Below, in pieces: positions 1 through 64,000 of a DNA stretch of 64,000 nt. The notes beneath the pieces are model-generated. The model ran no database searches. It had not been told where the DNA came from and saw only the letters and a program-made list of their open reading frames with translations. Numbering within the stretch: the first letter of the stretch is position 1; each line of letters opens with the position of its first letter. The stretch comes from Tateyamaria sp. Alg231-49 (GTDB lineage Bacteria; Pseudomonadota; Alphaproteobacteria; Rhodobacterales; Rhodobacteraceae), in NCBI RefSeq assembly GCF_900143535.1, contig NZ_FRFA01000007.1, positions 62,001 through 126,000 of the forward strand. Reading direction: 5' to 3'. The translations under genes were made by a program, and so were the position numbers.

Positions 1-286
1 GTGACATCAGCGTTATCGTGCAGTCCAGATGCACTTCGGCGCCCGTCTGGCCTAGGTCACTATGGGCTGCCACGTTCAGGTGGGCAGCGGTTGTGGCTTG
101 CAGCGTCAATCGCTGGGGAATAGCGTCAGCGCCCAGCACATATACGTCGTCGAGCATCAGGTCGTCCGCATGGGACAGGGGATCGCCCAGATTGGCACCC
201 TGGCGGACGCGAAAACCCTCGGCCTGAAAGACGGGCAGGTTTTGCGTTGGGCCGATCGCTGGTCCACTTTTCGGGGCGGTCATCAT
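1..286 (-). CDS. Probable Hint-domain family protein, N-terminal part (cut by window edge)
   Basis: An open frame reads from two adjacent ATG codons at 286 and 283 to the left edge with no stop, giving 95 residues of an unfinished protein. The visible part has no signal peptide. It contains a GANLGDPL stretch, an acidic DDLMLDDVYVLG stretch and a beta-rich ending. From memory of roseobacter proteins, this resembles the N-terminal region ahead of the Hint domain in self-processing-like exported proteins. The Hint domain itself would lie outside the window, so the family call is an inference. It is transcribed leftwards, divergent from the SDR gene at 422. Confidence 0.5.
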   Translation of the reverse strand, partial: MMTAPKSGPAIGPTQNLPVFQAEGFRVRQGANLGDPLSHADDLMLDDVYVLGADAIPQRLTLQATTAAHLNVAAHSDLGQTGAEVHLDCTITLMS

Positions 287-421
287 GCTTGGGTCTTGTT
301 GGTTGTTTTGGACAGCGTACACTAGAATTGTGGCGTGCCTTGGTCAACGCAGCGGTGTTTTACTGGCGCATCTGTGAGCGCCGCGTTACCAGTTGGCCGG
401 ACACATATGGGGAGACGACTT

Positions 422-1201
422 GTGGATTTAGGAATTTCGGGCAAACGGGCGGTGGTATGCGCATCGTCAAAAGGTCTTGGTTTGGGTTGTGCAGAAGCGT
501 TGGCGCAGGCGGGTGTGAACCTTGTTATGAACGCGCGCGGTGTCGATGCGCTGGAGGCATCGGCAGAGGCGATTTCGGCGGCCTATGGCGTTAAGGTGAC
601 CACGGTGGCCGCAGACGTGACCACGGCAAACGGGCAGGCGGCCCTGATTGAGGCCGCGGGCGATGCCGACATCTTGGTCAACAATGCAGGTGGTCCGCCC
701 CCGGGCATGTGGACCGACTGGGACCGCGACGATTTTATTGCGGCACTGGATGCCAATATGCTGGCCCCCATCGCGCTCATCAAAGCGCTGGTGCCGGGCA
801 TGATGGATCGTGGTTGGGGCCGGGTGGTCAACATCACCTCGCAATCGGTAAAAGCGCCGATCCCAGTGCTGGGCCTGTCGAATGCAGCGCGCACCGGGTT
901 GACCGGTTATGTGGCTGGCACCTCTCGTCAGGTGGCCGGGTCTGGTGTGACCATCAACAACCTGCTGCCGGGCATTCACGCCACGGCGCGTGCAGATGCT
1001 TTGGATGGCGGAGTGGTCGCCGCACAAGGTATCACGCTGGAAGAGGCGCGCGCAAACCGTGCAGCCACCATCCCGGCGGGTCGCTATGGCACACGCGAAG
1101 AATTCGGGGCAGCCTGTGCTTTCCTGTGTTCAAAACACGCTGGCTTCATTGTTGGTCAGAACCTGTTGCTGGACGGTGGGGCGACGGTGGCAACCATCTG
1201 A
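422..1201 (+). CDS. SDR-family oxidoreductase with atypical active site
   Basis: A 259-residue short-chain dehydrogenase/reductase with a Rossmann fold. The nucleotide-binding glycine motif ASSKGLGLG is at residues 14-22 and an NNAGG motif is near residue 86. Annotated homologues are often called 3-oxoacyl-ACP reductases. The catalytic segment is unusual: after the conserved Ser region, where YxxxK is expected, the protein reads LSNAARTGL, so Tyr is replaced by Leu and Lys by Arg. This matches a known divergent SDR subgroup and argues against a standard ketoreductase role. The GTG start at 422 is chosen for its GGGGAG ribosome site; ATG at 407 is the alternative. The stop overlaps the next ATG (TGATG), so the two genes are co-translated. 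Confidence 0.85.
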   Translation: MDLGISGKRAVVCASSKGLGLGCAEALAQAGVNLVMNARGVDALEASAEAISAAYGVKVTTVAADVTTANGQAALIEAAGDADILVNNAGGPPPGMWTDWDRDDFIAALDANMLAPIALIKALVPGMMDRGWGRVVNITSQSVKAPIPVLGLSNAARTGLTGYVAGTSRQVAGSGVTINNLLPGIHATARADALDGGVVAAQGITLEEARANRAATIPAGRYGTREEFGAACAFLCSKHAGFIVGQNLLLDGGATVATI

Positions 1202-2328
1202 TGGCCAAGGCGCCACCTACGTTTTCATTGAAGGATCAGTTGTTTAACGCGGGGTCTTTAGGTGATCTGGCGGATGAGTTCGCCACCGGAGTGCCGGGGT
1301 TTGATCGCGATGCCTTTCTTGCGGCCGCCCTGTCTGGGATCGCTGAACGGTCTTTGCTGGAGTGTCTGGACTGGTTTGCGGATTGTGCGGAGCCATATCT
1401 GGCTACGGATTTTCCGGCCATGGCAGAGCAACTGGAGGCGGCGATGCCGCCCCCACTTGATCCATCCCTGCGCGATGACGACTTTGGTCGTTTCATTCAC
1501 GCGGTGCCGGGCATTCTTGCGGTCCGCCATGGGCTGGAGGCGCATCGTGACCGTGCCCTTGATCTCCTGTGGGCGGCCACGCAGCGGTTTTCGATGGAAT
1601 TCTATATCCGCGCGTTCCTTAACCGCCGGCCTGACGAGACCCTCGCGCGCCTGAAGCAATGGGCCGAGGACGACAATTACCATGTGCGCCGTCTGGTCAG
1701 TGAGGGCACACGCCCCAAACTGCCCTGGGCGCGCAAGGTAGATGTGACACCGGCACAGGCCTTGCCCTTGCTGGATCGGTTGCAGAGAGATCCGACACGG
1801 TTTGTTACCCGTTCCGTCGCCAATCACCTCAACGATCTGGCCAAGAGTGATCCTGACGCTGTTCTGGCCCGTCTTGAGGCGTGGGAGGTGGAGGCGACGC
1901 AAGCCCCCGATGAACGCGCGTGGATGCGTCGCCATGCCTTGCGCACCTTGATCAAGGATGGCCATCCGGGCGCGATGGCGATGCTGGGCTATGCGCAGGA
2001 TGCACCGGTTGAGGTGTCTTTGGATATGCGCACCCCTCAGGTCACGTTGGGGGAGGCGTTGGCGTTCGACGTGACCTTGCACGCGGATCAGGACGTGCCA
2101 GCGCTTGTGGATTATCGCATCCGCTTTGCTCGGCCCGGTGGGAAGAGCGCGGAAAAGGTGTTTAAGCTGAAGGTCGGGCAGGTGCGCAGGGGCAAGCCGT
2201 TGGTTTTGAAGAAGCTGCATAAGCTGAAGGCCAATGCGACCACATTTGAACTGCATCGCGGCGTGCATGGGGTGGTTGTGCAGGTGAACGGGGTGGACCG
2301 GGCAGAAGGCACTTTTGAGATTGTGTGA
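1201..2328 (+). CDS. DNA alkylation repair protein, AlkC-like glycosylase
   Basis: A 375-residue all-helical HEAT-like repeat protein of the AlkC/AlkD DNA glycosylase superfamily, which excises cationic alkylated bases such as 3-methyladenine without base flipping. The segment HVRRLVSEGTRPKLPWAR near residue 160 is the family hallmark (RRxxSEGxRPxLPW). The last 100 residues (from about 275) are beta-rich and fit the Ig-like domain known in one AlkC subgroup that wraps DNA. It overlaps the upstream SDR stop by one base, so a bicistronic transcript is likely. I am confident of the family; the exact substrate is inferred. Confidence 0.85.
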   Translation: MAKAPPTFSLKDQLFNAGSLGDLADEFATGVPGFDRDAFLAAALSGIAERSLLECLDWFADCAEPYLATDFPAMAEQLEAAMPPPLDPSLRDDDFGRFIHAVPGILAVRHGLEAHRDRALDLLWAATQRFSMEFYIRAFLNRRPDETLARLKQWAEDDNYHVRRLVSEGTRPKLPWARKVDVTPAQALPLLDRLQRDPTRFVTRSVANHLNDLAKSDPDAVLARLEAWEVEATQAPDERAWMRRHALRTLIKDGHPGAMAMLGYAQDAPVEVSLDMRTPQVTLGEALAFDVTLHADQDVPALVDYRIRFARPGGKSAEKVFKLKVGQVRRGKPLVLKKLHKLKANATTFELHRGVHGVVVQVNGVDRAEGTFEIV

Positions 2329-2460
2329 AGTCACCGTGCTGGTCTGTTTGCCATTGGCAAATGCGCCCACCCGCCGACCCATCCAAATCCATCTTGGGCT
2401 CACTCAGACAAAGGGCAACCTGAGATCAGGTGCTTGCGGCAGGTGCGGCACCCTGATACC

Positions 2461-2481
2461 TCCCGACTGTTTTTATCGGGA
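2461..2481 (+). other. Small hairpin just upstream of the ABC ATPase start
   Basis: TCCCGA and TCGGGA form a perfect 6-bp inverted repeat with a 9-base loop, 14 bases before the GTG start at 2496. It lies in a 167-base gap after the AlkC-like gene. It could act in translation initiation, but there is no U-tract or recognised riboswitch core. Confidence 0.3.
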
Positions 2482-2495
2482 ATGGACATCCACAC

Positions 2496-3590
2496 GTGAC
2501 TGACACTGCCCCTCCACGGCTTGAAATCCGCGACATGGTGCGCAGTTTTAGTGGCCGCCGCGTGGTGGACGGGGTCAGCCTGTCCATTCAGCCGGGGCAG
2601 GTGACGTGCCTGTTGGGGCCGTCAGGCTGCGGCAAGTCGACGACGTTGCGCATGATTGCCGGTGTCGAGATGCAGGATTCGGGCGAGATCTATGTAGATG
2701 GAGCCCTGATTTGCGACACGAAGTTTCGTGTTCCGCCAGAACGGCGGGCCATTGGCCTGATGTTTCAGGATTTTGCCTTGTTTCCGCATCTGAGCGTCGC
2801 GGGCAACGTGGCTTATGGATTGAGTGGGTCCAAGGCCGAAAAGCGTGTCCGTGTTGAAGAGATGCTCAAACGGGTCCGCATGGAGCGCTTTATTGATATG
2901 TATCCCCACCAGTTGTCAGGGGGGGAGCAGCAGCGCATTGCGCTGGCCCGTGCACTGGCACCGCGCCCGCGTATCATGCTGATGGATGAACCGTTTTCAG
3001 GTCTCGACAACCGGTTGCGCGATGGCATTCGCGATGAGACGCTCGCGATCCTCAAGGAAGAGGACACGGCCGTCTTGCTGGTCACGCACGAGCCGGATGA
3101 AGCGATGCGCATGGCGGATGAGATCGCGTTGATGCGCGACGGACGCATCGTTCAGCAGGGTGCACCTTACAACGTTTACACTCGACCTGTGGATCGCGCA
3201 TCCGTTGCATTCTTCAGTGATGCCAATCGGTTGCGCGCCACAGTTGAAGGCGCGTTGGCAATGACCCCCTTTGGCCGATTTCTCGCCCCCGGTGTGCCGG
3301 ATGGAACGGATGTGGATATCGTGTTTCGCCCGCAGCACGTGAAAATCGACTTTGATCGTGCCGGCGTCGGCCCCGGGCCAACGGCCACCGATGGAACGGC
3401 GGCGCGTGCCACAGTACAGCGCGCGCGGTTTATGGGCAACGAGAGCCTTGTGGAGTTTCGGCTGGATCACGACGGTGCGATCATCAAGGTCACCGTACCC
3501 GGCGTGTTCCTGCCACAGGCAGACACCGTGATGTGGCTGCGCATTCGGCGCGACAAGTGTTTTGTCTTTCAATCCGAGGAGGGGGGCTGA
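2496..3590 (+). CDS. ABC transporter ATP-binding protein, FbpC/PotA-like
   Basis: A 364-residue importer ATPase. The Walker A motif GPSGCGKST is at residues 41-49. The Q-loop (FQDFALFPHLS), the signature LSGGEQQR, Walker B with LMDEP and the switch histidine in VTHEP follow in normal order. A C-terminal TOBE-like region (about 235-364) is typical of ferric iron and related uptake ATPases. No permease or binding protein lies beside it, so it must work with distant partners or do something else. GTG is the start. Its stop overlaps the following ATG (TGATG), linking it to the two Lin0512-family genes. The substrate is not determined by the sequence. Confidence 0.85.
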   Translation: MTDTAPPRLEIRDMVRSFSGRRVVDGVSLSIQPGQVTCLLGPSGCGKSTTLRMIAGVEMQDSGEIYVDGALICDTKFRVPPERRAIGLMFQDFALFPHLSVAGNVAYGLSGSKAEKRVRVEEMLKRVRMERFIDMYPHQLSGGEQQRIALARALAPRPRIMLMDEPFSGLDNRLRDGIRDETLAILKEEDTAVLLVTHEPDEAMRMADEIALMRDGRIVQQGAPYNVYTRPVDRASVAFFSDANRLRATVEGALAMTPFGRFLAPGVPDGTDVDIVFRPQHVKIDFDRAGVGPGPTATDGTAARATVQRARFMGNESLVEFRLDHDGAIIKVTVPGVFLPQADTVMWLRIRRDKCFVFQSEEGG

Positions 3591-3949
3591 TGGGACCCAT
3601 GATCGTGGAATTTGGCCTTGGCACATCCCTGCGCCGTGGCGACTACACGCAGGCGGCGGAACGCGCGGTGCGCGCTGCCCTGTGGCGCAACTCGATCAAT
3701 CTGGCCGAGTATATTGGCGTCGCCAAAGAGGACATGGTGATTGAGGTGCGTATTGGCTGCGCGCAGCCTGATGCGGTGGATGTCGATGTTCTGGCTTCTG
3801 CGTTTCCCTATGGGCAGACCTCGTTCGTCGTGGAAAAGGGCGGCTTGGATGTGGTGCGACCAGAAGGCACCGGGAACCCTACGGTTATGGCGCAGGCAGC
3901 GCTGATCGTGTCGGTGGATGCCTCTGAGCGCCCCTTGGGGGCGACATGA
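3590..3949 (+). CDS. Lin0512-family protein, first of a tandem pair
   Basis: A 119-residue protein with the features of the Lin0512 family (PF09585): an early IVEFGLGTSLRRGD segment, an RAVRAAL helix, an internal IGC stretch, VDVDVLASAFPYG and a glycine-rich GGLDV turn. The function of the family is unknown. It shares its layout with the next gene, so the pair are paralogues. It starts at the ATG overlapping the ATPase stop and ends in ATGA overlap with its paralogue, giving tight translational coupling of all three genes. Confidence 0.75.
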   Translation: MGPMIVEFGLGTSLRRGDYTQAAERAVRAALWRNSINLAEYIGVAKEDMVIEVRIGCAQPDAVDVDVLASAFPYGQTSFVVEKGGLDVVRPEGTGNPTVMAQAALIVSVDASERPLGAT

Positions 3950-4281
3950 GCGAGCAGCGTTTAATTATCGAAATGGCCCAAGGGGTCGACCTGCACGGAC
4001 GCGATGACACCAAGGCGGCGCGGCGCGCGGTCGAGCAGGCCTTGCAGGGCGCATCCTTGCCGATTTTCGGCACTTTGGCTGTGGATCGCGAGACAATGCG
4101 CGTTGTGGTGCATATCGGGGTGCCGCGACCTGAGAGTGTCGATGTGGATGTGATCGCGGGCTTGTTGCCTTACGGGACGGTCGAGGTGGTCGTTGAGGCC
4201 GGTGGTCTGGATGTGCCCGTTGCGGGTGAGGTGCATGTGATGGCGGTGGCTGCGCTTGAGGTGTTCTTACCGGTTTCTTGA
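3946..4281 (+). CDS. Lin0512-family protein, second of a tandem pair
   Basis: A 111-residue paralogue of the preceding gene: EMAQGVDLHGRDDTKAARR aligns with the first protein's GTSLRRGDYTQAAER, then VDVDVIAGLLPYG and EAGGLDVP match in order. Keeping two diverged copies, translated together through an ATGA overlap, suggests a hetero-oligomer. No catalytic motif is recognisable. A strong hairpin terminator lies about 100 bases downstream and closes the likely three-gene operon. Confidence 0.75.
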   Translation: MSEQRLIIEMAQGVDLHGRDDTKAARRAVEQALQGASLPIFGTLAVDRETMRVVVHIGVPRPESVDVDVIAGLLPYGTVEVVVEAGGLDVPVAGEVHVMAVAALEVFLPVS

Positions 4282-4383
4282 ACGGCCGCTCTTAGCTCAG
4301 TGTCGGGTGCCACTGGGCAGGTCACAAGTGCAAAGCAAAACGTGGAATGCTGGGTTTTGCTAAATCAACCAAGGTTATTTAAA

Positions 4384-4404
4384 GGCCCCGCGACACGCGG
4401 GGCC
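4384..4404. terminator. Strong rho-independent terminator
   Basis: GGCCCCGCG and CGCGGGGCC form a perfect 9-bp stem with a 3-base loop, followed by TTTT and preceded by AAA. It can serve the Lin0512 operon (plus strand) and the small minus-strand gene ending at 4429. Confidence 0.9.
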
Positions 4405-4428
4405 TTTTCATCATTTTGGTTCGGCCAG

Positions 4429-4713
4429 TTAACCAGAAGCGAAGCTGGAGCCGCGTTCGACGCTCGTCATCTTCATTGGAAGCTCTTCTGAGGCTTGATC
4501 ACGGATCTCATCGATGCGTGATTGAGCGGCCTGTCCAGCAGCCGCGTCCGCGTATTTCGTTACAACAACAAAACTCAAATCACCTGTTCTAATCATATCT
4601 ACACTTTGTGCGCCCAGTGCCTTTACCATCGGTACATATTTGTCGCGGGCCAAAGCTTCCATTTCGTCGGTCCATTCGGTCGCAGCCCAGTGCGAGACGG
4701 AGTAGTAAGACAT
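4429..4713 (-). CDS. Small conserved protein of unknown function
   Basis: A 94-residue cytoplasmic protein starting at the ATG at 4713, which has a GGGAGGA ribosome site 8 bases upstream; an in-frame ATG at 4743 lacks one. The layout (beta strand with SYYSVSHW, helix, VDMIRTGDLSFVVVTKY strand pair, Ala-rich helix) suggests a ferredoxin-like alpha/beta barrel of the kind that dimerises. It may belong to the DUF6854-type proteins, but I am not certain. It stands alone between the terminator and the WYL regulator. Confidence 0.65.
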   Translation of the reverse strand: MSYYSVSHWAATEWTDEMEALARDKYVPMVKALGAQSVDMIRTGDLSFVVVTKYADAAAGQAAQSRIDEIRDQASEELPMKMTSVERGSSFASG

Positions 4714-4949
4714 TTGTAGATCCTCCCAGTTTAGAAGCCTCACTTTGAAACTTCAGGGCCTATTTGTCGCACAGTTTCAATATTCGCCCTAGAATAATGA
4801 CTCTTTGGGAAAGTCAGCCTGTTCCGCGTCGCCGGTATTGGAGCCAGTTTACCGCAGGTCTATGTCTTCTCCGTTTGGTGTGTTGCTCGTGACCAGTCAC
4901 GTCCTTGAAACTTTGGTATCGAAAGCCCTATGCATTGATTTGAGATACC

Positions 4950-5621
4950 TCACAGGTTCGGATCATAGTCACTCAGCCGCTTGCCGGGCTCGTCAACGAA
5001 CATTTCTGGCAATGCCTCGGCCGACTGGATCAGGTCCACGCGGAACACACGGAAATCATTGCGTAATTCGCACCACGCCGTCAGCGTCCAGACCCGTCCC
5101 CAATACTCCATATGCAGCGGGCGGATGGTGCGTGTACTGATCCGGTCGCCTTTGGAATGGTAGGTCAGTCGCAGTTTTTGCCGGGCCCGGATGGCAGCGC
5201 GCAGGGTCGGCATTTGGGAGAACCCACGCACCGCGTCCGCAAACGGATAGACTGCGAATTTCCACTTGTCTGCATCTGTGATCGTGCGTTCCGGCAGCAC
5301 GGCGTCGATCTTGTCTGCGAGGCTTTGGGCGGCAGACTTTAGCGTCTCATCGGCGGCTTCGGCCACAATGGCCATGCCGAGATTGAGCGCCTCCAGTTCT
5401 TCGGTTGTGAGGGTGAGGGGGGGCAGGCTGATCGCTTCGGTGATCATGTAGCCCACACCCCGTTCCCCCTGCACAGGCACGCCGGAGGCCACCAGCGTGT
5501 CCATGTCGCGGTAGATGGTGCGCACCGACACCTCACAGACCTCAGCGATACCCTGCGCGGTGTGCAATTTGCCGTCGCGCAGGATCTGGATGATGTCAAA
5601 GAGGCGGTCGGTGCGGCGCAT
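4950..5621 (-). CDS. WYL-domain transcriptional regulator, YafY/DeoR-like
   Basis: A 223-residue DNA-binding regulator. Residues 1-55 form a winged HTH with the recognition helix in VSVRTIYRDMDTL. From about 135 a WYL domain follows (LRLTYHSKGDR, RTIRPLHMEYWGRVWTLTAWCE), likely sensing a ligand. It begins one base after the stop of the exported-protein gene at 5623-5997, so both are one transcript. A perfect palindrome upstream of that gene (6046-6069) is the obvious operator for autoregulation. The effector is unknown. Confidence 0.9.
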   Translation of the reverse strand: MRRTDRLFDIIQILRDGKLHTAQGIAEVCEVSVRTIYRDMDTLVASGVPVQGERGVGYMITEAISLPPLTLTTEELEALNLGMAIVAEAADETLKSAAQSLADKIDAVLPERTITDADKWKFAVYPFADAVRGFSQMPTLRAAIRARQKLRLTYHSKGDRISTRTIRPLHMEYWGRVWTLTAWCELRNDFRVFRVDLIQSAEALPEMFVDEPGKRLSDYDPNL

Positions 5622-5622
5622 G

Positions 5623-5997
5623 TTACTCCTGTTTCAGTTGGATGGGCGCGTGGCGCATGTCCATGCCGTCGGGCGAGATCATGGACATGAAAGGCTGCGC
5701 CTCCGGTTGTTCAAACTTCTGGGCGGCAGCGGTCTTGGCAGCCCCGAACGACGCCCAGGTGATGTGGTCCGTCCACAGACCTGTCTCATCGACGGACAGG
5801 GTGCGTTTGATCATGGCGCCGGTGCTGCGCAGGAACGGGCCCATATCATCTGCGGCAGCGATAAAAGCGGCGGGGTCTGTGCCTTCGACCAGGCGGAATG
5901 TCACGACTTCTGCGACAGGGTTTATAGTACCTGATCCTTCGCCTGCTGCGGCTTGGGCAATGGTGGCGGCGAAGAGGGTGGTCATTATGGTGCGCAT
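5623..5997 (-). CDS. Exported protein of unknown function, partner of the WYL regulator
   Basis: A 124-residue protein with an N-terminal signal peptide (MRTIMTTLFAATIAQAAAG). The mature part resembles a small ferredoxin-like fold: EVVTFRLVEGTDPAAFIAAADDM, a GAMIKRTLSVDE strand and an ITWAS strand with a helix carrying AAAQKFEQ. The ATG at 5997 is chosen for its AGGAGA ribosome site; longer in-frame extensions would bury the signal peptide. It is the first gene of a two-gene operon with the WYL regulator. No enzyme motif is visible. Confidence 0.7.
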   Translation of the reverse strand: MRTIMTTLFAATIAQAAAGEGSGTINPVAEVVTFRLVEGTDPAAFIAAADDMGPFLRSTGAMIKRTLSVDETGLWTDHITWASFGAAKTAAAQKFEQPEAQPFMSMISPDGMDMRHAPIQLKQE

Positions 5998-6045
5998 CGA
6001 TGTCTCCTGTCGTTCGAGCGGTGATACGCTGGGGTTAGACCTGTC

Positions 6046-6069
6046 CAACTGACATTAACCTGTCAGTTG
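6046..6069. promoter_or_regulatory. Perfect inverted repeat, probable operator of the WYL regulator operon
   Basis: CAACTGACA, six bases, TGTCAGTTG: a perfect 9-bp inverted repeat centred about 60 bases upstream of the exported-protein start at 5997 and about 155 bases upstream of tatA. The size and symmetry fit a dimeric HTH regulator, most simply the WYL protein of the same operon. Confidence 0.6.
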
Positions 6070-6210
6070 AGTTCAGGCCAGACGGATTTTTTGCGATTTT
6101 GCCGCGCACATCACCGCCAAAGCCGCTGTGATGACTGGTCGTTGTCGCGCGTCGCCCATATCAAGCTGGGCAACAGGCGACGTGTGTCGCGCGAACAGGG
6201 AGACTTTGAA

Positions 6211-6447
6211 ATGCTGAACAATATTGGTTTGCCGGGCATCCTGCTGATTGCAGTTGTGGTTCTGGTTCTTTTTGGCCGGGGCAAGATTTCGAGCCTGATG
6301 GGCGAAGTGGGCAAAGGCATCACCAGCTTCAAGAAGGGCATCAATGATGGCCAGAAAGAACTGGAAGAGGAAGCTGCGGCAGAGGCCAAGGACATCACAC
6401 CTGAGGCGGAAGACGTCGCGGTGAAGTCCGAAAAAGACAAGGCCTAA
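6211..6447 (+). CDS. tatA: Sec-independent protein translocase subunit TatA
   Basis: A 78-residue TatA: short N-terminal membrane helix (about residues 5-20), the FGRGK hinge (21-25), an amphipathic helix ([18 protein letters not shown]) and an acidic unstructured tail. TatA oligomers form the conduit for folded proteins carrying twin-arginine signals. The ATG at 6211 has a GGGAG site. TatB follows after three bases, tatC overlaps tatB, so this is a tatABC operon in standard order. Confidence 0.95.
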
Positions 6448-6450
6448 GCC

Positions 6451-6927
6451 ATGTTCGACCTCGGCTGGACCGAGATGCTGGTGGTCGGGATCGTCGCGTT
6501 GATCGTGATCGGCCCCAAGGATCTGCCCGTGCTGTTTCGCAATGTCGGCCGTTGGGTTGGCAAGGCCAAGGGTATGGCGCGTGAGTTTTCCTCTGCCATG
6601 AATCAGGCAGCGGACGAGGCGGGCGTGAAAGACATCCAAAAGTCGATCAAGACGGCGAGTAACCCAATGGGTGCTGCGATGGACGGGGTGAAAGATGCGG
6701 CCAAGGACGTGACCTCGGCCCTGAACAACCTCGATCCAGAGAGCGAGACCGGCAAGATGGCTGCCGACAAGGCAGAGCGCGCTGAAAACGCACGAAAAAT
6801 TCAAGCGGCAACCGCGCGTGCCCAAGCCGAGCGCAAGGCAAAAGAAGCTGCCGACGCCCTACAGAAGGCGGAAGAGTTGGAGGCTGCGGCACCCAGCGAG
6901 GCGAAAGAAGAGAGCAAAGATGGCTGA
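6451..6927 (+). CDS. tatB: Sec-independent protein translocase subunit TatB
   Basis: A 158-residue TatB: membrane helix at about residues 5-21, the typical GPKDLP hinge at 21-26, then an amphipathic helix and a long Ala/Lys/Glu-rich helical tail predicted to be coiled. TatB joins TatC in the receptor that recognises twin-arginine signal peptides. Its stop lies 8 bases inside tatC, so the two are translationally coupled. Confidence 0.95.
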
Positions 6928-7843
6928 CACGTCCGACGTTGATGACAGCACCGCGCCGCTGATCGAGCATCTGGCCGAACTGCGCACGCGCCTGATCCGT
7001 TCGGTCATCGCGTTTTTGATCGGTATCATTCTGGCCTTTGCTGTGGCCGAACCGATCCTGCAATTCCTGCTTGGGCCAATTGAAGAGACCTTGCGCGACC
7101 TCGGCGATCCGTCTCCGACGATGCAGTATACCTCGCCTCAAGAGTACCTGTTCACGCTGTTCCGCATCTCGATGGTGTTCGGATTTGCACTCGCGTTTCC
7201 TGTGATTGGCTTTCAGATGTGGCGCTTTGTGGCGCCGGGCCTGTATCGGCAGGAAAAGAACGCGTTTCTACCGTTTCTGATTGCCTCGCCACTGATGTTT
7301 TTCCTTGGCGCATCGTTCGCACATTTCGTTGTGACTCCACTGGCTATGGCCTTTTTCCTTGGCTTTGCTGATGTGCCGTCGATCATTGCCGGGCTCATGA
7401 ACGGATTTGTCAGCCCCGACGTTGTGCCGGATGTGGCCGTGCCGGTGGCCCCAGAGACGAGCGAAGGCATTCGTATCACTTTCTTTGGGAAGGTGAACGA
7501 AAGCCTTGATATCACGTTGAAATTCATCATGGCCTTTGGCCTGTGCTTTCAGCTGCCCGTCCTTTTGACCCTGATGGGCAAGGCGGGTCTTGTCAGTGCC
7601 GAAGGCCTTGGGAATGTGCGCAAGTACGCAATGGTCGGCATTCTGGTGTTGGCCGCGCTTGTGACGCCCCCAGACGTGATCACCCAAGGCATTTTGTTCA
7701 CGGTGGTCTACGGCCTTTATGAAATCTCCATCTTCCTCGTTGCCCGCGTTGAGAAAAAGCGCGAGGCCAAGCTGCGCGCCGAGGGTTACTATGACGACGA
7801 GGATGACGAGGACGATGTGACTGAGGACGACGCGAAGCCATGA
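6920..7843 (+). CDS. tatC: Sec-independent protein translocase subunit TatC
   Basis: A 307-residue six-helix membrane protein, the core of the twin-arginine signal receptor. The conserved N-terminal [14 protein letters not shown] segment and the periplasmic loop with [15 protein letters not shown] are present. The ending is a strongly acidic tail ([13 protein letters not shown]), typical of roseobacter TatC. There is an insertion in the second periplasmic region (about residues 155-195). The start at 6920 overlaps tatB and the stop overlaps the next gene by ATGA. Confidence 0.95.
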
Positions 7844-8688
7844 TTGACGATCCTATGGACCGCATCGCGGCGGCGCTTGAGAGGATGTCTCCTGCGCCGA
7901 TGGCAGCACCCGACTTTGAGGCCAGCAGTGCATTTGTCTGGGGTACGGAGCCGGACCGCCTGGAGCCTGTGGCACAGGTGTCCCGGATCCCGCTGGAGCT
8001 GCTGCTGGGGGTTGAGAGGTCACGAGATACGCTGCTGGCCAACACCCGCCAGTTTGCCAAAGGTCTGCCAGCGAACAATGCTCTTTTGTGGGGTGCGCGC
8101 GGTATGGGAAAATCCAGCCTTGTCAAAGCGATACATGGCGCCCTTGAAGCAGAATTTCCGCAATTGAAGATTGTAGAACTGCACCGCGAAGACCTGCCGT
8201 CCGTGGGCCGTTTGCTGGCCGTGATGCGGCAGGCAGAGCAGGCGCGCTTTGTGCTTTATTGCGACGACCTCAGCTTTTCCCACGACGATCAGCACTATAA
8301 ATCCCTCAAGGCGGTGCTGGACGGCGGGATCGAAGGCCGTCCGGATAACGTGATCCTTTATGCCACGTCAAACCGCCGCCACCTGATGCCACGCGACATG
8401 ATCGAGAACGAGCGCGGAAGTGCGATCAACCCGTCCGAGGCCGTTGAAGAAAAGGTGTCTCTGTCGGACCGCTTTGGGCTTTGGTTGGGCTTCCATGCCT
8501 GTGATCAGGACCAGTACCTTGCAATGATCCGTGGGTACTGCGCGGCCTATGGCGTCGAGATTGACGACGACACCCTGTGGGCCGAAGCGATCGAGTGGCA
8601 GGCCACACGCGGGTCGCGGTCGGGCAGGGTCGCATGGCAGTTTTTCTGTGATCTGGCTGGGCGACGAGGTGTAAGCCTTTTGGCCTGA
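7840..8688 (+). CDS. DUF815 AAA-like ATPase
   Basis: A 282-residue P-loop ATPase of the DUF815 family (PF05673). The Walker A motif GARGMGKSS is at residues 85-93, the Walker B region reads FVLYCDDLSF, a sensor-like YATSNRRHL follows, and SLSDRFGLWLGF precedes a C-terminal helical lid. The cellular role of the family is unknown. The ATGA overlap with tatC places it in the tat operon, which hints at a role near export or quality control of Tat substrates, though synteny alone does not prove it. Confidence 0.85.
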   Translation: MIDDPMDRIAAALERMSPAPMAAPDFEASSAFVWGTEPDRLEPVAQVSRIPLELLLGVERSRDTLLANTRQFAKGLPANNALLWGARGMGKSSLVKAIHGALEAEFPQLKIVELHREDLPSVGRLLAVMRQAEQARFVLYCDDLSFSHDDQHYKSLKAVLDGGIEGRPDNVILYATSNRRHLMPRDMIENERGSAINPSEAVEEKVSLSDRFGLWLGFHACDQDQYLAMIRGYCAAYGVEIDDDTLWAEAIEWQATRGSRSGRVAWQFFCDLAGRRGVSLLA

Positions 8689-8771
8689 TCAACGGTCAAC
8701 GCGGTGTCGCGATGCCGTGTTTTACAGTCCAGGCGGCTTTCAGCTTGAAATCTACCCAGAAAAGAAAGATC

Positions 8772-8789
8772 CCCGCAAAATTGCGGGGT
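8772..8789. terminator. Hairpin between converging genes, probable terminator
   Basis: CCCCGCAA and TTGCGGGG face each other across two bases, between the tat-DUF815 operon and the minus-strand gene ending at 8909. On the minus strand it is followed by a pyrimidine/T-rich run (ATCTTTCTTTT); on the plus strand there is only a weak U-tract. Confidence 0.55.
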
Positions 8790-8908
8790 TCAACTCTGTG
8801 GCTCCAAACGAATTGCAAAGCCCTTCGCTTATACAGCTGATCCAGCCTTAGGCACGTGCAACATCCGTGCACGAGAACGGCAGATCAGTGCTGCCCGCCA
8901 CTTTAGGT

Positions 8909-9442
8909 TTAGCCTGAAATGCCGTCATTGCACTTGCGTGCTTCTTCAACAGCTGCGCTAACACCTGACAAATCGACCTTGATGGGTTGCTTTGACTTTT
9001 TCGGGAATGCAGTCAGTGTGCCTTCCTGCATGATGGCGTTGACCATGTTGTCGTCTTTGATTTTGAAGTAAGCGCCCTTGTAGTCGCCACGCAGTTCTTT
9101 GCTCTTCATACCGCGCGCGCGGCCGTCGAAAACAAAACCGTTCACGTCGATTTCGACTTTTTGGCGGTTTTTGATATCAACATCAGCCAATGTGAACACA
9201 CCGATGTAGGCATGCTTCTTGTTTTTTGTCAGGCCGATCTGGATCGCATGTCCAAAGTCGTCAGTACGCTCAATCAGGCATGCTTCACGCTCGGCGTCGA
9301 CAAAGATGTTCCATCCTTCAACGGGTGATCCGTAGACTGCGAATCCATCTGCCGCGCCCGGAATTGGATCTGCGGCTTGTGCTGGTACTGCAAAGCTCAG
9401 AGCTGCAATACATGCGCTGGCGGTGATTTTCATAAAGTTCAT
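8909..9442 (-). CDS. Exported protein of unknown function
   Basis: A 177-residue protein with a clear signal peptide ending in VPAQA-A (about residue 24). The mature part has two cysteines, one in EREACLIE and one near the end (RKCND), which may form a disulfide. The beta-rich pattern (HAIQIGLTKNKKHAYIGVF, QKVEIDVNGFVFDG) loosely recalls the IalB-like periplasmic fold, but I do not recognise the family with confidence. The ATG at 9442 has an AGAGAGACC ribosome site. It is a single gene convergent with the tat operon. Confidence 0.75.
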   Translation of the reverse strand: MNFMKITASACIAALSFAVPAQAADPIPGAADGFAVYGSPVEGWNIFVDAEREACLIERTDDFGHAIQIGLTKNKKHAYIGVFTLADVDIKNRQKVEIDVNGFVFDGRARGMKSKELRGDYKGAYFKIKDDNMVNAIMQEGTLTAFPKKSKQPIKVDLSGVSAAVEEARKCNDGISG

Positions 9443-9490
9443 TTTGGTCTCTCTTTCAATTTTTAGTTAGAGAACGGCGCAGGCTGGCTC

Positions 9491-9886
9491 TCAAGGCTTT
9501 GACTCTTGACCGCCTAGCGAAGCCCCACGGCGCCATAAATAGTAAGGTTGCGGCAGGATCACCTGCCGATTGAAAGCGTGTTCGCCGTCGTGCATCCGGT
9601 TCAAAACATACGTTATAATGTCAAAACGTATCGAATTCCGGTGATTTTGGTTTGCGGCCATTTGCTTATGGCGTCGCTGTTCTGAGTCTTGCATGGTAGC
9701 GCGGCGGAGTTTTTCGCTGTCCGTGCATGTGACAATTTGTTCGCAAAGCAGACATGAAAAGTGCTTATGATTAAGGGCTGAAATGAACCGATTGCGCGCG
9801 ACGCGTGGGCAGGTTTCACAAATTGCGGCACACCAGAAGACCTGAGGGTGGCCTAGACGCGGGGTCACAGGTGGGCGCTGTTTCAC
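9491..9886 (-). CDS. Possible small cysteine-motif protein
   Basis: The 560-base stretch between 9443 and 10002 holds one long open frame of 131 codons with a GTG start and no clear ribosome site. It contains two cysteine pairs (CETC and CLLC, about 22 residues apart) resembling a zinc ribbon, then a polar middle and an ending rich in aromatic residues (PQPYYLWRRG). Codon use is only mildly biased, so it could be real or chance. The stretch also has a perfect CGGCAGG/CCTGCCG hairpin at 9551-9568. Without a homology search this stays tentative. Confidence 0.35.
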   Translation of the reverse strand: MKQRPPVTPRLGHPQVFWCAAICETCPRVARNRFISALNHKHFSCLLCEQIVTCTDSEKLRRATMQDSEQRRHKQMAANQNHRNSIRFDIITYVLNRMHDGEHAFNRQVILPQPYYLWRRGASLGGQESKP

Positions 9887-10002
9887 AACTGAAGACCAGC
9901 CCGTTTTTGGGGCTGCCCTGATCGGTTCGAGCGTTCCGTGATGGGCACGATCAGTTGAATCATGCGCGAAATAGCGCTCAACATCTGCGACGGAGGGCCC
10001 TA

Positions 10003-11175
10003 TCAGGGCAAGTAATTCGACGGATCGACGCTATCAAACCCGTCGCGCACCTCAAAATGCACAAAGGCCTGATCGGCGCTGTCGCGCAGTTGGGCTATTG
10101 CCTCTCCACGTTTGACCGCATCCCCCTTGGTCACTTTAACCCCGGCCACATTGGCATAGACCGTCAACAGGTTGTCTGGGTGGCGCACGACGATGATCGG
10201 AACACCCTCAGCGCTTTTGGTGATGGCGGCCACGGTGCCACTGGCAGCGGCGTTCACGGGTGTGCCGGGTGCGGCCTTGATGTCGATCCCGTCATTGCGA
10301 CCTTTGGAATATCCACGGATGATGCTGCCCTGCACAGGGACCTGCATCGCAGCGTTGCTCTTTGACGGACTGGTCTCTCCTACGTCGGCGACGGATTCGG
10401 TCGTGGCGGCGGCGGCCGCTGCAGCGGCACTTGCGGTGTCGTCTGCGGGCAGGGGTTTCGTCGCGCTTGGAGGGGTTGGTGTGTCCGAGCCTGTGCCAGG
10501 CAGCGGTGTTGTGTTTGACGGCGGGGCGACGCGGGCCACGGGGATGAGCAGGTACTGACCTTCGCGCACAGCGAAATCTGTGTTCAGACCATTCCATTCG
10601 GCAAGCGATTTGACGGGCACACCATAGAGGCGCGCAATGGTAAAGGCGGTCTCACCGCGTTCGACCTGATGGCGGATCGGTTCCTGACCGGTCTCAGGCA
10701 GCGCGGTGGTCGCCACTCGCGGAGCGGCGGGTGTGGGTTCTGCGCGATCAATGGCCGAACTTGCCAATGTGCTCACATCCACGCTGCTTGGCGCGCCGAT
10801 CGCACCTGTTGGTTCAGACACCCGGCGGGGCAGGGCGATGATTTCGTCCTGTCGCAGGGGGACGTCTACTGCGATCCCGTTGAACCGTGCCAACTCATCC
10901 GCGGGCAGGCCGACACGCAGAGCCACCTCTGCGACCGTATCACCGCGCCGTGCGACGGCCACCTGATAGTTAGGGTAAGAGATCACCCCGCGTGCATCCG
11001 GTTCGGGCCGGTCAACGGTGGCATTTCGTGCCGCCTCGCGGGTGTTGAACCCGCCTTCGGGCCCGCGCAGGTCAAAGTCGAGCGGTTCGTCGCATGCCAC
11101 AAGCACACCCAAGCTGAGCGTGGCAATCATGATGCGCCCAAAACGCGCTGGGGGATTGGTCGGTGTCATCTGCAT
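10003..11175 (-). CDS. NlpD-like lipoprotein with two LysM domains and a degenerate LytM domain
   Basis: A 390-residue envelope lipoprotein: lipobox LGVLVAC with Cys28, two LysM peptidoglycan-binding repeats (about 70-115 and 165-212), a Pro/Ala-rich linker with a run of alanines, and a C-terminal M23/LytM domain (about 280-388). The metal-binding histidine expected before GxDI is replaced (RNDGIDIKA), and the later HxH reads VHFEV, so the domain is probably not a peptidase. Like NlpD/EnvC it would instead activate cell-separation amidases. It lies downstream of surE and pcm in the order known from surE-pcm-nlpD loci; no rpoS follows. Confidence 0.85.
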   Translation of the reverse strand: MQMTPTNPPARFGRIMIATLSLGVLVACDEPLDFDLRGPEGGFNTREAARNATVDRPEPDARGVISYPNYQVAVARRGDTVAEVALRVGLPADELARFNGIAVDVPLRQDEIIALPRRVSEPTGAIGAPSSVDVSTLASSAIDRAEPTPAAPRVATTALPETGQEPIRHQVERGETAFTIARLYGVPVKSLAEWNGLNTDFAVREGQYLLIPVARVAPPSNTTPLPGTGSDTPTPPSATKPLPADDTASAAAAAAAATTESVADVGETSPSKSNAAMQVPVQGSIIRGYSKGRNDGIDIKAAPGTPVNAAASGTVAAITKSAEGVPIIVVRHPDNLLTVYANVAGVKVTKGDAVKRGEAIAQLRDSADQAFVHFEVRDGFDSVDPSNYLP

Positions 11176-11262
11176 CGTCCTCTGCCGGACCCCTCTGTTT
11201 GGGGGTATTGCCGGATCATGGCACCACGTTTGGTACCGCCTCGCCGATGTTTTACACCAGTT

Positions 11263-11910
11263 TTACTCTTTGCCCAAGCCCTCGAGCAGTGGCACGAAAC
11301 GCACGTCGCGTAATTCGTGATACTCAAGGCCAGTCTCCGTCTTGTTGACCCGGATCAGACTTTGCACGGCATCGGATTGGCCGACGGGCAACACCATGAT
11401 CCCACCGACTTTCAGTTGAGCCAGCAAGGGGCCGGGCGGATCTTCGGCGGCCGCTGTCAGGATGATCCGGTCAAAGGGGGCCTGATCGGCCAGCCCGTGG
11501 CTGCCGTCACCTGTGATGGCTGTGATCGTATGCAAATCAAGCTGGGCAAAGATTTCGCGGGCCTCGTGCACGAGGCGGCGGTGTCGGTCGATGGTGTAGA
11601 CCCGGCGTGCCAGTTTCGCGAGAATGGCGGCCTGATAGCCAGACCCGGTGCCGATTTCGAGCACCTTGTCGCGTGGACTGACATTGAGCGCCTGCGTCAT
11701 CAACCCCACGACCGACGGCTGGCTGATCGTCTGCCCACATGGGATGGGCAGGGGCATATCCTCGTATGCCCGCTCGGCAAATAGCCCACGCACAAAGGGG
11801 CCGCGGTCAATCGCTTCCATTGCCTCAAGCACCCGCTTGTCCGTCACGCCGCGCGACCGCAGGGCGTAAAGGAACTGCATTTTGCGGGTTGCGAGGTCGT
11901 CTTCACTCAT
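11263..11910 (-). CDS. pcm: Protein-L-isoaspartate O-methyltransferase
   Basis: A 215-residue SAM-dependent enzyme that methylates L-isoaspartyl residues in aged proteins as the first repair step. The class I SAM motif [14 protein letters not shown] is near residue 80. The family's early [17 protein letters not shown] segment and [13 protein letters not shown] are also present. Its ATG overlaps the surE stop (ATGA at 11907-11910), so it is co-translated with surE. Confidence 0.93.
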
Positions 11911-12689
11911 GTGGCGATGGCCCCCAAAGTGTCGAACATGTCGTGGGCGGTAAAGTCAGCGCGCATTGGCGTGACCGAGATGTAGCCATCCAGATTGACT
12001 GCAGCATCCGTGCCAGGTGCGCTTTGCACCTGTTGGTTGCCGCCCTTGATCCAAAGGAACTGCCGACCCGAAGGAGATGTGGTCGCCTCGGTGTGAAAAC
12101 CAACCCCAGGGCGCAGCCCTTGTGGGACCAGCGCAATCCCTTTGACATCTTTGGCCGCAACGGGTGGCACATTGACGTTGTAAAAGAGTTGATAATCCGG
12201 TTGGTTCTTCGGAGTGTTGGCGACAATCCGCTCAATCACGTCTTTGCCATGGGCCAGTGACGCCTCGAACGGGTCATCGAGGTCGCGATTTCCGGGTCCG
12301 AAATACTGAGAAAACGCGATGGACAGCACGCCTTGCAAGGCCCCTTCGATCGCCCCGCCGAGCGTGCCAGAGTAAAGCGCGTTTTCAGCCGAGTTGTTGC
12401 CGCGGTTCACGCCAGACAGGATCAGGTCGGGGCGTTCGTTCATGACTTCAAATAGCCCTGCCAGCACGCAATCTGCGGGGCTGCCTTCGACTGCGACGCG
12501 GGTGGGTCCGATTTTTTGGATCATGAAGGGGCGCGCATAGCTGATGCAGTGCCCGACGCCTGATTGTTCAAAGGCAGGCGCAACGGTCCAGACTTCTCCG
12601 CCCGGTCCGGCCAAGTCATGCGCGATGGTTTCGAGAACGGCGAGGCCGGGTGCCGAAATGCCGTCGTCATTGGTGATGAGAATGCGCAT
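11907..12689 (-). CDS. surE: 5'/3'-nucleotidase SurE
   Basis: A 260-residue metal-dependent nucleoside monophosphate phosphatase. The N-terminal ITNDDG motif (residues 4-9) carries the metal-binding aspartates; SGVNRGNN near residue 92 and [13 protein letters not shown] complete the active site region. I use the ATG at 12689 because the conserved protein begins [10 protein letters not shown]; an in-frame ATG 48 bases upstream adds an unlikely tail. First gene of the surE-pcm-NlpD-like operon. Confidence 0.95.
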
Positions 12690-12742
12690 GGGTTGCCCTT
12701 TTCTTTCTTTACTATGGGGCGGGTGCGTGTGGGGCAACTGCG

Positions 12743-12781
12743 GGAGCCTCCGGCGGGGATTTTTTTAAGTCAGAGAATGAG
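12743..12781 (+). repeat. Dispersed intergenic repeat, copy A (short form)
   Basis: GGAGCCTCCGGCGGGGAT followed by a T-run and AAGTCAGAGAATGAG, lying between surE and the methyltransferase gene. The tail matches copies at 25129-25181, 27721-27754 and 48037-48094. Confidence 0.6.
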
Positions 12782-12797
12782 GACCGTTGCCCGTGGG

Positions 12798-13448
12798 TTA
12801 CGGACGGCGCGCGATGTACCCATGAGAGACGCGCGAGGGTGGGCCTTTGGCGAAAGGATAGGCGCCAATATCGCAAAAGCCTGCGCGCGCGAGCATGCTT
12901 TGAACCTTTTGGGGCGGGTAGGCGGCGTTGCCCCAGCGCCAGCGGACGAACGCCGTACACCAGTGCGGTTTCGAGAGCGCCATCACAAGGTGCCCGCCCG
13001 GGGTCAAGCGGTCAAAGAGCCAACTCAGCGCCGCGATCGGATCATCAAGGTGTTCGATCACATGGGCGCAAAGGACCACGTTCTGGGGCGGTACATCCGG
13101 CATCGCGGTGCCGAGGCCCGCGTGGATTGCCCGTGCCCCCGGCAGGCGGGACGCGGCCGATGCCAGCATAGCCGAGGAAATATCAGTAAGCGTCAGTGCC
13201 GCCGGCGCGCCATGTGCGTTGATCCACGCGCTTGCAAAGGCCCCGGTGCCAGTGCCCACATCCATAACCTTTGGATGCTGTACAGATGTGTTGGGGCACT
13301 GCCCCATCAGATCGCTGTAAGCTTCCACAAAGCCGAGTTTGGAAATGCCGTCCTGCCAGCCTGTTTCAGCAGCATCATAGATGCGGGCAAGCGTGTTGCG
13401 ACCAGAGGCGGGGCGGGGCCGGTCAAAGCGAGGTGAAATGCGCAGCAT
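12798..13448 (-). CDS. Class I SAM-dependent methyltransferase
   Basis: A 216-residue methyltransferase with motif I VMDVGTGTGAFA near residue 62, an acidic TLTDISSAML second strand, and the later AHVIEHLDDP and LTPGGHLVMAL segments usual for UbiE/BioC-type enzymes. The substrate is unknown. It precedes surE by 108 bases, with a repeat element between them, and follows the small SDR gene by about 30 bases, so co-transcription is plausible. Confidence 0.85.
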   Translation of the reverse strand: MLRISPRFDRPRPASGRNTLARIYDAAETGWQDGISKLGFVEAYSDLMGQCPNTSVQHPKVMDVGTGTGAFASAWINAHGAPAALTLTDISSAMLASAASRLPGARAIHAGLGTAMPDVPPQNVVLCAHVIEHLDDPIAALSWLFDRLTPGGHLVMALSKPHWCTAFVRWRWGNAAYPPQKVQSMLARAGFCDIGAYPFAKGPPSRVSHGYIARRP

Positions 13449-13479
13449 GGCCTTAGTCAGCCATGGCTGGTCTTTGACT

Positions 13480-14121
13480 TCAAGGGGCGAGTGCGGTCAC
13501 GATCCGTTCGGCTTCGGCCATCGGGTCGGCAAGGGGGCTGCGGTCTTCGCCCGGGTGAAAGCGGGCGCGGGTGGCCGTTGGCATTGGGGCGGGTGTTGCG
13601 ATGTGCACGCGCGGGCCGGTGCGCCCGGTTTCGGCCTGCCAAGAGCGTGCCAGTGCGATTTGTGCCGCCTTGGTTGCGCCGTAGCTGCCATAGAACGGCA
13701 TGCCTGCCTGTGGGTCGTCAAAGAACAGGGCTGTTCCTTCTGTCCCAAGAAGAGGCGCGATGTAGGTGATCAGCGTCGCAGTGGCGGTGACATTGCCTGC
13801 TACTGATTTGCTCATGTCCTTGGCATCGATCATGGCAACTGGCGCCAGAGGTGCCGCATGGATTGCCGTGTGCGCCCATATGTCCAAGCCACTCCAACGA
13901 TCATGGATGCCCCGGCACAGCGTTTGCATTGCCGCTTCAACCGTAATGTCCATGGGTGCAAGGGTTGCTGATCCGCCAAGCGCCTTGATTTGGTCATCCA
14001 GCTCTTCGAGCGCGCCGGTGGTCTTACCCACAGCAATAATGTGGTGCGTTGGCGCAAGGGTGAGGGCCAAGGCGTGGCCAAGGCCGCGCGAGGCACCGGT
14101 GATGAGTGCTGTTTTTGTCAT
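13480..14121 (-). CDS. Short-chain dehydrogenase/reductase, small
   Basis: A 213-residue SDR with TGASRGLG at residues 8-15 and YGSYGATKAA carrying the YxxxK pair, so it is likely active, unlike the SDR at 422. The NNAG motif is changed to HTAIHAAPL. It is shorter than most SDRs (about 250). The physiological substrate cannot be told. Confidence 0.85.
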   Translation of the reverse strand: MTKTALITGASRGLGHALALTLAPTHHIIAVGKTTGALEELDDQIKALGGSATLAPMDITVEAAMQTLCRGIHDRWSGLDIWAHTAIHAAPLAPVAMIDAKDMSKSVAGNVTATATLITYIAPLLGTEGTALFFDDPQAGMPFYGSYGATKAAQIALARSWQAETGRTGPRVHIATPAPMPTATRARFHPGEDRSPLADPMAEAERIVTALAP

Positions 14122-14152
14122 GTCGGCGTCTTGCCCCGCGCGGTGCGGGGCG

Positions 14153-14431
14153 TCAAGCGGCAGCGCGCGGTTGCGGTGCGGTCGGAATGCGCAAAGTGTG
14201 TGTGCCGTTGGTGGTGTTCAGGATCACAATGCCTTCGTCGATGGCGACGACCGTGCCCTGGCGCAGCTTGTCCCCGACAGACACAGTCTTGATTTTGCGA
14301 TCCGCCTGACGCAGCAGTGCCCGCCGGGTGTTTTCACTGGTAACCGTCCCGATCAGTTGCAAGCTGCGCAATGGCAGGACACCCGATTGGGTCGCCAGTT
14401 TGGCGGTGGTGGAGTTTGTCTTTTCGGACAT
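14153..14431 (-). CDS. Small PilP/GspC-like protein
   Basis: A 92-residue protein starting at the ATG at 14431. The core (LQLIGTVTSENTRRALLR, VSVGDKL, GTVVAIDEGIVILN) has the strand order of the PilP/GspC homology region that links inner and outer membrane parts of pili and type II secretion. It has no signal peptide or membrane helix of its own, and no pilus genes are nearby, so the match is to a fold rather than a proven role. Confidence 0.6.
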   Translation of the reverse strand: MSEKTNSTTAKLATQSGVLPLRSLQLIGTVTSENTRRALLRQADRKIKTVSVGDKLRQGTVVAIDEGIVILNTTNGTHTLRIPTAPQPRAAA

Positions 14432-14544
14432 GATGCCTCTTGTTGGTAAACTGCAAGAGGCGGGCGCTAACACGGTCTTTGACACTGCAAAATGGGTCAA
14501 ATGTCGCATGGGCCAAGACTTGCCCATTGACGCAGCGGCATGGG

Positions 14545-14970
14545 TCAGCGGGACAATTTCTGCCGGTGATAGGTAAAGGTCAGGTGCGCCAGTTGCGCAA
14601 TTGCGTCCTGAGGCAACGGTACGTCGAGATCGAAAGCAAGGCTGCGCCGTCCGTCATTTCCGAACTGTTGGGGAAAGCGGGTAGACATCTGGCTGGCGAG
14701 GTCGGTTTTGCAATCCACATAGGCCAGCAGTTGGCCGGGCCAGTCAGGCGACCAGTTAAGGCGCAGGGTGGACCCGGTGCGCGGGCGGCTTGGGCGCCAT
14801 GCAGGTTGGCCCCATTTGAGGGACTCGCTCAGTGGACCGTTAGATGCGGTTTCCGCAGTTTCAAAAGCGATGGCGCGTGCACTTAGCAGATGCTGTTGTG
14901 CCGATGGTGGCCATGCGGCAATTGTATTGAGGATATCGGGGCCAATGGGGTGCATACCCAAGGATTGCAC
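14545..14970 (-). CDS. DUF1801-like protein
   Basis: A 141-residue protein resembling the DUF1801/YdhG family: ESLKWGQPAWRP, then LRLNWSPDWPGQLLAYVDCKTDLA, and a RRSLAFDLDVPLP stretch. The function of the family is unknown. The GTG at 14970 is used as start; an ATG at 14955 is the alternative and neither has a well-placed ribosome site. It lies between purF (downstream) and the PilP-like gene. Confidence 0.65.
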   Translation of the reverse strand: MQSLGMHPIGPDILNTIAAWPPSAQQHLLSARAIAFETAETASNGPLSESLKWGQPAWRPSRPRTGSTLRLNWSPDWPGQLLAYVDCKTDLASQMSTRFPQQFGNDGRRSLAFDLDVPLPQDAIAQLAHLTFTYHRQKLSR

Positions 14971-15003
14971 ATCCTGTTGACGGTTTGTGTCAACAGATGG
15001 TGA

Positions 15004-16485
15004 TCACTCTGCCGCCTTCATTTCGAACCCTTTTTCGATCATGTCGGCTGGCTTCACTGGGTATTCGCCAGAGAAACACGCATCGCAGTATTGCGGGCTG
15101 CTTGCATCCCGTCCATTAGCTTCGCCCACGGCGCGGTATAGCCCGTCCAGCGAGATGAATTTGAGGCTGTCCACACCCAGATGTTCGGTCATCTCGGCTT
15201 CGCTCATTGTAGCGGCAAGCAGTTTTTCCCGTTGCGGTGTGTCCACGCCATAAAAACAAGGCCAAGCGGTGGGGGGCGATGCGATGCGGAAGTGTACCTC
15301 TTTCGCACCAGCATCGAGGATCATTTCCTTGATCTTGCGCGAGGTCGTGCCGCGCACCACCGAGTCGTCCACGAGGATCACACGCTTGCCCTTGATCAGG
15401 GCGCGGTTGACGTTGAGTTTGAGACGCACACCCATGTTGCGGATCTGCTCTGTCGGTTCAATGAAGGTGCGGCCCATGTACTGGTTGCGAATGATGCCCA
15501 TCGCATAGGGGATGCCGGATTCCAGCGAATACCCGATGGCCGCGGGCGTACCACTGTCAGGGACCGGGCAGACAAGATCCGCATCAACAGGGGCTTCTTT
15601 GGCCAGTTCACGCCCGATGTTTTCGCGGGTTTCATAGACGCTGCGCCCACCCAGAATGCTGTCGGGGCGCGAGAAATAGACGTGTTCAAAAATGCAAAAG
15701 CGCGATTTTTGACGGCGGAACGGATGATGGCTTTCGACACCGGCATCGGTGATGACAACCATCTCGCCCGGCTCAATCTCGCGCACGAACTCGGCGCCGA
15801 TGATGTCGAGCGCGCAGGTTTCGGAACTGAGCACCCAGCCTGTCGGCAGTTGACCCAGCACGAGAGGGCGGACGCCCAAGGGGTCGCGCACGCCGATCAG
15901 CTTGGTGCGTGTCATCGCCACAACGGAAAAAGCGCCTTCGACCCGGCGCAAGGCGTCTTCCATGCGTTCGGGGATGTTGCGTTGCAAAGAGCGTGCCATC
16001 AGATGGATGATGCATTCGCTGTCTGAGGAAGATTGAAAGATCGATCCGCGCTCGATCAACTCACGTCTTAGCGCGTCGGCATTGGTGATATTGCCGTTGT
16101 GAGCAATTGCAGCCCCACCCATTGCAAATTCGCCAAAGAAAGGCTGGACGTCACGGATGGCGGTTTGACCCTTGGACCCTGCGGTGGAGTAGCGCACGTG
16201 ACCGATAGACAGCGCACCGGGCAGTGTTTCCATAACTTTTTGCGATGTGAAGTTGTCACGTACATAACCAAAGCGGCGTGCAGAGTTAAAGCCGTGGTCG
16301 GGGTGGTAAGAAACTATACCGCCCGCTTCTTGTCCGCGATGTTGCAAGGCATGCAGGCCAAGCGCGACAAAGTTGGCGGCATCTACTGTGCCGAGAACTC
16401 CAAATATGCCGCACTCCTCCTTTAACTTGTCATCATCAAACGGATGGGCAGGGGGCATTAGCGCGTCGGCGTCTTGGTCGGACAA
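15004..16485 (-). CDS. purF: Amidophosphoribosyltransferase
   Basis: A 493-residue enzyme for the first committed step of purine synthesis, PRPP plus glutamine to phosphoribosylamine. EECGIFGVLG places the catalytic cysteine at residue 25, exposed after removal of a propeptide. The PRPP-binding loop VILVDDSVVRGTTS lies in the C-terminal half. The best start is a TTG at 16485 with GGAG seven bases upstream; an ATG at 16458 is the alternative. In many bacteria cvpA lies directly upstream; here a broken Hint gene separates them. Confidence 0.96.
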   Translation of the reverse strand: MSDQDADALMPPAHPFDDDKLKEECGIFGVLGTVDAANFVALGLHALQHRGQEAGGIVSYHPDHGFNSARRFGYVRDNFTSQKVMETLPGALSIGHVRYSTAGSKGQTAIRDVQPFFGEFAMGGAAIAHNGNITNADALRRELIERGSIFQSSSDSECIIHLMARSLQRNIPERMEDALRRVEGAFSVVAMTRTKLIGVRDPLGVRPLVLGQLPTGWVLSSETCALDIIGAEFVREIEPGEMVVITDAGVESHHPFRRQKSRFCIFEHVYFSRPDSILGGRSVYETRENIGRELAKEAPVDADLVCPVPDSGTPAAIGYSLESGIPYAMGIIRNQYMGRTFIEPTEQIRNMGVRLKLNVNRALIKGKRVILVDDSVVRGTTSRKIKEMILDAGAKEVHFRIASPPTAWPCFYGVDTPQREKLLAATMSEAEMTEHLGVDSLKFISLDGLYRAVGEANGRDASSPQYCDACFSGEYPVKPADMIEKGFEMKAAE

Positions 16486-16574
16486 GGGGCAGCTCCGAAT
16501 CCGTGAAAAGGGTTAGCCGGGGTGTAGCAAGCCCGGCCAGCCCTGTCACGAAAGGATCACACTTCAAACGACCT

Positions 16575-17149
16575 TTAAGCCGCTGCAGCGTCGGGTGCGG
16601 GCATTTTGCCATCCAACAGGGCCAAAAGGGCACGTGTGTCACCGTAATTGAGGGCCGGGTAAAAGCTGACGGCGCTTCCGTCAAACGCGTGGATCAAAAG
16701 GCCGGTCTGGGCATAGATCATTTCTTCTTCCTCGAAATGCAGGGTGGCTAGGTCGGGGCCCGCGAACAGGGTGGGCCGAATGCCGTTCCACCCGCTGAGC
16801 GCCTTGATCGGAACAGACACCACGGGGGCCTGCGACCATCGCGCCGGAGGTGTCAAAGCGATGTGGCCATCTGCCGGCAGTGCAACGTCAGAACACGTCG
16901 ACAGCACGCCGCCCGGCACATGCACCAAAGGGGCGCGTTGTTTGGGATGGGCGATGGCTGTGATGGTGGCAAAACCGCCATCCATCGTCGCCACGCGGTC
17001 CCCCGCAATCAGGTCATCAACGCTGGCCCAGCCACGTGTTGTTTCCAGTCTGGTCTGGTCTGGGCGCTTAGCGTAGCGGTGTACTGGGGAAAGTTTGGGT
17101 GAACGGTTGGTGCAAACGTTGTGAAGGCGGCGTCATGATTGAGGAACAT
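16575..17149 (-). pseudogene. Hint-domain protein gene, frameshifted by a (CAGAC)3 repeat
   Basis: An ATG at 17149 with an upstream GGAG site opens a frame for MFLNHDAAFTTFAP... that runs off into a stop about 45 codons later. The rest of the protein (RLETTRGWASVDDLIAGDRV and onward to the stop at 16575) continues in another frame and is clearly Hint-like, with the G-W-x(4)-L-x-x-GDRV pattern. The frames join at three tandem CAGAC units (17048-17062 on the complement). Removing one unit restores a single 189-residue frame reading AQTRLETTRGW. It is therefore a pseudogene, a phase-variable gene in its off state, or a sequence error. It lacks the N-terminal Cys of self-splicing Hint domains. 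It sits between purF and cvpA. Confidence 0.75.
17048..17062 (-). repeat. Three tandem CAGAC units inside the Hint gene
   Basis: GTCTG repeated three times on the plus strand (CAGAC on the coding strand). The unit of five bases changes the reading frame with each gain or loss; two units would restore the frame. Confidence 0.9.
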
Positions 17150-17603
17150 TTTGGCTCTCCGGTGTGGTTTGTGTGACTGTCTTCTGCCACCAAAAACGCA
17201 TCACAAATCTGCCGCTTTTTCGTCACAAAGAGGGCGATAGGCGGGCTCTGTTTCACCTCAGATGCCAGAGGGGTTTACAGGGGGCTCACTTTGCACGTTT
17301 GGGCCACGCGATTAACCGGGTGTTTACTATGATCGCCTGAAGCCCAAGTCGCGACGGTTCTGGCTGCACGCGCAAATCGTGATTAAGCCGGATGATTCTG
17401 AGGTTAACTTCAGGCCACATTGGCCGACTGGCACCAAAGCGATGCCTTGCGCTTCAAGTGTTCGTCGCCGGTCTGCTCATTTTCGTAGTGACCGGAACGC
17501 GAGACGTGGTTTTTAAGGGCACCTTCTGGGCAAAACCGCATTGACCGCAGTGGCATCGCCAAGAAAATTGCAGATCAGCACAAGTGAGTTGACTGTCAGA
17601 GCA
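17150..17603. other. Intergenic stretch with no recognised gene
   Basis: About 450 bases between cvpA and the Hint gene, lower in GC than its surroundings. I see no supported open frame, tRNA or strong hairpin. TTAA-containing segments near 17311 and 17402 could belong to a promoter, but nothing is clear. Confidence 0.5.
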
Positions 17604-18161
17604 TCACTCAGCTGTGCAATTTCCCACGAGGGCCTCGTATTGGGCCGTAATCCAGCCCAAAGCCTCTTCGGGATTTTGCTCTTCGATCTGGCCGGTGAAA
17701 CGTCCGAACACGGCGGCTGACCGGCTTTCGTCGACGATGGTGTATTCCTGACCTGTTATCACGGTGTCGTAGACAAAAAAGGCGATTGCCACCAGCAAGA
17801 CGCCACGCGCCACCCCAAAGAGAAAGCCCATGCCCTGATCGATCCCGCCAACTGCCGAACGTTGCACAAGGGATGAAAACAGCGGGGTAAAGAGAGAGAC
17901 TACAATCAGCGCCACCGCAAAGACGAGCGCAAAAGCACCGATCATGCTCAATTCGCAACTGTCAGCGAGGAACTCGCCAACCACTGGAATTTCGCGCACC
18001 AAAGGTTCGACGCGCGGGGCAAACAAGAACGCCAGGACAGCCGCCGCGATCCACGCCGCAATAGCCATGACTTCACGCACGATACCGCGCCCATAGGCTA
18101 GCAGCGCCGACAGGATGATGACCACGGCCACAATGCCGTCAATGATGGTGAACCCTTCCAT
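17604..18161 (-). CDS. cvpA: CvpA family membrane protein
   Basis: A 185-residue inner-membrane protein with four predicted helices: the first in IIDGIVAVVIILSALLAYGRG, followed by REVMAIAAWIAAAVLAFLFA, a helix from IGAFALVFAVALIVVSLF, and GVARGVLLVAIAFFVYD. The GxxRG elements after helices 1 and 4 are typical of CvpA. The family is linked to envelope homeostasis and is often next to purF. The ATG at 18161 has AAGGA upstream. The radA stop lies 63 bases before it. Confidence 0.92.
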   Translation of the reverse strand: MEGFTIIDGIVAVVIILSALLAYGRGIVREVMAIAAWIAAAVLAFLFAPRVEPLVREIPVVGEFLADSCELSMIGAFALVFAVALIVVSLFTPLFSSLVQRSAVGGIDQGMGFLFGVARGVLLVAIAFFVYDTVITGQEYTIVDESRSAAVFGRFTGQIEEQNPEEALGWITAQYEALVGNCTAE

Positions 18162-18224
18162 GGTCCTTTTCCTTCTTCTGCTCGACTTGGGCCATACGGC
18201 CGACGTCCCGTTCATCCGTTGGCA

Positions 18225-19589
18225 TTATCCGGCGCCAAAGACCTCGCCCACAAACCCGGTCAAATCGCTCATCAGGTTGAGCGTCATTCCTTGCGATCCA
18301 TATGCTTTGCCCCCTTTAGGGGCGATGGCAGATGCAAAACCAAGTTTTTGGGCTTCTTTCAACCTGTTTTCGGTCTGAGGGGCGGGTCTGAGCGCCCCAG
18401 ATAGGCTGATTTCGCCAAAAACAACCGTATCAGCGGGTAGGGCGCTGTCTTCTCGAGCGGATAATAATGCAGCCGCCACAGCGAGGTCCGCAGCCGGTTC
18501 TGAGATTTTCATTCCCCCCGCCACGTTAAGATAGACGTCAAGTCCGGCAAAAGGGATGCCACAGCGCGCTTCGAGAACGGCGAGGATCATAGCAAGGCGA
18601 CCGCCATCCCAACCCACCACCGTCCGTCGCGGTTGGCTGTGCGGCGTCGGGGCGACAAGCGCCTGTAATTCGCACAGGACAGGGCGTGTCCCTTCGATGC
18701 CCGCAAAGACAACCGAACCCGGTGAGGGCGTGCCACGTTCGGACAGGAATAACGCGGAAGGGTTGGTGACTTCGGCCAGCCCCGCGCCGGTCATTTCGAA
18801 CACGCCGATTTCTTCGGCAGGACCAAAGCGGTTTTTGACGGCCCGCAAGATACGGAACTGGTGGCCGCGTTCCCCCTCAAAATAGAGTACGGTGTCGACC
18901 ATGTGTTCGACGACGCGGGGGCCAGCGATCTGACCCTCCTTGGTCACGTGGCCGACAAGGACGACGCTGACCCCTTTGCGTTTGGCGAAGGTTGTGAGCT
19001 CATGAGCGGCGGCGCGCACCTGACTGACCGAGCCGGGGGCGCTATCGACGGTGTCGAGCCACATGGTCTGGATCGAATCTATGATAGCGAGGCCCGGAGC
19101 TTCGGCTTCCAGCGTTGTGAGGATGTTGCGCAGGTTGGTGTCTGCAGCCAATTGCACCGGCGCATCCCCAAGACCAAGGCGCTGGGCGCGCATACGCACT
19201 TGGGCGCTGGCTTCTTCTCCGCTCACGTAAATGGTTTTTAGGCCACCGCGCGCGAATTGCGCTGCGGCTTGGAGCAAGAGCGTGGATTTACCTATGCCGG
19301 GGTCCCCACCCACGAGGATCGCTGAGGCGGGAACAAGGCCACCGCCCAACACGCGGTCGAGTTCGGCCATCTTTGATGCCGTGCGGGGTGGCGGTGCCTC
19401 TTCGGTGCGCAGATCGCTCAGGGCGATGCCGGTGCCCCGTTTGGCCCCGAGAGATTTGGCGCCCGGACCAACGGACAGGCCGGTATCCTCTGAAATGGTG
19501 TTCCATTCCCCACAACTGTCACAGCGTCCGGACCATTTGGTGAAAGACGCGCCGCACGCTGAGCAGGAAAAGGAGGGTGATTTGGCCAT
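18225..19589 (-). CDS. radA: DNA repair protein RadA
   Basis: A 454-residue RecA-like helicase of recombination and branch migration. A four-cysteine zinc finger occupies the N terminus (C9, C12, C23, C26). Walker A GGDPGIGKST is near residue 93, the RadA-specific KNRFG motif follows in the middle, and the C-terminal third is Lon-protease-like (LDVYLNVAGGMKISEP). Full length for the family. It lies upstream of cvpA in the same direction. Confidence 0.95.
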   Translation of the reverse strand: MAKSPSFSCSACGASFTKWSGRCDSCGEWNTISEDTGLSVGPGAKSLGAKRGTGIALSDLRTEEAPPPRTASKMAELDRVLGGGLVPASAILVGGDPGIGKSTLLLQAAAQFARGGLKTIYVSGEEASAQVRMRAQRLGLGDAPVQLAADTNLRNILTTLEAEAPGLAIIDSIQTMWLDTVDSAPGSVSQVRAAAHELTTFAKRKGVSVVLVGHVTKEGQIAGPRVVEHMVDTVLYFEGERGHQFRILRAVKNRFGPAEEIGVFEMTGAGLAEVTNPSALFLSERGTPSPGSVVFAGIEGTRPVLCELQALVAPTPHSQPRRTVVGWDGGRLAMILAVLEARCGIPFAGLDVYLNVAGGMKISEPAADLAVAAALLSAREDSALPADTVVFGEISLSGALRPAPQTENRLKEAQKLGFASAIAPKGGKAYGSQGMTLNLMSDLTGFVGEVFGAG

Positions 19590-19628
19590 GGGGCAAGGAG
19601 TGCCAGCGCGCTGCTGTGGGGTAAAGCC

Positions 19629-20105
19629 CTATTCCGCGCGCTCGGCCTTTGCGCCGCGTTCTGTCCGCCAGCTGACCCAGAGCGAAGCGAGGATGCAGGC
19701 CGTGAACAGGTAAAGGCCCCACGCGGTTTCGAGCCGTCCGACGCCAATCCCTTTGGCCAGAGTGATATAGAGGGCTATGAGGAAGATGTCGGCCATAGCG
19801 AGTTTGCCAAGGATCCCGAGCAGGGGGGTGATCCGTGGCGTCAGGACATCCCAATGGACCAATGCCAGAGCGAAAGTTTTCAAAATCGGGGCTATGAGCG
19901 CAAAGACCGCGACAACGATCGCAAGGAAGATGTCTGACCCCCACAGAGACTGCAGCCCGGTAATGACCGAGATTTCGCTAAGCCCAAAGAGGGGCAGGAG
20001 CCCCGCACGCATTAGTGGGGCAAACCACGCGATGGGAAATAAGATCAGCAGGGACAGATTAACGAATTTCGGCGCGGTCATGTTGGAGAAGTAGACGCTG
20101 CGCAT
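19629..20105 (-). CDS. PqiA-like (paraquat-inducible protein A) membrane protein
   Basis: A protein of about 158 residues with four membrane helices, matching one PqiA domain: LSLLILFPIAWFAPLM, then FLAIVVAVFALIAPILKTFALAL, LGKLAMADIFLIALYI and GLYLFTACILASL. The KTFALAL and KLAMADIF pieces are characteristic. The PqiA cysteine motif is absent. PqiA-type proteins take part in lipid transport between membranes. The start is uncertain: GTG at 20114, ATG at 20105 or ATG at 20081. It is upstream of radA by 40 bases. Confidence 0.75.
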   Translation of the reverse strand: MRSVYFSNMTAPKFVNLSLLILFPIAWFAPLMRAGLLPLFGLSEISVITGLQSLWGSDIFLAIVVAVFALIAPILKTFALALVHWDVLTPRITPLLGILGKLAMADIFLIALYITLAKGIGVGRLETAWGLYLFTACILASLWVSWRTERGAKAERAE

Positions 20106-20328
20106 CTCCGCCACAAGGGCGACGCACCCGAGAGGGCGACGGTTGGGTTGCCCTCACGAACCACGAACGAAGGGAGTTTGATGCCGCGTGCTTGCATGTT
20201 GGGTTTGCCGCTTGCGTAGGCGTGGAGTTGGCGTTGGATCAACGGTTAGACGCTGAGAACATCCTGTACGCAAGGGTATGGATATCCAGACTGCCTCATT
20301 GACGAAAAATCGCGCACGGTGGTTTCAT

Positions 20329-20345
20329 CTAATTATTTTAATTAG
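20329..20345. promoter_or_regulatory. AT-rich perfect palindrome upstream of the lipoprotein operon
   Basis: CTAATTA, TTT, TAATTAG: a perfect 7-bp inverted repeat ending 23 bases before the lipoprotein start at 20369, striking against the GC-rich background. It is a candidate operator or promoter element. Confidence 0.45.
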
Positions 20346-20368
20346 AAAATTTTGAAGGAATATCCTCC

Positions 20369-20971
20369 ATGAAAACCTATTTTCTCGCCGGTGCGGTCGC
20401 AGCGCTGCTTTCGGGGTGCGAAGTATTGATACTGGCGCCAATTGCGCTTGTCGCGGCACCCATCATCCTGCCGATAGACGCGGCGCAAACCAGCGCCTCA
20501 ATCACACAACCGGTGGAGGTTTTGAACCGTTCTGGCAAGATACTCGCCGGTCCGGCGCAGGCTGGCGCGCCCGTCAAAGCGCGCTTTCAAACCGCAAGCC
20601 GGACAGTACGTTGTAGCGGCAAAAAAAGTGGCGCACTCAAAGGGGCCAACCAGGCGGTCGTTAAATTGACCTGTACCAACGGGATGCGTGGTGAAGGTGT
20701 CGTTAGGAGTAATTTGACAGTGGGCTATGGGTTCAAAACGGAGCTGACGGGTCGGCGCCCCGGGAACATTGCTTGCTCCGGAAATTTCCGTGCAAATGGT
20801 GAAACTCTTGGGCCGTTTCTCGCGTCTTGTCAGCTTTTTGAAGAGAGGTTCACGGATTTTACCAATACAAAGAAGGAATTGGTTGCCGTAGCAGACTTGC
20901 AAGCGGCTGTGTCAGCGGGGTCAACAGCGTCGGGTGACTATGCCATTACACTCTGGGTGCAAGTTCAGTGA
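20369..20971 (+). CDS. Lipoprotein of unknown function
   Basis: A 200-residue protein with a lipoprotein signal (AALLSGC, Cys17). The mature part begins with a hydrophobic stretch (LILAPIALVAAPIIL) and continues with several cysteines (RCSGKK, LTCTNG, IACSG, ASCQ) in a beta-rich pattern. No family recognised. The ATG at 20369 has an AAGGA site 11 bases upstream. Its stop overlaps the next GTG start (GTGA), forming a two-lipoprotein operon. Confidence 0.7.
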   Translation: MKTYFLAGAVAALLSGCEVLILAPIALVAAPIILPIDAAQTSASITQPVEVLNRSGKILAGPAQAGAPVKARFQTASRTVRCSGKKSGALKGANQAVVKLTCTNGMRGEGVVRSNLTVGYGFKTELTGRRPGNIACSGNFRANGETLGPFLASCQLFEERFTDFTNTKKELVAVADLQAAVSAGSTASGDYAITLWVQVQ

Positions 20972-21540
20972 GACGTGTGTTTCAAGGAACTGGCATCAAA
21001 GCATTTATGGTCGTTTCGCTTCTGAGCGTCATGTTGGCTGGATGTGTTGATCCACCCGGTCCGGTGGCGTCGGACCAAAGCTTTCGAGTGACCAGTGTGT
21101 CTGCGCAAGTTTTCAAAAAAGGCGATCGGCGAGTACCACTGTTGCAAACTGAATTTGAGCACATTCGTCTGTCCACCATCAGCGCCTACGGTCTAAACCA
21201 AAACCGTGTTCTGGCAGACCTCAAGGAGGTGATGGCAAACAGTCTCATCCCGGCGTCGCGCCAAGGTAAGCAAGAGGTTCGAGCGGAATTCGTGCTTTAC
21301 ACGATGCGACTGCGCACCGTGTCCGAGACGTTTACCACTCTTGTCGGGTGGTTGGATTTTTATGACGCCAAAAGCGGGGCGCGGTTGGCGAGTGCAGAGG
21401 TTTCGATATCGCCAATGACCGGTATGAAACACAGTGAAGTCAGACGGCTGTGGCGGACGACAGGCAATGTGGTTCAGGAATATGAGTCTCTGATGGATTT
21501 GGCGAAGGACACGATGCCCAAATATCTGCCGCGACCTTGA
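20968..21540 (+). CDS. Lipoprotein of unknown function
   Basis: A 190-residue protein with a lipoprotein signal ending SVMLAGC (Cys26). The mature part has one alpha/beta domain with EVRAEFVLYTMRLRTVSETFTT and GWLDFYDAKSGARLASAEV, resembling small outer-membrane-associated lipoproteins of the DUF6778 kind; the assignment is tentative. The GTG start overlaps the stop of the first lipoprotein. It converges on mlaF with only six bases between them. Confidence 0.7.
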   Translation: MRRVFQGTGIKAFMVVSLLSVMLAGCVDPPGPVASDQSFRVTSVSAQVFKKGDRRVPLLQTEFEHIRLSTISAYGLNQNRVLADLKEVMANSLIPASRQGKQEVRAEFVLYTMRLRTVSETFTTLVGWLDFYDAKSGARLASAEVSISPMTGMKHSEVRRLWRTTGNVVQEYESLMDLAKDTMPKYLPRP

Positions 21541-21546
21541 ACCGCG

Positions 21547-22293
21547 CTAGCGCACAGCTTCGATCGGTCCTTCGGCACGGCCATGGATGAACTGATCTAC
21601 GTAAGGATCGCCGGCGCTGTCCATCTCGGCGACAGGCCCGGTCCAGCGGATTTTACCAGCGTGCAGCATGGCCACGTGATCTGCGATGGTGCGCACTGAA
21701 CTCATGTCGTGCGTGATCGTCATCGTCGTCGCCCCCATTTCGGTGACGATTTCCCGGATCAGGTCGTTGATGACCCCGGCCATGATCGGGTCAAGCCCGG
21801 TTGTGGGTTCGTCAAAGAAGATGATTTCGGGATCGGCCGCGATGGCGCGGGCCAATCCCACACGCTTTTGCATACCGCCAGATAGTTCTGCGGGAAGCCG
21901 GTCGGCCACATCCGCGGTCAGTCCGACCCGGCGTAGTTTTTCGACAGCGATGGCGCGGGCTTCTTCCTTTGGTTTGGCAAGTGATCCACGCAGCAGGCGG
22001 AAGGAGACGTTTTGCCAGACGGGCAAGCTGTCAAAGAGGGCGCCGCCTTGGAACAGCATCCCGAAGCGGGCCAGAAACGCATCTCGGTCGGCCTTGGTCA
22101 CGTCTGTGCCGTCGACGGTTATGGTCCCGCTGTCCGGGGTGACAAGGCCGAGGATCGATTTGATCGCCACTGATTTTCCGGTTCCGGAGCCTCCGATGAT
22201 GACCATCGATGTGCCTTTGGCGACGTGGAGATTGACGCCGCGCAAAACATCGTTTGACCCAAAGGATTTGTGAACGTCGTCAAGTGTGATCAT
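21547..22293 (-). CDS. mlaF: Phospholipid ABC transporter ATP-binding protein, MlaF
   Basis: A 248-residue ATPase of the Mla system that moves phospholipids between outer and inner membrane. Walker A GGSGTGKSV is near residue 35, the signature LSGGMQKRVGLARA and Walker B IIFFDEPTTGLDP are characteristic of MlaF. The ATG at 22293 opens MITLDDVHKSF; an in-frame extension upstream is not conserved-looking. It follows mlaE by 61 bases. No MlaD (MCE) gene is in the window. Confidence 0.9.
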   Translation of the reverse strand: MITLDDVHKSFGSNDVLRGVNLHVAKGTSMVIIGGSGTGKSVAIKSILGLVTPDSGTITVDGTDVTKADRDAFLARFGMLFQGGALFDSLPVWQNVSFRLLRGSLAKPKEEARAIAVEKLRRVGLTADVADRLPAELSGGMQKRVGLARAIAADPEIIFFDEPTTGLDPIMAGVINDLIREIVTEMGATTMTITHDMSSVRTIADHVAMLHAGKIRWTGPVAEMDSAGDPYVDQFIHGRAEGPIEAVR

Positions 22294-22354
22294 AGCGCCG
22301 TGCCTATGACGTCTGGGCGGGTTGGATTGGGCAAGATGAAGATGTGCAAGTTTG

Positions 22355-23128
22355 TCATAACGAGAAAAACACCCCCGTAAGAACGAAGTTGGCGGCAAGG
22401 ATCAGGACCGCTGCGGCCTCGACAGACCCCTTGGTGGCGCGCCCCACACCTTGGGCGCCGCGTCCGGTGTTCATTCCGAAATAACAGCCCATAAGAGCAG
22501 CGATGCAGCCAAAGACTGCTCCTTTGGCAAGGCTGGAGGTGATGTCACGCAGTTGCAGGAAATCGACCGTGTTCTGGATGTAGGCCGCCGCGTTGAAGCC
22601 AAGCGTACCTGTCGCAACGGCATATCCGCCAAAGATCCCGATAACGTCGCCGACAGCCACCAAAAGCGGGACAACAAGCGTTGCGGCCAATACGCGCGGC
22701 GCTGTGAGGTATTTCATCGGATGCGTTGACAGGGTGACTAGGGCGTCGATCTGCTCGGTCACTTTCATTGTCGCGATTTCAGCAGCAATTGAGGAGGTGA
22801 CCCGCGCTGCGATCATCAACCCAACCAGAACGGGCCCCAATTCGCGCACCATACCGATCGCCACGATCTGAGGCACCACAGCTTCGGCGTTGAAACGTGC
22901 GCCGCCAGCGTAGATTTGCAAGGCCAGCGCGCCGCCCGTAAAGATGGCCGTCAGCCCCACTACAGGCAGCGACAGCCAGCCGATGTTCAACAGGGCCAAC
23001 GCAAACTCGCGCGGGTAAAAGGGCGGACGCAACATGTGGGACAGGGTTTGGGCACCAAAGATGCTGACCCGTCCGATGGCGGCAAACAGGCCGAGGATCA
23101 CCCGCCCGAGGGCTGCAAGAACGCTCAT
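22355..23128 (-). CDS. mlaE: Phospholipid ABC transporter permease, MlaE
   Basis: A 257-residue MlaE permease with about five helices and the family signature around [18 protein letters not shown], followed by [14 protein letters not shown]. The conserved late loop with GCYFGMNT precedes the last helix. It starts in ATGA overlap with the alanine racemase stop, giving an alr-mlaE-mlaF unit. Confidence 0.92.
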
Positions 23129-24159
23129 GCGAGTATGGTCCGCGCGTAACGTGCGCCCAGTTGCGTCAGGATTTCGTAACCGATGGTGCCCGCGGCATCC
23201 GCCACGGTGTCAACGGATTGATGTCGTCCCATCAGTTGTAGATGTGTGGGGTCGTTCCTTAGGGCGCTTACGTCTGCTGTGATCAGGTCCATGGACACGC
23301 GGCCCACGACAGGGCAGGCCACGTCACCCGCAAAAAGAACAGCGCGAGGGCCCATGGCCCGGATTAACCCGTCTGCATACCCACCTGAAACAGTTGCAAT
23401 GCGTGCGTCTGTTTCGGCGGTCCAGCCATTGGCGTAGCCGACGGTTTCCCCTGCGGTCACATCACGTACCTGAATGACGGGCAGATCCAGTGTCACAACG
23501 GGTTCTGCATCCACAAAGGGCAGCCCGCCATAAAGCCCGACACCTGGTCGGGTCATGTCAAAGTGGTAGTCTGTCCCAAGCAGGGTCCCCCCCGTGGCCG
23601 CCAGAGAACGCGGCACATCCAGCCCATCCGTCATAGCGCGGAAAGCAGCAAGCTGTTGGCCGTTCATGCTATGATCGGGCGTGTCCGCGCAGGCCAGGTG
23701 GGACATGATCAACGTTGGGCGCTGTGCAACGGCGATGTCGCGCACGGCCGACCATTCAGCGGGTTCCATGCCCAACCGATTCATGCCGGTGTCGAGTTGA
23801 ATGCCAAAAGGCGCACCGGGCAGGGCCTCGACGTGGCGCAACATTTGATCGACGGAGTTCAGCAAGGGTGTCAACGATCCCTCGAGTATCTGATGGGTGT
23901 CGCCATCCATATGGCCGGAAAACACGAAAATACGCGGCCCGTGTCCGATGGCGGTGCGCAAATCAGTGCCTTCGGCAGCGGTAGCGACGAAAAAGCTGCG
24001 CACCCCGGCGCCCAGCAACGCCTGACCAACCTGGCCCGCGCCCAGCCCGTAGCCGTTCGCTTTGACCACGGCTCCGGTTTCCCCTTCGCTCATCGCATCA
24101 AGGGCGCGCCAGTTGCGCACAACAGCGCCAAGATCGATGGTCAGGGTTGCGGACGTCAT
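23125..24159 (-). CDS. alr: Alanine racemase
   Basis: A 344-residue PLP enzyme that makes D-alanine for peptidoglycan. [10 protein letters not shown] places the PLP lysine at residue 33. The GGYADG tyrosine region and GRVSMDL follow in the C-terminal beta domain. The ATG at 24159 ([10 protein letters not shown]) matches the usual length better than an upstream in-frame start. It heads the alr-mlaE-mlaF operon. Confidence 0.93.
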
Positions 24160-24228
24160 GCTTGTCTTGTTGGCAACATGCCGCGCAGCGTCAAGGGGCA
24201 AATGTGCTTTGTATCGGTCACTTGGTTC

Positions 24229-25026
24229 TTATGGGTAAGCAAACAGGCTGCGGTTCTTTTCCCAGATCTTTTCGCCAATGAGGCAATCGTACGTGGGCAG
24301 GCTTTGCGCGCGCCACAGACGTTCGGGAACCGAGCGAGGGGCAATTTCGAGAACCAGCTTGCGCCGGACGGCCTCTTCGAACTCGGCCCAGTCGGTGACA
24401 GGCAACACAAAGGCGCCGCGCCCGCCGGTCACGCAGGCGGTGTAGTAGGCATCAAGATCGTCGATATTGTAACGCGAGGTGATCGAATCGTCTTTGGTCA
24501 TCAGGGGCAAGCCGTTGATCGTCATGCCGCGCGCCAGCACCCTGTCCCGAGCGGCGGTTACGGTATCACCCATGTTGTTGGGGCCATCGCCCGACACGTC
24601 GATAACCCGACGCAATCCATCAAATGCGTTGTTCTCGATGGACGTTGCAGCATAGTCCAGAGCTCCGGAGATTGAGGTGCGACGCAAGGCGTCGTCAAAG
24701 TTGGCAGTGATCTGGCGCGCGATCAGTTCCGCTTGCGCGCGGCTTTCCAGCAGGGTCCAGGGCACGATCACGCGCTGGCTGTCTACACCAGCCCATTCAA
24801 CATAGGCGATGGCAACCCGCCCCAGCATTCCACCTCCAATGGCGGCCTGAACTTCATCGCTGGTCAGGGCGGCAGCATACCCCCGGCGCTGAATTTCCAG
24901 CTCAAAAGGCTGCATCGACCGGCTGACGTCTACGGCGAGGAACAGTTCCACATCCACCTCAACGCGGCCGTCTGCCTGCACAGGTTGAGAAATAAGCAAA
25001 AACAGCAAAACAAGAGCGCGCCACAT
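24229..25026 (-). CDS. DUF1194 exported protein with VWA-like fold
   Basis: A 265-residue exported protein with a signal peptide (LVLLFLLISQPVQA). The mature part is von Willebrand factor A-like: FLAVDVSRSM gives the DxSxS metal site, and RVIDVSGDGPNNMG supplies a second conserved acidic loop. This matches the DUF1194 family of periplasmic proteins, whose role is unknown. It ends 70 bases from the alr start and is preceded by a repeat element downstream of dnaB. Confidence 0.88.
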   Translation of the reverse strand: MWRALVLLFLLISQPVQADGRVEVDVELFLAVDVSRSMQPFELEIQRRGYAAALTSDEVQAAIGGGMLGRVAIAYVEWAGVDSQRVIVPWTLLESRAQAELIARQITANFDDALRRTSISGALDYAATSIENNAFDGLRRVIDVSGDGPNNMGDTVTAARDRVLARGMTINGLPLMTKDDSITSRYNIDDLDAYYTACVTGGRGAFVLPVTDWAEFEEAVRRKLVLEIAPRSVPERLWRAQSLPTYDCLIGEKIWEKNRSLFAYP

Positions 25027-25128
25027 AAGGCCAGTGGGGCAGAGCCGCGCAATTCTGTCCAGTCACAGTTCGGTCATGGCAAGAGATAGCGACCCAAGTG
25101 AGGCCAGAACGCCCAATCCCCGGTCATC

Positions 25129-25181
25129 TTCTCTGATTTAAAAAATCCCGGGGGAGCCCGCAGGGCGGGGGCAGAGCCCCC
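25129..25181 (-). repeat. Dispersed intergenic repeat, copy B (long form)
   Basis: Read on the minus strand: GGGGGC TCT GCCCCC hairpin, a short variable part, then GGGCTCCCCCGGGATTTTTT and AAATCAGAGAA. Nearly identical to the copy at 48037-48094. It lies just after dnaB and could also act as its terminator. Confidence 0.75.
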
Positions 25182-25195
25182 AATGCGCGCCGACC

Positions 25196-26692
25196 TCAGA
25201 AGCCGACGTCGTCACCACCACCTTGTTGCTGCCAAGGCTGCACAAGATTGCCAAAGCGGGTGAAACGACCCTCAAAGGACAGATCGACTGTGCCGATGGG
25301 TCCGTGCCGTTGCTTGCCGATGATAACCTCGGCGCGACCGTGCAGGCGTTCCATCTCTTCTTGCCACTTGCCCATGGCTTCCAGATCGTGATCGCCGGGT
25401 TTTTCGCGCTCTTTGTAGTATTCTTCGCGGAATACGAACATCACGACATCCGCATCCTGTTCGATTGATCCGGATTCACGCAAATCGCTGAGCTGTGGGC
25501 GTTTATCTTCGCGGTTTTCGACCTGTCGGCTGAGCTGTGACAGGGCAATGACGGGAATGGCCAATTCCTTGGCGATGGCCTTGAGCCCCATAGAGATTTC
25601 GGCAATTTCCTGCACCCGATTTTCTGCCCCACCACGCACCAGTTGCAGGTAGTCCACGATCAATACATCCAGCCCATGCATCCGTTTGAGGCGGCGAGAA
25701 CGGGCGGCCAGTTGTGCGATCGGGATGGCGGGGGTGTCGTCGATGAACAACGGGCAGGCTTCAAGCTGTTTGGCTGCGTCGACAAAACGGCGGAATTCAC
25801 CTTCTGTCATGTCGCCGCGCCGGATCTGTTCGCTGGGCACTTCTGATGCCTCTGACAAGATCCGGGCGGCGAGCTGCTCGGCGCTCATCTCCAAAGAAAA
25901 GAAACCCACGACACCGCCCTGAATGGAGCCTTCGGTGCCATCGGGTTTCAGGCCGCGTTTGTAGGATTTGGCGATGTTGAAAGCGATGTTGGTGGCCAGT
26001 GATGTCTTGCCCATCGACGGGCGGCCCGCAAGGATTAGCAAATCAGAGGAGTGCAATCCGCCGAGTTTCTTGTCCATATCTGTAAGACCGGTGGAGATAC
26101 CGGCAAGGCCCCCTTCGCGCTGGTAAGCGGCGTTGGCGACATTAACAGCGTCAGTTACCGCTTTGAGAAAGCTTTGAAAACCACCCTCTGACGTGCCTTG
26201 TTCCGCCAGTTTGTAAAGCGCCTGCTCAGCCTCAACGATCTGCTCTTTGGGCTCCGAGGTTACTTCGACCTTGGCGGCTTTGGCGCTGATATCACGACCC
26301 AATTGGATCAGATCGCGGCGCACAGCCAGATCATAGATGATTTGGGCGTAGTCGCGCACGGCAAAGGCACTGATTGCAGCGCCGGCCAGCCTGGCGAGAT
26401 AAGCGGGCCCACCAAGTTCCTTCAGACCCTCATCGTCTTCCATGAACGCTTTGAGAGTGACGGGACTCGCGAGGTTATTCTTGGCAATTCGCGCCGCCGA
26501 AATCTCAAAAATGCGGGCATGCACTGGGTCATAGAAATGATCAGGCTGAATGATCGCGGCAACCCGGTCAAAAATGTCATTGTTGGTCAGGATCGCGCCC
26601 AAAAGCTGTTGTTCAGCTTCGGTCGAGTGCGGCATTGTTTCGGCATCTTGTACCGCAACACCTGTTGGATTGATCGCCGCAATCTCGTTCAT
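25196..26692 (-). CDS. dnaB: Replicative DNA helicase DnaB
   Basis: A 498-residue hexameric helicase that drives the replication fork. The N-terminal primase-interacting domain (about 20-120) begins with PHSTEAEQQLLGAIL. The RecA-like C-terminal domain carries Walker A AGRPSMGKTS near residue 224, GFFSLEMS, and Walker B VLIVDYLQL. No intein is present and the length is normal. A cluster of DnaA boxes lies upstream (26889-26923). Confidence 0.97.
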   Translation of the reverse strand: MNEIAAINPTGVAVQDAETMPHSTEAEQQLLGAILTNNDIFDRVAAIIQPDHFYDPVHARIFEISAARIAKNNLASPVTLKAFMEDDEGLKELGGPAYLARLAGAAISAFAVRDYAQIIYDLAVRRDLIQLGRDISAKAAKVEVTSEPKEQIVEAEQALYKLAEQGTSEGGFQSFLKAVTDAVNVANAAYQREGGLAGISTGLTDMDKKLGGLHSSDLLILAGRPSMGKTSLATNIAFNIAKSYKRGLKPDGTEGSIQGGVVGFFSLEMSAEQLAARILSEASEVPSEQIRRGDMTEGEFRRFVDAAKQLEACPLFIDDTPAIPIAQLAARSRRLKRMHGLDVLIVDYLQLVRGGAENRVQEIAEISMGLKAIAKELAIPVIALSQLSRQVENREDKRPQLSDLRESGSIEQDADVVMFVFREEYYKEREKPGDHDLEAMGKWQEEMERLHGRAEVIIGKQRHGPIGTVDLSFEGRFTRFGNLVQPWQQQGGGDDVGF

Positions 26693-26845
26693 CTCACTCT
26701 GTCCTGCTCATTTTATTGTCCGCCCCACTGTGCGCACGGAGTGCCACAGCGCCCTCGAACCCGCTATCGGGAAATAGCTGGGGACAAGCCTGTGGGTATG
26801 TCTGTCCAGCCAGAAATGCCTTACAACATATAGTATAGTTTATTG

Positions 26846-26858
26846 GTGGTGTCACCAC
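26846..26858. promoter_or_regulatory. Perfect palindrome in the dnaB upstream region
   Basis: GTGGTG-T-CACCAC, directly beside a very AT-rich segment (26818-26844) that contains TATACT/TATAGT on either strand and probably includes the dnaB promoter. Confidence 0.4.
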
Positions 26859-26888
26859 ATCGCGCAAGGTCACTGTCGTCGAATCGTC

Positions 26889-26897
26889 TTATTCACA
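26889..26897 (+). promoter_or_regulatory. DnaA box
   Basis: TTATTCACA matches the relaxed DnaA box TTATNCACA, about 200 bases upstream of dnaB. Confidence 0.6.
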
Positions 26898-26914
26898 AAG
26901 CGCACACAGGGAGG

Positions 26915-26923
26915 TTATCCACA
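26915..26923 (+). promoter_or_regulatory. DnaA box, perfect consensus
   Basis: TTATCCACA is the strict high-affinity DnaA box. It is in the same orientation as the box at 26889, 26 bases apart. A looser CTGTCCACA follows at 26947-26955. Confidence 0.7.
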
Positions 26924-27005
26924 GATTCCTTGTAAGCGCTCACAGCCTGTCCACAGGGTGTCACGCAGCCCTGACAGAAACTGCAGGGATTGTGATCCCC
27001 TTCGT

Positions 27006-27680
27006 TTACGTACGTGCGGCTTGCCAGGCGCGCGGGTCTTTCAGGAACTCCTCGACACCTGCGAGCGTGTCAGCGTCAAAGCTGCCTTGGGCCTTTGCTT
27101 CGGCCAGAACATCCCACCACGTGCACAGGTGGTGCAGCGCGACGCCATGATCGCCGAGCGTTTTCTCTGTCTCAGGGAAGATGCCATAGTAAAAGATGAC
27201 GGCCGTGTGCCCGCACGTCGCTCCGGTGTCCCGGATCGCATCCACAAAGCTGAGTTTTGACCCGCCATCGGTGGTCAGATCCTCAACCAGCAAGACGCGC
27301 TGACCCTCGCTCATGTCCCCTTCGATCCGGGCATTGCGCCCGTATCCTTTGGGTTTTTTGCGCACGTAGGTCATGGGCAGAGCCATCCGTTCGGCCACAA
27401 GGGCTGCAAACGGAATGCCTGCGGTTTCCCCACCCGCGATGTTGTCAAATGCCTCAAACCCAGCGTTGCGCATCACTGTGACCGTCAGGAAATCCATCAG
27501 CGTCGCGCGAATACGCGGGTGGCTGATCAGCTTGCGGCAATCGATATACGTGGGCGAGGGCAGGCCGGAGGCGAGCGTGAATGGTTCGGCTGCGTTGAAG
27601 TGCACGGCCTTGATCTCGAGCAGCATACGGGCGGTGAGGCGTGCCATTTCTTCGGGGCTTGGATAGCTGGTAGGGATCAT
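27006..27680 (-). CDS. pyrE: Orotate phosphoribosyltransferase
   Basis: A 224-residue enzyme that joins orotate to PRPP to give OMP in pyrimidine synthesis. The PRPP-binding loop [14 protein letters not shown] is near residue 130, and [18 protein letters not shown] precedes it. It follows pyrC by about 75 bases, with a repeat element between them, so pyrC-pyrE form a unit for consecutive parts of the pathway. Confidence 0.95.
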
Positions 27681-27720
27681 ATCGCTTGTCTTTCGAGCCG
27701 TTGGGCCGGTGGCGCGAGCA

Positions 27721-27754
27721 GGAGCCTCCGGCGGGGATTTTCTTGAAACAGAGA
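27721..27754 (+). repeat. Dispersed intergenic repeat, copy C (short form)
   Basis: GGAGCCTCCGGCGGGGAT followed by TTTCTTGAAACAGAGA, between pyrC and pyrE. The first 18 bases are identical to copy A at 12743. Confidence 0.6.
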
Positions 27755-27756
27755 CG

Positions 27757-28788
27757 TTACTGGACGGACCAATTCAATTCGAAACCAGGGTCAAAGACAG
27801 TGACGGGACCGTCTTCGGTGTCGACGTGGCCATGTTTCGGGGATGGAGTCCTGGTCAGAGTGAGCGTATCGGCATTCACTGGCAGGCCGTAAAAGGCAGG
27901 TCCGTTGCGTGACGCGAACCCTTCTAGCTTATCCATCGCGCTGTCCTCTTCGAACACGTGTGCAAGGATCGCCATCGTGTTGGGCGCGGTGAAACAGCCC
28001 GCACAACCGCACGGCAGCAACTTGTTGGCATCCGTGTGCGGTGCGCTGTCGGTGCCGAGGAAAAACCGTGTCTCACCGCCTGTTGCGGCGGCGCGCAAGG
28101 CAAGGCGGTGTGATTCCCGCTTTGCCACGGGCAAGCAATAGTAGTGCGGTTTGATACCGCCAGCGAGGATATGGTTGCGGTTGATCACCAGATGGTGCGT
28201 GGTGATCGTGGCCCCTAGGCTGTCGTCCTGTGCGCGGGCGTAGTCCACCGCGTTTGACGTTGTGATGTGTTCCATCACCACCTTCAGCCCCGGCGTGGCC
28301 CGTCGCAGTGGGTCCAGTACGCGGTCGATAAACACGGCCTCGCGGTCAAAGATGTCAATGTTGGCATCCGTTACTTCGCCATGAACGCACAGCGGAAGGC
28401 CAATTTGCGCCATTCGGTCGAGCGTGGCACGGATTTTCCCAAAATCCGCCACGCCAGACGCCGAATTCGTGGTCGCGCCAGCGGGGTACAGCTTCACCGC
28501 TTTGACAAGGCCGCTTGCATGGGCGGCGGCGACGTCATCGGGGTCAGTGTCCTCAGTCAAATAGAGCGTCATCAGGGGCTCAAATGACATCCCCTCTGGC
28601 AAAGCGGCCATGATCCGGTCGCGGTAGGCCATAGCTTGGGCGCCAGTGACCACAGGCGGCACCAGATTGGGCATGATGATCGCACGTGCAAAATGCTGGG
28701 CGGTGTGAGGCAGAACGGCACGCATCATTGCGCCATCGCGCAGATGCAGGTGCCAATCGTCGGGGCGGGCAATCGTAAGGGACGTCAT
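27757..28788 (-). CDS. pyrC: Dihydroorotase
   Basis: A 343-residue zinc amidohydrolase of the E. coli PyrC type, converting carbamoyl-aspartate to dihydroorotate. WHLHLRDG carries the metal-binding HxH near residue 14, [11 protein letters not shown] holds the carboxylated lysine, and VVMEHITT plus GTDSAPH give later ligands. The ATG at 28788 gives the normal length; an in-frame Arg-rich extension upstream is discarded. Confidence 0.95.
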
Positions 28789-28822
28789 GGCAAGCGCGTT
28801 AGCACGGGCGCGCGCGCAAGCG

Positions 28823-29797
28823 CTAGCCCTCCTGCGCGTCTGTGTCGTTCTTTTCGTCGGTTTGCTGCGCCGCTTCGCGCTGCGCCTCGATTTCGGCACG
28901 GCGGCGGACAAATCGCGGCGCATTGATGCGCTTGGCGACGTTGTACGCCAGCAGATACGTTAGCTCCGTGCGTTTGGCCCCATCGAGTGCAACCATCAGT
29001 CGCCGCAGGTATGGCAGGAATGTTCGCCGTGCGCGGTAAAGCTTGGCAAAAGAAGATTGGTCCAACGCGCCTGAGGCCGCTTGAATCAGCAACGGCGTCA
29101 AAATGCGCATCCGTACCAGATCGCCCTGCAATGCGTTGCCCATACGCGGCATACGAAGCGGCACGGCACCTGCGGTTGCAAATAGGGTTGCGTGCATTGC
29201 ATCCAACTGCTCGAGCGGATCATAGACCACAAAGGCCTGCGCGCAGGCGTCCAGCATATCCGGAGCATATCCATACCGAGTTGCGAAATCAGTGCGGCGC
29301 ATTTCGATAAACCGTGTGTCCCATTCCGTCAGGCGTGCATCCAGCGTGGCCTGAGGCTGGATCGTTACGACGCGTGCGCCGGGTGCTGCGACGGAAAAGG
29401 CGGCCGCGGCGTACCCACAGGGGCCTGCGCCGTAAAAAAGCACGGTTTCAAAATCGTCAAAGAAGCCGTCATCCACAAGCCGATCAAACAGCCCGATCAC
29501 ATCAGGGTCGCGAAACCACGTATCGCCATCCGCTGCGATGCACAGGCTTGACCAGTTCTCTTGGCGCACAAAGGTCCAGCCCAGTGGCTCGGCCCCAGAG
29601 GTGAGCGCCTGCATGCCTTGCACGGATTCAAAGCTAACGATCAACGTGTCGCCGCGCCGCACATGTGCAGCAAAGTGTTTCTTTCCAAGGGATTCGAAAA
29701 ACCCGTGATCCTCAGAAACGGCCTGCAATTCAGCGCGCCATTTGCCTTGCGGCAATTCGGCAAGGTCGGGATCGAATTTGGTGTCTGCGTCCTGCAT
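28823..29797 (-). CDS. Uncharacterised protein, conserved-looking
   Basis: A 324-residue cytoplasmic protein without signal or membrane helix. The middle has a Rossmann-like turn, [17 protein letters not shown], followed by [13 protein letters not shown]. The last 80 residues are basic, helical and end in a Gln/Glu/Asp-rich tail. Some annotation pipelines call relatives phosphoadenosine phosphosulfate reductase, but no PAPS-reductase Cys motif is visible. It may be co-transcribed with the glycosyltransferase upstream. Confidence 0.7.
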
Positions 29798-29906
29798 CGC
29801 AATACCTCATACTCCCGGCGTTCTAAGCCCGGGTTTGCCTTTAGCTAGATAAGTAATACGGCGAAAGTAAGAAGACTTTGAGCGACTTTTTTGCCGTATA
29901 TCCGGC

Positions 29907-30953
29907 TCAGGACGTCCCTGAAGAGGCTTTACGCGCATAGCGCAACACGAATTGAGCCTCTTGAACCGAGAGGGGCTGTGCGGGTGGTGTCAGGAGCAGG
30001 CGTCCGAACAAGGCGCGATTGGGTTCTTGCTCCATCAGCGTTTCAAACCGCGCTTTGCGCCATGCCACGGCGTCGTCGTGCAGGGTGGCAATCGCCTGAT
30101 CGGCGCGCAAAATTTTCAGTATCTCATCCCGTGCCCGGTCATAGCGTCGGATTGAGGTGTCTATGTCTGTGTTGAAGTTCCGTTCGATCCAGTAATCGGC
30201 GCCCAGTGTCGCGTCTGTCCGATTCACGCGGCCCCGGTCCACCTTGACGACATAGCTTTCTATTGCGCCAAGCGGGTAGTGGTTAAGCTGTACAAGTCCA
30301 TAATTGCTTTGGGCGAAGTTCGAGAAGATGCGCTTGGTCTTGAATTGCGCGTCCAGTGCGCGGCCGTGCCCGTCAAACCAGCGCGCGGCGTCGACACGGC
30401 CCGCATCTGGCGCGCGCGGGCGGTGCACCCCGGGTTTTTTGTAGGTCCCGTCATTGGCATAGAGCGTTTTGAACATAGAGGCCCGCCACGGCCAGTGCAG
30501 GATGTCAGGCGCCGCCTTGTCAAAGGTTTCGGTCACCGGCTGGTCGCTGTATCGCACTTGCCCGTTGTTCCCAAAAAGCCGCCAGGTGAGGGTAATTGCA
30601 GAGGCTTCGGGCAGGGCGTCATGCAGCGCTGCAAACGTGCCATCGCCGGTATGGATGTTCACGAATTCATCCACGTCTATCGCCAAAATCCAATCTGCGG
30701 CGCGCACAACGTCCAATTTGGCCGCAAGGTTTAGCGCAGTGAACTGGATGCCAGCAGAGTCATATGGACCGTCGTTACGCACATGGGTGAGCCAGCCAAG
30801 TTCTGCCAACTTATCCAGCATATCATCGGTGCCATCGTCGCAATCATTTGAAAACACGACGAAATGATCCACGCCGACGGCCCTGTGATGGGCCAGCCAT
30901 TCCAGCAAAAACGCGCCTTCGTTGCGCATTGTGGTAATGACAACATGGCTCAC
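29907..30953 (-). CDS. Glycosyltransferase family 2-like protein
   Basis: A 348-residue protein of the Glyco_tranf_2_4 type (PF13704). It begins VVITTMRNEGAFLLEWLAHH, has FVVFSNDCDDGTDDML, and carries the nucleotide-sugar/metal site ILAIDVDEFVN. A later HRPRAP and LNHYPLGAIESYVVK stretch is typical of the group. It is cytoplasmic with no membrane segment. The acceptor is unknown; surface polysaccharide or glycolipid are possible. It is divergent from the AAA-VWA pair. Confidence 0.85.
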   Translation of the reverse strand: MSHVVITTMRNEGAFLLEWLAHHRAVGVDHFVVFSNDCDDGTDDMLDKLAELGWLTHVRNDGPYDSAGIQFTALNLAAKLDVVRAADWILAIDVDEFVNIHTGDGTFAALHDALPEASAITLTWRLFGNNGQVRYSDQPVTETFDKAAPDILHWPWRASMFKTLYANDGTYKKPGVHRPRAPDAGRVDAARWFDGHGRALDAQFKTKRIFSNFAQSNYGLVQLNHYPLGAIESYVVKVDRGRVNRTDATLGADYWIERNFNTDIDTSIRRYDRARDEILKILRADQAIATLHDDAVAWRKARFETLMEQEPNRALFGRLLLTPPAQPLSVQEAQFVLRYARKASSGTS

Positions 30954-31204
30954 AGGTTGGCCCTTGGGGTTTTACGCCGCTGCGTTGTCACCCCGCACAC
31001 GGCAGAAATTGGAAACATGTTATGCCGCCTCTTGTGGGTTTGGGTGCGCAATCGCCCATACCTCGTTTTCTCAGATCCACATGTTCTACACATGTACTGC
31101 GAAACCATGCCAGTTTGGCAAAAATCCGTCAACGCGCGCGCGCCGCGAGGGCTTGACCTCCGGGCGTCGTGATGCAGGTTGGGTGGGAGATAGAAGGACT
31201 TTCC

Positions 31205-32113
31205 ATGCCCATCCCCCAATCGATCGACGCCGTACAGGCCATGCTGGACGCCCAAGGATATGTCTGTGACCGTGCCTTGGGCACTGTAGTGTTCCTAAGC
31301 CTTAAACTGGGCCGACCGCTGTTTCTGGAAGGGGAAGCTGGCGTAGGTAAAACCGAAATCGCCAAGGCCCTGAGTGCGGGGCTGGGACGGCGCTTGATCC
31401 GTCTGCAGTGCTATGAGGGGCTTGATGCGTCTTCCGCGGTGTATGAGTGGAATTTCCCGGCGCAAATGGTGGCCATCCGCACAGCCGAAGCAGCGGGCGG
31501 GTCGGATCGTCAGGCGCTACAAACGGAGCTGTTTTCAGACGATTACCTGATCAAACGCCCATTGCTGGAGGCGATGCAGCCAGATGAAGCCGGCGCGCCC
31601 GTGCTGTTGATTGACGAGTTGGATCGCACCGACGAACCGTTCGAGGCCTTTCTGCTCGAAGCGCTCAGTGATTTTCAGGTCACGATTCCTGAGTTGGGGA
31701 CGATCAAGGCCCCTGAACCTCCCATCGTGATTTTGACCTCTAATCGCACCCGCGAAGTGCACGACGCCCTCAAACGCCGTTGTCTTTATCACTGGGTCGA
31801 TTATCCCGACTTCCAGCGTGAGATGGACATATTGACGGCGCGCGCACCGGAAGCCGCGGCCAGTTTGAGCCGTGAAGTCGTCGCCTTTGTGCAGCGATTG
31901 CGCACAGAGGATCTGTTCAAGAAGCCGGGTGTGGCCGAGACCATCGACTGGGCCAAATGCCTGCTTGCGCTGGATGTTTTGACGCTCAGCCCAGAGGTGA
32001 TTGCGGACACACTTGGCGCTGTCCTGAAGTATCAAGACGACATACAGAAACTGCAGGGGTCTGAGGCTAAGCGCATTTTGGACGAGGCCAAGGCGTCTCT
32101 CGAACCGGCATGA
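31205..32113 (+). CDS. MoxR/CoxD-like AAA ATPase
   Basis: A 302-residue AAA+ ATPase of the MoxR group. Walker A GEAGVGKTE is at residues 43-51, Walker B is VLLIDELDR, and sensor 1 is VILTSNRTREV. The segment EALSDFQVTIPELG is characteristic of the CoxD subgroup that assembles metal centres in carbon monoxide dehydrogenase. The ATG at 31205 has an AAGGA site. The VWA partner follows after 57 bases, but no CO dehydrogenase subunits are in the window. Confidence 0.9.
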   Translation: MPIPQSIDAVQAMLDAQGYVCDRALGTVVFLSLKLGRPLFLEGEAGVGKTEIAKALSAGLGRRLIRLQCYEGLDASSAVYEWNFPAQMVAIRTAEAAGGSDRQALQTELFSDDYLIKRPLLEAMQPDEAGAPVLLIDELDRTDEPFEAFLLEALSDFQVTIPELGTIKAPEPPIVILTSNRTREVHDALKRRCLYHWVDYPDFQREMDILTARAPEAAASLSREVVAFVQRLRTEDLFKKPGVAETIDWAKCLLALDVLTLSPEVIADTLGAVLKYQDDIQKLQGSEAKRILDEAKASLEPA

Positions 32114-32170
32114 CGTTTCTTATGGCCGTAAATACTACGGGTGTCTGGGGGCTGCCCGCTGGTCCAGCAT

Positions 32171-33424
32171 ATGCCTGAATACGTGCCTCTTGATCTGCCA
32201 GAGCATCCGAAACTGGCCGGTAACATCGCCCATTTTGCGCGGGCATTGCGCCGTGCCGGTGTGCCCATCGGTCCAGGGCGCCTGATCGATGCGATCGAAG
32301 CTGTTCAGGCAGCGGGCTTCACTGAAAAGCGTGACTTTTACTGGACGCTGCACGCCTGTTTCGTGTCGCGCCCCGAACACCGTGCCGTGTTTGGGCAAAT
32401 CTTCCGTCTTTACTGGCGTGATCCGCGTTATTTGGAGCATATGATGGCGGCAATGCTGCCAGCGGTGCGCGGTGTGCAGGAAGATCGCGCAGCCCAAGCG
32501 GCAGAGAAGCGTGCGGCGGAAGCGCTGTTGGACGGGGCGACAGTCTCGGAAACTGAGCCTGACGAGGACGAGCAGGGCACCGAGATCGAAATCGATGCGT
32601 CGCTGACCACCTCTGCCGATGAGCAACTCAAGAGCCTTGATTTTGAGCAGATGAGTACGGATGAAATGGCGCGGGCCAAAGCCATGTTGGCGCGCATGAC
32701 GCTGCCCGTCGATCCTATCCCGTCACGACGTGCGGCTCTTGCACATAGCGGGCGCATTGATCGGGCGCGGTCGTTGCGTGCCGCCATGCGTTTTGGTGGC
32801 GAGATGCGGGACTTGAAGTGGGTTCAGCCCAAACTGCGCTATCCCAACCTTGTGGTGCTGTGCGACATATCTGGCTCTATGAGCCAGTATTCCCGCGTGG
32901 TTCTCCATTTCTTGCACAGTGTGGCCAATGCCAAAGGCGCAGGCTGGGCCCGCGTTCATGCCTTCACCTTTGGGACGCGATTGACCAATATCACCCGCCA
33001 TCTGGGCACGCGCGATGTGGATGCCGCCCTGCGCGCCGCCGGGGCAGAGGCGCAGGATTGGGAAGGTGGGACTCGCATTGGCAGTTGCCTTGAGGCCTTT
33101 AACCGCGACTGGTCGCGCCGCGTGCTGGGGCAGGGGGCGGTGGTGTTGTTGATCACCGATGGTCTTGATCGCGGAGAGGCGGACGACCTGGCCCGTCAGA
33201 TGCAGCGCCTGCACTTGTCTGCGCGCCGTCTGATCTGGATCAACCCGCTGCTACGTTGGGATGAATTTGCCCCCAAGGCCCGTGGGATTGCGGCGATGCT
33301 ACCCCATGTGGACAGCTTTCGCGCCGGGCACTCGATTGCATCGCTGGAGGAGTTGGCGGCCGTCATTTCACGCCGGGATGATGTGGGCGAGCGCGATCGC
33401 CTGATCAGGATGTTATCAAATTGA
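32171..33424 (+). CDS. CoxE-like VWA domain protein
   Basis: A 417-residue protein matching the CoxE/YeaD VWA family (PF05762). The N-terminal half is helical with an acidic stretch (ETEPDEDEQGTEIEID), and the C-terminal half is a VWA domain with the MIDAS site LCDISGSMSQY and TDGLDRGE. MoxR-VWA pairs act as metal-insertion or assembly chaperones. An in-frame GTG at 32141 could extend it; neither start has a strong ribosome site. Confidence 0.88.
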   Translation: MPEYVPLDLPEHPKLAGNIAHFARALRRAGVPIGPGRLIDAIEAVQAAGFTEKRDFYWTLHACFVSRPEHRAVFGQIFRLYWRDPRYLEHMMAAMLPAVRGVQEDRAAQAAEKRAAEALLDGATVSETEPDEDEQGTEIEIDASLTTSADEQLKSLDFEQMSTDEMARAKAMLARMTLPVDPIPSRRAALAHSGRIDRARSLRAAMRFGGEMRDLKWVQPKLRYPNLVVLCDISGSMSQYSRVVLHFLHSVANAKGAGWARVHAFTFGTRLTNITRHLGTRDVDAALRAAGAEAQDWEGGTRIGSCLEAFNRDWSRRVLGQGAVVLLITDGLDRGEADDLARQMQRLHLSARRLIWINPLLRWDEFAPKARGIAAMLPHVDSFRAGHSIASLEELAAVISRRDDVGERDRLIRMLSN

Positions 33425-33642
33425 GCGCCTTGCGGCGCATTACATTTTTGATTTGGCGCTTCGGAACTCTCCTTCCCAAAGGATCGGAACCGCCCTTGAT
33501 TGATCTCGCATCTGACAGAGATGTCTGCCCTTCCCAAGTCAAATAGCCGTATCCCCTAAAGGGGCCCCTCGGCGATTTCACTTGGCAAAACCAGCCCTCC
33601 CTGTCCGAAGCAGCTCAAGCAAGGGCGGCTCCGACCCAAAGG

Positions 33643-35802
33643 TCAGGCGAAGGTGGCCGCGAAGGTCGTCTGGTACGTCTCGGAAAGGTCCGCGAGAGGC
33701 GCGCTGGAGTTGCCCATCCACACTGTATCCCCGCTGAATTTGCCAACCGTCTGGATCGGCACACCCGCTTGACCTGCTGCAATCATCAAGGCTTCGGCCT
33801 TGTCAAAGCTACAGGCCACCAGATAGCGCCCCTGATCCTCGCCAAAGAGCGTGCTGGTATCGCTGCTGTCCAACACCATGCCGACGCCTGACCCATGGGC
33901 CATTTCGAAGGCGGCAAGCGCGAGCCCGCCATCGCTGAGATCGGTGCAGGCGTTGATCAGTGCCCGGTTGTCGCGGATGAAATCGCCGTTGCGTTTTTCT
34001 ACGGCCAGATCGACGGATGGGGCGTCCCCTTCGGCGCGGTTGAAGACTTCGAGCAGAAGGGCGGATTGCCCAAGATGTCCTGTTCCCTCGCCGATCAATA
34101 CGGCCAAGTGACCCTCACGCACATCGCACCCGATGATGTCATCGGGGGTCGCAATCAGCCCAACAGCCCCGATGGTGGGCGTTGGCAGGATCGCGGTGCC
34201 GTCCGTTTCGTTATAAAGCGAGACGTTGCCTGACACGATGGGCATGTCCAACGCGTCAACGGCCACACCGATCCCTTTGATCGCACCGACAAGCTGGCCC
34301 ATGATTTCAGGCTTTTCAGGATTGCCAAAGTTGAGGTTGTCTGTTGTTGCCAACGGCGTGGCCCCTGTCGCTGTCAGGTTGCGGTAGGCTTCTGCCACGG
34401 CCTGTTTGCCGCCCATTTCCGGATTCGCCTGCACGTAGCGGGGTGTAACATCCGAGGTGAAGGCCAGTGCCTTGTCCGTTCCGTGTACCCGGACGATCCC
34501 GGCGCCCAGGCCGGGGGTGCGGGCGCTGTCGGCCATCACCATGGTGTCGTATTGTTCAAACACCCACGCTTTGGACGCGTAGTTGGGGCTTGCCAGCAGT
34601 GCCTTCAGCCCATCGATGGGATCGACATTTACGACGTCTGCCAGCGGCTCAGGCGCTGGTGTGGGCACCCAGGGGCGGTCATATTCGGGAGCTGTCGAGG
34701 CAAGTTTGGACAGAGGCAGATCGGCCTTTGTCTCGCCGTTGAGCTGGATCAGGAAACGGTCTTCGGCAATAGTTTCACCCACGATTGCAAAATCGAGATC
34801 CCACTTGTCGAACACGGCCTTGGCCTCGGCCTCAAGTTCGGGGCGCAGGACCATCAGCATGCGTTCCTGAGATTCCGACAGCATCATCTCGTAGGCGGTC
34901 ATTGCCGTTTCGCGCACAGGTACTTTTTCAAGGTCGAGACGCACGCCCAGACCGCCTTTGTCACCCATTTCCACGGCGGAGCAGGTAAGGCCCGCCGCGC
35001 CCATGTCCTGAATGGAGATCACAGCCCCGGTGGCCATGAGTTCCAGCGTGGCTTCCATCAGCCGCTTTTCGGTAAAGGGGTCGCCGACCTGTACGGTGGG
35101 GCGCTTTTCTTCGATCGTATCGTCAAATTCTGCGGATGCCATCGTGGCACCGCCGACGCCGTCGCGCCCCGTTTTAGCGCCGAGATAGACCACCGGCATG
35201 CCCACGCCCGAGGCGGCGGAGTAGAAGATCTTGTCCGCATCCGCGAGGCCAGCGGCAAAGGCGTTTACAAGGCAGTTGCCGTTGTAGGCCGGGTCAAAGC
35301 GGACTTCACCGCCGACGCAAGGCACGCCAAACGCGTTGCCGTACCCGCCAACGCCTGCCACGACACCGTGCACAAGCTGGCGGGTTTTAGGGTGGTCTGG
35401 TTCCCCGAAGGATAGCGCATTCATCGCAGCGATTGGGCGGGCGCCCATGGTGAACACGTCGCGCAGGATGCCGCCCACGCCTGTGGCTGCACCCTGATAG
35501 GGTTCAATGTAGGACGGGTGGTTGTGAGACTCCATTTTGAAGACCACGGCTTGCCCATCTCCGATATCGACCACGCCAGCGTTCTCGCCGGGGCCGCAGA
35601 TCACCTGTGGGCCTTCAGTGGGGAGGGTGCGCAGCCATTTCTTGGATGATTTGTAAGAACAGTGTTCGTTCCACATCGCCGAAAAGATGCCGAGTTCGGT
35701 GAAGGTGGGGGTCCGACCGATAATCTCGAGAATGCTGTCGTATTCATCCGCGCTGAGGCCATGGGCCGCGATCAGGTCTTGTGTGATGGCTGGATCGGTC
35801 AT
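33643..35802 (-). CDS. purL: Phosphoribosylformylglycinamidine synthase, small PurL
   Basis: A 719-residue small-type PurL, the FGAM synthetase subunit that needs separate PurQ and PurS. The PurM-like repeats are visible: [24 protein letters not shown] with the ATP site, then [15 protein letters not shown], and a second repeat with [15 protein letters not shown]. No glutaminase domain is fused, as expected for this type. PurS and PurQ are not next to it here. Confidence 0.96.
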
Positions 35803-35884
35803 GCGCTCTTGTCCCCTGACTGCACTTCTTGCGTTGCGGCTCCTCTTACAAGGCAGAACAGTCGGGGGGAAGGGGGCGTAAAGC

Positions 35885-36283
35885 TCAGCGTCGGCTTAGA
35901 AGAACTACGTCCCTTGGGCCGTCATCATCGGCGAAAAATCTAGGCGGAATTGCATTGCGGAACAGCTGTTTGGATTCATCCAAAATCAAGTCGGATCCGT
36001 TAAACGTCACCTTGTCTGTGAAGGTGGTTACATTCAGGTCGTCGCTAAGGGGGCGAAAACTCGACCCGGCCTTGTTCAACACGAATAGTCGAACGCGGTC
36101 GTCTCGAATGAAATACAGCCCATTGGTCACGCCAATAAAGGCGCCATCCGATGTGAAGACGCGCAAACCGATTTTTCCTGCAATCTGGTCTTTGTCAGAG
36201 TCCGACAGTTCTGCCTGTGCAATGCCGGCGGTCAAGATGAAGGCAAGTGCGATCGTGTGTAGTGCTTTGAACAACTGTGACAT
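35885..36283 (-). CDS. Exported protein, PRC-barrel-like
   Basis: A 132-residue protein with a signal peptide ending AGIAQA-E (about residue 25). The mature part contains [30 protein letters not shown], reminiscent of a PRC-barrel, then two beta hairpins. The ATG at 36283 has an AAAGGAGA ribosome site; longer frames upstream do not look coding. Function unknown. Confidence 0.65.
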
Positions 36284-36392
36284 GATTTGTCTCCTTTTTG
36301 ATACATGGACTACACGTGAGGTCGGGCTTTTATTCACGACGGAAACCCGGGCTCGCGCGCTTGTGCGGTTTGCGTGAACAAAAGAGGACTGG

Positions 36393-38681
36393 TTAGTCGC
36401 CGGGTTTGTCGCCTGCGGGTGCCGCCGCCTCTTGCTCTTGTGCGGCTTGTGCTGCCGCACCTGCAATGGCCCGCTTTTCGGTGTCCGTCAACTTTCCTTC
36501 GCCTTCCGAATGGGGCAAAGCAACCCGCACTTCACGACGTGCAAACTCAATGCCGTTCTCTGCAAACGCGGCATTCACCCGGTTGTAGATTTCCTTGCGG
36601 ATGGTGAACTGTGTGCCGGGTTTGGCCATGAACTTGCCCCGGATCACGATGCCCACATCGTCGAACTGGAACACACCCTGCGACTTGAAAGGCTGGAGGA
36701 AATCATCGCCGTAAATTTCATGTTGCAGCAGGTCCTGCCCGATCTTCTTGAACAGCTTGCGCACCTTTTCCGGGTCGGTGCCAAAGGGCACGGTAAAGAT
36801 CAGTTTCATGATCACCCAATCGCGTGAAAAGTTCGTGATCTTGGGGATTTCACCATAGGGCAGGGTGTGAACCGGGCCTTTATGGTGGCGCAGTTGCATG
36901 GAGCGGATCGAGATTTTTTCGACAGTTCCCATGGTGCCGTTTACATCGACATACTCGCCTGTGCGGAACGCATCGTCGATCAGAAAGAAGATACCGGACA
37001 CAACATCGGAAACCAGCTTTTGGGCGCCGAAACCGATAGCAAGGCCGACGATACCAGCACCGGCCAGAAGCGGGGTTGTGTCCACGCCCACGTTGCTCAG
37101 GGCGAGCAGAACAAAGAGAATTACAATTGCCGCCTGCGATACGCCAAGGATCAGGGGCAGGACAGTTGAAAGCCGCGATCCACCAGCGCCGCCGCCGTCA
37201 CCTGTGTCTTCAGTCTCCGGATCAAAACCAGCAGATGTTTGTTCCTGTGCGAGCTTGCGGTTGATGTAGAGGGAGACCAGTTCGTAGACGATGTAGCCGA
37301 CCGAGATGATCATCAGGAATTCGATCATGTTGGCGGCCAGCCGCTCGCCCACACCGGCCGAGGCCAATCCGCCGGGCGTCATGCCCCAGAACCGGCCAAT
37401 GATCATCAGAACAAGTCCAAACACGATGACCCGGCCGATACGGATATAGGAGCGTTTCGCCGCATAATATGCCCGCGCCGCAATGGGGCCTTCTCCAGTC
37501 ATGGGCGGGGACAAATGATGCACCATTCCACGGATCAACGTGTCCATCGCAGGCGTAAACAACAACAGGATCATGGTCTTGTAGTGCGGCAGGGTCAGCA
37601 ACAATGCGAAATTGCCGTAGCTCGACACGATGTTGACAACCCACCACGTCCCGAATGTGACGGCGAGTCCAAAGATCGGGAATGCCAGTGCGATGCGTTC
37701 TTCGACTGGGCTCACATCAGGTTCTGAGCCGCGCATCATCATGATCAAACCTTCGCGGTTTCTCCAGATGATAAGGGCGAGATAAACATGAACACTCAGG
37801 TTCAGCCAGAACCCAATCCGGGTTTCCCCAGCCGGGACACCATTGGCTGTGTTGAAGGCAAGAATAAAGAATGTGAACCCGATCAGGAAGGTGAGCCAGA
37901 ACATGTGGAACGCGATGGTCTTGGCGGTCCGATCGTCCGTGTGGACGAAGCGATAGGCGGGGTTGTCCGGGGCCATGACGAACCGCGAGATGGCGCCTGC
38001 CATCCGCGGCAGCACGATCAACATGGGAACCGCCAATGCAATGAATGGTCGGTAAAGTTCGGGGATGACATTGTGTGTCATGATGCCCGCAACAACAAAA
38101 AAGACGAGCACCGCACCAACCTGGCCCATAAGCCGTTTGAACAAGAGTGAGACGGTTTCACGAATTGAGGCATCCGCGTTCATTTGCGCAGGCAGCTTCA
38201 ACCAGGGACGTGCGACCTGACGAAACAGCAATTCCGCAACAACCGCGACCGCAATGACAGCGCCCAAGGCCACAAAAAGGTAAAGCAGCCCAGTCCCACC
38301 AAAAAAGTTTACAAAATTGGCAAATGCTTCGCCTTGTTTGATGAACGCGACCGGAAGCCGTCTGACCGCCTCGAGCACGTTGTCACCGGCGCCGCTTGTG
38401 GCATGATATATGAACTCGCTCAGACCAGCAGCGCTGGCTACTTCATCGACAGTCTGCGTATTGAGTTGATCCAACAGCAGGGCGCGCACTTCGCTGTCAC
38501 TCAGGCGAGAGATCAATGCGTTGGCAGCTTCGGGGGTCAGTGGATCAGGGAGTTCGGCAACCGTCGGCTCTGAGGAACCACCACCCGTCGAAGGCATGAG
38601 CGATTGTGCAAAAGCGCTTGTTCCGATCAAGACAGACAGTATGACCGCGACCGTCTGAATCGCCACTTTATTTAAACGCAT
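36393..38681 (-). CDS. MscS-family mechanosensitive ion channel, large
   Basis: A 762-residue membrane protein. It begins with a signal peptide (ILSVLIGTSAFA), a periplasmic Pro/Ser-rich part, then multiple membrane helices. The C-terminal MscS core has the pore helix LLAGAGIVGLAIGFGAQKLVSDVVSGIF, the beta domain DAFRTGEYVDVNGTMGTVEKISIR, and an Ala/Glu-rich tail. Such channels release solutes on osmotic downshock; the extended N terminus resembles YbiO/MscM-type proteins. The ATG at 38681 has a nearby GGGGA; ATG at 38699 is the alternative. Confidence 0.9.
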   Translation of the reverse strand: MRLNKVAIQTVAVILSVLIGTSAFAQSLMPSTGGGSSEPTVAELPDPLTPEAANALISRLSDSEVRALLLDQLNTQTVDEVASAAGLSEFIYHATSGAGDNVLEAVRRLPVAFIKQGEAFANFVNFFGGTGLLYLFVALGAVIAVAVVAELLFRQVARPWLKLPAQMNADASIRETVSLLFKRLMGQVGAVLVFFVVAGIMTHNVIPELYRPFIALAVPMLIVLPRMAGAISRFVMAPDNPAYRFVHTDDRTAKTIAFHMFWLTFLIGFTFFILAFNTANGVPAGETRIGFWLNLSVHVYLALIIWRNREGLIMMMRGSEPDVSPVEERIALAFPIFGLAVTFGTWWVVNIVSSYGNFALLLTLPHYKTMILLLFTPAMDTLIRGMVHHLSPPMTGEGPIAARAYYAAKRSYIRIGRVIVFGLVLMIIGRFWGMTPGGLASAGVGERLAANMIEFLMIISVGYIVYELVSLYINRKLAQEQTSAGFDPETEDTGDGGGAGGSRLSTVLPLILGVSQAAIVILFVLLALSNVGVDTTPLLAGAGIVGLAIGFGAQKLVSDVVSGIFFLIDDAFRTGEYVDVNGTMGTVEKISIRSMQLRHHKGPVHTLPYGEIPKITNFSRDWVIMKLIFTVPFGTDPEKVRKLFKKIGQDLLQHEIYGDDFLQPFKSQGVFQFDDVGIVIRGKFMAKPGTQFTIRKEIYNRVNAAFAENGIEFARREVRVALPHSEGEGKLTDTEKRAIAGAAAQAAQEQEAAAPAGDKPGD

Positions 38682-38782
38682 ACCATCCCCGTTTGACATT
38701 GCCCTTGCATCACAATGCGTCTTGCACGGGCGCAGTTGCAAGCAATTTGAGGGGCGGCCTGTTTCAGTGGCGGTAAAAAAAA

Positions 38783-38803
38783 GGCCGAGCACGAAGCTCG
38801 GCC
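38783..38803 (-). terminator. Rho-independent terminator for the LysR gene
   Basis: Read on the minus strand: GGCCGAGC, five-base loop, GCTCGGCC, then eight T residues. It lies 136 bases past the LysR stop and ahead of the MscS gene. Confidence 0.9.
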
Positions 38804-38938
38804 AAGTCCAACAGGGAGGTATGAAGATGGCGCGGGAGCGCATCGTCTTCATGATGATGAATTAAGTGCCGAAATGCTGCTGTTCAAGGCGCTTTGCAAA
38901 TGTTCTTAGGAATGGCCGCTATGCATTGAGTGCATACC

Positions 38939-39844
38939 TTAGGCGTTTTCACGTGCTCTCAGCGCCTTGCGGTAGGCTGTGATTTCTTCCTGAACGAAGT
39001 CTCTGAACGCCGCTATCCTCTTGGATTGGCGCAGTTCTTCAGGATAGGCTAAAAACACGGGCACGTCTGCGGACTCAACGTCAGGCAACACTTTGACCAG
39101 CCGCGTGTCTTCGGCGCTGACGTAGTCAGGCAGAACGCCTATCCCGAGGTCTTGCAACACAGCCTGAAGCACGCCGAAGTAGTTGTTTACCGTCAGCAGG
39201 CTGCGCACGTCATAGGTGAGCATTTGTTTCACCAGAGTCGAGCTGGCGCCAACTTGCGTGGCGTTCACGCTTTGGCAGATCAGTCGGTGTTCGACCAAGG
39301 CGTCGAGATTGTCTGGAACACCGTTTTCGTCCAGGTAAGCCTGTGTGGCGAACAATTGCATCTTGACCGTCATCAGCCGCTTGCGGATCAGGTCGGCTTG
39401 ACTGGGTTCCTTCATTCGGATGGCCACATCGGCCTCGCGCATGGGCAGGTCCAGCACCCGCTCTTCCAGCATCAGGTCAACGCGCAGATCAGGGTATTTT
39501 GCATAAAGCTTGACCAGTCGTGGGGCCAGCCACAAGGTGCCAAAGCCGATTGTCGAGGTGACGCGCAAATCGCCAAACACTTCTTCTTCGCTGTCGCGGA
39601 TGCGTGCACTGGCCGTGTCGAGGCGCTTGTTCATTGCTGTGGTCGCATCGAACAGCAACTCACCCTGTTCTGTCAGGATCAAGCCTCGGGCGTGACGGTG
39701 AAAAAGGGTCGCGTTTAGCGATTCCTCAAGGCCGCGCACCTGACGGGACACCGCAGACTGGCTGAGGTTCAGCTTGTCGCCAGCGTGCGTCAGACTGCCC
39801 GCGTCAGCGACCGCGTGAAAAATGCGTAACTTGTCCCAGTCCAT
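38939..39844 (-). CDS. LysR-family transcriptional regulator
   Basis: A 301-residue LysR protein with the HTH at residues 1-60 (MDWDKLRIFHAVADAGSL, LSQSAVSRQVRGLE) and a periplasmic-binding-like effector domain. It is divergent from the indolepyruvate oxidoreductase gene at 40016, the standard arrangement for a LysR regulator and its target. Two palindromes lie in the shared 171-base control region. The ATG at 39844 gives the conserved N terminus. Confidence 0.93.
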   Translation of the reverse strand: MDWDKLRIFHAVADAGSLTHAGDKLNLSQSAVSRQVRGLEESLNATLFHRHARGLILTEQGELLFDATTAMNKRLDTASARIRDSEEEVFGDLRVTSTIGFGTLWLAPRLVKLYAKYPDLRVDLMLEERVLDLPMREADVAIRMKEPSQADLIRKRLMTVKMQLFATQAYLDENGVPDNLDALVEHRLICQSVNATQVGASSTLVKQMLTYDVRSLLTVNNYFGVLQAVLQDLGIGVLPDYVSAEDTRLVKVLPDVESADVPVFLAYPEELRQSKRIAAFRDFVQEEITAYRKALRARENA

Positions 39845-39929
39845 TAGCGTACAATCCGTAACCCTAACCCCACATACCGTGACTTGACCCCATTTCACAC
39901 ACCTGACGCGAGTGGAACCGTCTCTTTTT

Positions 39930-39941
39930 CAAATTAATTTG
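39930..39941. promoter_or_regulatory. AT-rich palindrome in the LysR-IOR control region
   Basis: CAAATTAATTTG, a perfect 12-base palindrome, 6 bases from the second inverted repeat at 39947. Confidence 0.45.
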
Positions 39942-39946
39942 TGTAC

Positions 39947-39965
39947 AGGTCATATATTGTGACCT
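39947..39965. promoter_or_regulatory. Probable LysR operator
   Basis: AGGTCA, seven bases, TGACCT. The core TCA-N7-TGA is a LysR box of the T-N11-A type, about 50 bases upstream of the oxidoreductase start and 100 upstream of the LysR start. Confidence 0.55.
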
Positions 39966-40015
39966 ATATTTGGGCAAAACTTATGTAAGACTGATCGCGG
40001 CAGGGGAGGCCACGC

Positions 40016-43000
40016 ATGAGCACGCAGAAGATTTCCTTGAATGATCGGTATGACCTCGAAAAAAGCCCCGTTCTGCTGAACGGCACCCAAGCGCTGGTCC
40101 GTCTGGTGATGATGCAAAAGGCACGGGACACGGCCGCCGGATTGAATACAGCCGGTCTGGTCACGGGCTATCGCGGCTCGCCCCTAGGGGCGGTGGATAT
40201 GCACATGACGCGTGCGCTGAAACCACTTGCAGCTCATGACGTGACCTTTCAACCGGGCCTCAACGAAGACCTTGCCGCAACAGCCCTATGGGGCGCGCAG
40301 CAGGCTGAACTGCGCGGTGAAGGCAAATTCGACGGCGTCTTTGGCCTTTGGTACGGCAAGGGTCCGGGTGTGGACAGATCGGGGGATGTGTTCAAGCACG
40401 CCAATATGGCCGGTACTTCGCCAAATGGTGGCGTTGTCGTTGCGATGGGGGATGATCACACCGGAGAATCCTCAACCGTGCTGCACCAGTCCGAATGGGC
40501 GTTGGTGGATGCCTATATGCCGGTTGTGTCGCCCGCAGGCGTTCAAGAGATCATGGACTACGGCCTTTATGCTTGGGCACTCAGCCGCTTTTCCGGCACA
40601 TGGGTTGGCCTCAAGACGATGAAAGACACGGTCGAGGCCACAAGCGTTGTGGATGGCGACCCGCATCGTCTGAATTTTGTGCAACCACAGTTTGACATGC
40701 CTGAGGGTGAGCTGAACATCCGGCTGGTGGATGACCCCACTGCGATGGAAGCGCGGGTGATTGACCAGAAACGGTTCGCAGCGGAGGCGTTTTCCCGCGC
40801 CAACAAGATGGACAAACGCGTTTGGGGCAAGCCGGGGGCAAAGATTGGATTCGTCGCGGCGGGCAAGAACTGGCTGGATTTGATCCATGCGATGTCCTTG
40901 CTGAACATTGATGAGGGTGAGGCTGAACGTCTTGGCATCACAACATACAAAGTCGGCCAGACTTTTCCGCTGGACATGCAAGGGTTCAATGAATGGGCCG
41001 AAGGCCTCGATCTGATCGTTGTGGTCGAAGAGAAACGCAAATTGATCGAAGTGCAGATCAAAGAGGCGATTTTCGACGACCGTCGCGGGCGGCGTGTCTA
41101 TGGCTGGTACAAGGGCGGTGCCGGTGCCTTGCACCGCGAAGAATTATTCCCGACGCGCGGCGCGCTTGACCCGATCTGGATTGCTGAAAAGTTGGGCGAA
41201 ATCATGATTGAGGAAGGGCGCGAGACTGACGGGATCAAGGCAGGCATGGCCACGCTGGATGAAGCCCGCCGTTCAGACAACGCCGAAGATATCGCAGCGC
41301 GGCTCCCGTATTTCTGTTCGGGCTGCCCGCACAATTCATCGACCAAAGTGCCCGAAGGCAGCCGTGCTTACGCAGGCATCGGGTGCCACTACATGGTGCA
41401 GTGGATGGACCGCGAGACCATCGGCTACACGCATATGGGTGGCGAAGGTGCCAACTGGATCGGTGAGGCGCCGTTTTCTGAGCGCGGCCATGTGTTCCAG
41501 AATATCGGGGACGGGACGTACAACCACTCCGGTGTGCAGGCAATCCGCGCAGCGCTCGCCGCTGGCACCACGATGACTTACAAGATTCTCTACAACGATG
41601 CCGTGGCCATGACAGGCGGGCAGGGCAACGATGGTGGCTTAGATCCTTACCGGATCGTCAACGAAGTCCGCGCGATGGGCTGCGAGAATGTGGCTGTTGT
41701 CTATGATGACAAAGAAGACGTGGACGTTTCCCGCTTTCCTTCAGCCGTGCCAACACACGAACGCGCCGAACTGCAACTTGTACAGGAGCGCTTTGCCAAA
41801 ACAGAAGGTGTCAGCGTTATCGTCTATGTGCAAACCTGTGCCGCTGAAAAGCGCCGTCGGCGCAAACGTGGGACGTTTCCGGATATCGACAAGCGCGTGT
41901 TCATCAACACCGACGTCTGTGAAGGATGTGGCGACTGCGGGGTGCAATCCAATTGCGTGTCCATCGTCCCGGCCGAGACCGAATTGGGCCGTAAGCGGGC
42001 GATCGATCAGTCCAGCTGCAACAAGGATTTTTCCTGTGTCAAAGGGTTCTGTCCCTCATTTGTGACCCTTGAGGGCGCGCAAGTGAAGAAACAGGCGACC
42101 GCAACGCTGGATCTACCGGATTTGCCCATGCCAGACCTGCCGACCATCAAGGGCACATGGAATGTGGTCATCACCGGGGTGGGTGGAACGGGCGTCGTGA
42201 CCATCGGTGCTGTGCTTGCGCAGGCGGCCCATATCGACGGTAAGGGCGCGGGCATGATGGAGATGGCCGGATTGGCCCAAAAGGGCGGGGCGGTGCACAT
42301 CCATTGCCGTCTGGCGAATGACCCTGCTGACATCAGCGCCATCCGTGTGGCAACGGGGGAGGCGGACGCCCTCATTGGGGGCGATCTGGTCGTGAGTGCA
42401 GGGGCTAAGACGTTGGGCCTGACCGCGACGGGGCGCACGGGTGCAGTGATCAACAGCCATGAGATCATTACCGGCGACTTTACCCGCGATACAGAGTTTG
42501 CGTTGCCAACAGACCGCTTGACGCTTTCGGTTGAGGCGCGTCTGCAAGGGCGGGTCGATATGTTTGATGCCTCTGATCTGGCGCGCGCCACGATGGGGGA
42601 TTCGATCTTTTCCAACATGATGATCTTTGGGGCCGCGTGGCAACGCGGGCTGGTGCCGCTGTCTCTGGATGCGATTATGCAGGCGATTGATCTCAATGGT
42701 GCTGCCGTCGACAAGAACAAACGTGCTTTCGAAATCGGGCGCTGGGCGGTGCTGCACGGTGAAGAAGCTGCACGCGTGGCTGAACCCAAAGTGGTGCAGA
42801 TGCCCAAGACGCTTGAAGACAAGATCACCTTCCGCGCTGACCATCTGACCAAATACCAAAGCAAGCGGCTGGCGAAACGCTATCGCAAATTGGTGGACGG
42901 GATCAGCGATGTGGCTGTGAAAGAAGCAGTCGCCAAGGGGTATCACAAGCTGCTGGCCTACAAGGACGAATACGAAGTCGCACGCCTGCATCTGGACACC

Positions 43001-43435
43001 GAATCCAAGGCGCGCGAGCAGTTTGACGGAGAGTTCACCATGAATTTCCACCTTGCCCCGCCAATGCTCTCCAAGACAGGCCCGGACGGGCGCCCGATGA
43101 AAAAGGAATACGGGCCGTCCATGATGCGCAATTTCCGCATTCTGGCGCGAATGAAGGGACTGCGCGGTACACCGTTGGACCCCTTTGGCCGCACCGAAGA
43201 GCGGCGTATGGAACGCGCACTGATCCGCCAATACGAGGCAGACATGGCAGAGGTTTTGGCCAAGCTCAGCGATAGCACGCGCGATGTAATCGTAGCACTT
43301 GCTGCGCTCCCGTTGGACATTCGTGGCTTTGGTCCTGTCAAACATGCAAACGCGGCCAAAGCGGAAAAACGGCGCGAAGAACTGCTATCGGTGATCCGTT
43401 CAGGCGGGACCACGCAGGCACAGGCGGCGGAGTAA
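40016..43435 (+). CDS. Fused indolepyruvate ferredoxin oxidoreductase
   Basis: A 1139-residue fusion of the alpha and beta/gamma parts of indolepyruvate:ferredoxin oxidoreductase, which oxidatively decarboxylates aryl pyruvates to acyl-CoA. In order: N-terminal pyruvate-binding region (LVTGYRGSPLGAVDMHM, about 45-60), a TPP domain with FCSGCPHNSS and GIGCHYMVQW (about 430-470), an iron-sulfur cluster segment CEGCGDCGVQSNC (about 640), a gamma-type region starting ITGVGGTGVVTIG (about 725) and a C-terminal extension. The ATG at 40016 has a GGGAGG site. Aromatic amino acid breakdown is the likely role. The LysR gene is divergent. Confidence 0.92.
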   Translation: MSTQKISLNDRYDLEKSPVLLNGTQALVRLVMMQKARDTAAGLNTAGLVTGYRGSPLGAVDMHMTRALKPLAAHDVTFQPGLNEDLAATALWGAQQAELRGEGKFDGVFGLWYGKGPGVDRSGDVFKHANMAGTSPNGGVVVAMGDDHTGESSTVLHQSEWALVDAYMPVVSPAGVQEIMDYGLYAWALSRFSGTWVGLKTMKDTVEATSVVDGDPHRLNFVQPQFDMPEGELNIRLVDDPTAMEARVIDQKRFAAEAFSRANKMDKRVWGKPGAKIGFVAAGKNWLDLIHAMSLLNIDEGEAERLGITTYKVGQTFPLDMQGFNEWAEGLDLIVVVEEKRKLIEVQIKEAIFDDRRGRRVYGWYKGGAGALHREELFPTRGALDPIWIAEKLGEIMIEEGRETDGIKAGMATLDEARRSDNAEDIAARLPYFCSGCPHNSSTKVPEGSRAYAGIGCHYMVQWMDRETIGYTHMGGEGANWIGEAPFSERGHVFQNIGDGTYNHSGVQAIRAALAAGTTMTYKILYNDAVAMTGGQGNDGGLDPYRIVNEVRAMGCENVAVVYDDKEDVDVSRFPSAVPTHERAELQLVQERFAKTEGVSVIVYVQTCAAEKRRRRKRGTFPDIDKRVFINTDVCEGCGDCGVQSNCVSIVPAETELGRKRAIDQSSCNKDFSCVKGFCPSFVTLEGAQVKKQATATLDLPDLPMPDLPTIKGTWNVVITGVGGTGVVTIGAVLAQAAHIDGKGAGMMEMAGLAQKGGAVHIHCRLANDPADISAIRVATGEADALIGGDLVVSAGAKTLGLTATGRTGAVINSHEIITGDFTRDTEFALPTDRLTLSVEARLQGRVDMFDASDLARATMGDSIFSNMMIFGAAWQRGLVPLSLDAIMQAIDLNGAAVDKNKRAFEIGRWAVLHGEEAARVAEPKVVQMPKTLEDKITFRADHLTKYQSKRLAKRYRKLVDGISDVAVKEAVAKGYHKLLAYKDEYEVARLHLDTESKAREQFDGEFTMNFHLAPPMLSKTGPDGRPMKKEYGPSMMRNFRILARMKGLRGTPLDPFGRTEERRMERALIRQYEADMAEVLAKLSDSTRDVIVALAALPLDIRGFGPVKHANAAKAEKRREELLSVIRSGGTTQAQAAE

Positions 43436-43525
43436 AGCCGTCATGCGCACGTCATAAAAGCTTTGCAGACTGGGTCACCGACAGTACATAGAGCGCATGT
43501 AAGACAGAGGCCGAACCCCAAAACC

Positions 43526-44407
43526 ATGCCCAGCAGTAACCGCCAAATTGCCCGCGAAATCTCGTATGCCCATTCGGCAGAGACAAAAGGTGGGCGCGCG
43601 CTGATCCGGTTGATCGAGAACACGACGGGGCGCATGCGGTTGATCAAACGCGCTGAGGGCTATGAGGACGAGGTCGCGGCGGGCCGTGATTTCTGGGCTG
43701 TCATGGTCGAGCGGTATGGGCTGAGCCTTGATATCGTCGGGGGCAGTCTCGACAACATCCCGCGTGACAAGCCGCTGATCCTGATTGCCAATCACCCGTA
43801 CGGCATACTGGACGGGCTTATGATGGGCCATATCCTGTCGATGGTGCGTGGGGATTTTCGGCTGATGGCAAATTCGGTCTTCAAAAAGGCCGAAGAGCTA
43901 AACCGAGTGCTACTGCCCATCAGCTTTGACGACAGCCGCGAAGCGATGGCGATGAACATCGCCACCCGCAAAGAAGCGCTGCGCTATCTGGGAGAGCGTG
44001 GCGCCATTGGAATCTTCCCCGGTGGTACGGTCAGTACCGCAGTCAAACCCTTTGCAAAACCAATGGATCCCGGTTGGCGCAGCTTTACAGCGCGGATGGT
44101 CGCCAAGTCGGAAGCGACCGTTGTGCCGCTGTACTATGATGGCCACACCAGCCGTTTGTTCCAGATCGCGAGCCATACGCACAACACATTGCGCCTTGGC
44201 CTGTTGATCAAGGAGTTCAAAAAGCGCGTCGATACGCCGGTCAAGGTTGTGATCGGAGAACCCATTGACCGCGCGGTTCTGGACCCGATGGCGGGTGATC
44301 CCAAACAGATGATGGAATTCCTTCGAAAAGCCACGTATGAGCTGAACCCGAACCCGGTGAAAATGTTTGATCTGGGGTATGAGTTCGAAGAGCGGCACCG
44401 CACCTGA
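43526..44407 (+). CDS. Acyltransferase, PlsC-like (lysophospholipid)
   Basis: A 293-residue acyltransferase of the PlsC/LPLAT superfamily. The motif NHPYGILDG holds the catalytic histidine and aspartate, with one residue more between them than in classical HX4D; related NHPxGxxDG motifs mark a subgroup of lysophospholipid and lipid-A-like acyltransferases. [10 protein letters not shown] is the second conserved block (substrate glycerol-phosphate). It has no membrane helix that I can see. It lies between the oxidoreductase and murI, 20 bases before murI. Confidence 0.85.
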
Positions 44408-44427
44408 ACCGCAGCAAGGCCCATGTG

Positions 44428-45237
44428 ATGGCGATAGGTATTTTTGATTCCGGATTGGGCGGTTTGACCGTCATGGACGCTGTGCGGACACGGCTGCCTG
44501 ATGTGCCGTTCGTGTATCTGGCCGACAGCGCCAATGCCCCTTACGGCGTGCGCACTGCGGACGACATCTATGATCTGACATGCAAAGCTGTGCAGCGCCT
44601 GTTCGATGCGGGGTGTGATCTGGTGATTCTGGCCTGCAATACGGCCTCGGCCGCCGCCTTGCGGCGGATGCAGGAATCCTGGGTGCCGCAGGACAAGCGC
44701 GTGCTGGGTGTGTTCGTCCCGATGATTGAAGCCCTGACCGAACGGCAGTGGGGCGACAACTCCCCCCCAAGGGAAGTGGCTGTGCAGCATGTCGCCCTGT
44801 TTGCAACGCCCGCCACTGTGGCAAGCCGTGCTTTCCAGCGCGAGCTGGCGTTTCGCGCCATCGGTGTGGACGTTGAGGCGCAGGCCTGTGGTGGCGTCGT
44901 GGACGCTATCGAGGACGGGGACATGATCCTTGCGGATGCGCTGGTGCGCAGCCACGTCGATGCGCTGAAACGCAAGATGCCCCAACCGCAGGCGGCCATT
45001 CTGGGGTGCACGCACTATCCGCTCATGCAGGCGGAATTTCAGGATGCGCTGGGCGCGGATGTCTCTGTCTACAGTCAGGCAAACCTCGTGGGTGAAAGCC
45101 TTGCGGACTACCTTGAACGCCATCCCGACAAGATCGGCACGGGCGAGGCCGCATATCTGACCACTGGCGATCCGGTCCGTGTGAGCCAACGCGCCACGCA
45201 GTTTTTGCGACGACAGATCACGTTTGAAGCCGCCTGA
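44428..45237 (+). CDS. murI: Glutamate racemase
   Basis: A 269-residue enzyme that supplies D-glutamate for peptidoglycan. The two catalytic cysteines are in [10 protein letters not shown] and LGCTHYPL. It begins [15 protein letters not shown]. The ATG at 44428 is used; a GTG three bases upstream is possible. It precedes argC by 27 bases. Confidence 0.95.
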
Positions 45238-45264
45238 TCTGACACCTTCTTCGAAAGACACGAT

Positions 45265-46293
45265 ATGAGCTATTCCATCGCAATCTTGGGCGCATCCGGG
45301 TATACGGGCGCCGAATTGATCCGGCTGATTGCCCGGCATCCATCCATTGAAATCAAAGCCTTGGGCGCCTTTTCTAAGGCCGGACAGACGGTCGCACAGG
45401 TCTACCCGCATCTGCGTCATCTGGATCTGCCCGCTATGGTGCCCTTCGATCAGATCGACTGGAGTGGGATTGATCTGTGCTTTTGCGCGCTTCCGCACAA
45501 GACAAGCCAAGAAGTCATCCGTGATCTCCCCAAGAGCTTGAAAATTGTGGACTTGTCGGCAGATTTCCGGCTGCGCGATCCCGAGGCCTATCAAAAATGG
45601 TATGGCAACCCACATTCCGCCGTCGAGATGCAGGGCGAGGCCGTCTATGGCCTGACCGAATTTTATCGTGATGAGATTGCCGGTGCCCGGTTGGTTGCAG
45701 GCACAGGGTGCAATGCCGCCACCGGGCAGTTTGCACTGCGTCCACTGATTGCCGCGGGTGTCATTGATCTGGACGAGATCATCTTGGACCTCAAGGCGGC
45801 AGTGTCGGGTGCTGGCCGTGCGCTAAAGGAAAACCTTTTGCACGCTGAACTGAGCGAAGGATATCATGCCTACGCCCTTGGCAGCACACATCGGCATTTG
45901 GGCGAGTTCGACCAGGAGTTTTCGAAGGTGGCGGGTCGGGATGTTCATATCCAGTTCCAGCCCCATCTGATCCCCGCCAACCGTGGCATTTTGGGGACAG
46001 CCTATGTGCGTGGTGATGCGCAGGCCGTGCATGACACGCTGGCTGCTGCCTACGATGACGAGGTGTTTGTCGAAGTGCTGCCCATGGGAGAGGCCCCCAG
46101 TACGCGGCACATTCGCGGGTCGAACTTTTGCCATATCGGGGTCGTTCCAGATCGCAGGCCAGGCCGGGCGATTGTCATTGCTGCCCTTGATAACCTGACA
46201 AAAGGTTCTTCCGGCCAAGCGTTGCAAAATGCCAATCTGATGTTAGATATTTCTGAGACAGAGGGGCTGATGATGGCTCCGCTATTCCCGTGA
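45265..46293 (+). CDS. argC: N-acetyl-gamma-glutamyl-phosphate reductase
   Basis: A 342-residue dehydrogenase of arginine synthesis. [13 protein letters not shown] at residues 8-20 binds NADP; the catalytic cysteine is in [17 protein letters not shown]-type SADFRLRD and [11 protein letters not shown] follow. Normal length. It ends four bases before ccmE. Confidence 0.95.
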
Positions 46294-46297
46294 GACC

Positions 46298-46741
46298 ATG
46301 AAAAGCCTCAAGAAACAGCGCCGTATTCAGATTATCGCCTTGGCTGCGGTTGCTTTGACGCTGTCGACGGTGTTGATCGGCTATGCAATGCGCGATGGAA
46401 TTAATTTCTTTCGCGCGCCCAGTCAGGTCATTGCTGAACCTCCGGGTCCAAATGAGGTGTTTCGCATCGGTGGTTTGGTCGAGGAAGGCTCGCTTGTTGT
46501 CGGTCAGGGGGAATCGATTCAGTTTGCGGTAACCGACGGAGGTGCGTCAGTTCCCGTCGTCTATACTGGCATCCGCCCGGATCTGTTTGGCGAAAACGAG
46601 GGCATGGTTGCGACAGGTCGATACATCAATGGTGTCTTTGAAGCCACTGAAATACTTGCGAAACATGATGAACAATACATGCCCTCAGAAGTCGTGGATG
46701 CCCTAAAAGAACAAGGCGTCTATGTGGACCCCAACGGCTAG
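46298..46741 (+). CDS. ccmE: Cytochrome c maturation protein CcmE
   Basis: A 147-residue periplasmic heme chaperone anchored by one N-terminal helix (about 10-29). The heme-binding histidine is H123 in LAKHDEQYMP, with Y127 nearby as in the family. It receives heme from CcmABCD and passes it to the CcmF/CcmH lyase. Here ccmF and ccmH follow only after the endolysin-holin pair. Confidence 0.96.
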   Translation: MKSLKKQRRIQIIALAAVALTLSTVLIGYAMRDGINFFRAPSQVIAEPPGPNEVFRIGGLVEEGSLVVGQGESIQFAVTDGGASVPVVYTGIRPDLFGENEGMVATGRYINGVFEATEILAKHDEQYMPSEVVDALKEQGVYVDPNG

Positions 46742-46753
46742 CGTACGCAGGGC

Positions 46754-46768
46754 TTAAGGCCCGTTAAC
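46754..46768 (+). promoter_or_regulatory. CtrA-like site upstream of the endolysin gene
   Basis: TTAA, six bases (GGCCCG), TTAAC, about 57 bases upstream of the endolysin start. The canonical CtrA box is TTAA-N7-TTAA, so the spacing here is one base short. Confidence 0.4.
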
Positions 46769-46824
46769 CCACAAATTGCAGTGTTTTCCGCGAAACGGAC
46801 TTCGTGTCCAAGGGAGAACTGTGC

Positions 46825-47436
46825 ATGCAAAGCGTCAGAGACATTGCCAAAGAAATCGTAGACCGCGAGGGCGGGTACGTGAACGACCCGGACGATCCGG
46901 GCGGAGCCACCAATTTCGGAGTGACGATCCACACGATGCGCCGGCTCGGCATTGATTTGGATGGGGACGGAGATATTGATGCAGCGGACGTGCGCCAGCT
47001 GACTCGGGCACAGGCAACCGACATCTTTGTCACGCATTACTTTGAACGACCACTGATCGAAGAGCTTCCGTCGACGCTACATGCCACCGTGTTTGACATG
47101 TACGTCAATGCGGGCGGCAACGCGATCAAGATACTGCAGCGACTGTTGAATGAGATGGGTCATCCTTGCGTCATCGACGGCGCGCTTGGGCCGAACTCGA
47201 TTGGGGCTGCACGGGCGGCTTATGCAGACGCCCCGCAACACCTTGTGGATGCCTACGGCATCGCGCGGCGTAACTACTATTTCCGCATCGCAGATCGCCG
47301 CCCGGCAAGCCGTAAATACGCCCGCACCCGTGCCGGTGGTAAAGGCGGTTGGATCAAACGCGCCGAAGAATTTATCGCGCCGCGCTTTCATTTGAGCCCG
47401 GCGCAGTTTCAGGAAAGGGTCGAGTCATGGGGTTGA
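46825..47436 (+). CDS. Endolysin, GH108 N-acetylmuramidase, gene-transfer-agent type
   Basis: A 203-residue lysozyme-like peptidoglycan hydrolase. The GH108 signature EGGYVNDPDDPGGATNFGVT gives the catalytic glutamate near residue 16. From about residue 110 a peptidoglycan-binding PG_binding_3-like domain follows (VIDGALGPNSIGAARAA). An inserted DLDGDGDIDAAD loop around residues 45-57 looks like a calcium-binding EF-hand/dockerin loop. It has no signal peptide, as expected for release through a holin. The ATG at 46825 has a GGGAGA site. It overlaps the holin gene by 10 bases. Confidence 0.9.
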   Translation: MQSVRDIAKEIVDREGGYVNDPDDPGGATNFGVTIHTMRRLGIDLDGDGDIDAADVRQLTRAQATDIFVTHYFERPLIEELPSTLHATVFDMYVNAGGNAIKILQRLLNEMGHPCVIDGALGPNSIGAARAAYADAPQHLVDAYGIARRNYYFRIADRRPASRKYARTRAGGKGGWIKRAEEFIAPRFHLSPAQFQERVESWG

Positions 47437-47999
47437 TGGAACGGACGTTTGGGCTGCTTTTTGGCAATGGTGGCAATGTGATAAAAGACACCGTTGAGGT
47501 GTTTCGTGAAAACGCTGAAGCCGGTTCAGCGCGCTCTCACTCTGTGCAGATGGAGGCAATGCGCGGCCACAGCGAAGAGTTTCTGGTGTCGCGTCAGGGG
47601 GCGTTTGATCGGGTGATGGACGGAATCAATCGCTTGCCGCGCCCGGCGTTGGCTTTGGGCACGCTGGGCTTGTTCGTATCAGCGATGGTTGAACCGCTGT
47701 GGTTTGCAGAACGTATGCAAGGCATTGCCTTGGTGCCAGAGCCGCTTTGGTGGCTGTTGGGTGTGATTGTATCGTTCTATTTTGGAGCGCGACATCAGGT
47801 GAAGGCGCAGCAGTTTCAGCGCGAAATCGTCAGCACAATGGCGCATGTGCCGCAGGTCATGCAGAACGTGGCCGCCTTGCGCAAAATGCGCGCTAGCAGT
47901 GTAGGGGCCGCAGCGACGGGGCAGGACGTGCGCCTTGCGGCAGCGGCGGTCGCGCCAGATCAAAACCCCGCATTGGATGAGTGGCGTCGCCCGGCATGA
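47427..47999 (+). CDS. Holin, GTA 3-TM family
   Basis: A 190-residue membrane protein with the features of the GTA_holin_3TM family (PF11351): an amphipathic helical N terminus, then helices around ALALGTLGLFVSAMVEPLWF and EPLWWLLGVIVSFYFGARH, and a long basic/polar tail. Holins make the inner-membrane hole that lets the endolysin reach the wall. It overlaps the endolysin stop, so the two make a lysis cassette like the one used for gene-transfer-agent release in Rhodobacter. Confidence 0.88.
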   Translation: MGLMERTFGLLFGNGGNVIKDTVEVFRENAEAGSARSHSVQMEAMRGHSEEFLVSRQGAFDRVMDGINRLPRPALALGTLGLFVSAMVEPLWFAERMQGIALVPEPLWWLLGVIVSFYFGARHQVKAQQFQREIVSTMAHVPQVMQNVAALRKMRASSVGAAATGQDVRLAAAAVAPDQNPALDEWRRPA

Positions 48000-48036
48000 A
48001 GTTGGAACGCGGCGGAAAATGACAAATTTTGCGTCA

Positions 48037-48094
48037 GGGGGCTCTGCCCCCATCCCGTTCCGGGACTCCCCCGGGATTTTTTAAATCAGAGAAG
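48037..48094 (+). repeat. Dispersed intergenic repeat, copy D (long form)
   Basis: GGGGGC TCT GCCCCC hairpin, ATCCCGTTCC, then GGGACTCCCCCGGGAT with a T-run and AAATCAGAGAAG. The partner of copy B (25129-25181), lying between the holin and ccmF. Confidence 0.75.
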
Positions 48095-48173
48095 GGGCGG
48101 GATGGCAAAGCTGTGATCCCGTGTTCGCGTTTGTCGCATTGGCGCGGGGATGCGCCTAATCTATAAGCGCAAC

Positions 48174-50135
48174 ATGCTTACAGAACTCGGTCATTTCTCT
48201 CTCGTCCTCGCTTTTCTGGTCGCAATCTTGCAGGCTACGCTTCCCCTTTATGGCGCGTGGCGGCGAGATAGTCGGCTGATGGCCATGGCTGAACCCGCAG
48301 CCAACGCACAGTTCCTGCTGATCGCGTTTTCTTTTGCGGCGTTGATGTACGCGTTTATCGTGTCAGACTTTTCGCTGCGGTTGGTGGTGCTGAATAGCCA
48401 TTCTGCCAAGCCGATGCTGTACAAGATTTCCGGCACTTGGGGGAACCACGAGGGGTCCATGCTTTTGTGGGTTCTTATTGTGGCGTTGTTTGGCGCGACT
48501 GCGGCCTGGTTTGGCGGCAATTTGCCGCCCTCGCTGCGCGCCCGTGTGCTGGCGGTCCAGGGCGCAATTGGCGTCGCTTTTCTGGCCTTTATCCTGTTTA
48601 CGTCCAACCCGTTTGTGCGTCTTGCGGTGCCGCCCTTTGATGGGCAGGACCTGAACCCGTTGTTGCAAGACCCCGGTTTGGCCTTTCATCCGCCGTTTCT
48701 TTACCTCGGCTACGTGGGTTTGAGCATGGCGTTTTCTTTTGCCGTCGCGGCCCTCATCGAAGGGCGCGTGGACGCCGCCTGGGGCCGCTGGGTGCGTCCT
48801 TGGACACTGGCGGCATGGGTGTTCCTGACCATTGGGATCGCGCTTGGATCGTGGTGGGCGTATTATGAGTTGGGTTGGGGCGGCTTCTGGTTCTGGGATC
48901 CGGTCGAAAACGCGTCCTTCATGCCGTGGCTTCTGGCAGCAGCCCTCGTGCATTCGGCCATCGTTGTTGAAAAGCGTGAGAGCCTGAAGGCGTGGACCAT
49001 TCTGCTCGCGATCCTTGCTTTTGGCTTTTCGCTGATCGGGACGTTCATCGTCCGCTCGGGCTTGCTGACATCGGTGCATGCATTCGCCAATGATCCGGAG
49101 CGGGGCGTATTTATTCTGATGATCATGGGCTTTTTCATGGGCGGCGCGTTGATCCTGTTTGCGCTGCGGGCCGGTGCGATGGAGGCGCGTGGCGTCTTTG
49201 GCATGGTCAGCCGCGAAAGCGCGCTGGTGGCCAACAATGTGCTGTTGGCGGTATCCTGTTTTGTGGTTTTTGTCGGGACGATGTGGCCGCTTGTGGCCGA
49301 GATGTTCTTTGATCGCAAACTCAGCGTGGGCCCGCCCTTTTTCAACATGGCCTTTACGCCGTTCATGGTGGTCCTTGGGTTGATCTTGCCTGTCGGTGCG
49401 ATGATGCCGTGGAAGCGGGGGCAGGTGGTGCGTGCGATGCGTCCCTTGCGCTACGTGTTCGTTCTTGCGCTGGCCCTTGGCGGGCTGGCCTGGGCCTTGC
49501 AAACTGGGCGTAGTCTGGTCGGACCCATGGGCGCCTTCCTTGGTGCATGGCTGGTGATGGGCGCGATAGTCGATCTGGCCAGCCGGACGGGTCAAAAATT
49601 CAACGCAGGCCGATTGCTTCGGCTGCCACGCTCTGATTGGGGCAAGGCGGTGGCGCATGGTGGGCTTGGGATCACCATGTTGGGGGTTGCGGGGCTGACA
49701 TCCTGGCAGTCCGAAGACATCCGCGTCGCCCAGATCGGAGCGCCGTTCGAGGTTGGCGGGTACACTTTGACCCTCGATAACGTCGAACAGTTGGAGGGGC
49801 CCAATTACCTCTCGACCATGGGCTTTGTGACATTGGCCAAAGACGGAAGTGAAATCGCTCAACTGCGCCCCGAAAAGCGCATTTACCCCGTGGCGCAGAT
49901 GCCGACGACAGAGGCTGCCATCGATTACAATCTGGCGCGCGATGTCTATGTCGTCATTGGCGATGCACAACAAAATGGGGGATGGGCCGTGCGCACCTAT
50001 ATCAAGCCGCTGACCAACTGGATCTGGATCGGATGCGGGTTGATGGCGCTTGGAGGCCTCTTGTCACTGAGCGACAGAAGGTTCCGTGTGGCGGTGGGTG
50101 CGCGCAAAGTGCAAAAGCAGGTACCTGCGGAATGA
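48174..50135 (+). CDS. ccmF: Cytochrome c heme lyase subunit CcmF
   Basis: A 653-residue multi-helix protein that attaches heme to apocytochrome c with CcmH. The WWD heme-handling domain is clear (WGGFWFWDPVENASFMPW near residue 240), with conserved histidines in the flanking loops. A large periplasmic domain with strands occupies about residues 500-600 before the last helix. The ATG at 48174 is used; a start at 48150 adds eight residues. The stop overlaps ccmH (ATGA). Confidence 0.96.
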   Translation: MLTELGHFSLVLAFLVAILQATLPLYGAWRRDSRLMAMAEPAANAQFLLIAFSFAALMYAFIVSDFSLRLVVLNSHSAKPMLYKISGTWGNHEGSMLLWVLIVALFGATAAWFGGNLPPSLRARVLAVQGAIGVAFLAFILFTSNPFVRLAVPPFDGQDLNPLLQDPGLAFHPPFLYLGYVGLSMAFSFAVAALIEGRVDAAWGRWVRPWTLAAWVFLTIGIALGSWWAYYELGWGGFWFWDPVENASFMPWLLAAALVHSAIVVEKRESLKAWTILLAILAFGFSLIGTFIVRSGLLTSVHAFANDPERGVFILMIMGFFMGGALILFALRAGAMEARGVFGMVSRESALVANNVLLAVSCFVVFVGTMWPLVAEMFFDRKLSVGPPFFNMAFTPFMVVLGLILPVGAMMPWKRGQVVRAMRPLRYVFVLALALGGLAWALQTGRSLVGPMGAFLGAWLVMGAIVDLASRTGQKFNAGRLLRLPRSDWGKAVAHGGLGITMLGVAGLTSWQSEDIRVAQIGAPFEVGGYTLTLDNVEQLEGPNYLSTMGFVTLAKDGSEIAQLRPEKRIYPVAQMPTTEAAIDYNLARDVYVVIGDAQQNGGWAVRTYIKPLTNWIWIGCGLMALGGLLSLSDRRFRVAVGARKVQKQVPAE

Positions 50136-50587
50136 AGCGCTTGGTTCTCGCCTTCTGGTTTGTACTGAGCTCGGCAGCTTTGGCGCTGGACCCAAGCGAA
50201 ATGTTGGATGATGCGGTCCTTGAGGCGCGTGCGCGTGGTCTTGATCATGCGTTGCGCTGCGTGGTGTGTCAGTCGGAATCCGTTGCCTCCTCAAACGCGC
50301 AATGGGCGGTTGATACGCGCCGCGTGATCCGCGAACAGGTGGCAGCCGGGCAGAGCGATGTTCAAATCGTCGACTTCTTTGTTGAACGCTATGGCGAGTT
50401 TGTTCTGATGAACCCTCGGCCGTCGGGGTCCAACTGGCTGCTCTGGGCGGCAGGGCCGCTAATGTTCCTCCTCGCGGCTGGCATTGGGTTTGGCTATTTG
50501 CGCTCTCGCGCCAGTGCGCCCGTCGCTTCCGATGCGGCCCTGAGTGCGGATGAGGCCAAGCGCTTGCGCGAAATACTCGAAGAGTAA
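50132..50587 (+). CDS. ccmH: Cytochrome c maturation protein CcmH
   Basis: A 151-residue thioredoxin-like redox protein. After a signal peptide (MKRLVLAFWFVLSSAALA), the LRCVVCQS motif (C43, C46) reduces the cysteines of apocytochrome c. One C-terminal membrane helix anchors it (WLLWAAGPLMFLLAAGIGFGYL). It overlaps ccmF by 4 bases. Confidence 0.95.
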   Translation: MKRLVLAFWFVLSSAALALDPSEMLDDAVLEARARGLDHALRCVVCQSESVASSNAQWAVDTRRVIREQVAAGQSDVQIVDFFVERYGEFVLMNPRPSGSNWLLWAAGPLMFLLAAGIGFGYLRSRASAPVASDAALSADEAKRLREILEE

Positions 50588-50660
50588 CGGTGCGTCGGGG
50601 CTTTTCTAAACTGATCGGTTTGATATGGATGGGCGCAGACCCAAAAGGGAAGGCTGATCC

Positions 50661-51437
50661 ATGAAGTACGACACCCTGACATATGCGCTGGAAGACGGCA
50701 TTGCGTTGATCACGCTGAACCGTCCCGACGTGATGAACGCGCTCACCACGCAGATGCGGGCAGAGATTGACGTCGCTGTCACGCATGCGGGCAAGACAGC
50801 GCGTGTGGTGGTGATCACCGGGGCAGGGCGCGCGTTCTGCTCTGGGCAAGACCTTGGGGATCGGGCGAATGCCTCTGACCTCAACCTCGAGCGTACGCTA
50901 CGTGATGAGTACGCGCCGATGCTGCGTGCAATCATCAACTGCCCGATCCCGACGATTGCGGCCGTGAACGGGGCCGCCGCTGGGGCAGGGGCAAACCTCG
51001 CGTTGGCCTGTGATGTGGTGATCGCGTCGGAAAGCGCGTATTTTCTGCAGGCGTTTACCCGGATCGGATTGATCCCGGATGCCGGCGGCACCTATGCGCT
51101 GCCGCGTTCCATGGGCATGGCCAAGGCGTTGGGGGCTGCGCTGTTTGCTGACAAGATCACGGCCCGTCAGGCGGACAACTGGGGGATGATCTGGGAGGCT
51201 GTGGCGGATGATACCTTTGATGCGCATTGGCGCGGGCGTGCGGCACATCTGGCCAGCGGTCCAACCAAAGCATTCGGAGCGGTCAAGCGCGTGATCCGTG
51301 ACAGTTGGGAAAACGATCTTGAGGCGCAGTTGGCGCTTGAAGCGTCCGAACAGGGTATCTGCGGCCAAAGCCGGGACTTCCGCGAGGGCGTACTGGCCTT
51401 TGTTGAAAAGCGCAAACCGGATTTCGAAGGGCGCTGA
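50661..51437 (+). CDS. Enoyl-CoA hydratase/isomerase, PaaG-like
   Basis: A 258-residue crotonase-fold enzyme. The oxyanion-hole segments are AFCSGQDLGDR and NGAAAGAGANLALACD, and FTRIGLIPDAGGTYALPR follows. The GQDLGDR and DAGG-rich segment match the PaaG ring-oxepin isomerase of phenylacetate degradation better than plain enoyl-CoA hydratases. No other paa genes lie here, so the assignment to that pathway is tentative. A strong terminator follows. Confidence 0.85.
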   Translation: MKYDTLTYALEDGIALITLNRPDVMNALTTQMRAEIDVAVTHAGKTARVVVITGAGRAFCSGQDLGDRANASDLNLERTLRDEYAPMLRAIINCPIPTIAAVNGAAAGAGANLALACDVVIASESAYFLQAFTRIGLIPDAGGTYALPRSMGMAKALGAALFADKITARQADNWGMIWEAVADDTFDAHWRGRAAHLASGPTKAFGAVKRVIRDSWENDLEAQLALEASEQGICGQSRDFREGVLAFVEKRKPDFEGR

Positions 51438-51448
51438 GCCACAAAAAG

Positions 51449-51469
51449 GGCGCCCCGGGTCGGGGCGCC
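51449..51469. terminator. Bidirectional rho-independent terminator
   Basis: GGCGCCCC and GGGGCGCC form a perfect 8-bp stem with a 5-base loop. TTT follows on the plus strand and CTTTTTG follows on the minus strand, between converging PaaG-like and RTX genes. Confidence 0.9.
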
Positions 51470-51513
51470 TTTCACAGTCCTACAGCTTGTGATGCAGGTT
51501 CGACTTAACCGCC

Positions 51514-53337
51514 CTAAACCACTGCCGCGGCGTTTGGATCGATCAAGTTCGTCGCGACGCCGCTGACGACTGAAATATCATCGGCACTGATTTTGCCAGC
51601 TCCGGCAACAACAACGCCGACGATCACTCCATCCAACAGGATCTCGGCATCAGCCCCATTGTCGTTGACAGTGACAACAGGATCCGTTTCGCGGGTATCA
51701 AACGTTGGATCAAGGATGATCACACGGTCTTCGGCGCTGTCATAGTCTGTGATTATCGCAGACGCATTACCCCCTGAAATCACGCCAAACAGGTCAGCCC
51801 CAGATCCACCCGTTGCAGTGTCACCTGCGCCAAAGAAGAGACTGTCGTCACCTCCACCACCGTCAAGTGTATCGACTGCACCATCATCTTCGAGGGTGAT
51901 CGTGGCACCTATCTCAACGCCGCTCAACGCATCATTCAACGTCGCACCACCGCGCACGGCATTCAGAGCTGTGGTGGACAAAGGATCCGCCAGCGCTTCG
52001 CCCGCGACAAGGATATCGTTATCGTCGCCGCCGGTCAGCGCATCCGCGCCAAGGCCACCGATCACGGTGTCATTGTTTTCGCCGCCATCGACGGTATCAG
52101 CGTTGTCATTGCCATCGACCCAATCATCGTCTGCGCCACCACTTAGTGAATCGCTGCCGCCACGGCCTTGAATGAGGTCGTTGCCCGCATCGCCGTTGAC
52201 CTCGTCAAAGCCAGCTTGCCCTTGGATCACATCGTTGCCTTCACCTCCGCTGACCGTGTCAGCGCCGCCGCCACCTTCGATGTCATCATCGCCGCCAAGA
52301 CCGTTAATGGTTTCAGCCGCGCCCGTTCCAGTCAGGGTGTCGGGGTCTTCGGTGCCATCAATTGTAATCTCGGCCTGAACCGGAGGCTCCGGTGCGGCCT
52401 CGGCCTGAACAAACTCGAAGTCCTCAGGCATCACTTGGCCGGCAGCACCTATGATGCGCGCAACTTCCTCGTCATCGACGCTGACAACGGCGTCTTCACC
52501 GTCATCCTCGACGGTGACCACCGCATCGTCTGGCGACGCGTCCGATTGAAAGTACAAAAGCAGCGAATCTTCTTCGGCTGCGTAATCTTCGATTACGGCC
52601 GGGCCTGCTTCGTCGCCAGCGGAGTCTGCAAACACTGCGAACACATCCATGCCCGTGCCGCCGGTTGCCGAGTCTCCGGCGCCAAAGACCAGAATGTCAT
52701 CGCCCGTGCCACCATCCAAAGTGTCGGCGTCGCCGTCATCAGTCAGTTCAACTGAATCAACACTTTCTACGTCGCCAGTCTCGCGGAGTTCAGCAAGTTC
52801 GGCATCACTCAAGGGGGAGCCGGGAGCCGCACCGGAGATCAGAAAATCGTCGCCTGCGCGGCCTTCAATTACATCGGCTCCAGTGCCACCGGCGACCACA
52901 TCATCGTCTTCGCCGCCGCGCACCAGATCATCGCCGTCATTGCCATCAACCCAGTCATCGCCGGAAAAGCCCTGCACGGTGTCATTCCCACCGCGCCCTT
53001 GCAGCACGTCGTTGCCTTCGTTGCCGATGATCAGATCGGCCCCGGCGTTGCCTTGTGCGATGTCGTCGCCTTCACCACCTTCGATGGTGTCATCGCCAAA
53101 GCCACCAAACAGGTCGTCATCACCGCCTGCACCTGTGATGGAGTCGTTACCTTCATCGCCCGTCAGCGTATCCGCCCCTGACGTACCTTCCAGAACAAGA
53201 CCCTCGATCTGTTCCTGCCCGACAGGCGGTTCTTCGGCGCTTTGGGTGACGACTTCATTGTCATCATCATCGTCATCAAAAATGTTAACCAAAAGAGCGA
53301 TGCCAAGAAGGCTTAATAGTGCAATGCCAATTTCCAT
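51514..53337 (-). CDS. RTX-type calcium-binding protein with N-terminal membrane anchor
   Basis: A 607-residue, strongly acidic protein. The N terminus is a single hydrophobic helix (MEIGIALLSLLGIALLVN) followed by a run of six aspartates, not a cleavable signal. The rest has two blocks of RTX nonapeptides (GGxGxDxUx, for example GGDDDLFGGFGDDT and GGNDTVQGFSGDDW), each followed by a more globular region containing DTLDGG and a VFADS/VISGG-type beta segment. The two halves are alike, an internal duplication of about 240 residues. No secretion genes are adjacent. The ATG at 53337 has a GGGGAAG site. Confidence 0.85.
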   Translation of the reverse strand: MEIGIALLSLLGIALLVNIFDDDDDDNEVVTQSAEEPPVGQEQIEGLVLEGTSGADTLTGDEGNDSITGAGGDDDLFGGFGDDTIEGGEGDDIAQGNAGADLIIGNEGNDVLQGRGGNDTVQGFSGDDWVDGNDGDDLVRGGEDDDVVAGGTGADVIEGRAGDDFLISGAAPGSPLSDAELAELRETGDVESVDSVELTDDGDADTLDGGTGDDILVFGAGDSATGGTGMDVFAVFADSAGDEAGPAVIEDYAAEEDSLLLYFQSDASPDDAVVTVEDDGEDAVVSVDDEEVARIIGAAGQVMPEDFEFVQAEAAPEPPVQAEITIDGTEDPDTLTGTGAAETINGLGGDDDIEGGGGADTVSGGEGNDVIQGQAGFDEVNGDAGNDLIQGRGGSDSLSGGADDDWVDGNDNADTVDGGENNDTVIGGLGADALTGGDDNDILVAGEALADPLSTTALNAVRGGATLNDALSGVEIGATITLEDDGAVDTLDGGGGDDSLFFGAGDTATGGSGADLFGVISGGNASAIITDYDSAEDRVIILDPTFDTRETDPVVTVNDNGADAEILLDGVIVGVVVAGAGKISADDISVVSGVATNLIDPNAAAVV

Positions 53338-53458
53338 GCTTCCCCAACTCCAACTAATTACAACGCCACTAAGGGGCACATTCATGGGGCTGGTCGACAA
53401 AGCGCGCCTCATTGTTGCCGCAAAAGAAACACAATTTATTAAGTATCGGGATTAAACG

Positions 53459-53488
53459 AAAAAACGCCCCGACAGTGCGGAGCGTTTG
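53459..53488. terminator. Terminator after gltA
   Basis: AAACGCCCCG and CGGAGCGTTT pair at nine of ten positions around a 6-base loop. On the plus strand a T-run follows; on the minus strand TTTCG follows, 25 bases past the gltA stop. Confidence 0.7.
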
Positions 53489-53514
53489 AATTTTTTTAGC
53501 ATGCTTGCGCCGAA

Positions 53515-54810
53515 TTAACGGTTTTCGATGTCCACGTAATCGCGCGCGCTTTCGCCCAAGTACAACTGGCGCGGACGGCCGATCTTGTTTTGTGGATCTG
53601 CAATCATTTCTTTCCACTGCGAAATCCAACCGACGGTGCGCGACAGCGCAAAGATGGGTGTGAACATTGACGTCGGGAAACCCATCGCCTCAAGAATGAC
53701 CCCTGAATAGAAGTCCACATTGGGGAACAGCTTTTTCTCAGAGAAGTAGGGATCAGCCAGTGCGGCGGCTTCCAGCTCCTTGGCCACAGCCAGAACCGGG
53801 TTGTTTTCCACACCCAGCAGCTCAAGAACTTCGTCAGCAGACTGTTTCATTACCGTCGCACGTGGGTCAAAGTTCTTGTAGACCCGGTGGCCAAAGCCCA
53901 TCAGACGGAACGGATCGTTCTTGTCTTTAGCGCGCGCAATGAACTCGGGGATGCGATCTGGTGTGCCGATTTCCTTGAGCATCTCAAGGCAGGCTTGGTT
54001 CGCACCACCATGAGCAGGGCCCCAAAGGCAGGCGATGCCAGCGGCGATACAGGCAAACGGGTTCGCACCCGAGGACGAGGCAAGACGTACAGTCGATGTC
54101 GACGCGTTTTGTTCGTGATCCGCGTGCAACGTAAAGATGCGGTCCATCGCCCTGCTCAGGATTGGGTTCACTTCGTAGTCTTCAGCAGGCACAGCAAAGC
54201 ACATGCGCAAGAAGTTGGATGCGTAATCCAAATCGTTGCGAGGATAGACAAAGGGCTGGCCAATCGAAAATTTGTAGGCCCATGCAGCAATTGTCGGCAT
54301 CTTGGCAATCAGACGGATCGACGCCACTTCGCGTTGGTGCGCATCGTGGATGTCTGTGCTGTCATGATAAAAGGCCGACATCGCGCCGACCACGCCGGTC
54401 ATGATCGCCATCGGGTGGGCGTCCCTGCGGAACCCGCGATAGAAATAAACCATCTGTTCGTGCAGCATGGTGTGGTTGGTCACCAGGCTTTCGAACTTTT
54501 CCAGTTCTTGCGCGGACGGAAGGGCACCATACAAAAGCAGATAGCAAACTTCGAGATAGTGTGATTTTTCAGCCAGTTGACCAATAGGATAGCCCCTGTG
54601 CAGCAGCACGCCTTCATCACCATCGATAAAGGTGATGGTGCTGTCGCAACTGGCAGTCGAGGTGAAACCGGGGTCATAGGTGAACACGCCCGCCTGACCA
54701 TAAAGCTTCCGAATATCGACAACATCGGGGCCTTCGGTGGGCGAATGTATCGGCAGATCGTAAGCGTCGTCGCCTATCGTGAGTTTCGCGGATTTGGGAC
54801 TATCAGCCAT
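53515..54810 (-). CDS. gltA: Citrate synthase (type II)
   Basis: A 431-residue hexameric citrate synthase that condenses acetyl-CoA and oxaloacetate. The catalytic histidines lie in [12 protein letters not shown] and GFGHRVYKN, and the catalytic aspartate region DFYSG follows. The ATG at 54810 has an AAGGA site upstream. It is preceded by gltX by about 100 bases on the same strand. Confidence 0.97.
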
Positions 54811-54907
54811 CGGGTTGTTCCTTTCGTCGCAGGGTGGCGCATGCCACCTGGATCTCGGCAAGGGCCGCGATCCGATCATTTGGCCACCAACGGAATCGAT
54901 CCCCGTA

Positions 54908-56308
54908 TCAGATGGCAGCATCCTCAAGCCGCGCCAGGGTTTCATCGCGCCCCAGCACCAGCATCATGTCAAAAACCGAAGGCGTTACGGCCCGACCTGC
55001 AAGGGCCGCGCGAAGCGGGCCAGCGAGCTTGCCGAATTTTGTGTCCTGAGACGCAGCAAAGTCGTTCAGGACAACCTCCAAACTGTCACGGTCCCAACTA
55101 ACGCTTTGCAGGTGCGGCGTCAATTGTTTGAGTATACCACGGGATACCGGATCAAGAGCCTTCGCCGCTTTTTCATCTGTTGTGATTGGGCGGTCTGTCA
55201 GTATAAATTGAGCCTTATCAAGAAGTTCAGGGAAGGTTTTGGACCGTTCTTTGACAAATGGCAAAGCGGCGCGCAACCCATCCATATGCGCAATTGTGAT
55301 CGCGGGCAGGTCTGCTGCGCTTAGATATGCACCGATTTCTTGCTGCAACGCAGCGTCATCTATCTGCGCCATGTGTTGACCACACAGATTCTGCAGTTTT
55401 TTGACATCAAACCGGGCCGGGCTTTTGCCGATCCCGCCAAGATCAAACCATTCGAGGGCCTGCGCGTCGGTGAAAAATTCATCATCGCCATGGCTCCAGC
55501 CCAGCCGCGCCAGATAGTTGCGCATGCCAGCCGCCGGATAGCCCATCGCCTGGTATTCCTGCGCACCCAATGCACCATGGCGTTTTGACAGCTTTTTGCC
55601 GTCCTCCCCATGGATCAGCGGGATGTGCGCCCACACGGGCACGTCCCAGCCCATCGCATCATAGATCATCATCTGGCGCGCGGCGTTGTTGAGGTGATCG
55701 TCGCCCCGGATCACGTGGGTGACGCCCATATCGTGATCGTCCACAACGACGGCCAACATGTAGACCGGCGTGCCGTCCCCGCGCAGCAGAACCATATCGT
55801 CCAGTTGCTCATTGCTGATGGTCACATCGCCCTGCACCTGATCCTTGATCACGGTCTGACCACTTTGGGGGGCCTTTATGCGCACAACGTATGGCGCATC
55901 CGGATACGTGCTGGCGTCTGCCTCCCGCCAAGGCGAGCGGAACAATGTTGATTTTCCTTCGGCGCGCGCTGCGTCACGAAAGGCGGCGATTTCTTCTTGG
56001 GTGGCAAAACACTTGTAGGCCTTCCCCTCGGCCAAAAGTTGGTTGGCGACCTCCGCATGCCGGTCTGCACGCTCAAACTGACTGATCACGTCGCCATCAT
56101 GGTCCAGACCCAGCCACGTCATCCCGTCCAGAATCGCCTGTGTCGCTTCGGGGGTCGAGCGTGCCCTGTCTGTGTCTTCAATCCGCAACAGGAACGTGCC
56201 GCCATTGGCGCGGGCATAAAGCCAGTTGAACAGCGCCGTGCGCGCGCCGCCGATGTGCAAGAAGCCAGTGGGCGAGGGGGCAAAGCGGGTGACGACGGGA
56301 AGGGACAT
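54908..56308 (-). CDS. gltX: Glutamate--tRNA ligase
   Basis: A 466-residue class I aminoacyl-tRNA synthetase that charges glutamate onto its tRNA. The HIGH motif appears as [14 protein letters not shown] near residue 17, and the KMSKS motif as [10 protein letters not shown] near residue 243. The C-terminal anticodon-binding helices are complete. It is divergent from comEC, with 82 bases between the starts. Confidence 0.97.
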
Positions 56309-56390
56309 AAGAGCGATCTTTACCTTTGTTTAACCATGACGGTCCTAGGGTTCGGCCTCCTGATACTCACCAAGGGCGACAGGGGCAAGC

Positions 56391-58478
56391 ATGGGCCTGA
56401 TCGGGCACTTTGGCCAAACGTTGTTGTTTCAGAAGGGCAGTCTGTTTGGCTGGTTGCCCGTGGGCATGGCCATGGGCATTGCCCTGTTTTTCGGACTGAC
56501 ATTTGAACCTTCGCTGGCGTTGCTTGCGGGCATTGGAGTGGGCGGTGCAGCACTTGTTTGGGTGGCGCGCATCAGCGATCAAAGCCTGTCTCCGGTGCCC
56601 GTATTTCTTTTTATGATGGTCCTTGGATTTGAACTGGCTGCGTGGCGCGCTCATTCGGTCGCGGGGCCCGTGTTAAGCTGGCGATATTATGGCCCGGTCG
56701 AAGGGCGGATCGTGGGCATGGATCGCAGCAGCTCTGACGCGGTGCGCCTCACATTGGATCGGGTCAAACTGGACCGGGTTGGCCCCGACAAAACCCCGCA
56801 CCGCGTGCGCATATCTTTGCATGGTGATGCGACCCTTGGGGTGCCGCCCGAACCGGGGCTGCGTGTGATGACCACCGCCCACATTAGCCCGCCCAGCGGG
56901 CCGGTGGAGCCGGGCGGCTTTGATTTCCAACGCCATGCATGGTTCGCCGAACTGGGGGGCGTAGGATACACGCGCGTGCCCCTGATGGCGATTTCCAAAG
57001 CCGAGTTCGACCTGCGTCAAACCGTATTCCGCATCCGCATGATCGCCTCGATGCGGGTGCGTGACGTCCTTCCTGGGGACGTTGGAGGCTTTGCCGCCGC
57101 TGTGACGACCGGCGATCGCAGTGGGATCAGTCAGGACGGTCTGGAGGACTTGCGTGCCTCAAATACGGCCCACCTGTTGGCCATTTCGGGGCTGCATATG
57201 GGGCTTTTGTCTGGGTTCGTGTTCTCACTGCTGCGGCTGATCTTTGCACTCATTCCCGCTATCGCCCTGCGGTGGCCCGCGCGCAAAATGGCTGCCGTCG
57301 GCGCGCTCATCGCGGCCTCAGTCTACCTCGCACTGTCAGGGGGCAACGTGGCGACTGAGCGGGCGTTTATCATGGTTGCTGTTGCGTTGTGCGCGGTTCT
57401 GGTCAACCGGCGTGCCTTTTCCCTGCGCGGCGTGGCCATTGCCGCGATGATCGTGCTGACATTGCGGCCCGAGGCGCTGATGGGGCCGGGCTTCCAGATG
57501 TCATTTGCCGCGACGACGGCGCTCGTGGCGGTGTTTGGCTGGATGCGGGATGGGCAGATATCCATGGGGCCCAAGTGGCTGGCTCCGGTGGTGGCCGTCG
57601 TGATTTCGTCGAGTGTTGCGGGGCTTGCGACGGCACCCATCGGGGCGGCGCATTTCAATGCCATTGCCCATTATGGGCTGATTGCCAACCTCGCTTCTGT
57701 CCCGCTCATGGGGGTTTTGGTCATCCCAGCCGCTGTTTTGGCGCTGCTTTTGGCACCTTTCGGTCTGGATTGGATCGGGCTGTGGATCATGGGCTGTGGG
57801 CTGCGCTGGATTCTGTGGGTTGCCGATACGGTCGCCAACCTGGACGGCGCGCGTGGGTTCGTGGCGGGGCCGGGGCCTTGGGTGCTGCCGGTTATGGCGC
57901 TTGGAGCGCTGTTTGTCGTCTTATGGCAGGGCCGGGGGCGCTATGCTGGGATTGCAGGTGTCGGGTTGGCCATTGCGCTTTGGCAGTTCAGTGACCGGCC
58001 GCGGGCCCTGATCGCGGACACCGGGGGGCTGATCGGTGTGATGACAGACGCGGGCCGCGCGCTCAGTCGTGAAAAAGGCACTGGATTCGTTGCGCGCAAC
58101 TGGCTTGAGAACGACGGGGATGGCGTCGCACAGGATGTGGCGGCGGCACGTTGGTCGGCTGGCAAAGTTGGGGCCTTCAACCTGATCCAGGTGAGCGGCA
58201 AGCGCGCCATCGCCAGCTTTGCAGGCTGTCGTCCCGGCGACATCGTGGTGATGAACGGTGAATTGGCGCAGCCAGCGCTGCCAGACTGTTTGGTTCTTGA
58301 CCCTAAAACGCTGCGTGCAACGGGGGCCGTGGCCCTTGTGGGCGAAGGAAAAGACGCACGGCTCGTCTCTGCCCGCGACGTGGGCGGGGACCGCATGTGG
58401 TCAGGCTGGGCACGTTATCCAAAGGCCACGCTGGCCTTGCCGGAAATCCAGAACAAACTGGCCCATCAAAAGCAGTAA
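56391..58478 (+). CDS. comEC: ComEC/Rec2 family DNA uptake channel
   Basis: A 695-residue membrane protein forming the channel for single-stranded DNA during natural transformation. It has an N-terminal helix pair, an OB-like periplasmic region (DUF4131, about 60-190), the competence domain with HLLAISGLHMGLL near residue 265 and many helices, and a short C-terminal part. The C terminus keeps only a partial metallo-beta-lactamase-like region. ComEC is needed for uptake of gene-transfer-agent DNA in Rhodobacter. It converges on lexA. Confidence 0.93.
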   Translation: MGLIGHFGQTLLFQKGSLFGWLPVGMAMGIALFFGLTFEPSLALLAGIGVGGAALVWVARISDQSLSPVPVFLFMMVLGFELAAWRAHSVAGPVLSWRYYGPVEGRIVGMDRSSSDAVRLTLDRVKLDRVGPDKTPHRVRISLHGDATLGVPPEPGLRVMTTAHISPPSGPVEPGGFDFQRHAWFAELGGVGYTRVPLMAISKAEFDLRQTVFRIRMIASMRVRDVLPGDVGGFAAAVTTGDRSGISQDGLEDLRASNTAHLLAISGLHMGLLSGFVFSLLRLIFALIPAIALRWPARKMAAVGALIAASVYLALSGGNVATERAFIMVAVALCAVLVNRRAFSLRGVAIAAMIVLTLRPEALMGPGFQMSFAATTALVAVFGWMRDGQISMGPKWLAPVVAVVISSSVAGLATAPIGAAHFNAIAHYGLIANLASVPLMGVLVIPAAVLALLLAPFGLDWIGLWIMGCGLRWILWVADTVANLDGARGFVAGPGPWVLPVMALGALFVVLWQGRGRYAGIAGVGLAIALWQFSDRPRALIADTGGLIGVMTDAGRALSREKGTGFVARNWLENDGDGVAQDVAAARWSAGKVGAFNLIQVSGKRAIASFAGCRPGDIVVMNGELAQPALPDCLVLDPKTLRATGAVALVGEGKDARLVSARDVGGDRMWSGWARYPKATLALPEIQNKLAHQKQ

Positions 58479-58498
58479 GGCGGACCTGTTGGCCCGCC
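58479..58498. terminator. Hairpin between comEC and lexA
   Basis: GGCGGACC, TGTT, GGCCCGCC: seven of eight pairs form. No U-tract follows, so it is only a possible terminator in the 44-base gap between converging genes. Confidence 0.4.
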
Positions 58499-58522
58499 CA
58501 TCTGTCAGATTTTCGCAGTGTA

Positions 58523-59227
58523 TCAGTATGTGCGGATCAAACCGACCAATTTGCCTTGCACCTTGACGTGGCCCACCGGGAACACGCGAGTTTCATAGGC
58601 GGGGTTGGCGGCCTCAAGCGCGATGCTGTCACCCTTGCGCTTGTAGCGTTTGAGTGTCGCCTCGTGATCCTCAACCAATGCAACAACGATATCGCCATTT
58701 TCGGCAACAGACGTTTCTTGGATTACAACCACATCGCCATCGTTGATCCCGGCATCGATCATCGAATCGCCTTTGACCTCAAGGGCATAGTGATCGCCCT
58801 TGCCAGATAGCATCTGACCCGGAACAGCGACGGAGTGGGACACTTCTGAGATGGCGGAAATCGGAACACCCGCTGCAATCCGGCCCATCACGGGCAGTTC
58901 AACCGCGTGTGCCGTTTCAACGTTAAGGGCGGCTGGGGGCGGCGGCCCATCGGGGCGGTCGCCATCAATTACACGGGGAGTGAACCCGCCAGTTGTGCTT
59001 GCTCCGCCCATGCTTTCGGGCAGTTTCACGACCTCGATCGCACGCGCGCGGTGCGCAAGACGGCGGATGAAGCCGCGTTCCTCAAGGGCAGTGATCAGGC
59101 GGTGAATGCCGGATTTTGAGCGCAGGTCCAGCGCCTCTTTCATCTCGTCAAAACTGGGCGGCACACCGTCGCGCTGCACCCGCTTGTGAATGAATGCCAG
59201 TAGATCCAGCTGCTTTTTCGTCAACAT
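58523..59227 (-). CDS. lexA: SOS repressor LexA
   Basis: A 234-residue repressor. The winged HTH covers residues 1-65 ([29 protein letters not shown]). The autocleavage site is the A119-G120 bond in GRIAAGVP. Catalytic S155 (GDSMIDAG) and K193 (TLKRYKR) form the dyad. It sits behind its own GTTC-N7-GTTC box at 59276, so it is autoregulated. It is the last gene of the trpGDC-moaC-moeA-lexA series. Confidence 0.97.
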
Positions 59228-59275
59228 GCCCTGTCCTCCGAAACAATGGTCACCACCTATGCGTGGTTTGGGTTT

Positions 59276-59290
59276 GTTCTACGGACGTTC
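59276..59290 (+). promoter_or_regulatory. LexA box (alphaproteobacterial)
   Basis: GTTC-TACGGAC-GTTC, an exact GTTC-N7-GTTC direct repeat 49 bases upstream of lexA, in the moeA-lexA gap. Confidence 0.9.
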
Positions 59291-59308
59291 TTGTTTTGTG
59301 TCAACTGT

Positions 59309-60484
59309 TCAACTTAGGGTTAGAACATCCACCAGGTCGCCAACATCCCGCGCAGGGTCGTGGGGTGGCCGGATGATCAGGGCGTTGGCACGCGCCAAGA
59401 CGCTCAGCAGTGAACTGTCCTGCGCACCTGCATCCGCGACTGCGCCGTCTGACACGATGGCGCGCATATAATGTTCGCGTGGCCCGTTCTTGCCCAGCGG
59501 CGCAGACAAAGGCATCACGATCCGTGGGGCCGGTGCCCGCCCAAGACCCAACATCGCGTTTATCATGGGTGTCAGAAATACCGCGCCACACACCATGGCC
59601 GAGACCGGGTTGCCGGGCAGGCCAACCATCGCAGTGCCGTTCAAACGCCCCGCCATCAGCGGTTTCCCGGGACGCATCGCAACTTTGTAAAATGCCTGCT
59701 CCATGCCAAGCTTGGCGGCCACACCCGCAACCAGATCGTGATCGCCCACTGACGCTCCGCCAATGGTCACGATCAGGTCTGCATCCTGTGCCAAGCCAAG
59801 GACGGTCTGAAGTGAACTTTCGGTGTCACGCGCAATGGGCAGAATACGCGCGCGCGCGCCAACCCCTTCAAGCATCGCAGCTAGCCCAAAGGTGTTGGAC
59901 GCAATGATCTGATCGGGGCCCGGATCTTCGCCTGGCACAACCAATTCATCCCCTGTCGAAATCAGCGCAACCACGGGCGCGCGTCGCACAGGCACCTCGG
60001 GAACGTTCATCGAAGCAAGCAAGGCAATGTCACCGGGGGACAGGCGGCGTGGCGCGTCGATCACCATGCCCTGTTCGAAATCGACACCTGCGGGGCGGAT
60101 GTTGTCCTTGGGGCCGGGATCGTCCGTGATTGAAATCATGTCACCCGAGCGCGTGACATCCTCTTGGATGACAACCTTGTCGGCACCTTCGGGCACAGGC
60201 GCGCCAGTAAAGATGCGCACCGCCTGTCCGGGGCCCAATGTGCCGTTCCAACGATGCCCAGCAGCAGATTCGCCCACCACTTTGAACTGCGCGTGCAAGT
60301 CAGCCTCAACCGCTTTGAGAGCGTAGCCATCCATGGAAGAGGCCGGGAATGGGGGCTGTGTTCTGCGCGCGCTCACCGACTGTGCAAGAATCCGACCAGC
60401 GGCCGCGCGCAAAGGTACGGTTTCGATGTCGATGGGATCGGCCAGAGCGAACAAGTGGTCCAGCGCAGTTAAAACTGGGATCAT
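59309..60484 (-). CDS. moeA: Molybdopterin molybdenumtransferase
   Basis: A 391-residue enzyme that inserts molybdate into adenylated molybdopterin. The family blocks are present: [11 protein letters not shown] near residue 50, [10 protein letters not shown] near residue 170 and [11 protein letters not shown] near residue 240, then [11 protein letters not shown]. Its start overlaps the moaC stop (ATGA at 60481-60484). Confidence 0.96.
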
Positions 60485-60954
60485 GTCGCCTCGTAACGGC
60501 CTGATTTTCCGCCATCTTTCAATACAACGCGCAGTCCGCCAATCTCCATGCCCTTATCGACAGCCTTGGCCATGTCATAGACCGTTAGTGCAGTCGTTGA
60601 GGCCGCAGTCAGCGCTTCCATTTCTACACCGGTTTGGCCCGTCGTCTTGACCGTGGCCGTGATGCGCAGGCCTGGCAGCGCCGCGTCAGGTTCCAGATCA
60701 ACGGCCACTTTGGTGATCGGCAGCGGGTGGCACAGCGGAATAAGGTCTGACGTCCGTTTCGCGGCCATGATCCCGGCAAGGCGTGCCACGCCGATCACAT
60801 CGCCCTTTTTGGCGCGACCTTGCGTAATGATATCAAAGGTTTCTGGCTGCATTTTGATCCATGCTTCAGCCACGGCAACCCGGTCAGTCACGTCTTTGTC
60901 CGACACATCGACCATATGGGCCGCGCCGTCTGCATCAAAGTGGGTCAGTGCCAT
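60481..60954 (-). CDS. moaC: Cyclic pyranopterin monophosphate synthase, MoaC
   Basis: A 157-residue enzyme of the first step of molybdenum cofactor synthesis, working with Moa[11 protein letters not shown] near residue 72 and [12 protein letters not shown] in the second half are the conserved active-site segments. The trpC stop directly precedes its start, so trpC, moaC and moeA are one operon. Confidence 0.96.
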
Positions 60955-61770
60955 CTACATACCCCCGCCTGAGGTTAGCGGATTGGCCAGCAGCGTCCGC
61001 GTGGCATTCGCCACATCGTCCTGTCGCATCAGGCTTTCCCCGATCAAAAAGGTGCGCGCACCATACATCGCGAGGTCGGCGAGGTCGGCTGGGCTGTTCA
61101 GCCCGCTTTCTGCCACGATGGTGCGGTCGGCAGGCACATGCCGCGACAGCTGGCGCGTCGTGTCGAGCGTGACATCGAAGGTCTTGAGATTGCGGTTGTT
61201 GATGCCCATCAGCTTGCTCTTAAGGCCGCAAGCACGCTCCAACTCTTCGGCGTCATGCACTTCCAGCAGCACGTCCATACCCCATTCTATGGCGGCCTCT
61301 TCCAGCTCTTGGGCCTGTGCATCGCTGACGCTGGCCATAATGATGAGAATGCAATCGGCCTCAAGCGCGCGTGCCTCGGCGACCTGATAGGTGTCGTACA
61401 TGAAATCCTTGCGCAAGGCGGGCAGGGCACAAGCAGAACGGGCTTCGCTCAGAAATGCCTTGGCTCCCTGAAAACTGGGGGTGTCCGTCAGGACCGAAAG
61501 GCAGGTCGCACCACCTGCCTCATAGGCGGCAGCCAACGTGGCGGGATCAAAGTCTTCACGAATCAAACCTTTGGATGGACTGGCTTTTTTGATCTCGGCG
61601 ATCAGACCGTATCCTTCGCGGTTGGCGCGCTGGAGGGCGGCGGCAAAGGGGCGCACGGGCCCCGCTTCACGCGCTTCGGCCTCGATCGCTTCAAGCGGCT
61701 TGGCGGCCTTGTCGGCGGCGACCTCTTCCAGCTTGTAGGCTTTGATTTTGTCGAGGATCGTTTCAGTCAT
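60955..61770 (-). CDS. trpC: Indole-3-glycerol phosphate synthase
   Basis: A 271-residue TIM-barrel enzyme closing the indole ring. [14 protein letters not shown] near residue 57 holds the catalytic lysine region; [13 protein letters not shown] and [11 protein letters not shown] follow; [11 protein letters not shown] is near the C terminus. The stop lies directly against the moaC start. It follows trpD by 70 bases. Confidence 0.97.
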
Positions 61771-61840
61771 GATGCGGTTCTTTTTGTGAGTACGTGCGCG
61801 GAGGCAAACCCCCGCAGCTTATTTGGCGAGACGAAGCGGG

Positions 61841-62857
61841 TCAGCTTCCGTGAGTAATTTGGGTCACTGCCTTGATCTTGGCCTTGGCAGCGCCCGTGTC
61901 GATGCTTTCTTTGGCGAGCGCGACCCCGTCTTTGAGGTCAGAGACCTTTCCGGCCACTTTCAGTGCAGCAGCGGAGTTGAGCAATACCGCGTCGCGATAC
62001 GCGCCGGGCGCGCCGTCAAGCAGGGCGGTAAAGGCGATTGCGTTCTCTTCAGGGCTGCCGCCAAGGATGTCGCTGAACGGGTGGATGGGCAGGCCGGCCT
62101 CTTCGGGATGTACTTCGAATTCACTGACTGCGCCGTTTTCCAGTGCCGCCACCCATGAGGTGCCGCAGATTGTCAGCTCATCTGTTCCGTCAGAGCCATG
62201 GACCAACCATGCGGCCTCTGATCCCAACTGCCCAAGCGTTTCGGCCATAGGGCGGATCAGGTCGCGGTTGAAGGCGCCGGTGAGTTGCCGTTTGACCCCA
62301 GCGGGGTTGGTCAGGGGCCCGAGAATGTTAAAGATGGTGCGCGTGCCCAATTCAGCCCGCGTTGGCATCACATGCGCAATGGCTGGGTGGTGCATGGGGG
62401 CCATCATGAACCCGATGCCTGCGCCCGCCAGCGACGCCTCGACCACGTCCGGGCCAACCATCACGTTGATGCCCATCTGGGTCAGCGCATCTGCCGCCCC
62501 TGATTTGGAACTGAGGTTGCGGTTGCCGTGTTTGGCCACGGTGACGCCTGCACCCGCGACGACAAAGGCTGTGGCGGTCGAAATGTTAAGCGTGCCCTTG
62601 CCATCCCCACCGGTGCCGACGATGTCCATTGCCCCCTCGGGCGCACGCACCGCGTTGCATTTGGCGCGCATGACTGCGGCAGCGGCGGCAAATTCGTCGA
62701 CCGTTTCGCCCCGCGTGCGCAAAGCCATCAACAGGCCGCCGATCTGGCTTGGCGTTGCCTCTCCTTCAAACAGAATCTGAAACGCCGCCTCGGCCTGATC
62801 CCGGGTTAGTGGGCCATTGGCAGCGGCATCAATCAGCGGTTTAAGTGCGTCGCTCAT
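61841..62857 (-). CDS. trpD: Anthranilate phosphoribosyltransferase
   Basis: A 338-residue enzyme that transfers phosphoribose from PRPP to anthranilate. The glycine-rich [14 protein letters not shown] near residue 80 binds PRPP, and [15 protein letters not shown] and MAPMHHPA follow. Its start overlaps the trpG stop (ATGA). Confidence 0.97.
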
Positions 62858-63435
62858 GCGGTCACCGGCATCAAGTCTGTAAAGTTCTTGAGCAGCGCGT
62901 GGCCATGTTCCGACCTGATGGATTCGGGGTGAAACTGAACCCCATGGATCGGCAGTGTCTTGTGAGACAGTCCCATGATCGTGCCATCGTCAATCTCTGC
63001 GGTGATCTCTAGGCAGTCGGGCACGCTTTCGCGCTCGACCGTCAGCGAATGGTATCGCGTGGCCTCGAACGGGCTTGGCAGGCCGGCAAAAACGCCGCGG
63101 CCTTTGTGCTGCATCACGCCCATCTTGCCATGCACAATATCGGGCGCGCGCACCACCTTGCCGCCAAAGGCCTGCCCAATTGTCTGGTGCCCAAGGCACA
63201 CGCCCATCAGCGGCGTGCGGGTTTCCGCCGCCGCCAGAGTAAGAGGCAGACAGATGCCCGCCTGATCTGGATCGCAGGGACCGGGGGACAGCAGGATGCC
63301 CGCAGGGCGCATAGCCATTGCTTCTTGTACATCCAGCGCGTCGTTGCGGCGCACCACAACGTCGGTGCCCAACTCGCCCAGATAGTGCACGAGGTTGTAG
63401 GTAAAACTGTCGTAATTATCGATCAGCAGCAGCAT
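62854..63435 (-). CDS. trpG: Anthranilate synthase glutamine amidotransferase component
   Basis: A 193-residue class I glutamine amidotransferase. The nucleophile is in [10 protein letters not shown] near residue 80; HPESI near the C terminus completes the triad. [10 protein letters not shown] is the usual oxyanion region. It feeds ammonia to TrpE, whose gene is not in the window. It heads the trpGDC-moaC-moeA-lexA series. Confidence 0.95.
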
Positions 63436-63610
63436 GGCGAAATCTCATGTTCCAAGGGGGGCCGTTGGCCCTTATAGTTGCGCGCATACATGCTCAGGCT
63501 CGCCCCCCTTCGTCAAGAGGACGGCGCGGTTCAGGCAAGTGAGGTAAAGCAGACCGGGGCGACACATCGCAAAGCGAGGTCGGGCCCGGGCAGGACATAG
63601 GGACAAAGAC

Positions 63611-64000
63611 ATGGCCAGAGGATTTCTGAGCGGCATTATCTGGGGCGGGGTGGTCAGCGTGATCGGGGCCGGTGTGGTGTCGGTGATGTCAGAGGACCGC
63701 GTTGCGCCATTGGCTGAGGTCACCGCGCCCAGCAGCACCGATGCGCCAGAGGCCAGTGAAAACGGCGCGGCGATGGCTGTGACAGACGCGGATTTGGTGC
63801 AGGATGAAAGTGCACCGCAGGTCAGCACACCTGAAGCTGACGATGTAACAGCCGCGACTGCGGCGGGTGACGATACGCCTTTGGTCCCTGAAACAGGGCA
63901 AGCCGACGATCTGGCCGACCCGGCAAACACCGCAGAAGCAGGTGCACTGGCTGTGGTGGATGACACGCCAGTGGCGCCCAGTGCCCCGGCAGTGGCCCCC
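63611..64000 (+). CDS. Exported/anchored protein, N-terminal part (possible divergent polysaccharide deacetylase)
   Basis: An open frame from the ATG at 63611 runs past the right edge, giving 130 residues. It starts with an anchor or signal helix (MARGFLSGIIWGGVVSVIGAG), then a long Ala/Thr/Asp/Glu/Pro-rich linker. Roseobacter divergent polysaccharide deacetylase proteins begin with a similar MARGFL anchor and linker, so that family is my guess; the domain itself would be outside the window. It is divergent from trpG. Confidence 0.5.
   Translation, partial: MARGFLSGIIWGGVVSVIGAGVVSVMSEDRVAPLAEVTAPSSTDAPEASENGAAMAVTDADLVQDESAPQVSTPEADDVTAATAAGDDTPLVPETGQADDLADPANTAEAGALAVVDDTPVAPSAPAVAP

Follow-up and report, generated by a model that had tools for sequence, protein, structure and literature searches.

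A (CAGAC)3 repeat at the frame break of a predicted Hint-fold gene in Tateyamaria sp. Alg231-49: probably a recent duplication

When a gene loses its reading frame exactly at a short tandem repeat, is the repeat a switch that turns the gene on and off, or the trace of a single mutation? This question is raised by a locus on the minus strand of the window (the whole stretch of 64,000 nucleotides analysed here), where a well-initiated N terminus and a Hint-like C terminus lie in different frames. The original prediction, made from this sequence, placed the break at three CAGAC units and proposed a phase-variable gene; the two frames and the position of the break were confirmed. Our preferred answer, to which we give a probability of roughly two in three, is that a recent and real 5-bp tandem duplication created a loss-of-function allele of a dispensable Hint-fold gene between cvpA and purF.

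One gene in two frames

The features of the locus are collected in Table 1. Translation from the ATG gives a product of 46 aa (MFLNHD...ALMT), and the Hint-like frame is out of register with this N-terminal frame across (CAGAC)3. The repeat, the 15-mer CAGACCAGACCAGAC in our searches, was also reported by Tandem Repeats Finder (17048-17063, 3.2 copies), and it lies inside the frame, so that the number of units sets whether the frame is whole. Beyond the repeat, the rest of the Hint-like frame has no stop inside in the window sequence, and its earliest ATG, GTG or TTG is the GTG at 16994.

Table 1. Positions of the broken gene, its repeat and its neighbours in the window
Feature	Position	Strand	Details
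purF-like neighbour, downstream	15004..16485	-	same strand as gene; synteny marker
Hint-like C-terminal frame	16575..17057	-	160 codons from join, then TAA 16575-16577
In-frame GTG	16992..16994	-	14 nt beyond early stop, GGGGGA before; possible weak re-initiation site
N-terminal frame of broken gene	17009..17149	-	ATG 17149, 46 codons (17149 to 17012), TGA 17009-17011
(CAGAC)3, point of frame break	17048..17062	-	three units; exact tandem repeat
Likely ribosome-binding site GGAGAG of N-terminal frame	17155..17160	-	sequence reading
Conserved upstream stretch TTGTGAC.AAAAAGCGGC.GATTTGTG	17202..17228	-	comparison of 14 loci
cvpA-like neighbour, upstream	17604..18215	-	same strand as gene; synteny marker

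Judged from the sequence, the broken gene is one unit of 189 codons that is split at the repeat. Deletion of one CAGAC unit was predicted to restore a single 189-residue frame with the junction AQTRLETTRGW, and this junction is found in P0002, the best of the 49 homologues of the Hint-like piece in the protein database. P0002, which is named Tateyamaria sp. by one source, is whole at 189 aa, is 98% identical across the full C-terminal query, and its first 32 residues are those of the N-terminal frame of the window (32/32). At residue 142 the window has Met, as do 37 of 44 homologues, and P0002 has Ile. When 44 of the 49 homologues were aligned (P0010, with a longer start, P0020, P0045 and P0046, with short or odd C termini, and P0006 were left out), the first Met was invariant, and so were G38, W39 and other columns beyond the join. 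Because the relatives are whole, the N-terminal part finds its match and these columns are conserved, we regard the gene as one unit and assign the break to this genome or its close kin. That the break is beyond chance follows from the homology on both its sides and not from the statistics of the repeat. The odd C termini of P0045 and P0046 look as though these proteins were frameshifted at places other than the CAGAC join.

Whole relatives and the history of the locus

The genus was searched with the Hint-like piece in 20 genomes, of which ours was one. Of the 19 others, 13 hold a close orthologue (E ≤ 2.0e-45), five gave a distant Hint paralogue only (with best E values from 8e-8 to 2e-11) and the remaining one gave no match. 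The genome under study also carries such a distant paralogue outside the window (G000:C28:100926-101363), with 29% identity over part of its length and an open frame of 257 aa that has no internal stop. Read from the ATG that corresponds to that of the window, all 13 orthologues form a single frame of 185-190 aa, as against 46 aa in the window. All carry the N-terminal part, so that the refuting condition named with the original prediction, homologues that lack this part throughout, does not arise. Thus the claim that an extra unit breaks a single gene held up, as the 13 genus orthologues and P0002 are whole and lack the extra unit. Among the genus genomes compared, the frame break was seen in our own only.

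The orthologues also tell what the join looks like in related species. There, one CAGAC unit is present in two of the 13 (L003 and L004) and none in the other 11, and a tandem was found in 0/13; L014 and L015 have one CAGAC each elsewhere in the first 250 bases. In the wider family, a match at E ≤ 1e-15 was obtained in 33 of 100 genomes, our own included. Two of the 41 family matches listed, both distant members (G096:C5:276713-277303 and G114:C210:17350-17910), contain an internal stop, one each. A protein-database search with the 46-aa N-terminal frame yielded no candidate for a further broken copy, although clustering at 90% could hide some in the cluster of P0002, whose 18 member sequences at this level are not countable as 18 whole strains.

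The C-terminal piece has been under purifying selection in the past. The window copy differs from L003 with a dN of 0.098 and a dS of 0.902, and L003 differs from L004 with a dN of 0.196 and a dS of 1.300; six of the 13 orthologues served for these comparisons, and the dS for L014 was saturated. No relaxation of selection on the window copy was visible when its dN/dS against L003 was set beside that of L003 against L004. This pattern is compatible with a recent event as well as with a sequence error.

The neighbours of the gene, which we take to be purF and cvpA from their sequences and order, mark the locus in most of the genus. Within 1.5 kb on either side, purF accompanies the orthologue in 12 of 13 loci and cvpA in 11 of 13; the exceptions are L003, which has neither, and L004, which has no cvpA. 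Where the orthologue is missing, in six members of the genus, purF has a cvpA match no more than 1.5 kb upstream in every case (two of these matches are truncated at the edge of the interval), and tblastn with two homologues did not find the gene in this interval in any of the six. The cvpA match and purF lie ~0.14-0.44 kb apart in four of them, and in L079 and L080 ~1.3 kb still lies between the two. Many members of the genus have the gene and others do not, and it is most likely dispensable.

Ahead of the gene, 11 of 13 orthologues have GGAG before the ATG, and L005 and L007 have GAGG. Further upstream, a stretch of ~27 bases is much alike in 14 loci and lies about as far from the ATG in L003-L015 as in the window, with few changes, most of them in L014 and L015; it may belong to the promoter or leader of the gene. 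A scan for promoters and terminators returned nothing on the minus strand. A regulon that shares the upstream motif was considered and rejected, as the genome holds three matches at up to three mismatches (one perfect and two with three), the reversed control also gave three, and the genome has no second good copy of the stretch.

A predicted Hint fold that lacks the intein residues

The window piece matches PF13403 (Hint_2) with E 6.3e-05 and 23.8 bits and P0002 matches it with E 7.6e-06 and 26.8 bits, both under the curated cut-off of 28.4 bits. In this the two differ from accepted Hint_2 proteins; the likeness lies in the profile, which 43 of the 44 homologues match at E ≤ 0.01, and in the predicted fold. 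The N-terminal piece has no match in Pfam, and at E ≤ 1 neither piece has one in NCBIfam. The predicted model of the whole protein finds structural matches in inteins and in the hedgehog Hint domain, and the whole product is accordingly predicted to have a Hint fold. This claim rests on the predicted model, because a profile search of solved structures gave weak matches only (reductoisomerases at E 0.16-0.17 and inteins at E 0.34-0.43).

Self-splicing and self-cleaving Hint domains have Cys (or Ser) as residue 1, and in inteins the domain ends in Asn. In the model, residue 26 aligns with residue 1 of the inteins 6riy_B and 6rix_B; of the 44 homologues, 38 have Thr at this position, one has Ser and none has Cys. 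At residue 153, which the alignment pairs with the chain-end Asn, Asn is found in 0/44. The family therefore differs from inteins in that the positions of Cys1 and of the terminal Asn hold other residues in all 44 homologues. Residues that are invariant in 44/44 (P0002 numbering) are Cys84, Glu140-Glu141 and His152, the last of which precedes the position of the terminal Asn. Their conservation where the intein Cys1 and terminal Asn are missing hints at a function other than splicing. Hint domains have been listed among the features of fast-responding Rhodobacteraceae (PMC12487129), which has no bearing on this gene.

The repeat and the readings of the break

How unusual is the repeat itself? 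CAGACCAGACCAGAC occurs once in the window and in none of 100 shuffles, and it occurs once in the whole 4.5 Mb genome, as does its reversed control. In a first-order Markov simulation of 300 windows, 0.11 perfect period-5 tracts of at least three units were expected per 64 kb and 31 of the 300 windows had at least one; a smaller simulation of 100 windows gave a mean of 0.18 period-5 tracts and 16 windows with a tract. A sample of 400 kb from elsewhere in this genome held two further period-5 tracts of at least three units; with the window this makes three in 464 kb, where 0.53 were expected from 30 simulations (range 0-2). Such tracts are thus not rare at genome scale, because in the part of the genome examined they are about five times commoner than the Markov expectation, and this is a point against the duplication reading. 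(CAGAC)3 is mildly unusual for the window and not for the genome. The same 464 kb contain 11 tracts of period 4 and seven of period 6 with at least three units, and two of the period-6 tracts reach at least four.

The history that we infer for the recent duplication begins with the Q-T-R-L codons, which in this lineage probably once held CAGAC twice in tandem. Replication slippage would have added the third unit, a 5-bp duplication that shifts the frame past residue 32, so that translation would end at codon 47. The gene would then be off, or at best yield a truncated piece through weak re-initiation at GTG 16994. The same slippage may revert the allele at a low rate; there is no sign of frequent or selected reversion. 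Because the relatives have the gene intact and lack the repeat, we favor an ordinary recent mutation over a built-in switch. Such an allele resembles strain-specific frameshift alleles of dispensable genes, with which it shares one mutation, a gene otherwise unbroken and absence from some relatives, and no difference was seen in the features tested.

An unlikely alternative is a sequence or assembly error: the gene of the strain would be whole and the third unit an artefact. Both parts of the gene are otherwise unbroken and near identical to the whole P0002, and a single difference explains the break, which speaks for an error. To our knowledge, however, an exact five-base duplication is not the usual kind of error in short-read data, and this counts against the artefact. 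The genome is also 99.98% complete and 0.02% contaminated, figures that give no sign of poor assembly and are silent on base accuracy.

Phase variation, in which slippage between two and three CAGAC units would switch the protein on and off at a useful frequency, we consider improbable, at about one chance in ten. The position of the repeat coincides exactly with that of the frame break, and a near relative, P0002, has the whole allele; both points speak for such a switch. The locus resembles known pentamer phase variation (GACGA in hsdM and TCAGC in HI0867 of Haemophilus influenzae, CTTCT in Neisseria) in having a five-base tandem repeat in a coding frame, one unit more or less of which decides whether the frame is whole. 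It differs in having three units only and no tandem in the related species examined, in showing no known mixture of states, and in a product that is not known to be a surface or restriction-modification protein. The original prediction called a surface or exported Hint-type protein a plausible target of such switching; what the analysis supports of this is the predicted Hint fold. PhasomeIt surveys of Neisseria and Campylobacter set the pentamer cut-off at five units (PMC5953494, PMC6321876), and three units fall below it; in the former, the methods allow three units for lengths 5-9 and a table note for 6-9. A survey of H. influenzae counts pentamers from three units, and most of its pentamer tracts had three (PMC2651432), so that our tract stands below the cut-off of two surveys and at that of one. 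According to the same survey, two versus three units in HI0867 fit on and off states, and switching of (GACGA)4 to 3 in hsdM is cited as fast (PMC2651432). The two/three-unit cases speak for a switch and against the duplication reading, and because of them and of hsdM a low-rate switch is possible in principle. Pentamer tracts of at least four units are, however, absent from the 464 kb, about a tenth of the genome, and in the open-licence literature we found no paper on slipped-strand phase variation in Roseobacter or on phase variation in Tateyamaria. Because the related species lack the repeat and three units are below the five-unit cut-off of two surveys, an evolved phase-variation switch is not supported, and here we depart from the original prediction. 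A more speculative version, to which we give slightly less credence still, is a newborn contingency locus, in which a chance choice of codons in this lineage would have created two adjacent CAGAC units within a degenerate Hint gene, and slippage from two to three units and back would now produce reversible on/off variants in a marine roseobacter population.

That the split arrangement is functional, whether as two products or as one made through recoding or re-initiation at GTG 16994, is very improbable. This GTG stands close beyond the early stop with GGGGGA ahead, but the gene is whole in all 13 genus orthologues, inspection by eye showed no slippery heptamer at the join, and a piece begun at the GTG would be without residues 1-50 of the whole protein and hence without the first three predicted strands (23-28, 32-35 and 38-41). 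Programmed frameshifting was rejected on account of the whole relatives and the lack of a slippery heptamer by eye.

The comparison means that the CAGAC repeat is no part of the conserved design of this gene, and that the question posed by a repeat together with a frame break in one genome can largely be settled by examining whole relatives. A by-product of some use is the description of a conserved protein encoded between cvpA and purF, with a predicted Hint fold that lacks the catalytic residues of inteins.
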